From Methylacidiphilum caldifontis (lineage in GTDB: Bacteria; Verrucomicrobiota; Verrucomicrobiia; Methylacidiphilales; CAMAQI01): 44,036 nucleotides of DNA. Position 1 is the stretch's first letter, and each line of letters opens with the position of its first letter. The notes under the pieces are model-generated. The model made no database searches. It was given only the letters and a program-made list of their open reading frames with translations, and was not told the DNA's origin. The position numbers and the translations under genes were made by a program. The stretch is taken from NCBI GenBank assembly GCA_945877805.1, contig CAMCSM010000012.1:1-44036 (forward strand). The letters run 5' to 3'. Shown one piece after another: positions 1-44,036 of the stretch.

Positions 1-46
1 ACACGATTCGTTAGATTACCCCTCCATTGACTCCCCCCGATCCCCA

Positions 47-139
47 GCGCATTTCGAATCCTAAAGGATTCGATGCGCTCCCCTATGCATTCAATCCATC
101 CCTCTAGGGATGGGGACTTCCGAAAACTTTAGTTTTCGG
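47..139. repeat. Three tandem short-loop hairpins upstream of rseP
   Basis: Three consecutive perfect or near-perfect hairpins lie at 47-78 (13 pairs with a 2-nt bulge, loop TAAA), 96-113 (7 pairs, loop TCTA) and 120-139 (8 pairs, loop TTTA). All have 4-nt loops and they are 6-17 nt apart. They end 65 bp before the rseP start codon. None is followed by a clear T-run, so classical terminator function is uncertain. They could be small palindromic repeats, mRNA-processing structures, or terminators of a gene to the left of the window. Confidence 0.6.
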
Positions 140-204
140 AATTGCTGAAAGAGAATACTCCTCTTTGACAGAAATCGTTTTTTAGGCTCAGTTAATCCCC
201 TCAC

Positions 205-1611
205 ATGAATACTATTTACTCGATTCTCCATTTTCTCTTCATCTGTCTTGAAGTCATTCTGCTTTTCAATCTCATGATTGTGGTTCATGAAGTCGGCCAT
301 TTTCTTGCCGCCCGTTGGCGCGGATTGGTGGTGGAAAAATTCGGAATCTGGTTCGGAAAACCGATCTGGAAAAAGACCATCGATGGTGTCGAGTACAGTC
401 TCGGATCGATCCCTGCCGGGGGGTTCGTCGCTCTTCCTCAGATGGCTCCTATGGAGGCGATGGAGGGGGACTCTCAATTAGACCGTAAAAATTTACCTCC
501 GATTTCGACGCTCGATAAAATCATCGTTGCCTTTGCAGGGCCCCTTTTTAGCATGACGCTCGCTTTCGTTTTCGCCTTTATCGTTTGGGGAGTCGGGAGG
601 CCAATGGCGGAGGGAGAGGGATCGACAAAGATCGGTTACGTGAAGAATGATTCTCCTGCCTCCAAAGCAGGTCTCTTGGCAGGGGATAAAATCTTGTCGA
701 TTGAGGGACATTCGGTCACCAGCTTTTCAAAAGGTTCTGCCAGTGTGATGTGGAGAATTGTCAGCAGTGAAAGTGATTTGATTCCGATTGAAGTGGAGCG
801 CGCAGGGGAGCGGCTTACCTTGAACGTTCAACCGGAAATCGAAACAGGCAAATTCTGGGAGCGTAAAGGGCTTCGCCAGATCAAGATTGCACCGATTGAA
901 ACCGCCCGTGTCGGAAAGGTGCTTCCGAATAGCCCAGCGGCACTTGCAGGGATTGAGGCCGGCGATATTTTTACAAAATTAAAAGGGGAAAAGATTTATT
1001 CCTCAATCCCGATCTTTCAAGAAATCAAAGATTTTCCGGAGATCCCTTTGGTATTAACGGTCTTGAGAAATGGGGCCGAATTTGAAAAAACCATTGCCTT
1101 AGCGAAACCGATCGGAATGGACCAAGCGATGCTGGGGGTTCAATGGGATCCCATCACCTCCATCGTTCATTTAACTCCGTGGGATCAAGTCGCAGTGAGT
1201 ATCGAGACGATGGGAAATATGTTTTCGGCTCTTTTTTCATCGAAATCTGATATTGGGCTACAACATATGAGTGGTCCCTTGGGGATTATGCGTTTGTACT
1301 ACACCCTTTTCGAGTCGGAACATGGCTGGAAATATGCCCTCTGGTTCAGTGTTGTCCTCAATGTGAATCTCGCCCTGATGAATCTTTTGCCGATGCCGGT
1401 CTTGGATGGGGGGCATATCACGATTGCACTCATTGAACGAATTCGTGGAAAAGAGATTTCAGGCAAAGTGATTGGGTCGATTCAAACCGGTTGTGCGATT
1501 CTCTTGATGTCCTTCATGGCCTACGTCAGTTTTTTCGATGTCCAAGACTACGGGCCGGGAAAGAGTAAAACAAAAGCCCCCAAGACCATCGAATTCGCTC
1601 CCCCACAATAA
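205..1611 (+). CDS. rseP: RseP-family site-2 zinc metalloprotease
   Basis: Intramembrane zinc protease of the RseP/RasP family, which cleaves membrane-anchored anti-sigma factors and signal-peptide remnants inside the inner membrane. The 468-residue protein has the HExxH zinc motif HEVGH at residues 28-32 in the first membrane segment. Two PDZ-like regions follow (about 128-205 and 215-300), then the second active-site segment NLLPMPVLDGGH ending at 404, which supplies the third zinc ligand (D401), and a last membrane helix near 425-445. Length and domain order are those of a complete family member. The ATG at 205 starts directly at the first membrane helix; there is no strong Shine-Dalgarno, and the upstream edge reads GTTAATCCCC, as before several repeat-abutted genes further on. 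No dxr, bamA or skp neighbours are visible. Confidence 0.93.
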   Translation: MNTIYSILHFLFICLEVILLFNLMIVVHEVGHFLAARWRGLVVEKFGIWFGKPIWKKTIDGVEYSLGSIPAGGFVALPQMAPMEAMEGDSQLDRKNLPPISTLDKIIVAFAGPLFSMTLAFVFAFIVWGVGRPMAEGEGSTKIGYVKNDSPASKAGLLAGDKILSIEGHSVTSFSKGSASVMWRIVSSESDLIPIEVERAGERLTLNVQPEIETGKFWERKGLRQIKIAPIETARVGKVLPNSPAALAGIEAGDIFTKLKGEKIYSSIPIFQEIKDFPEIPLVLTVLRNGAEFEKTIALAKPIGMDQAMLGVQWDPITSIVHLTPWDQVAVSIETMGNMFSALFSSKSDIGLQHMSGPLGIMRLYYTLFESEHGWKYALWFSVVLNVNLALMNLLPMPVLDGGHITIALIERIRGKEISGKVIGSIQTGCAILLMSFMAYVSFFDVQDYGPGKSKTKAPKTIEFAPPQ

Positions 1612-1647
1612 ACTAGCGACAAGCGTAAATTTAAGTCCTCGCATCCC

Positions 1648-1738
1648 CCCCTGGAGGGGTGAGCTCCCGCGAATCCCACATTTGTCGGCCTCGGATTTTC
1701 CAACCCCCTGGATTCGCAGGAGCTCACCCCTCCAGGGG
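1648..1738. repeat. REP palindrome pair upstream of RAYT gene
   Basis: Two 29-bp arms in opposite orientation lie at 1648-1676 and 1710-1738, separated by 33 bp and differing at a single base. Each arm carries the near-palindromic core CCCCTCCAGGGG plus a GGATTCGC/GAGCTC segment. The pair lies between rseP and the REP-associated transposase gene, and a third identical arm lies beyond that gene. This is the layout of a REPtron/BIME, in which the transposase acts on flanking REP sequences. Confidence 0.85.
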
Positions 1739-1803
1739 AGAGAGAAGGAATGGGTAAAGTTTAAGGGCTTGTCGTCTTAAGCTCACTCTTCTACAGGAAA
1801 ATA

Positions 1804-2271
1804 ATGAGACCGATTCAGATTCGAAAATCACCGCATCATTCACAATACTATCGAGTCACCAGCGGAATTCATTTTTTGACGATCTGTACTCATCAGAGGA
1901 AAAAGATACTTCAGAACGAAGTATTTCACCAAACACTGCTCCAGCTTTGGATGGACTCGAATCATTGGATCGTCGGAAAATATGTCATATTACCGGATCA
2001 TATTCACTTATTTACGAAGGCTTCAGGAAAATCATCGATGCCATTGAAGGACTGGGTGTATTATTGGAGAAGTCGTTTTGTTTATTCTCACTCGAATTCT
2101 GTTTCCAAACCTTTTTGGCAAAGAGACTTTTGGGATACACAGTTGAGACGAGCGGATTCGTATACTTCTAAATGGAGGTATGTAGAGAATAATCCGGTTC
2201 GTCATGGGTATGTTGAAAATTCAAGAGATTGGCCGTTTAAAGGGGAAATTTTCGTTTTTGAAAATCGATAG
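1804..2271 (+). CDS. REP-associated tyrosine transposase (RAYT, Y1/IS200-like HUH family)
   Basis: Single-strand DNA transposase of the REP-associated tyrosine transposase family, relatives of IS200/IS605 TnpA that are thought to mobilise chromosomal REP palindromes. The 155-residue protein has the HUH metal-binding motif as HIH at residues 66-68 (in LPDHIHLF), the family segment FWQRDFWDTQLR at about 104-115, and the C-terminal signature RYVENNPVRHGYV, whose Y126 is a candidate catalytic tyrosine. Length is normal and no frameshift is seen. REP arms lie on both sides (1648-1738 and 2311-2401), so the gene and its presumed substrates form one unit inserted between rseP and the minus-strand gene. 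Activity is not proven. Confidence 0.88.
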   Translation: MRPIQIRKSPHHSQYYRVTSGIHFLTICTHQRKKILQNEVFHQTLLQLWMDSNHWIVGKYVILPDHIHLFTKASGKSSMPLKDWVYYWRSRFVYSHSNSVSKPFWQRDFWDTQLRRADSYTSKWRYVENNPVRHGYVENSRDWPFKGEIFVFENR

Positions 2272-2310
2272 TAATGCTTGTTTTTTAATAGGTTTTTTTC
2301 TTTGTCTTTG

Positions 2311-2413
2311 CCCCTCCAGGGGAGAGAGTTAACGAGGTAACTTAAAGCGATTGAAAGATGATGGAATATGAGGGATTCGCGGGAGCTCACCCCTCCAGGG
2401 GGAGAGAGTTAAC
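2311..2413 (+). repeat. REP arms downstream of RAYT gene
   Basis: A partial REP copy at 2311-2322 (CCCCTCCAGGGG) and a full 29-bp arm at 2373-2401, which is the exact reverse complement of the arm at 1648-1676. Both copies continue rightwards into the same tail, GAGAGAGTTAACGAGG, giving a direct repeat about 80 bp apart. The last copy ends just before the stop codon of the convergent minus-strand gene. Confidence 0.82.
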
Positions 2414-2420
2414 GAGGCAA

Positions 2421-3263
2421 CTAAAAAGCCCCTTTAATGGAGAAGGAGATCCGTTTCTCCTCAGGAGCCCATTCCCGGTTTGCGTTACGAAGCCCCTCTT
2501 GCATTTTGAGATCGAAACGAAATTGAGCCGAAAAAGTCTCATTGATCTGATAGTGCGCTCCACTCCCGAGATGAAGTCGTTTATCCTGATTCATCAGATC
2601 TAGGCTCGGATCGCCACTTTCTTGATACTCGCTTTGAAAGAGAAGCCCCAACGATGAGCTAATCGGTTGATTCCATGTAGCATACCAAAGATTTGTTTCA
2701 TGTATCGATAGATTCCGTTCGACCTCCATCTGACGATAACCGGTTTCCCAAAGACTGTTCTTGAGGAGCTTTCCTTTTACTCCAAAATCCTTTTGACGAC
2801 TCTCGGAAAGAAGATTCTTCTCTTGAGCAATCGCATGCTCAGTTTGAGCGCTATAGCTGGTTTGAAGTGAAGTCGTCGAGAGAAGATTCCACTCCATACT
2901 GATTTTATTTTGATGCAAGTAGCGATCGCTCGAAACGGTCTCTGCCCAATAGGGAAGGAGAAGATTGTTTTCGTAAAACGCTTTAAGATGGGGAAATAGT
3001 TTTTGGCTGGCTTGAAATCCTGATCCGGGAAGCCGCCCTTTATTTTGACCGAGATTCATATTCAAGGAGGCATCCGTTGTCTCGGTTTTCAAAATTGTTT
3101 GACGATCCATGAGTAAGGGTCGATTCAACCGCTGTCGAATGACTTTATCAGGAGCGACCGCCACAGGGGAATTCGTCTGAACTTTTTCGACGGGCATCGA
3201 AAAAGTGATCAACAGACTTAAAAATAATATAACCTTTCCCATTTTCACAAAGATAATCGCCAT
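2421..3263 (-). CDS. Predicted secreted or outer-membrane protein, function unknown
   Basis: Not recognised as a member of a named family. The 280-residue product begins with a hydrophobic stretch (KVILFLSLLITFS) that looks like a signal peptide or N-terminal anchor. The mature part is rich in Ser, Asn, Gln and alternating polar/hydrophobic residues and ends in Phe (ISFSIKGAF), as many outer-membrane beta-barrel proteins do, so a barrel-like surface protein is possible but unproven. An internal ATG at codon 8 gives a more typical signal peptide; neither start has a clear Shine-Dalgarno. It is convergent with the RAYT unit, whose last REP copy ends about 20 bp beyond the stop codon. Confidence 0.6.
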   Translation of the reverse strand: MAIIFVKMGKVILFLSLLITFSMPVEKVQTNSPVAVAPDKVIRQRLNRPLLMDRQTILKTETTDASLNMNLGQNKGRLPGSGFQASQKLFPHLKAFYENNLLLPYWAETVSSDRYLHQNKISMEWNLLSTTSLQTSYSAQTEHAIAQEKNLLSESRQKDFGVKGKLLKNSLWETGYRQMEVERNLSIHETNLWYATWNQPISSSLGLLFQSEYQESGDPSLDLMNQDKRLHLGSGAHYQINETFSAQFRFDLKMQEGLRNANREWAPEEKRISFSIKGAF

Positions 3264-3310
3264 GCGACGATTTGCAAGAAAGCTGCTTTATCCTAAAACC
3301 GGCAATCCAT

Positions 3311-3438
3311 TTAACCACGGATAACACAGATACCACGAATGGAGGAGTTTATGAAAATGAATCTCTGTTTTTTCCTTCACCCACAAAGTCAAAGGGTAGT
3401 TTTTCCTAAACAATTGAAAATCCGCGTGATCCGCGTTT
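3311..3438. repeat. Inverted tandem-unit repeat arms without gene (solo relic)
   Basis: The left arm (3311-3342) is TTAACCACGGAT followed by two more 9-bp units of the form ACCACGGAT/AACACAGAT/ACCACGAAT. The right arm (3417-3438), read on the minus strand, contains ACGCGGATC then ACGCGGATT. The arms match at 13 of 18 aligned positions in inverse orientation and enclose about 75 bp with no gene. The architecture resembles the arms around the two GxxExxY genes. Confidence 0.55.
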
Positions 3439-3675
3439 ATTTGTACCCCCAACTTCCTCTGTACCAAAATTACTGGCACCTCCGGTGGTTTCACTTGTTC
3501 GTTTCACGAACCTTTTGTGGTTCCAACTGCTTTTTTAGGTTTATAATCGTGAACTGCTCGTTACTTGTGGAGTCTTTGTCCATAATCTCTGGTTCATCGC
3601 CCGAAAACAAAAGAAACTGTATTCTAAAAATGCATAAATCGGAATTCAATGCGATGTCAATATGAGTAGAAAATA

Positions 3676-3723
3676 TTTTCATTGAGGAGATCTCCTTGGT
3701 TTTGGTCTTTAACCGATTTATGA
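3676..3723 (+). repeat. Dispersed repeat, copy 1 (left of trhO-rluA fusion)
   Basis: A stretch containing CCTTGGTTTTGGTCTTTAAC followed by CGATTTATGA. A same-orientation copy is at 5593-5639 and a shorter inverse copy at 43212-43240. The centre (GGTC-TTT-AACC here, GGTC-TTT-GACC in copy 2) forms a small stem. Copies 1 and 2 bracket the trhO-rluA fusion gene. Confidence 0.65.
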
Positions 3724-3770
3724 TCGATCTTTTTCTTTTACGAGGAGGTTGGATTTGATTTAATAAGCAG

Positions 3771-5558
3771 ATGGCGACTTTCTCGAACATCTCCTCCTAC
3801 CTCTTTGCGAATCTGACCGATCTTAAAGAGCTCCGGAGTCGGCTCATTTCTGAATGCAAAGAGCGACAGCTCAAAGGGTCGATCTTATTAAGCACCGAGG
3901 GAATTAATCTTTTCATCGCGGGAGCGCGTGCCGATGTCGATGCTGTGGTTGCCCTGATTCGAGCGGTTCCCGGTTTAGAGAAGCTGGCCCCCAAATATAG
4001 CGAGAGTGAGCATCAACCTTTTAATCGAATGCTCGTGCGTATCAAAAAAGAGATTATCTCCTTTGGTGTTGAGGGGATCAATCCAGCCAATCGAACTTCT
4101 CCTAAGCTTTCTGCAAAAGAGTTGAAACAGTGGCTGGATGAGGGCAAGCCCGTGACCTTGCTCGATACTCGCAATGATTACGAAATTAAACTGGGCACTT
4201 TCAAAGGGGCACTCCCGGCAGGGATTGGTCATTTTCGTCAATTTCCTGATGCGGTTCGTAAACTTCCTCCCGAAATGAAGGAGGCTCCGATCGTGATGTT
4301 TTGCACCGGTGGAATCCGCTGTGAAAAAGCGGGGCCCTTTATGGAGAGGGAGGGATTTAAACAGATCTTCCAACTCGACGGCGGTATTCTAAAATATTTT
4401 GAAGAGGTCGGGGGAGAGCATTATGACGGAGAATGTTTTGTCTTCGATCAACGTGTCGGAGTCGATCCGGCTCTCAACGAATCGGAGACGACTCAATGCT
4501 ATGCCTGTCAGACCCCTTTAACAAAAGAGGAGCAAGAGGATCCCCGTTACGTCTATCCGCACAGTTGCCCCTATTGTTACAAAGCCCCTGAGGTGATCTT
4601 AGGAGAACGCCTCGCCGAATTGCAGAGCAAACTTCTCAAAGCAACGACTCCCTTGCCCGGCTCCATCCCTTACGAAAACCGCAGGCCGATGCAAGTTCCG
4701 GAGAAATTCGATGGAGCGGAGGTCGCCGATTTTCTTTACGGAATCTTAAAACATCAAACCCGTGAAGAATGGCAGGCCCTTTGCGAAGCCGGTCGTATTC
4801 TTGATGAAGAGGGAAAACCGGTCGCCGCGACTGATCAAGTCAAAGCAAAGAAACGCCTCTATCATCTCCAGCCCAATCTTGTCGAACCTCCCGTGAATGC
4901 CGCAGTTCAATTTATCTATGAAGATGAGGCGATCCTCGTTCTTTTGAAACCGGCCCCTCTTCCAGTCCATGCCTGTGGACGCTATAATCGTAATACTCTC
5001 GATTACATGATCAGCCTCATCTATCCGTTGCGAAAAATTCGTGCCGCACATCGGATCGATGCGAACACCACAGGGATCATGGTCATGACGAAAGCCCGTC
5101 GATTCGCTGCGGTTCTCCAGCCGCAATTTGCACGGGGGGAGGTCGAAAAAAGTTATCTCGTCAAAGTTCAAGGGAGTCCTCAAGAGGATCGATTTGTGAT
5201 CGATCTTCCGATCTCCGTTGAACCGGGTGAAGTCGGAACCCGGGAGGCCGATCTTGAAAATGGATTGCCGGCCCGAACGGAGTTCGAAGTCATTGAGAGG
5301 AAGTCTGACGGAACGACGCTTCTCATCGCAAAACCGTTAACCGGTCGAACGAATCAAATTCGAGTCCATCTTTGGGAAATGGGAATGCCTGTTTTTGGTG
5401 ACCCGGTTTATTTATCAGGAAGAAAGCTCGGAACCACCCAAACCAATGCCATCGCCGATGCCCCCCTCTGTCTTCACTCTTGGAAAATCGCCTTTACCCA
5501 TCCGATGACGAAGAGAAGAGTCTCCTTCGAGAGCGAAAAACCACTTTGGGCGAACTGA
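3771..5558 (+). CDS. tRNA uridine hydroxylase (TrhO/UPF0176, rhodanese) fused to RluA-type pseudouridine synthase
   Basis: Two RNA-modifying enzymes in one 595-residue chain. Residues 1 to about 275 match TrhO/YceA, which makes 5-hydroxyuridine at tRNA position 34: the N-terminal STEGIN motif, a rhodanese domain with catalytic loop CTGGIRC (C178), and a Cys4 cluster (C243, C246, C266, C269). Residues from about 300 are an RluA-family pseudouridine synthase with active-site HRIDANTTG (catalytic D430) and the C-terminal GRTNQIRVHLWEMG block. Both catalytic residues are intact, so the protein is probably bifunctional. The RluA target (rRNA or tRNA) cannot be read from sequence. The frame is continuous, so this is a genuine fusion. 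The ATG at 3771 fits the family N-terminus but has no close Shine-Dalgarno. It is convergent with fliD. Confidence 0.9.
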   Translation: MATFSNISSYLFANLTDLKELRSRLISECKERQLKGSILLSTEGINLFIAGARADVDAVVALIRAVPGLEKLAPKYSESEHQPFNRMLVRIKKEIISFGVEGINPANRTSPKLSAKELKQWLDEGKPVTLLDTRNDYEIKLGTFKGALPAGIGHFRQFPDAVRKLPPEMKEAPIVMFCTGGIRCEKAGPFMEREGFKQIFQLDGGILKYFEEVGGEHYDGECFVFDQRVGVDPALNESETTQCYACQTPLTKEEQEDPRYVYPHSCPYCYKAPEVILGERLAELQSKLLKATTPLPGSIPYENRRPMQVPEKFDGAEVADFLYGILKHQTREEWQALCEAGRILDEEGKPVAATDQVKAKKRLYHLQPNLVEPPVNAAVQFIYEDEAILVLLKPAPLPVHACGRYNRNTLDYMISLIYPLRKIRAAHRIDANTTGIMVMTKARRFAAVLQPQFARGEVEKSYLVKVQGSPQEDRFVIDLPISVEPGEVGTREADLENGLPARTEFEVIERKSDGTTLLIAKPLTGRTNQIRVHLWEMGMPVFGDPVYLSGRKLGTTQTNAIADAPLCLHSWKIAFTHPMTKRRVSFESEKPLWAN

Positions 5559-5592
5559 AATAGTCCCTCACTGTTTGAATTCTTCGCAAAAT

Positions 5593-5639
5593 GGTTTCAT
5601 TAGAGATAAATCCTTGGTTTCGGTCTTTGACCGATTTAT
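5593..5639 (+). repeat. Dispersed repeat, copy 2 (between trhO-rluA and fliD)
   Basis: Same-orientation copy of the element at 3676-3723, containing CCTTGGTTTCGGTCTTTGAC followed by CGATTTATGA. The centre CGGTC-TTT-GACCG (5619-5631) is a perfect 5-bp stem. It sits between two convergent genes, ending a few bases beyond the fliD stop codon, where a bidirectional terminator would be expected; with no long T-run that role is only a possibility. Confidence 0.65.
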
Positions 5640-5646
5640 GAGATTA

Positions 5647-7329
5647 TTAGCTAAAGAAACTTGAGGTTTGCTGACTCTTTGCGGAGGCACTATCGAGACC
5701 GGCAAATTGATTTTTGAGGTAGACCTCTTCTGCAGCAACGCGGATTTTAATACGTTCGATTTCGTCATCCATCCGCTTTTTCTCTTCTGTAATTGAATTT
5801 TGACGAACTGCAAGAGCCCCTGTCCCAGCGTCAGCGTACGAATCAACAATTCCGCCGAGACGATAAGCCAACCCAGTGCTGGCGTTCGTAAACAGATCGA
5901 TGACTTCGTCTGAATGGTCTTGGAGAGCCGCAAGCAGTTTACTCGAATCGGAAAGAGTTAAGGTATTATCCGAAGCATTTCCTACAATTCCTAAATCTTC
6001 AAGCATTCGAATGGTTCCCGTACTGCGGATTTGAGTGGTGGTAGAATTTCGAAGGGTCGTTGGGAGAAAGGTCACCGTCGAGTCATTGGCCAAAAGACCA
6101 TTTTGAGTTAAATCACTCGTATTAATCTTTACATAACTCTTAATCAAATTTTGCGCGGAGTTGTATTGATTTACAAAATCATCAATTGCTTTCTTGATGG
6201 TAGCCGTATCAGGAGCGACATCAATCGTAACCGTTCCCGTTGCGATCGCAGTGACAGTGAGGCCAGTGATTCCCAACTCCGAAGCCGTGAGGGTTTGGTC
6301 TTCGCTTTGTCGTACCGTGGCGTCATCGCCGACTGTAAATTTCGTCGAATTTCCAAGGGTAATGGAACTGTCCGTACTTTTGATGCGCAGTGCCGTTGCA
6401 ATATTACTTGTTCCATCCGAAACCGTAATATTTTGCGAGCCGCGATTCTTACTCGTGAGGACTACGCGATCGGTATAGTTGTCGTAAGTGGCGATTACCC
6501 CTGCAGAGCTATTGGTAATGTTACTTAAAACGGTGGAGAGCGAATCGGAGGTACTATAGCTGACGGAGATCCCATTGACTGAAAAAGTACCAGAGCTCAA
6601 CGCTGTCCCACTGCGCAAATCACTGGAGGTAAATGCGGTGGTGGAGGTAAGTCGACCAACGCCACTGGAGGAGGTGACGGCCCCTGTCCCATTATTAAAA
6701 AGTTGTGCCTGTTGAAGAAAATCACTGGTATCCGCTCCGCTTCCTAAAAGAATCGTTGAGCCAGAAGAAAGAGAAAACTTACCTGTAGAAGCGTCGTAAG
6801 CCGCAGTCACTCCAGAGACCGCATTCATTTTCGTGAGGAGGGAACTGATGGTTTCTCCAGCACTGAGAGTGACGGTGCTATTGTTAATGGTAAACGTTTC
6901 CCCGGTGTAATCAGTTGTCCCGAGAACTTTGGAGATATCAGCCCCAACGGCGGGAACAGAGGAGAGCTTAGTATCAACATAGGAGCCAGAGATCGCCCCC
7001 CCTTTGATAATTGAATTTGAGGCGACTTGGGTGATATTAATCACCGTCGCACTTGTCGGGGCGGTATAATCGACAGAGACTGCTGCAATATCGCCGTCGG
7101 AGCTTTTTGCCGCCTTGCCGCTGTAAATCGCAGAATCGTTTAACGTCGTGAGCTTTGTCTTTAAGGAGGCGAGACTGGTTTGGACAAAATTAAAGGCCCC
7201 GGATTGTTCGGTCAGTTTGGCTTTACTGTTTTCGAGATTGGCAGCTGGCTGCAAACTCAACTGAGTTAATTGCTGAATGAGACTCGAAGAATCGAGCCCT
7301 GAAAAAAATCCACCTAGACTAACACTCAT
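5647..7329 (-). CDS. fliD: Flagellar filament cap protein FliD (HAP2)
   Basis: Flagellar hook-associated protein 2, the cap that sits on the filament tip and folds exported flagellin into place. At 560 residues it has the usual FliD build: an N-terminal coiled-coil-prone region with the family start (GFFSGLDSSSLIQQLTQL), a long Ser/Thr/Asp-rich middle with flagellin-IN-like repeats (TVINITQVASNS, GTFSVNGISVSY), and a C-terminal FliD_C region ending in a charged coiled coil (EEKKRMDDEIERIKIRVAAEEVYLK written in part). The ATG has a perfect Shine-Dalgarno, AGGAGGTG, 5 nt upstream on the minus strand. No other flagellar gene is in the window, so it stands alone beside the glycan locus. Confidence 0.93.
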   Translation of the reverse strand: MSVSLGGFFSGLDSSSLIQQLTQLSLQPAANLENSKAKLTEQSGAFNFVQTSLASLKTKLTTLNDSAIYSGKAAKSSDGDIAAVSVDYTAPTSATVINITQVASNSIIKGGAISGSYVDTKLSSVPAVGADISKVLGTTDYTGETFTINNSTVTLSAGETISSLLTKMNAVSGVTAAYDASTGKFSLSSGSTILLGSGADTSDFLQQAQLFNNGTGAVTSSSGVGRLTSTTAFTSSDLRSGTALSSGTFSVNGISVSYSTSDSLSTVLSNITNSSAGVIATYDNYTDRVVLTSKNRGSQNITVSDGTSNIATALRIKSTDSSITLGNSTKFTVGDDATVRQSEDQTLTASELGITGLTVTAIATGTVTIDVAPDTATIKKAIDDFVNQYNSAQNLIKSYVKINTSDLTQNGLLANDSTVTFLPTTLRNSTTTQIRSTGTIRMLEDLGIVGNASDNTLTLSDSSKLLAALQDHSDEVIDLFTNASTGLAYRLGGIVDSYADAGTGALAVRQNSITEEKKRMDDEIERIKIRVAAEEVYLKNQFAGLDSASAKSQQTSSFFS

Positions 7330-7815
7330 TTCAACACCTCCTGTGCATGTTATCGGTTCGAAACCTTATAAAGTTGAGCTTTATTTGACCCCATCCTTAA
7401 GGTCATACCAAAAGATAGCGTTGGTCCTCTTTAAATTCAAGTCTTTTTACTTAAAAATAAGGATTTATCTGAGGGATCGGTTTAAAATACCTAATCCAAA
7501 AAAGGGGCAAAATCATAACCAAGTCATCAAGGCCTATCAAGGAGTCTGAAAATCGGAGAATGGCCGAAAAATAATTATAAAACCCAACTTGGTTATTTGT
7601 GTTAAGCGTTATTTTTGAACGAGTTAAAGAGTATTTGGATTGCTTTGTTAAGAAGTTTTGAAATCATAGAGCCGTGGTTATGTCCGCAACCACACTACAT
7701 CTAGTGGTTCATCAATCTAAGAGCCAATTCGCTAGTAGGTCAGAGATCGTATCGATTTTAGACCAAGTGCGGCAGCCTGCTGTTTTTGAATTTCAAAAAT
7801 ATTGAGACCGAAGGA
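7330..7815. other. Intergenic leader between divergent fliD and wzm
   Basis: About 450-485 bp, depending on which wzm start is used, separating two divergent genes, so promoters for both should lie here. No promoter can be assigned with confidence. Near the wzm side, three alternating 6-mers can form two mutually exclusive stems (see the separate entry at 7674-7709). No JUMPstart/ops element of the RfaH type was found, and no gene is evident. Confidence 0.5.
7674..7709. promoter_or_regulatory. Possible alternative-hairpin leader upstream of wzm
   Basis: GTGGTT (7674-7679), AACCAC (7688-7693) and GTGGTT (7704-7709) follow each other. The middle segment can pair with either neighbour (6 bp each), so the two stems exclude one another. 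The site lies about 100 bp upstream of the first gene of the glycan locus. It may be a switchable leader or chance; there is no T-run after the second stem. Confidence 0.25.
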
Positions 7816-8637
7816 ATGAAAGAGGAACTCATTTTAGAGGCGGGAAAGATCGAAAAGACCTATTGGAAGGATCTATGGAGATATCGCGAACTTTTCCTAT
7901 TTTTGGCCTGGCGAGATATTTTAGTTCGTTATAAACAGACAGCGATCGGTGTCATTTGGGCGCTTTTGAGACCTTTTTTAAGTATGGTTATTTTTTCGAT
8001 CGTTTTCGGGAAAATAGCCGGTTTTTCGAAAGAGGGGGTCCCTTATCCTCTGGTGATCTATGCCGCGCTACTCCCTTGGCAATTTTTTGCCAATACCTTC
8101 ATGGATTCAAGTACGAGTTTGATCGGAAATGCCGGAATGATCTCAAAAGTTTATTTTCCACGACTCACGATTCCGATGAGCTCCGCGGTTGTTGGGCTCG
8201 TTGATTTAGCGATTTCATTTTCGATTCTTCTCGGGCTCATGGTTTGGTACCAGTGGATGCCCTCGGTTTACATTTTGTTACTTCCTCTATTTATTTTAGC
8301 CGCCCTTTTTTTAGCACTAGGAGCAGGGATTTGGGTCGCGGCCTTGACCGTTCGCTATCGAGATTTCCGGATTATCGTTCCCTTTATTGTTCAAATGGGA
8401 CTTTATGTTTCACCGGTCGGCTATCCCTCTGAATCCGTGCCTGAAAAGTGGAGACTCCTTTACTCCTTAAATCCGATGGTAGGAGTGATTGATGGATTTC
8501 GATGGGCAATTCTTGGAAAAGCAACGCCGATCTATTGGCCGGGGTTTTGCCTTTCAATGGTTTTTGTTCTATTGATATTATGGACGGGAATAAGATACTT
8601 TCGCTCCACAGAAAAAACCTTTGCCGATATTATTTAA
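7816..8637 (+). CDS. wzm: ABC-2 type polysaccharide export permease (Wzm/TagG-like)
   Basis: Integral membrane subunit of an ABC exporter that moves undecaprenyl-linked polysaccharide across the inner membrane. The protein shows the family entry motif (LAWRDILVRYKQTAIGVIW), about six hydrophobic helices and the ABC-2 segment LNPMVGVIDGFRWAILG near the C-terminus. Length (273 residues from this ATG) is normal. An in-frame TTG at 7786 would add ten residues; ATG 7816 is preferred as the conventional codon, although its GAAGGA lies immediately adjacent. The matching ATPase (Wzt) is not next door but about 16 kb downstream on the same strand. This is the first plus-strand gene of the glycan locus. 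Confidence 0.88.
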   Translation: MKEELILEAGKIEKTYWKDLWRYRELFLFLAWRDILVRYKQTAIGVIWALLRPFLSMVIFSIVFGKIAGFSKEGVPYPLVIYAALLPWQFFANTFMDSSTSLIGNAGMISKVYFPRLTIPMSSAVVGLVDLAISFSILLGLMVWYQWMPSVYILLLPLFILAALFLALGAGIWVAALTVRYRDFRIIVPFIVQMGLYVSPVGYPSESVPEKWRLLYSLNPMVGVIDGFRWAILGKATPIYWPGFCLSMVFVLLILWTGIRYFRSTEKTFADII

Positions 8638-8654
8638 AAACAACCAATGGAAAT

Positions 8655-9251
8655 ATGACACATTCACAAACCTATCTTAAACAAGTTTCAGAAATTGCAG
8701 GAAAAATTGATGCCGAGGCGATGGAGAATCTCGCCTTAGAGCTCGTCGCATTACGGGAACGGAATGGGCGACTCTTTTTTCTAGGAGTCGGAGGAAGTGC
8801 TGCAAACTGCGGCCATGCCGTGAACGATTTCCGTAAATTGGCAGGAATTGAAACCTATGCCCCGACCGATAACGTTGCTGAATTGACCGCAAGAACGAAT
8901 GATGAAGGATGGGAGACCGTCTTTGCTGCGTGGCTCAGAACGAGCCGTGCAAATGAAAAGGATGCGGTTTTTATTCTTTCCGTCGGCGGCGGAAATTTAG
9001 AGAAGAATGTTAGCCCGAATCTAGTCAGAGCCCTTGAAGAGGCAAAGAAGCGGGGAGTGAAAATTTTTGGAATCGTTGGTCGTGATGGAGGCTATACAAA
9101 ACAAGTCGGCGATATTGTGATTGTTGTTCCTACGGTCGACCCTTCGACGATTACCCCTCATGCCGAATCATTTCAAGCGAACATCTGGCACGGATTGGTC
9201 TGTCACCCCAAAGTCATGATCCAAGAGAATAAATGGGAATCTTTAAAATAA
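8655..9251 (+). CDS. GmhA-like phosphoheptose isomerase (SIS domain)
   Basis: SIS-domain sugar-phosphate isomerase of the GmhA type, which converts sedoheptulose 7-phosphate to D-glycero-D-manno-heptose 7-phosphate, the first step of heptose nucleotide synthesis. The 198-residue product has the phosphate-binding GVGGSAANCGHAVNDF at 44-59, a second SIS strand/loop VFILSVGGG (105-113) and a C-terminal HAESFQANIWH segment resembling the metal and active-site end of GmhA. The frame is open upstream into wzm, but ATG 8655, 17 nt after the wzm stop, fits the family N-terminus. A GmhB-like phosphatase and an HldE-like enzyme downstream support the heptose role; a related ketose phosphate as substrate is possible. 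Confidence 0.85.
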   Translation: MTHSQTYLKQVSEIAGKIDAEAMENLALELVALRERNGRLFFLGVGGSAANCGHAVNDFRKLAGIETYAPTDNVAELTARTNDEGWETVFAAWLRTSRANEKDAVFILSVGGGNLEKNVSPNLVRALEEAKKRGVKIFGIVGRDGGYTKQVGDIVIVVPTVDPSTITPHAESFQANIWHGLVCHPKVMIQENKWESLK

Positions 9252-9282
9252 GAATTTTAAAGATGATAACGACAGACGTCGT

Positions 9283-9440
9283 TTAGTTAAAACCATTTTA
9301 AATTTGAAGATCAGAAACCTAAAAAAAATTATATTTCGATAAGTGAAAATCAGAGAAGATGCGTGGTTTAAATTGAATTTCTTTGGCGTTTTCCTGCCCC
9401 GTACTCCTTGTCGGGGTTGCCTTTCACTTGGCGGTTAATC
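9283..9440 (-). repeat. Intergenic repeat element, copy B (gmhA/gmhB junction)
   Basis: Read on the minus strand it begins TTAACCGCCAAGTGAAAGGC, continues with the CCCCGACAAGGAGTACGGGG stem and CAGGAAAACGCCAA, then a degenerate AACCACGCATCTTCTCTGAT module. The first 55 bp closely match 11977-12032 and the core matches 22204-22245, both in plus orientation. It fills most of the gap between two genes, and its right edge (GGCGGTTAATC) ends 7 nt before the next start codon. Confidence 0.8.
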
Positions 9441-9447
9441 ACTCCTC

Positions 9448-9978
9448 ATGCCTTCTCGCCCTTGCATCTTTCTCGACCGAGATGGAGTTCTCAACAAATC
9501 GATTGTTCGAGAGGGAAAACCGTATCCCCCTCGGGAGTTTAAAGAATTTGAGTGGATTCCAGGAGTCATCGAACTTTGTTTAAGCTTTAAAAAAGCCGGA
9601 TATCTCTTGGTCGTCGTGACGAATCAACCGGATATCACAACCAAACTGACGACTTGGAAAGCAGTCCATCAAATTCATGCGGAACTTTTAAAGCAGATCC
9701 CCTTTAATGCGATTAAGGTATGTACCGATTTAGAGGAAACGAGTTCTCATAAAAAACCAAATCCCGGGATGTTACTTGAAGCGGCTCAGGAATTGGGAGT
9801 CGACCTTTCGATCTCATGGATGATCGGGGATCGATGGCGGGATATCGGAGCCGGTAAAAATGCCGGCTGTAAAACAATTTGGATCGATTGTGGATATCAG
9901 GAAAAGAGTCCTGAAAATCCAGACTTTACAGTGAAGTCGATGCAAGAAGCTGCTGATCTTATTTTGGGGAGGGGTTAA
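9448..9978 (+). CDS. GmhB-like heptose bisphosphate phosphatase (HAD family)
   Basis: HAD-superfamily phosphatase of the GmhB/HisB-N group, expected to remove the 7-phosphate from D-glycero-D-manno-heptose 1,7-bisphosphate. The 176-residue protein carries the DRDGVLN nucleophile motif (D10, D12), the motif-II region VVVTNQ, motif III KKPNPGML and motif IV GDRWRDIGAGKNAG. The zinc-binding Cys/His loop normally preceding KPxPGM in GmhB is mostly absent here (CTDLEETSSHKKPNPGM), so it is a zinc-free variant. The ATG lies 7 nt after a repeat edge, with no evident Shine-Dalgarno. The stop codon TAA is formed by the TTAACCGCC edge of the next repeat. Confidence 0.82.
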   Translation: MPSRPCIFLDRDGVLNKSIVREGKPYPPREFKEFEWIPGVIELCLSFKKAGYLLVVVTNQPDITTKLTTWKAVHQIHAELLKQIPFNAIKVCTDLEETSSHKKPNPGMLLEAAQELGVDLSISWMIGDRWRDIGAGKNAGCKTIWIDCGYQEKSPENPDFTVKSMQEAADLILGRG

Positions 9979-10142
9979 CCGCCAAATTAAAGACAAAATA
10001 CGCTAATAAAAACGAGGAACCACAAAAGGTTCGTAAAACGATTTGAATTTTATAAGCGAAGATTAGTGATCCGTCAGCTGACGGATAAGCGGTTAAATTG
10101 TATTTCTTTTCTTGGCAAATTTTGCTTTAACTTGGAGGTTAA
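9975..10142. repeat. Intergenic repeat element, copy A, with terminal inverted repeats
   Basis: Bounded by near-identical terminal inverted repeats at 9975-9999 and 10119-10142 (22 of 25 positions match with one gap; both start TTAACC[G/T]CCAA). The interior, read on the minus strand, matches 12043-12110 closely except for an extra 18-bp perfect palindrome, ATCCGTCAGCTGACGGAT (10069-10086). The 19-nt segment at 10016-10034 recurs inverted at 3506-3524. It has no coding capacity, and its left edge supplies the stop codon of the gmhB-like gene. Confidence 0.8.
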
Positions 10143-10170
10143 TCCCTCATTGAATTAAAATGGAGCATCG

Positions 10171-10890
10171 ATGAACGAAAAAATCAAAAACTTAAAAATC
10201 AAACTTTTTGCCGATGGGGCAGAGATCGAGGTCATTCGAGAAATGGCAAAAAATCCGTTAATTAAAGGATTTACCACGAATCCGACCCTAATGCGTAAAG
10301 CCGGCCTTGAGGATTATGTCGGATTTTCAAAGAAGGTTATCGAAATGATCCCCGATTATCCGCTTTCTCTGGAAGTTTTTTCAGATGACTTTTCGGAAAT
10401 GGAGATTCAAGCGAAAGAGATCGCATCATGGGGGAAAAACGTTTTTGTCAAAATTCCGATTACGAATACCAAGGGAGAGTTTTGCGGCGATTTAGTCAAG
10501 AGATTGGCAGGCTCCGGGATTCAGGTCAATGTCACGGCGATGATGACGATGGAACAAACGGAGCGGATTCTCACTTGTTTAAATCCAGAAGTCAGGAGCA
10601 ATATCTCGATTTTTGCCGGCAGAATTGCGGATACAGGAATCGATCCGCTTCCGCTCATGCGTGAAGTCATGGCTGCAGTGAAATCAAATCCGAAGTGCGA
10701 GCTCATCTGGGCAAGCCCTCGGGAGCTTCTCAATGTCTTTCACGCAGAGTCGGTGGGATGTCATATTATCACGGCAACGACCGATATTTTGAAAAAGCTT
10801 TCATTAGTAGGTAAAGACCTAGAGGAATATTCCTTGGATACGGTGAAAATGTTTTATAATGATGCGACAAGTGCCGGGTATAAGATTTGA
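10171..10890 (+). CDS. Transaldolase-family protein
   Basis: Class I aldolase of the transaldolase/TalC-FSA family, which uses a Schiff-base lysine to move a dihydroxyacetone unit. The 239-residue protein has the family start (KLFADGAEIE), the GFTTNPTLMRKAG motif (33-45), the active-site strand VFVKIPITN with K94, and VNVTAMMTMEQ and ASPRELLNVFHAE further on. Sitting between GmhB-like and SDR genes, it may supply or remodel sedoheptulose 7-phosphate for the heptose pathway; an aldol role on another sugar is equally possible. The start ATG lies 28 nt after the repeat edge with GGAG about 7 nt upstream. Confidence 0.85.
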   Translation: MNEKIKNLKIKLFADGAEIEVIREMAKNPLIKGFTTNPTLMRKAGLEDYVGFSKKVIEMIPDYPLSLEVFSDDFSEMEIQAKEIASWGKNVFVKIPITNTKGEFCGDLVKRLAGSGIQVNVTAMMTMEQTERILTCLNPEVRSNISIFAGRIADTGIDPLPLMREVMAAVKSNPKCELIWASPRELLNVFHAESVGCHIITATTDILKKLSLVGKDLEEYSLDTVKMFYNDATSAGYKI

Positions 10891-10959
10891 GTCATTACCC
10901 GTTTTTAATCCATTAATCCATTAATTTAATAAACAAGTAAAAAAGAAATCGAAAGGATC

Positions 10960-11967
10960 ATGAGTATGGCAAAGAAAGTGTTGGTAACAGGAGGAGCGGG
11001 GTATAAAGGAGCAATTTTAGTTCCGAAGCTTTTGAAAAAGGGATATGAAGTCGTGGTCTATGACCTCATGCTTTTTGGAAGTCATGGGCTTGTTCCTCAA
11101 AAGGGGTTGACGATCATCGAAGCGGATATTCGTGATACCGCAAAATATGCAGAAGCGGTTAAAGGATGTGATTCAGTGATTCACATGGCCTGTATCTCCA
11201 ACGATCCGAGTTTCGAGCTCGATTCAAATCTCAGCAAGACGATGAACTACGACTGTTTTGAGCCTCTTGTTCTCGCCAGCAAGGCTGCTGGGGTCAAACG
11301 ATTTGTGAATGTTTCCAGTAGCTCCGTCTACGGCGTCAGCGAGGCTCCCGAGGTCACTGAAGAGCATCCGTTGATTCCGTTGACTGATTATAATAAATTT
11401 AAAGGAATGTGTGAGCCGCTTCTTTGGAAACATCAAAGTCCAGAATTTGTTTGTGTCACCATTCGCCCAGCAACTGTCTGTGGTTATTCTCCTCGATTGA
11501 GAATGGATCTCACCGTTAATATTCTCACTAATCATGCTTATAATAATAAGAAAATCACTGTTTTCGGGGGCGATCAAAAGCGTCCGAATATTCATATCGA
11601 AGATGTGACCGATCTCTACGTCGAACTTCTTGAAATGCCGGCCGAGAAAATCGCTGGCGAAACATTCAATGCAGGATATGAAAACTTCACCGTTTCTCAA
11701 CTTGCGGAATTTGTGAAAAAAGTGGTTGAGGAGGAGTTCCCTGAAAAAGCGCCGATTGAGATTGTGACAACAAGCTCCGATGATAAGCGTTCCTACCATG
11801 TAACTTCCCGTAAGATTACTGAAAAATTAGGATGGAAGCCGAAGCATAACATTGAAGATGCCGTTCGTGATCTTTGCAAAGCCTTCCGCGAGGGAAAAAT
11901 CCCGAACAGCATGACGGACGAACATTATTTCAATGTGAAATCGGTCAAAGCCCTTAACTTGAAATAA
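10960..11967 (+). CDS. NAD-dependent nucleotide-sugar epimerase/dehydratase (extended SDR)
   Basis: Extended short-chain dehydrogenase acting on a nucleotide sugar; 335 residues. The N-terminal Rossmann motif is TGGAGYKG (10-17), where most relatives read GGAGFIG. The catalytic pair is Y144 and K148 (YNKFK), preceded by SSSSVYG, and RPATVCGYSPRLRMD resembles the substrate-binding region of heptose and deoxysugar SDRs. The best start is ATG 10960 with AAAGGA upstream; a second ATG is two codons in. Located in the heptose module, it could act on the activated heptose, for example as a 4,6-dehydratase or epimerase; exact chemistry cannot be told. Confidence 0.85.
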   Translation: MSMAKKVLVTGGAGYKGAILVPKLLKKGYEVVVYDLMLFGSHGLVPQKGLTIIEADIRDTAKYAEAVKGCDSVIHMACISNDPSFELDSNLSKTMNYDCFEPLVLASKAAGVKRFVNVSSSSVYGVSEAPEVTEEHPLIPLTDYNKFKGMCEPLLWKHQSPEFVCVTIRPATVCGYSPRLRMDLTVNILTNHAYNNKKITVFGGDQKRPNIHIEDVTDLYVELLEMPAEKIAGETFNAGYENFTVSQLAEFVKKVVEEEFPEKAPIEIVTTSSDDKRSYHVTSRKITEKLGWKPKHNIEDAVRDLCKAFREGKIPNSMTDEHYFNVKSVKALNLK

Positions 11968-11976
11968 AAAAGAGTC

Positions 11977-12117
11977 TTAACCGCCAAGTTAAAGACAAGC
12001 CCGACAAGGAGTACGGGGCAGGAAAACGTCAAATAAATAAATACAATTTAACCGCTTATCTTCACTAATCGTCACTTATAAAATTTAAATCGTTTTTACG
12101 ATCCTTTTGGCGGGTAA
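11977..12117 (+). repeat. Intergenic repeat element, copy C
   Basis: Begins TTAACCGCCAAGTTAAAGAC, runs through the CCCGACAAGGAGTACGGG stem and CAGGAAAACGTCAA, then AATTTAACCGCTTATCTTCA and CGATCCTTTTGGCGGGTAA. The terminal inverted repeat is short (10 of 12 match). The first half matches the inverse copy at 9384-9440; the second half matches the inverse copy within 10021-10103; the right end also matches 22114-22143 in inverse orientation. It fills the gap between two SDR genes and ends 15 nt before the next start codon. Confidence 0.82.
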
Positions 12118-12132
12118 TCCCTCCTTTCCTCT

Positions 12133-13128
12133 ATGAATTCTAAACCTATTGCAGTCGTTACCGGCGGGGCCGGATTTATCGGAAGTCATACCGTTGATCT
12201 CCTCGTCAATGAGGGCTACCGGGTTCATGTCATCGATAATCTCTATGGCGGTCGCCTCGAAAACTTAGCTCAACATGCTAAAAATTCTGAGGTTGTCGTT
12301 GAGACACGGGATATTCGTGGAGTGACTCCAGAAGACTCTCTTTTTAAGGGAGCCAAATACGTGTTTCATTTCGCGGGGATCGGAGACATTGTGCCTTCGA
12401 TCGAAAAACCGATCGAGTACATGGAAACGAACGCGATGGGGACGGTGAGAGTGTTAGAGGCGGCGCGCTTTTCAGGAATTGAGAAGTTCGTTTATGCTGC
12501 CTCCTCTTCTTGTTACGGATTAGCCGATGTTCCGACAAAGGAATCGGCACCGATTCAACCTCATTACCCTTACGCTTTAAGTAAATATCAAGGAGAACAA
12601 GCGGTCTTCCATTGGGGAGAGGTCTACAAACTCCCTGTGAATGCGGTGCGTATTTTTAATGCTTATGGAACCCGTTCCAGAACCTCAGGAGCCTATGGGG
12701 CTGTCTTTGGGGTCTTTCTCGCTCAAAAAATTGCCGGGAAACCGTTTACGGTCGTTGGAGATGGCTCTCAACGTCGAGATTTTGTCTATGTGACCGATGT
12801 GGCACGCGCCTTTTATGCGGCTGCAACAAAGGGAAAATCAGGAGAGTTTTACAATCTAGGAGCAGGAAATCCACAATCGGTAAATCGACTCGTCGAACTT
12901 CTTGGCGGAGAGGTGGTCTATGTTCCGAAACGTCCCGGAGAACCGGATTGCACTTGGGCAGAGATTACTAAAATCACAAATGAACTCGGCTGGAAACCAC
13001 TCGTGAGTTTTGAAGAGGGGGTCGGTGAGATGGTAAAGAATATTCAGTACTGGAAAGAGGCCCCCGTCTGGGACCCCGCCTCGATCCAAAAAGCAACGAA
13101 AACGTGGTTCGACTTTCTACAGAAGTAA
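12133..13128 (+). CDS. NAD-dependent epimerase/dehydratase (GalE-like extended SDR)
   Basis: 331-residue extended SDR resembling UDP-glucose 4-epimerase and related NDP-sugar epimerases. It has TGGAGFIGSH (10-19), the DNLYGGRLENL adenine-binding region, Y147 and K151 (YALSK) after ASSSCYG, RIFNAYGTRSR for the substrate and GDGSQRRDFVYVTDVARA. All catalytic features are intact. It probably epimerises the nucleotide sugar made in this module; whether that is a heptose or hexose cannot be decided. The start abuts a repeat element, without a clear Shine-Dalgarno. It is followed closely by the first GxxExxY cassette. Confidence 0.88.
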   Translation: MNSKPIAVVTGGAGFIGSHTVDLLVNEGYRVHVIDNLYGGRLENLAQHAKNSEVVVETRDIRGVTPEDSLFKGAKYVFHFAGIGDIVPSIEKPIEYMETNAMGTVRVLEAARFSGIEKFVYAASSSCYGLADVPTKESAPIQPHYPYALSKYQGEQAVFHWGEVYKLPVNAVRIFNAYGTRSRTSGAYGAVFGVFLAQKIAGKPFTVVGDGSQRRDFVYVTDVARAFYAAATKGKSGEFYNLGAGNPQSVNRLVELLGGEVVYVPKRPGEPDCTWAEITKITNELGWKPLVSFEEGVGEMVKNIQYWKEAPVWDPASIQKATKTWFDFLQK

Positions 13129-13134
13129 GAAGAA

Positions 13135-13575
13135 TTAACAGGGATTGACAGGATGAACAGGATTACTGTTTATGCAGCACGAAGAGATTACAAAAGTTGT
13201 TTTAGAAAGTGCATTCGAGGTTGTGAAAGAGTTGGGAAGCGGTTTTTTAGAGTCGGTATATGAGAAATCTTTGGCAATAGTACTTGAGGAAAAGGGACTC
13301 AAGACCCAATGCCAACACCCAATAAAAGTTTTATTTCGAGGCAGAGAAGTTGGACAGTTCTATGCAGATATACTTGTGAATCAAAAAGTAATTGTAGAGT
13401 TAAAATCTGTAAAATCACTTATCCCTGAGCATTATGCGCAGGTAATTCATTATTTAAAAGCAACCGGCTTTGATATTGGACTTATTATTAATTTCGGAAA
13501 TCAAAAACTTGAATATAGACGTTTTACGAGAACAAAATGAATTTAAATCCTATCCACCCTGTCAATCCCTGTAAA
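13135..13575. mobile_element. GxxExxY cassette 1: gene framed by 30-bp inverted repeats
   Basis: The left arm (13135-13164) and right arm (13546-13575) are inverted repeats matching at 26 of 30 positions. Each arm is built of roughly 9-10-bp tandem units such as ACAGGGATTG, ACAGGATGA and ACAGGATT. They enclose only the GxxExxY gene. The unit sits between an SDR gene and the HldE-like gene, 6 nt after one stop codon and 11 nt before the next start codon. Target-site duplications are not obvious. Mobility is inferred from structure, not demonstrated. Confidence 0.65.
13172..13540 (+). CDS. GxxExxY protein (PD-(D/E)xK-like family)
   Basis: Small protein of the GxxExxY family (TIGR04256/PDDEXK_3 type), 122 residues, function not established. 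It shows the name-giving motif GFLESVYEKSL (G, E and Y at the spacing of the family), a Y-A-D-I-L-V strand and VIVELKSV, together giving the D...ExK pattern of PD-(D/E)xK nucleases, then the IPEHYAQVIHYLKATG and GLIINFG blocks. Nuclease activity is inference from fold. It is inserted inside the sugar gene row but has no obvious sugar role, and is framed by inverted repeats. The paralogue is at 16372. Confidence 0.88.
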   Translation: MQHEEITKVVLESAFEVVKELGSGFLESVYEKSLAIVLEEKGLKTQCQHPIKVLFRGREVGQFYADILVNQKVIVELKSVKSLIPEHYAQVIHYLKATGFDIGLIINFGNQKLEYRRFTRTK

Positions 13576-13586
13576 TAGAGTATTTT

Positions 13587-15131
13587 ATGGCAACTAAAAA
13601 CAATAGCTACGAACGTAAGATTAAAACCCGTGAGGAACTCATCGAGGCGATCGGACCTCGTCCTCGAAATAAAAAAGTCATCATGTGCCATGGGACTTTT
13701 GATCTGGTTCATCCAGGGCATATCCGTCATTTGATGTATGCCAAAAGTAAGGCCGATATTCTGATCGCAAGTCTGACGAGCGATCCGCATATCAAAAAAG
13801 CCGATTACCGTCCTTTTGTTCCCCAAGATCTTCGTGCCATGAATTTGGCCGCCTTGGAGATGGTTGATTATGTCATTGTTGATGGAAATGAAACTCCATT
13901 GGAAAACCTTGCCGCTATTCAGCCAGATTTTTTTGCGAAAGGCTACGAATACGGAAAAGAAGGCCTTCATCCGAAAACGCAAGAAGAGGTGAATGTTTTA
14001 GAAAGTTACGGTGGGGAGGTTCTTTTTACTCCTGGAGATATCGTTTATTCCTCCTCTTTCGTGATTGAAAATAATCCCCCGAATTTGACCGCTGAAAAGC
14101 TCCAGATTTTAATGCAAGGGGAGGGAATCACTTTCGATGATTTAAAGAATGCGCTAGGGTCAATGAAAGGGGTTCGGGTTCATGTTGTTGGAGATACCAT
14201 CGTTGATACTTATACTTATTGTACTTTAATTGGGGGAATGACAAAAACGCCGACCTTTAGTCTCCGGTATGACCATCACAAAGATTACGTCGGCGGCGCG
14301 GGAATTGTGGCGAAACATCTTTGTAAGGCAGGAGCTGAGGTCCGCTTCACAACGGTCTTAGGCGATGATGAACTTAAGAATTATGTACTGAAAGATCTTC
14401 AAGAGTATGGAGTCAAATGTAATGCCGTCATTGATCCGACAAGACCGACGACGCAAAAAAATGTTTTTACCGCTTCAAACTATCGAATGTTAAAAGTCGA
14501 TAAACTCGATAACCGGTCTATATCCGACAAAATCCTCAAGAAATTTAAAGAGGAAATTTCCTCTTCAGAAGAGGATATTATTGTTTTTAGTGATTTTAGA
14601 CATGGCATCTTTAATCAACGCACTATTGCCGATATGATCGCCGCAATCCCAGAAAAGATATTAAAAGTTGCCGATAGTCAGGTCGCTAGCCGCTGGGGAA
14701 ATATTTTAGATTTTCAAAATTTCGATTTAATTACCCCCAATGAAAAAGAGGCACGATTCTCTTTAGGAGACCAAGACTCTACCGTCCGTCCGCTCGCGAT
14801 GGATCTCTTTATTAAATCAAAGTGCAAACTATTGATCTTAAAATTAGGAGAGCGTGGGTCGATTACGTATCGAGCCCCAAGTCCGGAAGCGCGATCCTTT
14901 TTCATTCTCGATAGCTTTACCAAAAACGTTGTTGATGCCGTTGGTTCAGGAGATGCCTTTCTCTCCTACGCCTCGCTTGCTTTTTTCAAAACGCAAAACT
15001 CGGTGATCGCATCGATTCTCGGAGCGATGGCCGCCGCCGCCGCGTGCGAAAATGAGGGAAACATTCCGGTCTCTCCTGATGATGTGATGAAAAAAATTCA
15101 GAAATTCGAAAAAGAGATAAGATACGAATAA
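13587..15131 (+). CDS. Bifunctional heptose nucleotidyltransferase/kinase, HldE-like with reversed domain order
   Basis: 514-residue two-domain enzyme. Residues about 30-155 form a cytidylyltransferase-like domain (GTFDLVHPGH with HxGH at 42-45; FFAKGYEYGKEG), as in the HldE/RfaE C-terminal half. Residues about 185-510 form a PfkB/ribokinase-family kinase (GGAGIVAKHL; ITPNEKEAR; DAVGSGDAF with catalytic D456). HldE phosphorylates heptose 7-phosphate at C1 and later adenylylates heptose 1-phosphate; in classical HldE the kinase comes first, whereas here the transferase does. With GmhA- and GmhB-like genes nearby, activation of a heptose is the likely job; ADP versus another nucleotide is unknown. 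The ATG follows the right arm of cassette 1. Confidence 0.87.
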   Translation: MATKNNSYERKIKTREELIEAIGPRPRNKKVIMCHGTFDLVHPGHIRHLMYAKSKADILIASLTSDPHIKKADYRPFVPQDLRAMNLAALEMVDYVIVDGNETPLENLAAIQPDFFAKGYEYGKEGLHPKTQEEVNVLESYGGEVLFTPGDIVYSSSFVIENNPPNLTAEKLQILMQGEGITFDDLKNALGSMKGVRVHVVGDTIVDTYTYCTLIGGMTKTPTFSLRYDHHKDYVGGAGIVAKHLCKAGAEVRFTTVLGDDELKNYVLKDLQEYGVKCNAVIDPTRPTTQKNVFTASNYRMLKVDKLDNRSISDKILKKFKEEISSSEEDIIVFSDFRHGIFNQRTIADMIAAIPEKILKVADSQVASRWGNILDFQNFDLITPNEKEARFSLGDQDSTVRPLAMDLFIKSKCKLLILKLGERGSITYRAPSPEARSFFILDSFTKNVVDAVGSGDAFLSYASLAFFKTQNSVIASILGAMAAAAACENEGNIPVSPDDVMKKIQKFEKEIRYE

Positions 15132-15162
15132 ATTTATCTCAAAGCAGATAAATTTATGAATT

Positions 15163-15424
15163 TTAAAGCGCCAAGATAAAGGCAAAGAACTTTCATTATT
15201 ATAAAATTCAAAAAACAAAAAAACGTATTTCAACTTGGTATTTTCTTTGTCTTAATAACTCATGCAGATGTAAATAATGAATTACACGAATCCTTAATTT
15301 CACGATCGAGTTTAAATCAATGTTGATGACTTCGCCGCCCAACTCAGTCAGGTTGCATCCTGCAACCACCGATCTTTCGAACGGTTCTTGTTTTTTGTTC
15401 CCAACAAAAAACAATGGCGGTTAA
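15163..15424 (+). repeat. Intergenic repeat element, copy E, with two internal hairpins
   Basis: The left edge TTAAAGCGCCAAGATAAAGG and right edge ATGGCGGTTAA resemble the edges of the other intergenic elements; AACTTGGTATTTTCTTTGTC in the interior is a degraded inverse of the left edge. Two tight hairpins lie at 15351-15367 (7 bp, loop TCC) and 15388-15414 (12 bp, loop CCC). No gene. The right edge ends 6 nt before the next start codon. Together with its flanks it explains the 299-bp gap. Confidence 0.65.
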
Positions 15425-15430
15425 TCCCTT

Positions 15431-16336
15431 ATGAAAGTGGTTGTCATCGGCTACGGAGTTCAAGGCAAGAAGCGGAAGCGGATTGCGGGAGCGGATTGTA
15501 TCGGGATTGTTGATCCGGTTTCGCCAGAGGCTGATTGGAAGAGCATCGATGAGGTTCCCTTTGAAAAGTTTGATGCCGCTTTGGTTTCTGTTCCAGACGA
15601 TGCGAAATTGCCGATTTTGGAGAAGCTTCTCAGCGCAGGAAAACACCTCTTGGTTGAAAAGCCCCTTTTAGGAACTGCCGAGGAATTATTAAAGCTAGAG
15701 ACTATTTCAAAAAAGAACGGGGCGATCTGTTACACCGCTTATAATCATCGATTCGAACCCCATATGATGCGAGTGAAAAGCGAGATCGATACGGGTTGGT
15801 TAGGAAAAATATATTCGGCGCGATTTTTCTATGGGAATGGAACCGCGCGGGATGTACGAAATTCAGCGTGGCGAGATCAAGGGTGGGGAGTGATTGGAGA
15901 TCTCGGATCACATCTTTTAGATTGGACGGATTACCTCTTTGGAAAAGAGGGCTGGGCACCAAAAACAGTTGAGACCTATCGACATGAGAATAAAGCTCCT
16001 GATCACGCCATTTTTCATTTAGAGGGAGAGATCGAGCTCCACTACGAGATGACGATGCTTTCATGGAGAAATACCTTTCGATTCGATCTCTTTGCGGAGA
16101 ATGGAACGCTTCATATCGATTGCCTGTGTAAGTGGGGACCCAGCATTTTTACGAAGCGCGAACGGGTGTTGCCAAGTGGACGACCGAAAGAGACGCAGGA
16201 GACTTTGGAGTGTTCTGATCCGACCTGGGAAGCGGAATACAACCACTTTCAGAAATTATGTGAGAAACCGCCACAGGATTTATCAACCGACCGCTGGATC
16301 TATTTGACACTAGAAAAGCTCACAAAGACAGTTTAA
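15431..16336 (+). CDS. Gfo/Idh/MocA-family NAD(P)-dependent sugar oxidoreductase
   Basis: 301-residue oxidoreductase of the Gfo/Idh/MocA family, which oxidises or reduces a sugar ring carbon, often on nucleotide sugars. It has the N-terminal Rossmann strand VVVIGYGVQG (3-12), the EKP motif with K77 (VEKPLLG) and GVIGDLGSHLLDW, whose Asp/His are typical catalytic or binding residues. It is on the short side for the family (usual 330-390). It lies within the sugar module; a keto-reduction or C3 oxidation step is plausible. The ATG is 6 nt after a repeat edge with no Shine-Dalgarno; the TAA stop is formed by TTTAACCGC at the left edge of cassette 2. Confidence 0.85.
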   Translation: MKVVVIGYGVQGKKRKRIAGADCIGIVDPVSPEADWKSIDEVPFEKFDAALVSVPDDAKLPILEKLLSAGKHLLVEKPLLGTAEELLKLETISKKNGAICYTAYNHRFEPHMMRVKSEIDTGWLGKIYSARFFYGNGTARDVRNSAWRDQGWGVIGDLGSHLLDWTDYLFGKEGWAPKTVETYRHENKAPDHAIFHLEGEIELHYEMTMLSWRNTFRFDLFAENGTLHIDCLCKWGPSIFTKRERVLPSGRPKETQETLECSDPTWEAEYNHFQKLCEKPPQDLSTDRWIYLTLEKLTKTV

Positions 16337-16824
16337 CCGCTGATCTTCACTAATTTTCACTAATCTGTCTTATGAGTAATTTAGGTTATGAAGTAATGAG
16401 CGCAGCGTTTGAGGTTTATAATCATTTAGGGAGTGGCTTGTTAGAAGAAATTTATCAAGAAAGTTTAGAAATTGAGTTAAGCGTAAGAAATATTTCATTT
16501 TCACCGAAAAAAGAATTAAACGTTTATTATAAAGGGCGTGAGTTAAAAAAGAAATATCAGCCCGATCTTCTTGTTGAAGAAAGTATCGTGATAGAACTCA
16601 AGGCTGTTAACGAATTAGCTAAAGAGCATGAGGCACAATTGCTTAATTATATGCGAATTTCAAAAATCAGTATCGGCTACTTAATCAATTTCGCCCATAA
16701 GGATGATCTCCAGTGGAAGCGATTTGTCGTCAGTGACCATAAGCTATCGCAAAATATGGCCTCTTTTAAATGTTAAATTTTCTTCGAATTTAAGATCAGC
16801 GAAGATTAGTGCAGATTAGTGGTT
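16335..16824. mobile_element. GxxExxY cassette 2: gene framed by 32-bp inverted repeats
   Basis: The left arm (16335-16366) and right arm (16793-16824) match at 26 of 32 positions in inverse orientation. The arms consist of about 10-bp units such as CTGATCTTCA, CTAATTTTCA and CTAATCT. They enclose only the GxxExxY gene. The left arm overlaps the TAA of the upstream oxidoreductase; the right arm ends 5 nt before the next ATG. The arm module AACCGCTGATCTTCACTAAT is also present in gene-free elements at 12049-12070 and, inverted, near 10045-10096. Confidence 0.68.
16372..16776 (+). CDS. GxxExxY protein (PD-(D/E)xK-like family), second copy
   Basis: 134-residue GxxExxY family member, diverged from the copy at 13172. 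The motif is GLLEEIYQESL; the nuclease-like pattern is PDLLVEES followed by VIELKAV, then EHEAQLLNYMRIS and GYLINFA. The C-terminus extends about 10 residues beyond the other copy. No biochemical function is established; PD-(D/E)xK nuclease fold membership is family knowledge, activity is inference. It lies between the oxidoreductase and the UGD-like gene inside inverted-repeat cassette 2. The ATG falls 5 nt after the left arm. Confidence 0.88.
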   Translation: MSNLGYEVMSAAFEVYNHLGSGLLEEIYQESLEIELSVRNISFSPKKELNVYYKGRELKKKYQPDLLVEESIVIELKAVNELAKEHEAQLLNYMRISKISIGYLINFAHKDDLQWKRFVVSDHKLSQNMASFKC

Positions 16825-16829
16825 TCCTC

Positions 16830-18119
16830 ATGAAAATTGGTTTTGCAGGTCTCACCCATCTCGGGATTCATTACAGTCTCGCTTCGGCAGAGCGCGGATT
16901 TGAGACGGTGGCGTTTCATCCCGATCAGGAGCTTGTCGATCATCTTACAAAGGGTCTCTTTCCTGTTTCTGAACCAGGACTTGATGAACTCTGGCAGAAA
17001 TCAAAGCAATCGATTCGATACGTTTCTCAAGCTCAGGAACTTAATTCCTGCTCCGTTGTTTTTGTTGCTATCGATGTGATTACCGATGAGGAGAATCGTG
17101 TCGATCTTAGGCCGTTGAATGAGCTTTTAGAGATTGTCGTGGATGCAATGGAGCCGAATGCGACCTTGGTGATCATGAGTCAGGTTCAACCAGGGTTCAT
17201 GAAGAGGCTTTTGGGGCGCTGGCCAAATTTTAAAGGGGGGATTTTCTACCAAGTTGAAACCTTAGCTTTTGGAACGGCGGTGGAGAGGGCGACGAAGCCG
17301 GAACGCTATATTATCGGTGCCCCAGAAGCACATCGTTCCATTGAAAAATTACCCGTGGAGTATCGTCAGTGGCTCGAGTCATTCGGCTGCCCACTGTTAT
17401 TAATGCGTTATGAAAGTGCAGAACTTGCCAAGATTGCGATCAATCAATATCTGATCGCATCTGTGACGGTCACGAATACATTGGCCGCCATTTGTGAAAA
17501 TCAAGGGGCGAATTGGCAAGAGATTGTTCCTGCATTGAGACTCGATCGTCGAATTGGGCCTTATGCCTATTTACAACCAGGTCTTGGTATTGCGGGGGGA
17601 AATCTAGAACGAGATCTTGTTGCTGTTCGTCAAATGGCATCAAAGGGAGAAACGGATGAATCCTTTCCGATAGCGGCACAGAAAAATAGTCAGTTTTCTG
17701 CCGATTGGGCGCTTCGAGAGCTCATAAAAAGAGGGTTAAATGAAGCGGGGAAAACGATTGCGGTATTGGGACTCGCTTACAAAATTGATACCCATTCCGT
17801 AAAAAATTCTCCGGCTCTTCGGCTTTTGAAAACTCTTGAAGCTCCACAAAAAAAGGGATGGGATCCACAAGTCAAATTGAATCCGGAATGGGAATTAAAG
17901 AATTACTCCTATTGCTCCTCCGCAGGAGAAACGTTAATTGATGTCGATGCGGTGGTCGTCATGACTCCTTGGAAGGAATTTGCCTTTCTCGGAGAAAAAG
18001 AGTTAATTTCGATGCGAGGTAAATGCGTGATCGATCCGATGGGAATATGGGAAAAACAAGAGCTAGGGAGTCGAGGATTTGATTACGCCCGTATGGGACT
18101 AGGAAAAGAAGATCGGTAA
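16830..18119 (+). CDS. UDP-glucose/GDP-mannose dehydrogenase-like protein lacking catalytic Cys
   Basis: 429-residue member of the UDP-glucose/GDP-mannose 6-dehydrogenase family. The NAD-binding start is MKIGFAGLTHLG, the middle-domain helix keeps K201 and N205 (LAKIAINQYL), and AFGTAVERATKPERYIIG matches the family. The region that normally reads GGSCFxKD reads GGNLERD (256-262), putting Asn258 where the thiohemiacetal-forming Cys should be. It may therefore perform only one oxidation step, an altered reaction, or none. ATG 16830 is preferred over an in-frame GTG at 16809, which lies inside the right arm of cassette 2. The TAA stop reads into TAACCACCAAG, a repeat-like edge. Confidence 0.85.
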   Translation: MKIGFAGLTHLGIHYSLASAERGFETVAFHPDQELVDHLTKGLFPVSEPGLDELWQKSKQSIRYVSQAQELNSCSVVFVAIDVITDEENRVDLRPLNELLEIVVDAMEPNATLVIMSQVQPGFMKRLLGRWPNFKGGIFYQVETLAFGTAVERATKPERYIIGAPEAHRSIEKLPVEYRQWLESFGCPLLLMRYESAELAKIAINQYLIASVTVTNTLAAICENQGANWQEIVPALRLDRRIGPYAYLQPGLGIAGGNLERDLVAVRQMASKGETDESFPIAAQKNSQFSADWALRELIKRGLNEAGKTIAVLGLAYKIDTHSVKNSPALRLLKTLEAPQKKGWDPQVKLNPEWELKNYSYCSSAGETLIDVDAVVVMTPWKEFAFLGEKELISMRGKCVIDPMGIWEKQELGSRGFDYARMGLGKEDR

Positions 18120-18152
18120 CCACCAAGGGAAAGGTAAAAAACGCCAAGTTTA
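18117..18152 (+). repeat. Short degenerate repeat edge after UGD-like gene
   Basis: TAACCACCAAGGGAAAGGTA followed by AAAAACGCCAAG resembles the TTAACCGCCAAG...AAACGCCAA ends of the larger intergenic elements with the middle missing. It contributes the TAA stop of the upstream gene. Short, so the assignment is tentative. Confidence 0.4.
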
Positions 18153-18170
18153 AATTAAAAAAGGAAAAAA

Positions 18171-19163
18171 ATGAAAACATACGTCGTAATGGGTGGAGGG
18201 GGCTCCTTTGGAGTTCATGCAGCAAAATATTTATTGGATCATGCAAATCCTAAGAAGGTTATTTCGATTGGAAGAAATTCCGAAAAACCGGAACCGTTTA
18301 CTCTCAATGTAGGAAAGGGAGATCCCCGTTATGAATATCATCAAATTCATTTAAATTACGAACAGGATCGATTGTTCGAGCTTCTCGACAAAGAAAAACC
18401 GGAGGTTATCGTGAGCTTTGCAGCCCAAGGAGAGGGTGCTGTCTCTTGGAAAAATTCCTGGAGATTTTTTGAAACGAATTGCGTTGCCCTTGTTAAAATG
18501 ACCGAAGATTTAATGAAGCGTGACTATATGGAACGTTTTATTCAAATTGGAACTTCGGAATTGTATGGATCGGTCGATACCGCTTCAACGGAAGAGACCC
18601 CGATTCGTCCGACAAGCCCCTATGCGGCCTCAAAAGCGGCTTTCGATCTTTACTTAATTTCAGTCGCGAATGTTTTGAAATTTAGAATGAATATTATTCG
18701 CCCTTCAAATGCCTACGGCCCAGGACAACTTTTGCACCGCGTTATTCCACGTGCGATTGTCTGTGGATTGACCGGACAGAAGCTGCCGCTTCAAGGAGGA
18801 GGACGTGCCAAGAAATCGTATATTCACGCGCGTGATTTAGGACGTGCGATTCATCTCGTTTCGGAAAAGGCTCCGTTAGGAACTGTTTATAATGCAGGGC
18901 CCAAAGAGCCTACCGCTATCCGTGAACTCGTCGAAATGGTCGCTAAAGTCATGGGGATCCCGTTTGAGCAACTTTGTGAAATGACTGGGGATCGATTGGG
19001 ACAAGATTCGCAGTACTGGCTCGATAGCAGTGCGATTAAGAAAGATGTCGGTTGGGAGCCTGAGATTACATTGGAAGAGGGAATTCGTGAGACGGTCGAA
19101 TGGGCAAAGAAATATAAAGAGGTCTTGAAGGATTGGAGTCAAGGCTACGTGCTTCGTGCCTAG
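18171..19163 (+). CDS. NAD-dependent nucleotide-sugar 4,6-dehydratase/epimerase (extended SDR)
   Basis: 330-residue extended SDR closest in feel to NDP-sugar 4,6-dehydratases (RmlB/GMD-like). The Rossmann motif reads MGGGGSFG (7-14); SELYGSVDTASTEETP is followed by Y151 and K155 (YAASK) and RPSNAYGPGQ, the hallmark of dTDP-glucose-type dehydratases. A good Shine-Dalgarno (AAGGA) precedes ATG 18171. Together with the C-methyltransferase at 20840, which usually acts on 4-keto-6-deoxy sugars, it could create a deoxysugar or deoxyheptose intermediate. Confidence 0.86.
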   Translation: MKTYVVMGGGGSFGVHAAKYLLDHANPKKVISIGRNSEKPEPFTLNVGKGDPRYEYHQIHLNYEQDRLFELLDKEKPEVIVSFAAQGEGAVSWKNSWRFFETNCVALVKMTEDLMKRDYMERFIQIGTSELYGSVDTASTEETPIRPTSPYAASKAAFDLYLISVANVLKFRMNIIRPSNAYGPGQLLHRVIPRAIVCGLTGQKLPLQGGGRAKKSYIHARDLGRAIHLVSEKAPLGTVYNAGPKEPTAIRELVEMVAKVMGIPFEQLCEMTGDRLGQDSQYWLDSSAIKKDVGWEPEITLEEGIRETVEWAKKYKEVLKDWSQGYVLRA

Positions 19164-19241
19164 TGTAGATTTCGTTTTAAATTCCTCTCTCCATGCATTC
19201 CTTAGAGATTTCTTTATTTCCCATCAAGTAGTGAAACTAAT

Positions 19242-20147
19242 ATGATTGTGCATTTAAATCAAACAGACTGCCCGCCTAAGCGGGTGGTCTGTTTGGGTGC
19301 CCATGGATTTATCGGGGCAAAATTTGTCGAATTCATTAAATCTCAAGGAATCGATTGTATTGGCTTTGGCTATCCTGAATTGGATTTAACAAAGCCGGAA
19401 AGTGTCGATTTACTCGTTCGGGAAATTCGCAGTGATGACAGTGTAATTATGTTCTCGGCCTTAACACCTGATAAAGGAAAAGGGTATAGGATATTTTTTC
19501 AGAATATGAAAATGATCGAGCATGTTGCTCACGTTGTTGAAAAAACATCACTGGCGCATTTTACTTATATGAGTACCGATGCGATCTATGCTGAAGGCGA
19601 TGATGTACTTCACGAGAAAAGTCCTTGCGATCCCGCTGATTTTTATGCGCTGATGCATTACAGTCGTGAGAAAATGATCCAGGGATTCATGCAACAACTG
19701 AATAAGCCGTTGGTTATTTTAAGGATGTGTGCCGTTTTTGGGATTGGAGATACGCATGGGGCTTACGGACCTAACCGATTTGTAAAAACGGCAGTCCTAG
19801 AGAAAAAAATTAAGCTTTTTGGTGAGGGAGAGGAGATTCGAGATCATCTCTGGGTTGAGGACGCGATTCAGTGGATTGCGAGTGCGGTTCAAAAGAAAAG
19901 CAGTGGGATTTGTAATTTAGTTTCTGGACAAGGCCGCTCTTTTTTAGAGGTCGCTCAAATCATTCAAAGGCTTTGTCCCCATGAAGTGGCGTTGGAGAAG
20001 CTCCCAAGGCAAATACCTATCATCCATAAGCGATACGAGGATCGCGTCGTCAGAACTGCTTTTCTAGAAAGAGCCCCCACCTCCTTTGAAAAAGTCATTC
20101 ATTCTATGATTCAATTCGAACTTGAACAAACCAAACGAAATCAATAA
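19242..20147 (+). CDS. NAD(P)-dependent nucleotide-sugar SDR (epimerase/reductase-like)
   Basis: 301-residue extended SDR. The Rossmann motif is LGAHGFIG (18-25), the active pair is Y140 and K144 (YSREK), followed by LRMCAVFGIGDTHGAYGPN. The N-terminus carries about a dozen residues before the first beta-strand, and that stretch is encoded by a 34-bp perfect-stem palindrome (19261-19294), suggesting an in-frame palindromic insertion. Reductase or epimerase chemistry on a keto-sugar is plausible. The stop TAA is again followed by CCGCG, and the next ATG is 6 nt away, so translation is probably coupled. Confidence 0.83.
   Translation: MIVHLNQTDCPPKRVVCLGAHGFIGAKFVEFIKSQGIDCIGFGYPELDLTKPESVDLLVREIRSDDSVIMFSALTPDKGKGYRIFFQNMKMIEHVAHVVEKTSLAHFTYMSTDAIYAEGDDVLHEKSPCDPADFYALMHYSREKMIQGFMQQLNKPLVILRMCAVFGIGDTHGAYGPNRFVKTAVLEKKIKLFGEGEEIRDHLWVEDAIQWIASAVQKKSSGICNLVSGQGRSFLEVAQIIQRLCPHEVALEKLPRQIPIIHKRYEDRVVRTAFLERAPTSFEKVIHSMIQFELEQTKRNQ
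19261..19294. repeat. 34-bp palindrome inside the N-terminal coding region
   Basis: A 15-pair stem (two G-T wobbles) with loop CTAA: AAACAGAC-TG-CCCGC, loop, GCGGG-TG-GTCTGTTT. It starts 19 nt after the start codon and keeps the reading frame, encoding Gln-Thr-Asp-Cys-Pro-Pro-Lys-Arg-Val-Val-Cys. It could lower translation initiation or represent a coding palindromic element like those described in Rickettsia; both are inference. Confidence 0.7.
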
Positions 20148-20153
20148 CCGCGA

Positions 20154-20816
20154 ATGGCATTTTTAAATTTTATCTCCGGTATTCATCAGGCAACCGCACG
20201 GAACTATCTTTTAAGAGTGACGGAATGCGATAAGGCAGAGGCCTCAAAGATTGCAAAAGAGTTTGGAAAAGATTATTTCGATGGGGATCGAAAGCATGGA
20301 TACGGCGGATATCGATACGACGGTCGATGGGTCCCCTTTGCAAAAAAATTGATCGAGCATTACAATCTTAAGCCAGGGGATCGTGTTCTGGATATTGGCT
20401 GTGGAAAAGGGTTTTTGGTACATGATCTTCGAACTGAACTTCCAGGACTTGAAGTAACAGGAGTCGATATTTCCGCTTATGCGATTGAAAATTCAATGGA
20501 ACCGGTAAAGGAGTTCCTTCTAGTCGGCAATGCAACAAAACTTCCTTTTGAATCCCGGCAATTTGACTTAGTCCTTGCGATTAATACGCTGCATAATTTA
20601 CAGCTTCCTGAATTAGAGCAGGCATTTAAGGAAATCGAGAGAGTCGGGAAAAATAATAAATTTATTGTTGTTGATGGCTATCGTAACGAGAGAGAGAAAA
20701 TGAATCTCATGTACTGGCAATTGACCTGTGAATGTTTTTACACCCCCCAAGAGTGGGAATGGATATTTCAAAAAACTGGATATTCGGGCGACTACGATTT
20801 AGTCTGCTTTGAGTAA
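20154..20816 (+). CDS. Class I SAM-dependent methyltransferase
   Basis: 220-residue Rossmann-fold methyltransferase. Motif I is VLDIGCGKGF (78-87), followed by the acidic strand VTGVDIS and the motif-IV/post-I region LVLAINTLHNL. Substrate is unknown; position between SDRs and a sugar C-methyltransferase suggests a nucleotide sugar or nascent glycan. The first 70 residues include the segment DGDRKHGYGGYRYDGRWVP, common in small sugar or lipid methyltransferases with a leading substrate lobe. Starts 6 nt after the upstream stop. Confidence 0.85.
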   Translation: MAFLNFISGIHQATARNYLLRVTECDKAEASKIAKEFGKDYFDGDRKHGYGGYRYDGRWVPFAKKLIEHYNLKPGDRVLDIGCGKGFLVHDLRTELPGLEVTGVDISAYAIENSMEPVKEFLLVGNATKLPFESRQFDLVLAINTLHNLQLPELEQAFKEIERVGKNNKFIVVDGYRNEREKMNLMYWQLTCECFYTPQEWEWIFQKTGYSGDYDLVCFE

Positions 20817-20839
20817 CCGAGAGTAACCCAAGGATCATT

Positions 20840-22108
20840 ATGCATCTCATCACAAGACAAACATGCCGAGTCTGCGGATCAAAGGCCTTGACGCCGGTGA
20901 TCACGCTTGGAAAACAGCACCTTCAAGGCTCTTTTGTAAAGCCTGGTGAAATTGATCCTCCGCTGAGACAAATAGAACTTTCACTTGTTCGATGTGATCC
21001 CACTCGTGACGAAAAGGCCTGTGGGCTGGTGCAAATGGAACATACGGTTCCTCCGGCAGTGCTCTACTCGAACTATTGGTATCGTTCCGGAACGAATCAA
21101 ACGATGAAGAACCATTTAAAAGGGATTGTCGAATCTGCATTGGAGAGACACCCGATTCAAAAGGGAATGGTGTTGGATATTGGATGTAACGATGGGACGT
21201 TATTGCGCTCCTATCCTCAGGGAATCGAAAAGTATGGGGTCGATCCGTCCGATGTCGGTCAAAGCGGAGTGGGCGAATATACAGTCGTTCAAGATATCTT
21301 TCCCTCCTCAGAGCTGACAAAACTAATCGGCACCAAGAAATTTGAGATTATTACCTCAATCGCGATGTTTTACGATCTCGAAGATCCTGTCGGATTCGTA
21401 AAATCGATTCGAGACCACCTTGCTGAGGAGGGCCTTTGGATCTTTGAAATGTCTTACATGCCGTTGATGCTGAAGCAGAACTCTTACGACACGATCTGCC
21501 ACGAACATCTGGAGTATTATCACCTCGCCGTTTTGGAAAACATTTTAAAATTAGCGGGAATGAAAATTGTTGATGCCACGCTCAATGAGATTAACGGAGG
21601 GAGTATCCGTTGCTATGCAATGCATCAAAATAGTTTCAAATATAAAAATGAAGAGGCCATGGCGCGAATCCGCGAACTGCGCCGTCAGGAATTTGATCTG
21701 GAATTAGATACCGATAAACCATTTAAAAATTTCCAAGATCGGATTAATGTCCACCGTGAGGAACTCAATGAACTTCTTAAGGGGTTGAAACGAGAAGGTA
21801 AAAAAATTCATATTTATGGAGCCTCCACAAAAGGGAATACGATTCTTCAATGGTGTGGGATTGACCATCGGATCATCGATTGCGCTGCTGAACGGAATCC
21901 TGATAAATATGGGGCGATCACTTTGGGAACCGATATTCCGATCGTCAGTGAGGCCGATTCACGGGCGCTCAAGCCCGATTATTATCTTGTTTTACCTTGG
22001 CATTTCCAAGAAGAGTTTATCCAGCGAGAGGCGGCGACGATTAAAGCAGGGACTTCGATGATCTTCCCACTTCCTCATGTGAGAATCGTGACTGCGGCAG
22101 ACCTATAA
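20840..22108 (+). CDS. NDP-sugar C-methyltransferase (TylC3/NovU-like)
   Basis: 422-residue three-part sugar C-methyltransferase. An N-terminal zinc domain has C9, C12, C52 and C61. The SAM domain has motif I LDIGCNDGT (112-120), and the catalytic loop is ICHEHLEYY (219-227), as in TylC3 relatives that methylate C3 of 4-keto-6-deoxy sugars. The C-terminal domain carries IHIYGASTKGNT and AERNPDKYG. All key residues are present. It implies that a branched-chain (C-methylated) sugar is made here. AAGGA precedes the ATG. The following 325-bp gap holds an intergenic repeat. Confidence 0.92.
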   Translation: MHLITRQTCRVCGSKALTPVITLGKQHLQGSFVKPGEIDPPLRQIELSLVRCDPTRDEKACGLVQMEHTVPPAVLYSNYWYRSGTNQTMKNHLKGIVESALERHPIQKGMVLDIGCNDGTLLRSYPQGIEKYGVDPSDVGQSGVGEYTVVQDIFPSSELTKLIGTKKFEIITSIAMFYDLEDPVGFVKSIRDHLAEEGLWIFEMSYMPLMLKQNSYDTICHEHLEYYHLAVLENILKLAGMKIVDATLNEINGGSIRCYAMHQNSFKYKNEEAMARIRELRRQEFDLELDTDKPFKNFQDRINVHREELNELLKGLKREGKKIHIYGASTKGNTILQWCGIDHRIIDCAAERNPDKYGAITLGTDIPIVSEADSRALKPDYYLVLPWHFQEEFIQREAATIKAGTSMIFPLPHVRIVTAADL

Positions 22109-22433
22109 GAGATTTAACCGCCAAAAGGATCGTGAAAACGATTAGCCACTAACAGCAGCGCTGCTTGTAATTTTAGCTCGGAGGGTTGAAGGGGAGCAAT
22201 ATAAAGGCAACCCCGACAAGGGGTACGGGGCAGGAAAACGCCAAGAAAAAACCATTTTAAACCACTGATTCTCACTTATTGGCGCTTATCAATACAACCA
22301 AATCTTCGATTTGCAAAAAAACCAAAAATCAGAGGTATTTTTCCTTTTTTCCTGCCTTCCCTATTCAAAAGGTATTGTGGTTTAATCGTATTTCTTTGAT
22401 GACGTTTATTGATCGGGCTTGGCGATAAATTTT
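22109..22433. other. 325-bp gap containing intergenic repeat copy D
   Basis: No gene. Repeat copy D occupies about 22114-22290 (separate entry). The remainder is AT-rich, ending in a degenerate TTTAATCGTA-type edge, and contains the promoterless-looking approach to the SDR gene at 22434. This is the last intergenic repeat of the locus; downstream genes are tightly packed. Confidence 0.6.
22114..22290 (+). repeat. Intergenic repeat element, copy D (composite)
   Basis: Starts TTAACCGCCAAAAGGATCGT, matching the right end of copy C (12090-12117) in inverse orientation. It then carries an unrelated insert with the 12-bp palindrome AGCAGCGCTGCT (22153-22164), the core CCCCGACAAGGGGTACGGGG at about 22211-22230 with CAGGAAAACGCCAAG, and a degenerate AAACCACTGATTCTCACTTA module. 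The mosaic of modules shared with copies B and C suggests recombination or nested insertion among family members. Confidence 0.75.
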
Positions 22434-23375
22434 ATGTCGATTTCATTGATCATTGGTGCAGGAGGTCAGGACGGGCGACTTTTGGTCGATTTACTCAACG
22501 AGCAAAATGAAAAAGTTTGGCAAGTGGGGAATGGATGGTTTCAAAGACCTGGAGGGGAAAAAGAGGTTGGTTCAATTAAGGACGAGGCTCAAGTTCGGTC
22601 GCTGATTCAACAATCAAGACCAGATCGTATTTTTTATCTCGCCGCCTATCATCATGCCTCCTCACAAAAAGAGAGCATTGAGGAGGAAGAAATTTGGGGA
22701 AAAAGCGAAGAGGTTCATCTGCATTATTTTCGGCGGTTCTTAAATGCGGTAATCGCCGAGAAGCTGAATCCACATATTTTTTATGCCGCATCGAGCTTAG
22801 TCTTTGGTTCCCCAACTGCTGGCCTTCAAAATGAAGAGAGTGAATTAAGGCCGATCTGTGTCTATGGAATTACGAAGACGATGGGAGTCCATCTAGCGAA
22901 ATGGTACCGTGCTGAGAAAAAATTAAAAATAAGTGTCGGATATCTTTATACCCATGAATCAGCACTAAGAGGAGAGAATTTTGTCGCGAAGAAAATTGTT
23001 CGTGAACTCAAAGAGATCTCACGAAAAGAGCGGAAGGAAATGGTTCTTGGAGATTTAAGCGCACAAGTCGATTGGGGATATGCCCCTGACTATGTACGAG
23101 CGATGGAATTAATCTCACGGAATCCGCAGGGAGAGGATTATATCATTGCAACGGGAGAATCTCACGGCGTTGGAGAATTCGCCGAGATCGTATGTGATGA
23201 ATTAGGGATTGCTTTCAAAGAGGTCGTTAAAGAGGACTGTTCAAAGCTAGTGAGAAAGAAAAGAAACTTAGTCGGCGATCCTCAAAAGCTTAAGAATTTA
23301 GGATGGAGACCGAGCCTCAATTTTAAGGAAATGGTGAGAAAGCTTCTTCACGAATCGAATGGTCAGACAGTTTAA
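22434..23375 (+). CDS. GDP-mannose 4,6-dehydratase-like extended SDR
   Basis: 313-residue SDR with the N-terminal motif IIGAGGQDGRLL (6-17), resembling the TGxxGQDG of GDP-mannose 4,6-dehydratases. The catalytic pair is Y144 and K148 (YGITK), and DWGYAPDYVRAM matches the WGYAxDYV block of GMD. It probably makes a 4-keto-6-deoxy nucleotide sugar or reduces one (RMD-like); the substrate is uncertain. ATG 22434 is preferred over an in-frame TTG at 22419; neither has a clear Shine-Dalgarno. First gene after the last intergenic repeat, and followed by the dense glycosyltransferase row. Confidence 0.85.
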   Translation: MSISLIIGAGGQDGRLLVDLLNEQNEKVWQVGNGWFQRPGGEKEVGSIKDEAQVRSLIQQSRPDRIFYLAAYHHASSQKESIEEEEIWGKSEEVHLHYFRRFLNAVIAEKLNPHIFYAASSLVFGSPTAGLQNEESELRPICVYGITKTMGVHLAKWYRAEKKLKISVGYLYTHESALRGENFVAKKIVRELKEISRKERKEMVLGDLSAQVDWGYAPDYVRAMELISRNPQGEDYIIATGESHGVGEFAEIVCDELGIAFKEVVKEDCSKLVRKKRNLVGDPQKLKNLGWRPSLNFKEMVRKLLHESNGQTV

Positions 23376-23395
23376 AAAATATAACTATAAAGAGT

Positions 23396-24832
23396 ATGAA
23401 AAACGAACTTTTGATCATGATTCCGACCTATAACGAAGTCGAGAACGCACCGCGAATATTTCTTGAGATTGTCGCGACAGGAGTTCCCGCCGATGTTCTT
23501 TTTATTGATGACTGTTCTCCCGATGGGACGGGGGATGCCGTTGAAAAACTGACGCCGAATCATCCAAATCTCACCCTCATCCGACGGGAAGGAAAATTAG
23601 GGATCGGGAGCGCTCACTTAACAGGAATTAGGTATGCGTACGAAAAAGGTTACAAAAAGCTGTTAACAATGGATTGTGATTTCACCCATAATCCAGCCGA
23701 TATTCCGCGCCTGATTCAGGCACTGGAGGGTCATGAAATCGCCTTAGGCTCCCGCTATCTAAAGAGCGGCAGTTTGTCAGAATGGAATCCGTTGAGAAAA
23801 TGTATTACCGTTTTCGCTCATTTTCTTACGAAAATATTATTAGGATTAGAGGAGGATGCCAGTGGCGCTTTCCGCATTTATAATCTCGAAAAAATTTCGA
23901 TCGATATTTTTAAAATTATTACGGCAAGAAGTTACTCTTTTTTCTTTGAAAGCTTATTTATTTTAAGAAAGAATGGCTGTCATGTGAATCAGATTCCGAT
24001 TCATCTTTCTGCGCGAACTTATGGGAGTTCGAAGATGTCGATTTCTGAGGCGGCAAGAAGCTTCCGTTTTTTAATTGCACTATTTCTTGGGAACAGCTCT
24101 TGTCCTGAACAGTTCCGAGCGACATCAATTGTCGTAAAGCCTCAAGAGGGGTTAAGTGATCCTCAAGGCTGGGATCCTTACTGGAATAAAAAAGGGAGTG
24201 CGAGCGGACTTCTTTATCAAGTCATCGCCTCATACTATCGTCAGATAGTGATTCGACCAAATTTAGAATATTGGATGAAGAGCGCCTTTCCAATCGGGAC
24301 TCGATTGCTTCATGCGGGGAGTGGAAGCGGTCAAGTTGATCGCTATTTACACAATCGCTGGAAAGTTACAGGACTTGATATCTCTCTTTCGGCGCTTCGA
24401 CAATATGCCGTTAATAATCCACAAGCATACAGTGTCGAACATGGAACAATTATGAAACTTCATTTTGAAGCAGAGAGTTTTGAAGGGATTTATAATTTAG
24501 GAGTGATGGAGCACTTTGAAGTATCGGAAATACAACTCATTTTAAAAGAGTTTTATCGTGTATTAAAACCGGGGGGAAAGGTGCTTCTTTTTTGGCCTCA
24601 TGCCTTTTCAATAAGCGTCGCCATCTTAAAAGGAGTTCACAAAGTTTTAAAAGCGACCTCAAAAACATTTACGGAGTTACACCCTGCTGAGATTACGTAT
24701 ATCCGATCTCGAAAACAGGCAGAGGAACTCATTGCAGAAAGTGGATTTCGTCTCATCGATTATTCTTTTGGCCCTCGGGATTGCTGGGTTCAAAGTGTTA
24801 TCATTTTAGAAAAGAAGGCGGGAGATGAATAG
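23396..24832 (+). CDS. GT2 glycosyltransferase (dolichyl-phosphate-mannose-synthase-like) fused to SAM methyltransferase
   Basis: 478-residue fusion. Residues 1 to about 235 form a GT-A glycosyltransferase of family 2, polyprenol-phosphate-mannose synthase type (MIPTYNE; FIDDCSPDGTGD; TMDCDFTHNP with D93/D95; GSRY). It lacks the C-terminal membrane helices of some relatives. Residues about 255-478 are a class I methyltransferase (GWDPYWNKK start, motif I LLHAGSGSGQ at 304-313, LKPGGKVLLF). The reading frame is continuous. A natural guess is coupled sugar transfer and methylation of the same glycan or lipid carrier. The gene overlaps wzt by 8 bp, indicating translational coupling. Confidence 0.88.
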   Translation: MKNELLIMIPTYNEVENAPRIFLEIVATGVPADVLFIDDCSPDGTGDAVEKLTPNHPNLTLIRREGKLGIGSAHLTGIRYAYEKGYKKLLTMDCDFTHNPADIPRLIQALEGHEIALGSRYLKSGSLSEWNPLRKCITVFAHFLTKILLGLEEDASGAFRIYNLEKISIDIFKIITARSYSFFFESLFILRKNGCHVNQIPIHLSARTYGSSKMSISEAARSFRFLIALFLGNSSCPEQFRATSIVVKPQEGLSDPQGWDPYWNKKGSASGLLYQVIASYYRQIVIRPNLEYWMKSAFPIGTRLLHAGSGSGQVDRYLHNRWKVTGLDISLSALRQYAVNNPQAYSVEHGTIMKLHFEAESFEGIYNLGVMEHFEVSEIQLILKEFYRVLKPGGKVLLFWPHAFSISVAILKGVHKVLKATSKTFTELHPAEITYIRSRKQAEELIAESGFRLIDYSFGPRDCWVQSVIILEKKAGDE

Positions 24833-26114
24833 CGATATTGTTTTAAAAGTAGAGAATGTTTCGAAACGCTATGAAATTGGCGTTAAGAAAACCTCTTCCG
24901 GGGGGCTACGCCATGTTTTAGAGGAGGGGCTGCAAAATATTATTCGCTGGAGACCAGGAAAACAGAAAGAAAGAATCGATTCCCCGAGAGATTTTTGGGC
25001 TTTGAGAGATATCTCTTTTGAAGTGAAAGAGGGAGATGTTTTAGGAATTGTGGGGAGGAATGGAGCCGGGAAAAGCACCTTACTGAAGATTTTGAGTCGG
25101 ATTACTCAACCGACGGAGGGGCGCGTGAGAATTCGAGGGAGGGTGGCAAGCTTATTAGAAGTAGGAACGGGGTTTCATCCTGAACTTACTGGCCGCGAAA
25201 ATGTTTTTTTGAACGGAACGATTCTTGGGATGACACGTAAAGAGATTAGTCGTAAATTTGATGCGATTGTTGCCTTCTCTGAAATTGATCAATTTATTGA
25301 TACTCCGGTCAAAAAATATTCCTCGGGGATGTACGTGCGCTTGGCCTTTGCGGTTGCCGCTCATTTAGATCCTGAAATATTAGTGGTCGACGAAGTTTTA
25401 GCGGTCGGGGATGCGCAGTTTCAAAAGAAATGTTTGGGGAAAATGGAGTCGGTGAGTAAGGAAGGAAGAACGGTTTTATTTGTCAGTCATAGTATGCCGA
25501 CGATTACGGCACTTTGTCATCAAGCGTTACTGCTCGATCAAGGGAGGATTAAAAGAATCGATGCAGTGTCGAAGGTTGTTCTGGATTATTATGGAGCAAC
25601 TCAATCTGGCGCCGCGACGGTTCTTTATACGGAAAGAAATCATCGTGAGACGGAGCCGATTGGAGATCACTACGTGTGCCTCGTTGCCGCATCCACGATA
25701 GATGATGAGGGCAAATCACAAGTGGAGATTGATATTGAAAGGGGATTAGGGATAGAAGTTGACTATGAAGTGCTTGAAAAGCGTTCTGTTGATCCAGTTG
25801 TAAATCTTCATTTTTTTACAGCAGATGGAGTTTGTGCCTTTATCAGCATGCCGCCACCAATCAAAGCCCCTGCCCCCGGAAAATATCGTGCCCGCTGTCT
25901 GATTCCGAAGAATTTTTTGAATGAAGGGGCCTATTTTGTAAGCGTTGGGATTGCCAGTTTCGAAAAGGGAACCGTTGTTCACGCCTGGCAGCCGCATAGT
26001 CTTATGTTTAATATTCGAGACCAAAATGAAACAACGGTCACTCGCTCCGGTTATCATGGGGCACTTCCGGGTGCCGTACGTCCGCAGTTGAATTGGGAAT
26101 TAGGTGGAATCTAA
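24825..26114 (+). CDS. wzt: ABC transporter ATPase for O-antigen/capsule export with C-terminal glycan-binding-like domain (Wzt)
   Basis: 429-residue ATPase partner of the Wzm-type permease. The nucleotide-binding domain has Walker A GRNGAGKST (77-85), signature YSSGMYVRLA (165-174), Walker B ILVVDE (185-190) and the H-loop FVSHS. About 155 residues follow (275-429) as a beta-rich C-terminal domain, which in Wzt proteins of the O8/O9a type recognises the finished, often methylated, chain end before export. This suggests a modification-terminated, ABC-exported glycan. The permease gene is at the far upstream end of the locus (7816). It overlaps the preceding gene by 8 bp. Confidence 0.93.
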   Translation: MNSDIVLKVENVSKRYEIGVKKTSSGGLRHVLEEGLQNIIRWRPGKQKERIDSPRDFWALRDISFEVKEGDVLGIVGRNGAGKSTLLKILSRITQPTEGRVRIRGRVASLLEVGTGFHPELTGRENVFLNGTILGMTRKEISRKFDAIVAFSEIDQFIDTPVKKYSSGMYVRLAFAVAAHLDPEILVVDEVLAVGDAQFQKKCLGKMESVSKEGRTVLFVSHSMPTITALCHQALLLDQGRIKRIDAVSKVVLDYYGATQSGAATVLYTERNHRETEPIGDHYVCLVAASTIDDEGKSQVEIDIERGLGIEVDYEVLEKRSVDPVVNLHFFTADGVCAFISMPPPIKAPAPGKYRARCLIPKNFLNEGAYFVSVGIASFEKGTVVHAWQPHSLMFNIRDQNETTVTRSGYHGALPGAVRPQLNWELGGI

Positions 26115-26136
26115 AATGAATAGGGAGAGATGATTT

Positions 26137-27519
26137 ATGTTTAACTTAGGAAAGTCGAAAAATAAAATTATCGAAAAGATGGGGATGGCGCATTCCGCAT
26201 TGAGTGAGAAACGATTTACAGAAGCGATTCGTGAATACGATGAGATCCTCAAGCTTGCACCCAAGAATCTAGGATTTCAGGTTGGTCGGGCAATTATTCT
26301 TTATGAAAGTGGGGAACATGAAGCAGCAAAGAAGGCATTGCAGGAGATCATATTAAGCAATCGCAAAAATCGCAAAGCGGTCGCTGCAATCGATCGGATT
26401 GAGTATATTGAGAGGCAAAGTGCAAACCCAGAATTTAAGAAATTAAATCAGGAAATGCGACGAATCCTCAATGCGATGTGGTTAGAAATCGACAAAAAAC
26501 CGCTTTATGAACCGTCCGTTTTTTGGTCAAAGATCTGTCGCTTTCATGAATTACTATTAGAGAAATATGGAGTCGAATACTGTAAGAGAACGGTATGCCA
26601 TTATTATGGAACCTATTTCCTCTATCAATGGAATGACCCTCAAACAAAGGCACTGATTAAAGATGCCTTAGCCCATTTTTCATTTCAGCCCTTGTGGAAT
26701 GACTTTGTCTCTCCGAGTGATGTTGGTTACCATGAGCATCTTTATTTTCCTTATTATCCTATAGCAGATAGTCGTTCGAGCTTCATCCATAAGTTAGCCG
26801 TTGGGAGTTTATGGGAGTTTGCTTTAAGAAATGATGCGACAGGATGGTTAGATCGGTTAGAGGAAAAAGGGGTAGGGAATCCGATTGAGATTTACCGGAA
26901 GGGCAAAAGAATTTCACAGGATCTTGCACGTTCTGTTTTAGAGCGAAATTTGATGATGGAGCATGGGGGTTGGAGTGACAGCGATCCCATTACCGTCATG
27001 GAACTCGGTGCAGGACATGGACGGCTCGCAGAAATGATGGGACGGACAACTCGATGCCGCTATCTGATATTTGATATCCCTCCAGCCTTATTTGTCTCGC
27101 AATGGTATATTCAACAAATGTTTCCCGAAGAAAAAATATTTACCTTTCGTTCATTTGAATCGTACGAATCGATTTGCGAAGAATTGGAACAATGTCGTTT
27201 TGCTTTTTTTACTCCGAATCAAATGGAGATGTTGCCAGATCGATCTGCCGATTTATGCATCAACATTAATTCGCTGATGGAAATGAAAAACGAGCAGATA
27301 AAAAATTATATTCATCAAATCGATCGATTGACTAAAAAATTATTCTATTCGCAACAGTACTTTGACTGGACAAATACGGATGACAATATTCGAATGACAA
27401 AAGACAAATTTATTGTCGGAGAAAATTGGAAGGTTGTTTATGAAGGGAAAAGCCCATTTCAAGAATATTTTTTCATTCAGGTGTGGAAGCGGAATAAAGC
27501 TGAATTGAGCAAGAAATAG
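26137..27519 (+). CDS. TPR protein with putative sugar O-methyltransferase domain
   Basis: 460-residue protein. Residues about 10-80 hold two TPR-like helical hairpins (FTEAIREYDEILKLAPKN). From about 235 comes a region of the putative sugar O-methyltransferase type (TIGR04371/NanM-like): NPIEIYRKGKRISQDLARS, then motif I VMELGAGHGRLAEM (287-300), the FDIPPALFVSQWY block and ININSLMEM. The TPR lead suggests a partner-protein interaction. A good GGGAGAG Shine-Dalgarno precedes ATG 26137. Placed right after wzt, it is a candidate for capping or decorating the exported chain. Confidence 0.83.
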   Translation: MFNLGKSKNKIIEKMGMAHSALSEKRFTEAIREYDEILKLAPKNLGFQVGRAIILYESGEHEAAKKALQEIILSNRKNRKAVAAIDRIEYIERQSANPEFKKLNQEMRRILNAMWLEIDKKPLYEPSVFWSKICRFHELLLEKYGVEYCKRTVCHYYGTYFLYQWNDPQTKALIKDALAHFSFQPLWNDFVSPSDVGYHEHLYFPYYPIADSRSSFIHKLAVGSLWEFALRNDATGWLDRLEEKGVGNPIEIYRKGKRISQDLARSVLERNLMMEHGGWSDSDPITVMELGAGHGRLAEMMGRTTRCRYLIFDIPPALFVSQWYIQQMFPEEKIFTFRSFESYESICEELEQCRFAFFTPNQMEMLPDRSADLCININSLMEMKNEQIKNYIHQIDRLTKKLFYSQQYFDWTNTDDNIRMTKDKFIVGENWKVVYEGKSPFQEYFFIQVWKRNKAELSKK

Positions 27520-27543
27520 GCTTGATCATCAAACGATTTTATA

Positions 27544-29157
27544 ATGATAAATTTTTCAAATCTATCGGGAATTTTCGAAAGTGCATTTGCATTGTTTATC
27601 ATTGCCTTGTTCTCACGTGGATCAATTCTGATCAATCGAGGCTGGTATTGGGATGGATGGCCCTTAAGCAGTTGGATTGAAAATCAGCGTTGGGAGCCCA
27701 TGAAAAGATTTTTTGATGAGGTGGGAATGCCTGTTATTTACTATCTTCATCGTGGTTTTGGAATCTTTCGTTGTTATCGGGCTCTCTATGCCATATGTGG
27801 CTTTGTGGCGGTGTATTTTCAGTCTTTAGTGATCTATCATCTTTTATTAGCGACGGGATGGATGGATCCATCGCAAGCCCTTTTAGTTGCCGTCATCACG
27901 CTTATTTTTCCCAGTTTTCAAACAGGGAATGATTCCGCTATTGTTCCGCAATATTTATTTCCAGTAACCGCATTTTATGGGGGATGGTGGCTCGTATTTC
28001 TTGGGGAAGATTTTCAGGGGGGAACCTACTGGCTCATAAAAGTGCTTTCCATGAGTTTAATTTGGTTTGGCTTTTACTGTAATGCGACATTGGTTCTCCA
28101 TCTTGCAATGGTCTTTGTATGGATACTGATTCAGTGGGGCTCTGGGCAAGAATTGATTTCAATTTTAAAAGGGGCGGGAGTGAACATCTCGCTTCCTTTT
28201 ATATTTTGGATCGTGAAAGAGAAGTGGACGCCACGACATGGAATTTATAAAAACTATAATCGGGTGAAATTCGATTCATTCCATTATGCAGTTGCATTTT
28301 ATACAATGATCCAAAATGGTTTTTGTGCGCCGATTCAGGAGTCTTGGATCTGGGTTCGACGATCTGGTCTTGTTCTCTTTGTTATTGCGGGGCTCGGGAT
28401 ATGGGGGTTGACTCGCCCGTTTGGAGTTTGTGATTGGGAGCAGGAAAACTCTTTGCTACAAATAGCAGTCTCCTTATTTTTGTGGATGGCGGGAGCATTC
28501 GCTTATATCGCTGTCGGAAAATCATTCGCCAGAAAGGGGATATTTACAAGGAATGCGATCCTTTTTTCACTTCCCATTGCGCTTTTATTGACTGCGGTTA
28601 TGAAGAGTATTGTTACTTTAGATCCTTCACTCCAGGGACTCGTCGAGTGTCTTGTAGGGATGGGGATCGGAAGTTGGATTTTCTACGGAGTGATTCTTGG
28701 CTTAGAGTGGGAGGGTCAAACCGCCATCTATGAAGGAATCCTTTTACGACTTCGACAAAAGGGAAATTATGAGGAAGTTTCTATATGGGGAGTTATTGAT
28801 CAGCTGGATCTTGATCTTCCGACCCCAGAAAGAGCCTCAATGGTTTGGAGCTACCTCTTTGAAAGAGCTTGGAATAATCGAAAAGCTTTTGCGATTTATG
28901 GGGAAGATTTAAGGACAAATCCTAAAAAGTCGGAGCAGATAAGTGAGTGTATCGAGGATACGACACTCGGATATGATTTTCAGGAAGTGAATACCAATGG
29001 AAGACAGGGAACGATACGAATCTGTCGTGGAAAATATTTTCAAATTGAAGGATGGTGGCGTAATCCAGCAATGATTGGGCTTCTTTATCTTAAATGTCGA
29101 TTCATTCAAAAAAAGGGTAAGCAAGATTTTTTGAGCTCCTTAATTATCATAAAATGA
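27544..29157 (+). CDS. Polytopic membrane protein, possible GT-C-like enzyme
   Basis: 537 residues, not confidently recognised. The first 390 residues contain roughly ten hydrophobic helices; the last 140 are soluble, with short charged helices. A conserved-looking GWYWDGWPL near residue 35, just after the first helix and rich in aromatics with an Asp, recalls the acidic first-loop motif of GT-C glycosyltransferases that use polyprenol-phosphate sugars, but no family signature was identified. Flippase or polymerase roles are alternatives. It overlaps the downstream FkbM gene by 4 bp (ATGA), so it belongs to the same operon. Confidence 0.65.
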   Translation: MINFSNLSGIFESAFALFIIALFSRGSILINRGWYWDGWPLSSWIENQRWEPMKRFFDEVGMPVIYYLHRGFGIFRCYRALYAICGFVAVYFQSLVIYHLLLATGWMDPSQALLVAVITLIFPSFQTGNDSAIVPQYLFPVTAFYGGWWLVFLGEDFQGGTYWLIKVLSMSLIWFGFYCNATLVLHLAMVFVWILIQWGSGQELISILKGAGVNISLPFIFWIVKEKWTPRHGIYKNYNRVKFDSFHYAVAFYTMIQNGFCAPIQESWIWVRRSGLVLFVIAGLGIWGLTRPFGVCDWEQENSLLQIAVSLFLWMAGAFAYIAVGKSFARKGIFTRNAILFSLPIALLLTAVMKSIVTLDPSLQGLVECLVGMGIGSWIFYGVILGLEWEGQTAIYEGILLRLRQKGNYEEVSIWGVIDQLDLDLPTPERASMVWSYLFERAWNNRKAFAIYGEDLRTNPKKSEQISECIEDTTLGYDFQEVNTNGRQGTIRICRGKYFQIEGWWRNPAMIGLLYLKCRFIQKKGKQDFLSSLIIIK

Positions 29158-29966
29158 AGCTACCGCTATCCATCCCCTTTAGACTAAGGCATTTCTTTAA
29201 AAAATGCTATGATTCAAACTATCGCCACTATCATCAAGAATGGCAACGAATTCGTAAAATCCCCCGTTATCAGCATGGGGAAACGGAGATCGAGGGGGCG
29301 AGATTTGAATTTGTCGATAGCATTTCTTTTTTAGCGATGCGGGAGTCGATTTTTCAAAATGAGATTTATCAGTTTAAGTCAAAGTCAGAAAGTCCACTGA
29401 TTCTTGATGGAGGGGCTAATGTCGGTTTAAGTATTCGGTATTTTAAAAAAATTTATCCGAAATCGAGAATCATTGGATTTGAGCCTGATCCCAAGATATT
29501 TAAAGTTTTGGAGAGGAACTGTCGGGAGTTAGAAGGGGTCGAACTTCATGCGTGTGCGCTTTGGAAAGAGAATGGATTTCTAAATTTTAATTCGGAAGGT
29601 TCTGATGCTGGGACTTTAATGGATACCGATCGTGCAAAAACAAAAATTCAAGTGCCCACGATCCGATTGCGTGACTATCTTCAAGAATCTGTTGATTTTC
29701 TAAAGCTTGATATTGAAGGGGCTGAGGGAGAGGTGTTAAGTGATTGTGCTGAGAGGTTAAATCAAGTTTCAAACTTATTTGTTGAATACCACGGATTCGT
29801 GGACCGAGATCCCGATCTTTCTAAGTTATTAGGCACCCTAGAATCGGCCTCATTTCGATATCACATCGATTCAGATTTAATCTCCCCGAAGCCTTTTATG
29901 CAACGACATGTACGAGCAGGGATGGACAGTACATTGAATATATCGGCTTATCGTAAAACAGAATGA
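29154..29966 (+). CDS. FkbM-family methyltransferase
   Basis: 270-residue SAM-dependent methyltransferase of the FkbM family, many of which O-methylate sugars. It shows LILDGGANVGLSIRYF (82-97), IIGFEPDPKIFKVLERN and the family signature FLKLDIEGAEGEVL (182-195). Complete length. It overlaps its neighbours on both sides by 4 bp (ATGA), a sign of coupled translation within the glycan operon. The site and sugar methylated are not known. Confidence 0.9.
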   Translation: MKLPLSIPFRLRHFFKKCYDSNYRHYHQEWQRIRKIPRYQHGETEIEGARFEFVDSISFLAMRESIFQNEIYQFKSKSESPLILDGGANVGLSIRYFKKIYPKSRIIGFEPDPKIFKVLERNCRELEGVELHACALWKENGFLNFNSEGSDAGTLMDTDRAKTKIQVPTIRLRDYLQESVDFLKLDIEGAEGEVLSDCAERLNQVSNLFVEYHGFVDRDPDLSKLLGTLESASFRYHIDSDLISPKPFMQRHVRAGMDSTLNISAYRKTE

Positions 29967-31129
29967 GTGTAAGTGCTCAAGCATCGAAGAGTCGCCATGT
30001 CGGAATGATTGCCTGTATGGAGCATTCTCCGTGGGGGGGGTGTGAATGGTTATGGACGGAAACTGCTTTTGAACTTCTTAATCGAGGAGTGAAGGTCTCT
30101 ATTGTTACGAAAGAATGGGAAGAGACCCCTGAAATTCATCAGAAATTAAAAGCGGCAGGGGCAACGTTTATTACCTTTTCACCGGATAGGGAGGCTCATT
30201 GGCTCATCCGAAGAGTGATGAAATGGGGGATTCAATTTTCAAGAACTCGGGCAAAGTCGGTGGAGTGGCTTAAGAGTCGATGCCCCGATATTGTTTTAAT
30301 TTCACAGGCCTCTAATTGGGATGGGGTCGATTGGATGAATCGATGTTTAGAAAGCGGAATTCCCTATGCGACGCTATCGCATTCAGCTTCCGAGTATTTT
30401 TGGCCGAACGAGTCGCAATTGCGAAAGATGAGGGAAGGGGTGAACGGTGCGATCCATCACTATTATGTCTCTGATGCTAATAAGCAATTGAGTGAAAAAC
30501 AAATAGCCGCTTCTATTTCTCCTGCATCGATTGTTCGAAATCCGGTGCGAGTGAGTCGAACTAAGATTATTGAATGGCCGTTAATTCTGGAGGAAGTACG
30601 GCTCGCTTTTCCTGCTCGATACGAACTCCATGATAAAGGGCAATATTTATTACTTGAAGTATTAGCGATGGAAAAATGGAGATCCCGAGCTCTTTCGATT
30701 AGTTTGTATGGCGCGGGGCCGCATCAAAAAATTATTGAGGAACTCGTTCATTTTTATCGCTTAACGTCAGTGAAGATTGTTGGATATGAGAAAGATGTGG
30801 AGAAGATTTGGGCCGCGCATCACGGACTTATTTTAACCTCGCGAGTGGAAGGCTTACCAATCTCCATTGTCGAGGCGATGCTCTGTGGGCGGGTCTGCTT
30901 GGTGACTGATGCTGGGGGGAATAAAGAGCTGATTGAGGAGGGAGTGACAGGATGGGTTGCTCCATTTTATTCAGTCGCTTCGATCGACGAAATGCTCGAA
31001 AAGATGTGGGCAAAAAGAAAATTACTTTCAGAAATGGGGGTTGAGGCAAGAGAGCAAGTTTTAAAGAAGATTCCTGAGAGACCAGAATCAGAGTTTGCGG
31101 ATGATCTTATGAGAATGAGCGGAAAATGA
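29963..31129 (+). CDS. Glycosyltransferase family 4 (GT-B)
   Basis: 388-residue retaining GT-B glycosyltransferase. The N-domain has WGGCEWLWTETAFELLNRG, a typical acceptor-side start. The C-domain has SLYGAGPHQ, VGYEKD and the EX7E motif with E296 and E304 (EGLPISIVEAMLCG), followed by TDAGGNKELIEEGVTGW. Donor and acceptor are unknown. It overlaps both neighbours by 4 bp in the tightly coupled row. Confidence 0.88.
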   Translation: MSVSAQASKSRHVGMIACMEHSPWGGCEWLWTETAFELLNRGVKVSIVTKEWEETPEIHQKLKAAGATFITFSPDREAHWLIRRVMKWGIQFSRTRAKSVEWLKSRCPDIVLISQASNWDGVDWMNRCLESGIPYATLSHSASEYFWPNESQLRKMREGVNGAIHHYYVSDANKQLSEKQIAASISPASIVRNPVRVSRTKIIEWPLILEEVRLAFPARYELHDKGQYLLLEVLAMEKWRSRALSISLYGAGPHQKIIEELVHFYRLTSVKIVGYEKDVEKIWAAHHGLILTSRVEGLPISIVEAMLCGRVCLVTDAGGNKELIEEGVTGWVAPFYSVASIDEMLEKMWAKRKLLSEMGVEAREQVLKKIPERPESEFADDLMRMSGK

Positions 31130-32616
31130 GAAAGGGGCTTTCTCGTTACGGAGTAGCGGCCGTTGCTGTTCTAGGGGGTTTGCTCAGCCCCCGAGTGCGT
31201 GAAAAGTGGTTAATCAAACTTTCCGATAAAATCACGGCAAAGGAAGTGGTACGATCGGTTTCAATAGAGAAGAATCGTTTGCAGATTATTTTCTGGGGCT
31301 TACTTCAAGCAGAGATTCGGGAATTTGTTTTAAGAGAGAGTGATCGGGAGGGGATTTCGACTTTTCCACGCGGGCTAGCCGTCGGAGATACTCTTTCACA
31401 TATTCATTATACAATTTTAAAAGCACAAGAATTAAATCGAAAACTGAAATTACTTTCTCCAAATGTATTTCCGTGCAACGTTTATTATCGATTTTTACTT
31501 AAGCAGGAAGAGTACTGTATTTGGTGTCACCCGGTATATGAAAAGATTGCGCTTGAGCTAAACAACGGAGATGATGATTTCGAAAAACCAGGAATGGTAG
31601 AAAAAATTCATTGGGATTTAGCGCTTATTCATTTAATTCAAGCAGAGCAGAAAAAGCGCAACTGGGAATTTCCTGTTTATCAAAACTACAATCATAAAAA
31701 AGATAGTGATTACGCAAATATAGGCAACGAGGATTTTAAGGCCGCCTATCGAGAGTTTCGTTCAATAGCAGTTTTTTACGACAGTGAGAAAGAGTACTTG
31801 TATCGGCTGATTCCTGAAAGAGGGGAAAAGAAAGGGGAAGCCTACCCAGGATTTTCTAGAAAACATTTGAAGGATCTAAAAGTAAGGTTGGGAATAACAA
31901 AGCCGTATATTTGTCTTCACTTACGCGCGAACTATTCAGGGGTCTCAGAGACTCGTGCGATCGAAGAGCCAGAAAACTATCGTCCTGCTCTTGAATGGCT
32001 AAAGGCTAAGGGGTATGAGATCGTTCAGATGGGAACACAACAACAGCATCTTTGGCATGAAGTCGAGGCAAGTTGGGTTAAGGAACTCGTGATTAACTAC
32101 GGAGCAAGCGAGGAGCAAGGGCTTTTTAATGACCTGCATTTGGTCGAAGGATGCGAATGGATGATTGGCTGTTGTTCAGGTCCGACACAATTTCCGTTTC
32201 TATTCCGGAAACCAACACTTTGGTTAAATTTCGTTTGGCTTGTGGGAACCGTTCTGCTTCCAGAAAACCGGTTTTATCCGAAGAATTTATATTATTCCGA
32301 TGGAAAACCGTTAAGCTTAGAAGAGCATCTGAAGCACCCCGTTTTTTTTGCAATGCATAAAAAAGATTATCAAAAATTAGGAATTATTTGGAAAGATCTT
32401 TCTGAGATCCAAATTCTTGAGGCCGTTCAAGAATTTTCCGAGCTTGCTGCAAATCCAGCGACGGATTGGAAGAATCGTACAGATTTACAAAAAAACTTTT
32501 TAAGTAAGACAAAATCGGAGCATCTCTATCTTCATTTGACAGAAGCCTCACCTTGTCACTGTGCGCTCATTGAGGATAAAGGATTATATAAAGGGATCAA
32601 TGAACCAAGGACCTGA
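31126..32616 (+). CDS. TIGR04372-type glycosyltransferase
   Basis: 496-residue protein resembling the TIGR04372 glycosyltransferase family found in surface-glycan loci. Recognisable parts are AVGDTLSHIHYTI near residue 85, ICLHLRANYSGVSETR (about 264-279), the GYEIVQMGTQQ strand and the donor-site-like EGCEWMIGCCSGPTQFPFLF. A short hydrophobic stretch at the N-terminus (VAAVAVLGGLL) may anchor it. Catalysis is inferred from family only. Its end overlaps the next gene by 17 bp. Confidence 0.75.
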   Translation: MRKGLSRYGVAAVAVLGGLLSPRVREKWLIKLSDKITAKEVVRSVSIEKNRLQIIFWGLLQAEIREFVLRESDREGISTFPRGLAVGDTLSHIHYTILKAQELNRKLKLLSPNVFPCNVYYRFLLKQEEYCIWCHPVYEKIALELNNGDDDFEKPGMVEKIHWDLALIHLIQAEQKKRNWEFPVYQNYNHKKDSDYANIGNEDFKAAYREFRSIAVFYDSEKEYLYRLIPERGEKKGEAYPGFSRKHLKDLKVRLGITKPYICLHLRANYSGVSETRAIEEPENYRPALEWLKAKGYEIVQMGTQQQHLWHEVEASWVKELVINYGASEEQGLFNDLHLVEGCEWMIGCCSGPTQFPFLFRKPTLWLNFVWLVGTVLLPENRFYPKNLYYSDGKPLSLEEHLKHPVFFAMHKKDYQKLGIIWKDLSEIQILEAVQEFSELAANPATDWKNRTDLQKNFLSKTKSEHLYLHLTEASPCHCALIEDKGLYKGINEPRT

Positions 32617-33772
32617 TTTGTTAAAAACAATTATTTTCTCACCGAGCTATCGACGATTTGGCTCGGAGATTGCGCTCATGAATTTAATGAAAAACGTTCC
32701 GAAGGATCGTCTCTCAATGGTTGCAGTGAGTCGATTCGGCGGAGAGATGCTTCCGAGTCTTCCCTCTTCAATTCCAACATTCTGTTATGAAAAAGAGCGG
32801 TCGTTAATGATTCGAGGCCGAGACCGCATAGCCAACTATTTATCAAAAAAAACAAATCCTGAAAAATATGCTCCAGCCTGGTTAAAAAAATTAGCGAGAG
32901 ATTTTCCGAGCGATCTTTGGTACGTGAATACCATTGTTCAGCCGGATCTTGCACGGGCGGGAAAGCAACTAGGGATTCGGAGTGTTTTACATGTCCATGA
33001 ATTAGAACTTGCATTGCAATGGGTACAGCGAGAGGAGGATCTTCTGGATATGGTGAATATTCCTCATTTAGTTTTATCCTGTTCGATGGCTGCACAGCAG
33101 ATGATGAAACACCTAGGGCGCAAAGAGAGAATGGAAGTGGTTTACGAATCGATAGAGATTGAACCCCTCATCAATAGACCTCAGCGCGCGATGAAGTTAT
33201 CGAGAAAGAAACTAGGGATCCCGGAAGATCGATATCTTTGGGTCAGCTCTGGATATGTTTGCTCGCGAAAGAATCCGGTTCTATTTATACGAATTGCAGA
33301 AGAGCTATTAAAACAAGGATATCCTGTTCATTTTATGTGGGTAGGTTCGTTTTCAACTCCTTATGGATATTACGCACAGAGATTAGCAGAATCATTAAAT
33401 ATTTCAGATCGGATTACTTGGGTTGGGGAAAAAAAGGGGGAGGAATATTGGGAAACAATAGAGGCGGCTGATGGATTTCTTCTCACGTCAAATCAAGAAT
33501 CTTTTTCTGTAGTTACTTTAGAAGCGGTTTGTCTTGGTAAACCGGTCGTGGTCTCTCCCTGTGGCGGGGTTACGGAAATTGTGGAGGATTTTGTGGGGAT
33601 TGTTACAAAGAGCTGGGGACTGCGGGAAATGGTGTCGAGTATGGTGAAAGTGATGGGAGGAAAGTATCCGAGAGATGAGGAGAAAACAGCGCAGCATATA
33701 AAACAATTTGATTCTTCGGTTCAAGCGGACCGGTGGAGCAAAATTTTGCTAGAATATTTTAAAAAAGAATAA
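32600..33772 (+). CDS. Glycosyltransferase family 4, paralogue 1 of a tandem pair
   Basis: 390-residue GT-B glycosyltransferase. The N-terminus reads FSPSYRRFGSEIALMNLM, then VLHVHELELALQW. The C-domain has SGYVCSRKNP, HFMWVG and an EX7E motif (ESFSVVTLE) with CLGKPVVVSPCGG. ATG 32600 has AAGGG upstream and overlaps the previous gene by 17 bp; the frame is open 13 codons further upstream but without a good start signal. It is clearly paralogous to the gene at 34700 across its whole length. The two are separated by a methyltransferase-like gene. Confidence 0.88.
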   Translation: MNQGPDLLKTIIFSPSYRRFGSEIALMNLMKNVPKDRLSMVAVSRFGGEMLPSLPSSIPTFCYEKERSLMIRGRDRIANYLSKKTNPEKYAPAWLKKLARDFPSDLWYVNTIVQPDLARAGKQLGIRSVLHVHELELALQWVQREEDLLDMVNIPHLVLSCSMAAQQMMKHLGRKERMEVVYESIEIEPLINRPQRAMKLSRKKLGIPEDRYLWVSSGYVCSRKNPVLFIRIAEELLKQGYPVHFMWVGSFSTPYGYYAQRLAESLNISDRITWVGEKKGEEYWETIEAADGFLLTSNQESFSVVTLEAVCLGKPVVVSPCGGVTEIVEDFVGIVTKSWGLREMVSSMVKVMGGKYPRDEEKTAQHIKQFDSSVQADRWSKILLEYFKKE

Positions 33773-33774
33773 TA

Positions 33775-34710
33775 ATGGGCTTAGATATTTCATTTATTCA
33801 GGTGCTCTTCGGATTAAAGGCTCAAGGGGTTAACTTTGATCAAACAGTCATGTTAGGACAGCAAGGTTTTCATGTAGATCTGGTTTCACTTCAGAAAGTG
33901 TTCTCACAACAGAAAAGTTTAGTAAATTTGCCGCGGGCGGCAGAGTTTCTTAAGTCAGAAAAAGAGGGGACTGAAAGATTTATTCGTGCATTAGGTTCTC
34001 TCTCTTTGGATTCAATCGATATATCCGATTTTGAAGGGGCGACCCATATTCACGATATGAATCAACCGATTCCAGTGGATTGGAAGGGGAAATATACATG
34101 CCTTCTTGACGGCGGAACATTGGAACATATTTTCAATTTTCCGCAGGCCATCCGCAACTCAATGGAGTTATTAAAAATAGGGGGATCTTTTATTTCTGTC
34201 ACGACGGCAAATAACTTTCTCGGACATGGATTTTATCAATTCAGCCCCGAGCTTTTTTACCGAATTTTTCATCCGATTAACGGATTTGAAGTTGAGTGGA
34301 TGCTTATAAGAGAGTTAAGCGTGAGTGGAAAATGGTATGAGGTCGTTGATCCTGATCAACTCCAAGAACGAGTCACGCTCGTGAACGGTCGCCCCACTTA
34401 TTTAGTGATTCATGCTCGAAAGATCGCAGAGCGCCCATTATTTTTATCGACCCCGCAACAAAGTGATTACGTTCGAAATTGGAGAGATTCTTTAGCAACT
34501 AATGTTTCTAAAATAGAAAATACTCCGAAATCAATGATGAAGTGGATTCCCGAAATTTTTAAATCTTTTCCCCGTCGTATTCTATTTCGGATTCGAGAGA
34601 TTCAAAGAAACCACATCACCTCCTTGAACAAGCGGCATTATTATCAGCGAACAGATCTTGAAGTGATTCTCGGTAAAAAATCTGCGGAATGGAGGAATAA
34701 TGGAAAATAA
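33775..34710 (+). CDS. Methyltransferase-like protein
   Basis: 311-residue protein with the second half of a class I methyltransferase fold: CLLDGGTLEHIFNFPQAIRN, MELLKIGGSFISVTT and ANNFLGHGFYQFSPELFYRIF, as in SAM-methyltransferases of glycan loci. The usual glycine-rich motif I before this region is not apparent, so SAM binding is uncertain. The C-terminal 70 residues are basic and helix-rich. It starts 2 nt after one GT4 paralogue and overlaps the other by 11 bp. Confidence 0.65.
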   Translation: MGLDISFIQVLFGLKAQGVNFDQTVMLGQQGFHVDLVSLQKVFSQQKSLVNLPRAAEFLKSEKEGTERFIRALGSLSLDSIDISDFEGATHIHDMNQPIPVDWKGKYTCLLDGGTLEHIFNFPQAIRNSMELLKIGGSFISVTTANNFLGHGFYQFSPELFYRIFHPINGFEVEWMLIRELSVSGKWYEVVDPDQLQERVTLVNGRPTYLVIHARKIAERPLFLSTPQQSDYVRNWRDSLATNVSKIENTPKSMMKWIPEIFKSFPRRILFRIREIQRNHITSLNKRHYYQRTDLEVILGKKSAEWRNNGK

Positions 34711-35887
34711 ATTTGCCCCCCTTCGGATTGTTGCTTTTTCTCCGAGTTATCGTCGGTTTGGTGGTGAGATTACTTTGATGAACATGATGATGCGAATTCC
34801 CTCGGAATTATTGATAAAAGTTGCAGTCAGTCGATTTGGCGGGGAGTTGCTTTATCAATTTCCTTCTGAGATTACTACCTTTTGTTATGAGTCTGATCGG
34901 CATTTTTTGACACGGGTCGCAGACCGCATCTATAATTTTTTCTTAAAGAAATGGAAAGGGGATGATTACGTTCCGTTATGGCTGATTCGAATTTCAAAGC
35001 AATTTCCGGCCGATTTTTGGCATGTTAATACGCTTCTTCAGCCAGACTTGATTCGAGCGGCAAAAAAACTGGGGATCCCGACAGTGCTCCATGTGCATGA
35101 ACTTGATCTTGCCTTTCAATGGATTCAAGAAGAGCGGGATATTTTAGACATGGTGAACATGCCCGATTTAATTATCTCTTGCTCAGAGGCAGCCAAGAAA
35201 TTTATGGGAGATTTGGGGAGAAAAGAGGCGACGGAGGTGGTTTATGGCTCAGTGATTATGGATTTATTTTTAAAGATTGGTAAAACTAAAAATCCCATCA
35301 TTCGGGAAAAATATGGAATCGCAGAGAGTCGTTTTGTATGGGCAAACTCCGGCTTTATTTGTTCCCGTAAGAACCCCTTATTATTCATACATCTGGCGGA
35401 TGAACTTATCAGAAAGGGATATGATGTCCATTTTATGTGGATCGGTGCCTGTTCCTCTCCTTATGCCTTTTATGCGAAGAAATTAGCAGAGTTTCTTCAA
35501 ATTTCAGATCGAATCACATGGACAGGTGAATTGACGGATCAAGAGTATCGCGAGACCTTTAATATTGCAGATGGATTCGTGCTGACATCAACTCAAGAAT
35601 CCTTTTCAGGGGTCACTTTAGAAGCGATCTGCCTTGGAAAACCGGTGGTGGTCACCCCTTGTGGGGGAGTCACAGAAATCGTTCAGGATTATATTGGGAT
35701 TGTAACTGAGGGATGGGAGGTTTCTGAGCTCGCCGCAGCAATGATCCGGGTCATGGGGGGCGATTTTAAGCGAGATGAAGAAAGAACACTTCAACATATT
35801 AAGCAATTCGACTGCAAAAATCAGGCGGAATTGTGGATTAAGATTATGCAGCAGTACTTTGGAAAGAAGAAAGAGGAGATGAGTTAA
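34700..35887 (+). CDS. Glycosyltransferase family 4, paralogue 2 of a tandem pair
   Basis: 395-residue GT-B glycosyltransferase, full-length paralogue of the gene at 32600. Shared blocks are FSPSYRRFG, VAVSRFGGE, VLHVHEL, CSRKNP, HFMW and CLGKPVVV with GGVTEIV. The EX7E motif reads ESFSGVTLE. A GGAGGA Shine-Dalgarno lies just upstream of ATG 34700, inside the end of the previous gene. The pair probably adds two similar linkages or neighbouring sugars of one repeat unit; that is inference from duplication. Confidence 0.88.
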   Translation: MENKFAPLRIVAFSPSYRRFGGEITLMNMMMRIPSELLIKVAVSRFGGELLYQFPSEITTFCYESDRHFLTRVADRIYNFFLKKWKGDDYVPLWLIRISKQFPADFWHVNTLLQPDLIRAAKKLGIPTVLHVHELDLAFQWIQEERDILDMVNMPDLIISCSEAAKKFMGDLGRKEATEVVYGSVIMDLFLKIGKTKNPIIREKYGIAESRFVWANSGFICSRKNPLLFIHLADELIRKGYDVHFMWIGACSSPYAFYAKKLAEFLQISDRITWTGELTDQEYRETFNIADGFVLTSTQESFSGVTLEAICLGKPVVVTPCGGVTEIVQDYIGIVTEGWEVSELAAAMIRVMGGDFKRDEERTLQHIKQFDCKNQAELWIKIMQQYFGKKKEEMS

Positions 35888-35888
35888 G

Positions 35889-37358
35889 ATGCTTTTTAAT
35901 TCAATCGAATTTATATTCTTGTTTCTTCCGATCTCCTTGTTCGGCTATTTCTTGATTAATCGGCTATTTGGTAAAAAGGGAGGAATGATTTATATCGGGC
36001 TGACCTCGCTATTTTTTTATGGGTGGTGGAATCCACTCTATTTAGGACTAATCATTCCGCTGCTTATTGTTAATTTTTGGCTTGGAAAGATTCAAACTCG
36101 TTATTACTCAAAATATTTACGAGGCCATCAAGGACTGATGATCGGCAGTCTACTTTTTAATCTTGGAGTCCTCGGTTACTATAAATATCTAAATTTCTTT
36201 GTTGATAACCTCAATGTACTCACCCAGTCGCATTGGGTTATCGAGAAGTGCGTTCTTCCTTTAGGGATCTCCTTTTTTACATTTCAAAAAGTCGGTTATT
36301 TAATGGATTGTTACCAAGGCAAGTCAGAGAATTATGATTTTGTCGACTTTAGTTGTTTTGTTCTTTTTTTCCCACAGTTAATCGCGGGTCCAATCGTCCA
36401 TCATGCGCAAATCATTCCTCAATTTCGTGCAAACAATAGTAATTTTAATGGCAGGAATTTTGCCATGGGTCTTACGATCTTCAGTATCGGTCTTTTTAAG
36501 AAAGTCGGGATTGCAGATCCTTTGAGTCTAGTGGCCCAAGGTGTTTTTAATTTTGTCGATGGGGGAGGAAATCCCTCCATGACGCTTGCTTGGCAAGGGG
36601 CGTTAGCTTACACATTACAGTTATACTTTGATTTTTCAGGGTATTCCGATATGGCGATTGGAGTGGGGTGGATGTTTAATATTCAATTGCCAGTGAATTT
36701 TAATTCGCCGTATCAATCGCGCTCGATAGTGGACTTTTGGAGACGTTGGCACATGACCCTTTCGCAGTTTTTAAGAGACTATCTTTATATTCCACTGGGG
36801 GGAAATCGATGTGCGGCATGGAAACAGAAGCTCAATCTATTGATCACGATGGTCTTGGGGGGGCTTTGGCATGGGGCGGCGTGGACCTTTGTGTTATGGG
36901 GAGCATTGCACGGAGTATTTTTGATAATCAATCATCTCTGGAGTGAAGGGACAAAGTCTTTTAAGTGGAAAAATAACGTTCTCTATCAAGGGGCAGCGTG
37001 GGGGATCACTTTTTTAGCGGTGATGGTCGCCTGGATCTATTTTAGAGCCCCTTCGGTTCATTGCGGGAACGTGATGGTTCAAGGGCTTGCAGGAAGTTAC
37101 GGGGTTTTATCAACTGCGGGCGGAGAGGGGATTCCAACGAAAAATAAAATGATTCTTTTTAGTTTAGTCGTCGCTCTTTTTCTTCCGAATACCCAGAGAA
37201 TTGTGCAAGCGACCGAATATTTTATTCCCATGAAACTTCAAAAAACATGGATCGAATGGGAACCTAATATTGTGTGGGCAATTGGTGTCGGGCTACTGAT
37301 TGCATGGGCGATATTGCACTTGAGTAGCGCATCAGAATTCATTTACTTCCAGTTTTAA
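35889..37358 (+). CDS. MBOAT-family O-acyltransferase (AlgI/DltB-like)
   Basis: 489-residue polytopic membrane O-acyltransferase of the AlgI/PatA type, which passes acetyl or acyl groups across the membrane for polysaccharide modification. Signatures: LPLGISFFTFQKVGYLMD, FPQLIAGPIVHH, LYFDFSGYSDMAIG, FWRRWHMTLSQFLRDYLYIPLGG (written here only as key residues W287-H288) and GGLWHGAAWTF with the catalytic His328. Length is normal for AlgI. A GAGGAG Shine-Dalgarno precedes the start. Paired with the SGNH-like gene 3 nt downstream, the usual arrangement for glycan O-acetylation. Confidence 0.93.
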   Translation: MLFNSIEFIFLFLPISLFGYFLINRLFGKKGGMIYIGLTSLFFYGWWNPLYLGLIIPLLIVNFWLGKIQTRYYSKYLRGHQGLMIGSLLFNLGVLGYYKYLNFFVDNLNVLTQSHWVIEKCVLPLGISFFTFQKVGYLMDCYQGKSENYDFVDFSCFVLFFPQLIAGPIVHHAQIIPQFRANNSNFNGRNFAMGLTIFSIGLFKKVGIADPLSLVAQGVFNFVDGGGNPSMTLAWQGALAYTLQLYFDFSGYSDMAIGVGWMFNIQLPVNFNSPYQSRSIVDFWRRWHMTLSQFLRDYLYIPLGGNRCAAWKQKLNLLITMVLGGLWHGAAWTFVLWGALHGVFLIINHLWSEGTKSFKWKNNVLYQGAAWGITFLAVMVAWIYFRAPSVHCGNVMVQGLAGSYGVLSTAGGEGIPTKNKMILFSLVVALFLPNTQRIVQATEYFIPMKLQKTWIEWEPNIVWAIGVGLLIAWAILHLSSASEFIYFQF

Positions 37359-37361
37359 TTT

Positions 37362-38555
37362 ATGTCTGAGCAGCTTAAAATCTATTTAAAAGTTTTTTTC
37401 GGGACGTGGATCATTTGCTGTCTCGTTGTGGCCTATCTTAATTATCAAATTGATCCTTTTGCGATTTATCATCCTCCAGAGTCATTAAGAAATGGGTGGC
37501 TTGCTGGGGACCAGAATTATTTACATACCACATTTGTGAGGCTTCATAAGGCGCAGTTGTTGAGTTTAAATCGGAGAGAGGGAAAAGCCTCTTCTGAAAT
37601 TCTTCTTTTAGGGAATTCGAGAATGATGCAGGGAATCGATCCTGGGGATGCTGTATTTGAAGGAAAGGCCTTTAATGCCGGTTTATCGGGAGCAACGACC
37701 TACGAGCTTTACCGATATTTACAGCATGCGGAGTCACTTCATCCGATCCGAACGGTCATTCTAGGACTTGATTATATCATGTTTAATCCAACACGTAAGA
37801 CACGTTTAGATTTTAAAGAAGAGCGACTTGCCGTAAATGAAAAAGGGGAGGCGAATCATTGGTATTCGATGAGCGATCTCGGAGAGACCTTATTTTCTTT
37901 TGATACTCTTTTAAAATCGAAAGTAGTCGCCTCCAAAATGAAAGCAGTAAATGAGGAGGGGCATGCGGATCCCGAGGCGGTAAAATCATTCGAGAAATCG
38001 GTTCAACAGGAGTTTTACGAATATCGCGAATTTAAGGGGAAAGGGATTGAGGAGGGGGGAGGGTATCTCCATTATCAAAACATTTTAAATTTCTGTGAAC
38101 AAAATCATATTGAGCTGTTGATCTTTATTTCGCCGCAACATTGCTATAACGTCGAAGTGGCATCCGAATTAAATCAAGAGGAAAATGTTGAAAACTGGAA
38201 GCGTGAGCTGGTTCAAATGAACGATGCGGTGGAGAAAAATCAGGGGGAAAAGAGAATTCAGCGATTTGTCGATTATTCCGGATATAATTCAATCACGACG
38301 GAATCGGTTGAAGGAAAGCTTTCAGGTATGAAAAACTACTTCGAAAGCAGTCATTATCGACCTTCCGTAGGAGGAGTCATCATTCGGGATCTGTTAACAG
38401 GAAATCGTAGGGAGGCTTTTGGGAAAGAATTGAACGGCACTAATATTTCCAAAATGATTCAGGTGATGCGGGAGGAGAAAGATCACTATCGTTCCATGCA
38501 TCCTGAAATGATTGAGCGGGTAAAGGAATGGGGGGGAGCGGTTAAAAAAAAGTGA
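37362..38555 (+). CDS. Membrane-anchored SGNH-like protein, probable partner of the MBOAT acyltransferase
   Basis: 397 residues with one N-terminal signal anchor (about 8-27) and a periplasmic SGNH-hydrolase-like domain. LLLGNSRMMQG (81-91) carries the GxSR-type nucleophile block (S86), and ESSHYRPSVGG late in the sequence is a candidate catalytic SxxH/DxxH block. Proteins of this design (AlgJ/DltD-like) accept the acyl group from an MBOAT partner and place it on sugar. Immediate adjacency to the MBOAT gene supports that role; no close family name was recognised. Confidence 0.75.
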   Translation: MSEQLKIYLKVFFGTWIICCLVVAYLNYQIDPFAIYHPPESLRNGWLAGDQNYLHTTFVRLHKAQLLSLNRREGKASSEILLLGNSRMMQGIDPGDAVFEGKAFNAGLSGATTYELYRYLQHAESLHPIRTVILGLDYIMFNPTRKTRLDFKEERLAVNEKGEANHWYSMSDLGETLFSFDTLLKSKVVASKMKAVNEEGHADPEAVKSFEKSVQQEFYEYREFKGKGIEEGGGYLHYQNILNFCEQNHIELLIFISPQHCYNVEVASELNQEENVENWKRELVQMNDAVEKNQGEKRIQRFVDYSGYNSITTESVEGKLSGMKNYFESSHYRPSVGGVIIRDLLTGNRREAFGKELNGTNISKMIQVMREEKDHYRSMHPEMIERVKEWGGAVKKK

Positions 38556-38571
38556 GCAAAAAGAGAAACGA

Positions 38572-39399
38572 ATGAAAAAAATTCCTCGAAAAAAATGGCT
38601 TTGGAAGCTCCTGAATTTAATTCGAAACGATCGCTGCCTTTCGTATAGTCCTCACTATTTTTGGACGAGAGAGGAAAATATTTTACATCTTGCCGAGGAA
38701 ATTGGGAAGGATCTGAATTCTTGGAAAGTGAAGATTAAAGTGCCGAGATACGCGTATTTTTGCGAACGAATTCCCGAGTATTCATGGGTGACATCGAGAA
38801 TCACTGCGCTGCCCAAAGGGGGGATGGCCTTAGATGTGGGATGTGTCATGAATACGGAGATCATGCTCGATATTTTACTTCAAAAATATCAAGAGATGCA
38901 TTTTTTAAATTTAGTCAGTGAGCCTCTTGCACGACATGGGAGAATTTCTTATCACTCACAGGATATACGGAAATGCACTCTGCTTCCGCATTCCTACGAT
39001 TTGATAACAAGTATTTCGACATTGGAGCATGTGGGTGGGGACAATTCTTACAATGAATTCTCGCCGAATGGAACCGCTGAAATTACAAAAGCGGTCATGC
39101 AACCGGATTGGGAAAAGGGATTAAAGAGTTGCCTGAATCTTCTGGCTCCGACGGGAACGATGTTGGTAAGTTTGCCGTTTGATCGAGGGCAGTGGAAAGA
39201 GGGGGCTTATCAGTTGAGTTACAATGATCTTACGAAGATCGATCAGATTTGTGCAGAAGCGGGTAAAGAGGTGAAAGTAATGCTCATGGGCAACTCTCCT
39301 CAAGGGTGGATTGAATTTCAAGATCGCATTGAATTTGATCGATATTCGTTTTCGAATGCACCTGGGGCTAATCGGGTCGTATTAATTGAGATACATTGA
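38572..39399 (+). CDS. Class I SAM-dependent methyltransferase
   Basis: 275-residue methyltransferase-like protein. Motif I is MALDVGCVMN (near 84-93), less glycine-rich than usual; the motif IV region is DLITSISTLEHVGGDN, and LLAPTGTMLVSLPFDRG follows, as in methyltransferases of glycan clusters. The N-terminal 70 residues are basic and may bind the acceptor. Followed by a 73-bp gap, the largest within this part of the row. Confidence 0.78.
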   Translation: MKKIPRKKWLWKLLNLIRNDRCLSYSPHYFWTREENILHLAEEIGKDLNSWKVKIKVPRYAYFCERIPEYSWVTSRITALPKGGMALDVGCVMNTEIMLDILLQKYQEMHFLNLVSEPLARHGRISYHSQDIRKCTLLPHSYDLITSISTLEHVGGDNSYNEFSPNGTAEITKAVMQPDWEKGLKSCLNLLAPTGTMLVSLPFDRGQWKEGAYQLSYNDLTKIDQICAEAGKEVKVMLMGNSPQGWIEFQDRIEFDRYSFSNAPGANRVVLIEIH

Positions 39400-39472
39400 T
39401 AGATCGTTCGACAGAATAGAAGATTAAATAAATCGATCACTCGAGTTAAAGCGATAAATATGGGGAGATACT

Positions 39473-40156
39473 ATGGTACAGAATGATATTAACTATGTGA
39501 TGAAGCTTCAGCAGGTTGGATTGATACAGTCCCCGTGTCTCGAATGCGGAATTGGAACAGAGGCGGGCTACGACGGGTCAAATTTTAAATTTTATTTGAA
39601 ACCATTTGGGGTAAAGGTTATTGGGGCGGATATCAGTGCAGGACCGCAGGTCGATGTCGTTGTTGATTTTCATGATAAAAAGGAGGAGATTCAAAAAGCA
39701 TTTAGTAATTATGAGCCGTTTAAGACAATCATTATCTCCAATGTTTTAGAACATGTATTTGATCCGATTGCCATTTTAGATAATCTTCTACATCTTCTTG
39801 CAGAGGAGGGAGTGATTATCGTGATTGCTCCCTGCACTTGGCCGCTGCATCAATATCCCATTGATACATGGCGGATTAATCCTAACTTTTACGAAGAATA
39901 TGCAAAGCGTCGCGGGCTTAAGCTTGATCTCGAGCATTTTGAATATACGGGGATCGCGCCAGTGACTAAAACCATTGATGCAGAGGGAAACTATCGATAT
40001 CCCTCACCATGGAAAACAAATTTTCAGAAATGGCGGGGCAAAATAGGTCATCGACTATTTAAGAGCTATGCGAAAAACATGATCTTTGAGTCTTGGCTTT
40101 CAATAGGAGCCGTCCTCCAAAAACCAAAAAATTGGCGCGCCTCAGAAACTCGGTGA
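39473..40156 (+). CDS. Class I SAM-dependent methyltransferase
   Basis: 227-residue methyltransferase. LECGIGTEAGYDGSN replaces the standard motif I, followed by VIGADISAGPQVDVVVDFHD and TIIISNVLEHVFDPIAILDN (post-motif region), then LLAEEGVIIVIAPCTWPLHQ. This pattern is typical of small methyltransferases in O-antigen loci. GGGGAG upstream of the ATG is a strong Shine-Dalgarno, and after the 73-bp gap an internal promoter is possible. Its TGA stop overlaps a GTG start of the next gene (GTGA). Confidence 0.82.
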   Translation: MVQNDINYVMKLQQVGLIQSPCLECGIGTEAGYDGSNFKFYLKPFGVKVIGADISAGPQVDVVVDFHDKKEEIQKAFSNYEPFKTIIISNVLEHVFDPIAILDNLLHLLAEEGVIIVIAPCTWPLHQYPIDTWRINPNFYEEYAKRRGLKLDLEHFEYTGIAPVTKTIDAEGNYRYPSPWKTNFQKWRGKIGHRLFKSYAKNMIFESWLSIGAVLQKPKNWRASETR

Positions 40157-41022
40157 TCGGTGCGGTACGAGAATTATTTATGTTTAATCATATTCTCATG
40201 ATTTATCATAAATTGAGCTATCATTTACAGCTGGCGTTTCAAAGGGCTGTATCGATGGGGCTGAGAAGGAGTATAGACTCTCAAAAACTTCCTGAAGTCA
40301 CTTTATTTATCAGTAGTTTTAATACCCTAAATGCATTGCAGGTCACCTTAGGGAGTCTCGAAAAAACAACGCAAAAGCGAGAACGGCTTGTGATTGCGGA
40401 TAATGCCTCAACGGATGGCTCACTAGAGTTTTTAAGGAGCTATTCGAGCAAGCGCTCTTGGGTCACATTGATTGAAAGCAAGGAGCTGAAGCTGCATGGT
40501 TTATGGATTGATGAAATGATTCGACTGTGCGAAACAAAGTACCTATTTTTCATTGATTCCGACATTCTTTTTTTAGGGAAGGATTTGATTTCTGAATGTG
40601 TTGAATATATGGAACGGAATAAGGATTGTTATTTATTTTCTAGTGAAAGACGAGATGGGGGCGTTATTCCGACCAATTGTATTACGATTCATGAGCCTTC
40701 TGTTGCCACGTGGTTTTTTGGTGTGCGAACGAGCGTTCGAGAGAAAATTAACGAATCATTTGTGATTCGATATCCCCACGAACAGCCAGAAATTAACGGT
40801 AAAAAAGTGGTGAGTGATACTGGGGCTAAGTTTATTCAAGCGATGAAGGAGAATCGACTCGGAGTCCATTATTTTCCTTGGTCATTAAGAGTGAGGTTTT
40901 ATCATTTTGGAAGTTTGAGTTGGCTCTATATGGTTGAGGGGGAAAATCGTTGGACTTTAATGAAAAAGTATCAATTATTGGATCTTAAACGAAGGGCAAA
41001 GGGCTATCAAGAGATTGTGTGA
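40153..41022 (+). CDS. Glycosyltransferase family 2 (GT-A)
   Basis: 289-residue GT2 glycosyltransferase. Core motifs are FISSFNTLNALQVTLGSLEK, IADNASTDGSLEFL and FFIDSDILF with the DxD metal site. GTG 40153 is chosen because it forms a GTGA overlap with the previous stop, the same arrangement seen between this gene and the next at 41019; ATG 40180 is the alternative. Linkage and donor are unknown. Confidence 0.85.
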   Translation: MIGAVRELFMFNHILMIYHKLSYHLQLAFQRAVSMGLRRSIDSQKLPEVTLFISSFNTLNALQVTLGSLEKTTQKRERLVIADNASTDGSLEFLRSYSSKRSWVTLIESKELKLHGLWIDEMIRLCETKYLFFIDSDILFLGKDLISECVEYMERNKDCYLFSSERRDGGVIPTNCITIHEPSVATWFFGVRTSVREKINESFVIRYPHEQPEINGKKVVSDTGAKFIQAMKENRLGVHYFPWSLRVRFYHFGSLSWLYMVEGENRWTLMKKYQLLDLKRRAKGYQEIV

Positions 41023-42107
41023 AGGTTTTAATTTTAAGCCCTACTTTTTTTAATCAGAAATCGTTTATTGGCGGAGCCGAGCGATATGTCGAAGAATTCA
41101 CCTGTGCGATTTCAAAGAGAGTTCCGACAACCTTTGTGAGCTTTGGGCCTGTTCGAGAAATCGTACACGAGGGAGAGCTAACCAAATCTATTTATCAGGT
41201 GTGGTGGTATCTGAGAGGGAGTCGATTGAATCCATTCAATTTAATTTCTTTGAAAGAGATCATGGGGAAGGATGTAATTTATATTCATGGGGTTTGCACC
41301 TTGATGTCGGATCTTACTTGTTTGATTGGGCGACTCCTGGGGAAGAAAGTTTATGTCATGGACCATGGGGGAGGTGGGGAGGTTGTCCTGAATCGAAGAA
41401 TTCCCGTTTTTGGTTTTTACACGGGGGGGATTGCTCAGTCTGATATCGCGGCGGAACTTCTTCCAAGGGAGATGCACTCTAAAATCACGGTGATTAAAGG
41501 AGGGGTTGATTTAAATCGTTTTCAAAGCAATGGGATGAAACGAGAGAAAAAACGAATCCTTTTTGTGGGAAGGCTTTTGGCGCATAAGGGAGTCGATCAA
41601 CTGATTCGCGCTTGCCATTTATTTCCTCAAAGCGATTGGAGGCTTGTTATTTTGGGGAATCCTTATGATCTTCCCTATGAAAAAGAGCTTCGAAAACTAG
41701 CCGAAGGCTATCCCGTTGAATTTATCCAAGGGGCTGAGGATAGGCGGCTGATGGAGGAGTATCAGAAAGCCAGCGTATTGGTTCTCCCGTCGACGAAAAA
41801 GGATTGCTACGGGCAAATTGCGAATGCCCCTGAACTGATGGGATTTGTGTTGATGGAGGCTCAAGCTTGTGGGATTCCCGTGATTTGTACCGATGTTGGG
41901 GCGACCAGTGAGTTTGTGAAGGAGGGGGAGACCGGCTATGTGGTTCCTCAGAATAAACCGGAAGCCATTCATGGGGCATTGGAGAAAGTTTTTGAGCAGT
42001 GGGAAAAAGAGGGAGAAAGGTTTGGAGAAAGATGTCGAGATTGGGTAAAGCAGTTTTCTTGGGAGACGGTGGTGAATAAACATTTGCAGTTGTTTCAGCA
42101 TGACTAA
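41019..42107 (+). CDS. Glycosyltransferase family 4 (GT-B)
   Basis: 362-residue GT-B glycosyltransferase. It has ILSPTFFNQKSFIGGAERYVE at the start (glycine-rich acceptor loop), VMDHGGGGE, RILFVGRLLAHKGVDQLI in the donor domain, an EX7E motif (ELMGFVLMEAQACGIPV) and CTDVGATSEFVKEGETGY. The start is GTG within a GTGA overlap with the upstream stop. It overlaps the next gene by 8 bp. Confidence 0.88.
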   Translation: MKVLILSPTFFNQKSFIGGAERYVEEFTCAISKRVPTTFVSFGPVREIVHEGELTKSIYQVWWYLRGSRLNPFNLISLKEIMGKDVIYIHGVCTLMSDLTCLIGRLLGKKVYVMDHGGGGEVVLNRRIPVFGFYTGGIAQSDIAAELLPREMHSKITVIKGGVDLNRFQSNGMKREKKRILFVGRLLAHKGVDQLIRACHLFPQSDWRLVILGNPYDLPYEKELRKLAEGYPVEFIQGAEDRRLMEEYQKASVLVLPSTKKDCYGQIANAPELMGFVLMEAQACGIPVICTDVGATSEFVKEGETGYVVPQNKPEAIHGALEKVFEQWEKEGERFGERCRDWVKQFSWETVVNKHLQLFQHD

Positions 42108-43245
42108 GCCGAAGATTCTTTTTTGTAGCCCGCATCCGCTGACCAAAACCTTGGGGATGCCCAAGATTATGATTGAGTGTGCGGAGGGGATGGAGAAGGT
42201 GGGATGGGAGGCAAAACTCATTGGACCTGAGATCTTTGGGGGAGAATTGATCGGGATCAATGCTTATCGTGTGGCCTTAAAAGAGTATCTTCTTAAAGAG
42301 GCAGATCAGTACGATGTGATTGAGTATGAGCACAACCGAATCATTGAAGCTCGGTCTGTTTTTCCCTCTCGTCCGCTCATGGTCGGTCGAGTATCGATTT
42401 TCTCATTTCGGGATGACCTTCCTCAGATTCCAAGATTTTCGGGATTCAAAAGAACTCTTTCTCGATCGATACGCTCCTTTTTCAAGAGAGGGGAGGAGGC
42501 TCGTGAGAAGGAAATGAGTCATCAATCGATTCTCAATGCGGAACTCCTGAATGTGGCAAATGAGGCGGACCGTTTGCAGATGATTCGAAAGGGGGTTGAT
42601 CCTAAGCGAATCGTGGTGTTTCCGTACGGCATTTGTGAGCGGCGGCGACCTCTTTTTGATCAGATTGAAAGTGCGGCCCCTAGGGAGGCCAGAGTGGTCT
42701 TTATTGGGACATTTGATGAACGCAAAGGAGGGGTTGATCTTCCTCGAATATTCAGCCGAATTCAAAAAAGGGTCCCGAATATAAAATTTCGATTATTGGG
42801 AACGGCAGGAATGTTTCAAACCAAAGCGGAGGTAAGAGGTTTTTTTCCCTCACAAGTACAAGCAAACTTAGAGGTGATTCCTCGATATCAGCCAGAAGAG
42901 CTCATGGGTTACCTTGCTGATTGCTCAATCGGAGTCTTCCCCTCCTATTTTGAAAGTTTTGGCTTTGGAGTTCTCGAGATGCTTGCGGCCTCGATTCCTG
43001 TCATTGCTTATCGAGCTCCTGGCCCCCCGATGATGTTGAAAGAGGAGGGGCTTGTGAATAGCGGAGATTGGCGAGGGATGGCAGATAAAGCCGTGCAATG
43101 GCTCAGTGATTTCACGGAACTCGAACGGTTAAGGGAGATCGCGAAAGAACGCTCGCAAGAATTTGATTGGAATCTGATCGCACAAAGAACCGGGGACTGC
43201 TATCTTCAAAAAATAAATCGGTCAAAGACTGAAAAAAACTCATGA
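42100..43245 (+). CDS. Glycosyltransferase family 4 (GT-B)
   Basis: 381-residue GT-B glycosyltransferase with an MPKIMIECAEGMEKVGWEA acceptor-side helix, VVFIGTFDERKGGVDLPRIF in the donor domain and an EX7E motif (ESFGFGVLEMLAASIPV) followed by YRAPGPPMML. The last dozen codons coincide with an inverse copy of the dispersed repeat seen at 3676 and 5593, so the C-terminus (INRSKTEKNS) is probably repeat-derived. Overlaps the next gene by 4 bp (ATGA). Confidence 0.87.
   Translation: MTKPKILFCSPHPLTKTLGMPKIMIECAEGMEKVGWEAKLIGPEIFGGELIGINAYRVALKEYLLKEADQYDVIEYEHNRIIEARSVFPSRPLMVGRVSIFSFRDDLPQIPRFSGFKRTLSRSIRSFFKRGEEAREKEMSHQSILNAELLNVANEADRLQMIRKGVDPKRIVVFPYGICERRRPLFDQIESAAPREARVVFIGTFDERKGGVDLPRIFSRIQKRVPNIKFRLLGTAGMFQTKAEVRGFFPSQVQANLEVIPRYQPEELMGYLADCSIGVFPSYFESFGFGVLEMLAASIPVIAYRAPGPPMMLKEEGLVNSGDWRGMADKAVQWLSDFTELERLREIAKERSQEFDWNLIAQRTGDCYLQKINRSKTEKNS
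43212..43240 (-). repeat. Dispersed repeat, copy 3 (inverse, at gene 3' end)
   Basis: AATAAATCGGTCAAAGACTG followed by an A-run corresponds to the inverse of the central part of the elements at 3676-3723 and 5593-5639. It lies within the final codons of a glycosyltransferase gene and covers roughly 25 bp, so relatedness is likely but not certain. Confidence 0.5.
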
Positions 43246-43880
43246 TCTACGATAGCTTTAATCGGAAATTAACGGAGTATCTTCCGGAAAAAGCGGAGAG
43301 AATCCTCGATTTAGGGTGCGGAACGGGACTCTTGGGAGAGTTTTTGAAGAAAAAATATCAAGCTCCTGTTGTCGGGATCACCTATTCAGCGGAAGAGGCC
43401 GAAAAATCACGATCTAAAATGGATGAGGTTTTTTGTGCTGATCTTAACCATTTTGATTTCAGTAAAATCGGTTCTTTTGATCTCGTGATTTGTAGTCATG
43501 TTCTGGAACATCTTACGGAGTCAAAGCGAGTGGTACAACAGCTCCAAAAGATCGTATCGGCTCGAGGAGTATTGGTCGTCGCGCTTCCGAATGTTTTGTA
43601 TTGGAAACAGCGCTGGGAATTTTTACGAGGCCGTTTTCAATATACGGAATGCGGCCTAATGGATACGACCCATGTTCGTTTTTTTGATTGGAGCACGGCT
43701 CAGGAGTTGTTAACTCAAAATGGCTGGAAAATTGAAAAAGCGATCGCAGACGGGAATTTGCCATTACCAATCGTGAGAAATCTCATGCCGCTAGGAGTCA
43801 GCCGTTGGCTCGATGCGAAGGCTCTCTCCTATGCTCCAGGACTTTTTGCGGGACAGTTTATTTTAAAAGCAACGAAATGA
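43242..43880 (+). CDS. Class I SAM-dependent methyltransferase (MetW/UbiG-like)
   Basis: 212-residue methyltransferase with textbook motif I RILDLGCGTGLLGEFL, VVGITYS, CADLNHFDF and LVICSHVLEHLTESKRVVQQL, then VLVVALPNVLYWKQRWEFLRGRF, a tail common to methyltransferases in glycan loci (MetW-like). Complete. It overlaps the glycosyltransferase before it by 4 bp and is followed 7 nt later by another start codon. Confidence 0.87.
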   Translation: MIYDSFNRKLTEYLPEKAERILDLGCGTGLLGEFLKKKYQAPVVGITYSAEEAEKSRSKMDEVFCADLNHFDFSKIGSFDLVICSHVLEHLTESKRVVQQLQKIVSARGVLVVALPNVLYWKQRWEFLRGRFQYTECGLMDTTHVRFFDWSTAQELLTQNGWKIEKAIADGNLPLPIVRNLMPLGVSRWLDAKALSYAPGLFAGQFILKATK

Positions 43881-43887
43881 GGATCAG

Positions 43888-44036
43888 ATGAAAAAAACGG
43901 CACCTCGACGTTTTGCATGGGTGAATAATGTACGAAATTCATCCATTGTGCAAACAAAACCCTTCGGCATGCGCCTTTTTGCGGGTTTTGTTCTTCAATG
44001 GATAAATTTCTTGGGTGTTGGGAGTTTAGCATCCAA
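43888..44036 (+). CDS. Partial reading frame running off the window end, function unknown
   Basis: An ATG at 43888, preceded by GAGGATCAG as ribosome-binding site and 7 nt after the upstream stop, opens a frame with no stop through the window end. The visible 49 residues start MKKTAPRRFAWVNNVRNS and include a hydrophobic stretch (FAGFVLQWINFLGVGSLAS). Too little is present for a family call; the operon position suggests another glycan gene. Confidence 0.5.
   Translation, partial: MKKTAPRRFAWVNNVRNSSIVQTKPFGMRLFAGFVLQWINFLGVGSLAS

Follow-up and report, generated by a model that had tools for sequence, protein, structure and literature searches.

In REPIN-RAYT systems the gene for a DNA-cutting enzyme is flanked by copies of a repeat found in other extragenic positions too, singly or as inverted doublets; there are few enzyme genes per repeat family, and the system is mostly chromosomal and vertically inherited. 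The same holds for the GxxExxY genes described here. They differ in that the RAYT is an HUH/Y1 transposase and REP units are palindromes, whereas the GxxExxY protein is a predicted Cas4/RecB-like PD-(D/E)xK nuclease, its repeats are tandem non-palindromic 7-nt words, and the gene travels with its own arms. RAYTs are apparently incapable of self-mobilisation (PMC3116915). A second system is the S23 intervening sequence, that of Coxiella being 428 nt long with 28-bp terminal inverted repeats and tandem heptamers (PMC4990558). Like such sequences, GxxExxY cassettes measure about 430-460 nt, contain a single small ORF, end in inverted repeats of about 28-33 bp and show tandem heptamer-like units (PMC4990558). 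They differ from them in that the protein is an unrelated nuclease and not a four-helix bundle, the location is between protein genes and not in 23S rRNA, and the arm mismatches show no sign of selection for RNA pairing. Insertion sequences and MITEs are also moving units bounded by terminal inverted repeats, with autonomous and gene-less forms; GxxExxY cassettes, in contrast, have no DDE, HUH, serine or tyrosine recombinase and no clear target-site duplication, and are nearly missing from plasmids and phages.

GxxExxY is a common annotation of proteins whose function is unknown. In the open literature searched, the name or its Pfam accession is mentioned in only three papers, in none of them in the title or abstract. 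The window, i.e. the whole 44,036-nt stretch of DNA analysed here, carries two such genes. We consider it probable, though by no means settled, that a GxxExxY gene and its arms together form a chromosomal mobile cassette, about 430-500 bp long and complete in itself, the nuclease of which mobilises the cassette and its miniatures; that the arms are recognised and cut is an inference, there being no biochemical evidence.

Cassettes in the window

In cassette 1, gene 1 (13172..13540, + strand; 122 aa; TIGR04256, E 2.2e-39; PF13366, E 7e-39) lies between a left arm at 13134..13164 (+; 31 nt, three units of ~9-10 nt, ATTAACAGGGATTGACAGGATGAACAGGATT) and a right arm at 13546..13576 (-; 31 nt). Cassette 2 consists of a left arm at 16335..16366 (+; 32 nt, words CRCTNAT, AACCGCTGATCTTCACTAATTTTCACTAATCT), gene 2 (16372..16776, +; 134 aa; TIGR04256, E 1e-41; PF13366, E 1.7e-41) and a right arm at 16793..16824 (-; 32 nt). 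The arms of cassette 2 are complementary at 26/32 positions, as given in the preliminary description; for cassette 1 its count of 26/30 is replaced by 27/31 (87%) from a repeat search. Local alignment of the arms scored 21 and 17 for cassettes 1 and 2, the best shuffle reaching 12.5 (50 shuffles each). The two sets of arms are unlike in sequence yet built alike of 9-10 nt tandem units (AACAGGGATTGACAGGATGAACAGGATT; AACCGCTGATCTTCACTAATTTTCACTAAT), which bears out the shared ~10-bp design first proposed. The sole gene-sized ORF inside each arm pair encodes the PD-(D/E)xK protein; the two products score 134 and 142 bits to TIGR04256 (cut-off 35) and 133 and 142 bits to PF13366, PDDEXK_3 (cut-off 22).

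Cassette 1 separates an NAD-dependent epimerase gene (12133..13128, +; Pfam PF01370/PF16363) from a CTP_transf_like + PfkB fusion (13587..15131, +; Pfam), and cassette 2 a GFO/IDH/MocA oxidoreductase gene (15431..16336, +; Pfam) from that of a UDP-glucose/GDP-mannose dehydrogenase (16830..18119, +; Pfam). The close fit between co-directional genes that had been described was found at both sites: all four neighbours are co-directional, and 10 and 5 nt lie between the right arms and the downstream ATG codons (13587 and 16830, respectively). The left arm of cassette 2 overlaps the upstream TAA stop (16334-16336). The genome to which the window belongs has five GxxExxY matches.

The encoded protein

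A sequence search for GxxExxY relatives of known structure returned none, so that a fold comparison was needed. The AlphaFold model of window protein 2 (pLDDT 90.9) has Cas4 SSO0001 as its best fold match in the PDB, and the residues conserved among GxxExxY proteins are E, D, ExK and QxxxY. To the extent that a predicted fold and conserved residues can show it, the protein is thus a minimal Cas4/RecB-type PD-(D/E)xK nuclease; the nuclease-like pattern recognised earlier agrees with both the PDDEXK_3 match and the predicted fold. Cas4/RecB nucleases (structure 4ic1) share this predicted fold and the D, ExK and QxxxY residues, but the GxxExxY protein has only about 120-135 aa and its conserved columns include no cysteine for an Fe-S cluster. 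The genes are under purifying selection (dN/dS 0.03-0.13; 0.07 for gene 1 against its orthologue in genome G002). The window proteins had no match to TIGR02436 (S23) in searches of NCBIfam and Pfam. They were also unmatched by the PADLOC defence models, and an anti-phage defence system was rejected on this ground; a relative gave one weak PADLOC match, to Cas4b (E 4e-4).

Occurrence and word structure of the arms

Inverted arms flank 120 of the 155 GxxExxY genes tested, which come from many phyla and include archaeal ones, so the association seen in the window passes the wider survey that had been proposed for it. Of loci drawn from the genome, order and phylum of the window, 61/75 beat 99% of displaced-flank nulls, as did 59/80 from many phyla. 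The background was estimated from one complete genome of the window's phylum, of which 800 kb were used. There, word arms were present at 5/5 GxxExxY genes, while 11 of 1079 other ORFs of 110-170 aa (~1%) reached an arm score of at least 14, and such words were absent from the top-scoring non-GxxExxY ORFs inspected. Specificity of the arms for GxxExxY is therefore upheld with respect to ordinary small ORFs but not with respect to four-helix-bundle (S23) cassettes, which share the architecture. GxxExxY cassettes are a mobile family of ~460 bases found across bacteria and some archaea, and the window pair belongs to it.

An arm is made up of some three 7-nt words (consensus CRCDRAK) that recur every 9-10 nt. 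In 43 arm pairs, mismatches between the paired arms affected 5.6% of word positions versus 47% of spacer positions (p 6e-45). The arrays are non-palindromic, and the two ends of each cassette face inward. A literature search with the exact arm words gave no relevant match. Arm words track the GxxExxY protein phylogeny: over 132 elements the Mantel correlation between arm-word and protein distances was 0.36 (0/2000 permutations as high), falling to 0.32 once GC or pairs closer than 0.35 were removed. The co-variation anticipated in the preliminary description is thus present, though some correlation would be expected from linked inheritance alone.

Gene-less arrays

The array family of cassette 2 has 40 copies in the window's genome, the control giving 0; dispersed arrays numbered 40, 20 and 43 copies versus 0 for the reversed pattern. 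In the window, gene-less cassette-2 arrays are located at 12050..12079 (+; 1 mismatch; inside the spacer 11968-12132), 9339..9368 (-; 3 mismatches) and 22260..22289 (+; 3 mismatches), and an array relic at 10023..10109 (-) forms an 88-nt inverted repeat (78%) with 12035-12109. Close array pairs, 25-96 nt from start to start, were inward in 35 cases, with 0 outward and 0 on the same strand, which is the orientation of the cassette arms. The gene-less forms comprise inward pairs and single arrays, and for two word families the arrays proved more numerous where the cognate gene is present (p 0.006-0.018 and 0.008; phylogeny not controlled). One genome, G101 (a MAG, 90% complete), has 17 CACGAAT arrays with no cognate gene detected.

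Movement and insertion sites

Loci L221 and L222 encode proteins that are 88% identical, their flanks are unrelated, and the homologous stretch is bounded by the arms on both sides. Arm-to-arm homology at unrelated sites was also seen in L088/L093, and L088 and L110 are related cassettes at unrelated sites within one genome. The search for empty sites in relatives that had been suggested was successful, congeners showing clean ones, several with overlapping stop and start codons; at one junction, presence or absence of the cassette is polymorphic across 14 congeners. Because related copies occupy unrelated sites and empty sites exist, it is the whole unit, arm to arm, that moves. No more than about 10-15 nt separate the arms from the flanking stop and start codons, and of the loci with co-directional neighbours 71 cassettes are sense versus 12 antisense. 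No distinct target-site duplication was found, the longest shared direct string measuring 3.87 versus 3.62 +/- 0.09 in shuffled pairs. GxxExxY matches were 8 for 72,556 plasmids and 0 for 50,697 phages, and both were rejected as vehicles.

A free-standing homing endonuclease would cut empty junctions, repair would copy the cassette in, and the arms would be incidental or self-protective. Such genes are known from phages (PMC2988022, PMC10448857); like them, the GxxExxY gene specifies a nuclease, in this case of the PD-(D/E)xK type, lies among host genes and has occupied and empty alleles at one junction among congeners. We nevertheless regard this as unlikely, given that related cassettes sit at many unrelated target sequences, that the conserved recognition-like DNA is in the word-array arms and not in the flanks, that the arms are common to gene-less miniature pairs, and that there is no phage match.

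Equally hard to sustain is an RNA-level element comparable to the 23S rRNA intervening sequences, in which the arms pair in the mRNA, RNase III excises the stem, spread takes place via RNA or host recombination and the protein has another role. The size and anatomy of the cassettes match the Coxiella S23 intervening sequence (PMC4990558), their sense orientation is strong and they lie within operons. Against this, the mismatches between arms show no preference for G.U-compatible changes (111 vs 133) and spacers are unmatched between arms; RNA pairing was rejected as the cause of arm symmetry for these reasons. Furthermore, rRNA adjoins none of 20 GxxExxY loci, and no reverse transcriptase was detected in the window's own genome, which has five GxxExxY matches. 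Rfam gave no match in the window or around those 20 loci, and insertion into rRNA or tRNA was accordingly rejected.

The idea of a selfish element stands insofar as the unit moves from arm to arm; it fails as a description of a purely transient parasite. Cassettes persist in synteny between species, remaining at the same sites for long periods, and a purely selfish hopper would not need such strong purifying selection or long one-site persistence. This, together with the few genes per word family in each genome, would fit a domesticated regulator or genome-maintenance nuclease that binds the arrays as operators or genome marks and whose rare movement is a side effect. Yet whole arm-to-arm units occur at unrelated sites, even inside one genome, and the polymorphism among the 14 congeners likewise speaks against domestication, which we find improbable. 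That some other host enzyme (an HUH/Y1 transposase or a reverse transcriptase) moves GxxExxY as passive cargo is scarcely credible, even with four-helix-bundle genes and a 142-aa protein between similar arms, since arm words follow the GxxExxY phylogeny and reverse transcriptase was undetected in nine GxxExxY-bearing genomes plus the window's own, and Y1 transposase in G007, G016 and G039 (MAGs, some incomplete). A need for either enzyme was rejected, neither being universal in the bearing genomes.

Proposed mechanism

The mobile cassette is best read, by analogy, as working like RAYT-REPIN, although neither its enzyme nor its ends are related to those of that system. The GxxExxY protein would bind the words of its own family and cut or nick at the array ends, mobilising its own cassette in cis and miniature pairs in trans; all of this is inference. 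Insertions are observed at junctions between neighbouring genes, mostly oriented along the operon. Stop/start junctions may tolerate insertion since a stop codon is available from the arm end (TTAACC) and the next start codon comes immediately after. No promoter was noticed in the cassette, short of a systematic search for one, and its expression probably rides on operon transcription.

The cassette reading provides a testable role for the GxxExxY family and accounts for one class of word repeats dispersed between genes. Should the protein act on its own arms, a Cas4-like nuclease standing alone would be driving a mobile element of ~460 bp; the known mobility enzymes would gain a further kind, and the case would be relevant to how Cas4-type nucleases read short DNA words.

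Four-helix-bundle (S23) cassettes

Four-helix-bundle (S23) genes, chosen as a negative control, proved to have arms of their own, with the architecture of GxxExxY cassettes and other words. Around 20 four-helix loci Rfam detected one tRNA only and no 23S rRNA. Since four-helix-bundle cassettes have this build and use a same junction without a nuclease, mobility may not always depend on one. It is possible, although we lean against it, that GxxExxY cassettes and their four-helix-bundle counterparts, among which the S23 intervening sequences of 23S rRNA would be counted, form the two branches of a class of minimal mobile elements not described so far. Members of that class would carry one small gene, for an arm-specific protein, flanked by inverted arrays of tandem words; they would target operon junctions and give rise to the gene-less pairs behind many widespread 'CACAGAG/CACGAAG'-type intergenic repeats. 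The build held in common makes the old question of how S23 intervening sequences spread newly testable.

Four four-helix-bundle look-alike cassettes share one operon junction. One 142-aa protein was also found between similar arms.

GxxExxY cassettes of the window

As the preliminary description had claimed, each of the two GxxExxY genes is the sole gene between inverted arms. Cassette 1 comprises a left arm (13134–13164), the gene (13172–13540) and a right arm (13546–13576); in cassette 2 these lie at 16335–16366, 16372–16776 and 16793–16824. Local alignment of paired arms gave scores of 21 and 17, respectively, against a shuffle maximum of 12.5 (50 shuffles each). Both cassettes reside among co-directional genes of a nucleotide-sugar operon, the next ATG being 10 nt (cassette 1) or 5 nt (cassette 2) downstream of the right arm. 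The stop codon of the gene preceding cassette 2 lies partly within the left arm.

Both gene products are well over the cut-off for TIGR04256 and PF13366. The AlphaFold model (pLDDT 90.9) has Cas4 SSO0001 as its best PDB fold match (E 4e-6), followed by lambda-type exonucleases and RecE. Among the residues that never or hardly ever vary are G-x-x-E-x-x-Y, D65, E75-x-K77 and Q89-x-x-x-Y93 (numbered as in window protein 2), and dN/dS of orthologous pairs is 0.03–0.13. Plasmids, phages and viral contigs almost lack the family, with 8 matches in 72,556 plasmids, one in viral contigs and none in 50,697 phages. The evidence best supports a chromosomal mobile cassette with a nuclease acting on its own word arrays, though no binding, cleavage or transposition was observed; the enzyme would act on the cassette in cis and on miniature pairs in trans.

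Occurrence of arms

Arms were scored by comparing the 300 nt preceding each gene with the reverse complement of the 300 nt following it; displaced flanks from these loci supplied the null. The 99% null level was exceeded at 61 of 75 GxxExxY loci from the same genome, order and phylum, and at 59 of 80 in a wide set (Planctomycetota, Bacteroidota, Chloroflexota, Cyanobacteria, Acidobacteria, Proteobacteria, Omnitrophota, Neomarinimicrobiota, methanogens and others); the outcome that would have refuted the proposal, most such genes lacking arms, was thus not met. Two order-mates carry the same arms (loci L007/L165, genome G021; L025/L155, G011), and the median cassette length is 464 nt. In a complete genome of which 800 kb was scanned, each of the five GxxExxY genes has word arms, four scoring >14 and one 13; a score of 14 was reached by only 11 of 1079 other ORFs of 110–170 aa, and the flanks of the best-scoring of these were of different sequence types. 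Arms are therefore not equally common with other small ORFs, the exception being TIGR02436 four-helix-bundle (S23) genes, the intended control, of which 19 of 25 exceeded the 99% level. Their arms (loci L055–L084) have the same inverted tandem-word build around a single gene, with words of their own (e.g. TTTTCAG, GGTTCTT) and a median cassette length of 446 nt.

At G095:C1:2040314-2040818 (locus L289) the arms share words of a GxxExxY cassette in the same genome (CACAAAAAACACAAAAAGTCAC). The protein between them, 142 aa long, has likely membrane segments, matches no Pfam family above cut-off and is a possible third type of cargo. Proteins of ~270 aa with a weak GxxExxY profile match also occur (G070:C17, G067:C1:424059-424805, G104:C38 and others), some with two tandem matches; arms were absent from the single case examined (L236, 274 aa).

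Arm words

Clear arms read, from outside to inside, ~TTAAC followed by three CRCDRAK words at a step of 9–10 nt. Between the two arms of one element, mismatches affect 5.6% of word and 47% of spacer positions (p 6e-45). At positions 1, 3 and 6 of the word the two arms almost always agree, and G.U-compatible changes are not favoured among the mismatches (111 vs 133). Matching words, free spacers and absence of G.U bias fit recognition of each word, not selection for a paired stem; judged from sequence, the pattern is the trace that per-word recognition would leave, no binding having been observed.

Arm words co-vary with the protein (Mantel r 0.36, 132 elements; none of 2000 permutations as high), r being 0.32 once arm GC or close protein pairs were removed. 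Linkage alone can explain part of this correlation. Words of the CACAGAG type are, however, kept across phyla at protein identities near 55–60%, a distance over which non-coding DNA free of constraint should, by inference, have been lost.

Movement and insertion sites

L221 (G100) and L222 (G098) lie at unrelated sites, their proteins share 88% identity, and the two loci align from the outer left-arm word to the outer right-arm word. The same arm-to-arm homology is seen in L088/L093, and one genome has two diverged copies, L088 and L110. These copies, together with empty sites, show the cassette to move as a unit. Empty sites in relatives, which the preliminary description had named as a check, were found clean in congeners by querying joined flanks; several consist of stop and start codons that overlap (ATGA, GTGA, TAATG). 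Across 136 elements with arms, left edges cluster within ~10 nt of the stop codon upstream and right edges 0–14 nt ahead of the next start. Between co-directional neighbours, 71 cassettes are sense versus 12 antisense. Nothing clearly qualified as a target-site duplication.

Between L221 and L222, identity is 98–100% over the final 60 nt of the gene plus the right arm and ~75–80% in the 5' part, which suggests conversion or constraint at the right end. In L217 and L216, inserted at an ATGA overlap, the upstream frame appears to continue into the arm, altering the C-terminus.

One junction of a V-ATPase-like operon (genes named by inference) was compared in 14 congeners. It holds a GxxExxY cassette in three (two with CGCAGAT words, one with CACGAAT), a four-helix-bundle cassette with GTTATC words in four (L341–L343, L345), a 275-nt deleted version in one, relics of 94–141 nt in two and only 34–40 nt in four. 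Two unrelated proteins thus occupy the same cassette type at the same place. The neighbouring junction, at which the sequence of G104 breaks off, is a 9-nt spacer with ATGA overlap in most genomes and 12 nt in one; in G100 it is occupied by a CACGAAT-word GxxExxY cassette, and gene-less inserts of 127–141 nt are present in two genomes.

Gene-less arrays and known systems

Copies of the cassette-2 array (CRCTNAT) number 40 in the window's own genome, 20 in G001 and 43 in G002; the reversed pattern gave none. Those of G001, where no cognate gene was found, are the fewest and most degenerate. CACTAAT arrays, of another genus, number 32, 32 and 29 in two cognate-gene genomes and G070, a probable third with degraded arms, and 0–17 elsewhere (p 0.006; 0.018 without G070). 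CACGAAT arrays number 24, 18, 16, 10 and 6 with the cognate gene and 0–17 without (p 0.008; phylogeny was controlled in none of these tests). The exception is G101, a MAG (90% complete) with 17 CACGAAT arrays, many of zero mismatch, and no cognate GxxExxY gene detected. All 35 close array pairs face inward, 25–96 nt start to start, in cassette-arm orientation; they are cassettes minus the gene and have a REPIN-like form.

The likeness to REPIN-RAYT (PMC3116915) is one of proposed way of working; enzyme superfamily and repeat build, both tested, differ and rule out membership. Like the GxxExxY cassettes, S23 intervening sequences (PMC4990558) have tandem heptamers, terminal repeats and a similar size, but they encode another protein, and GxxExxY cassettes are not in rRNA. 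Because no mechanism has been shown, the latter are placed with short dispersed repeats having a dedicated nuclease and not in a categorically new class.

In the window, the sugar-operon spacers (9400–9448, 9965–10150, 11968–12130, 15160–15430) are full of relics of gene-less arrays, nested and drawn from at least two word families (CGCCAAG, CRCTNAT); spacer 15132–15430 is much shorter in G002. One relic contains a perfect palindrome, ATCCGTCAGCTGACGGAT (10069–10086), where its inverted partner has only a few bases. A further family of near-identical inverted repeats (TCCCCCCCTGGAGGGGTGAGCTCCCGCGAATCCC), with no relation to the word arms, lies at 1644–1681/2368–2405 and 1710–1738.
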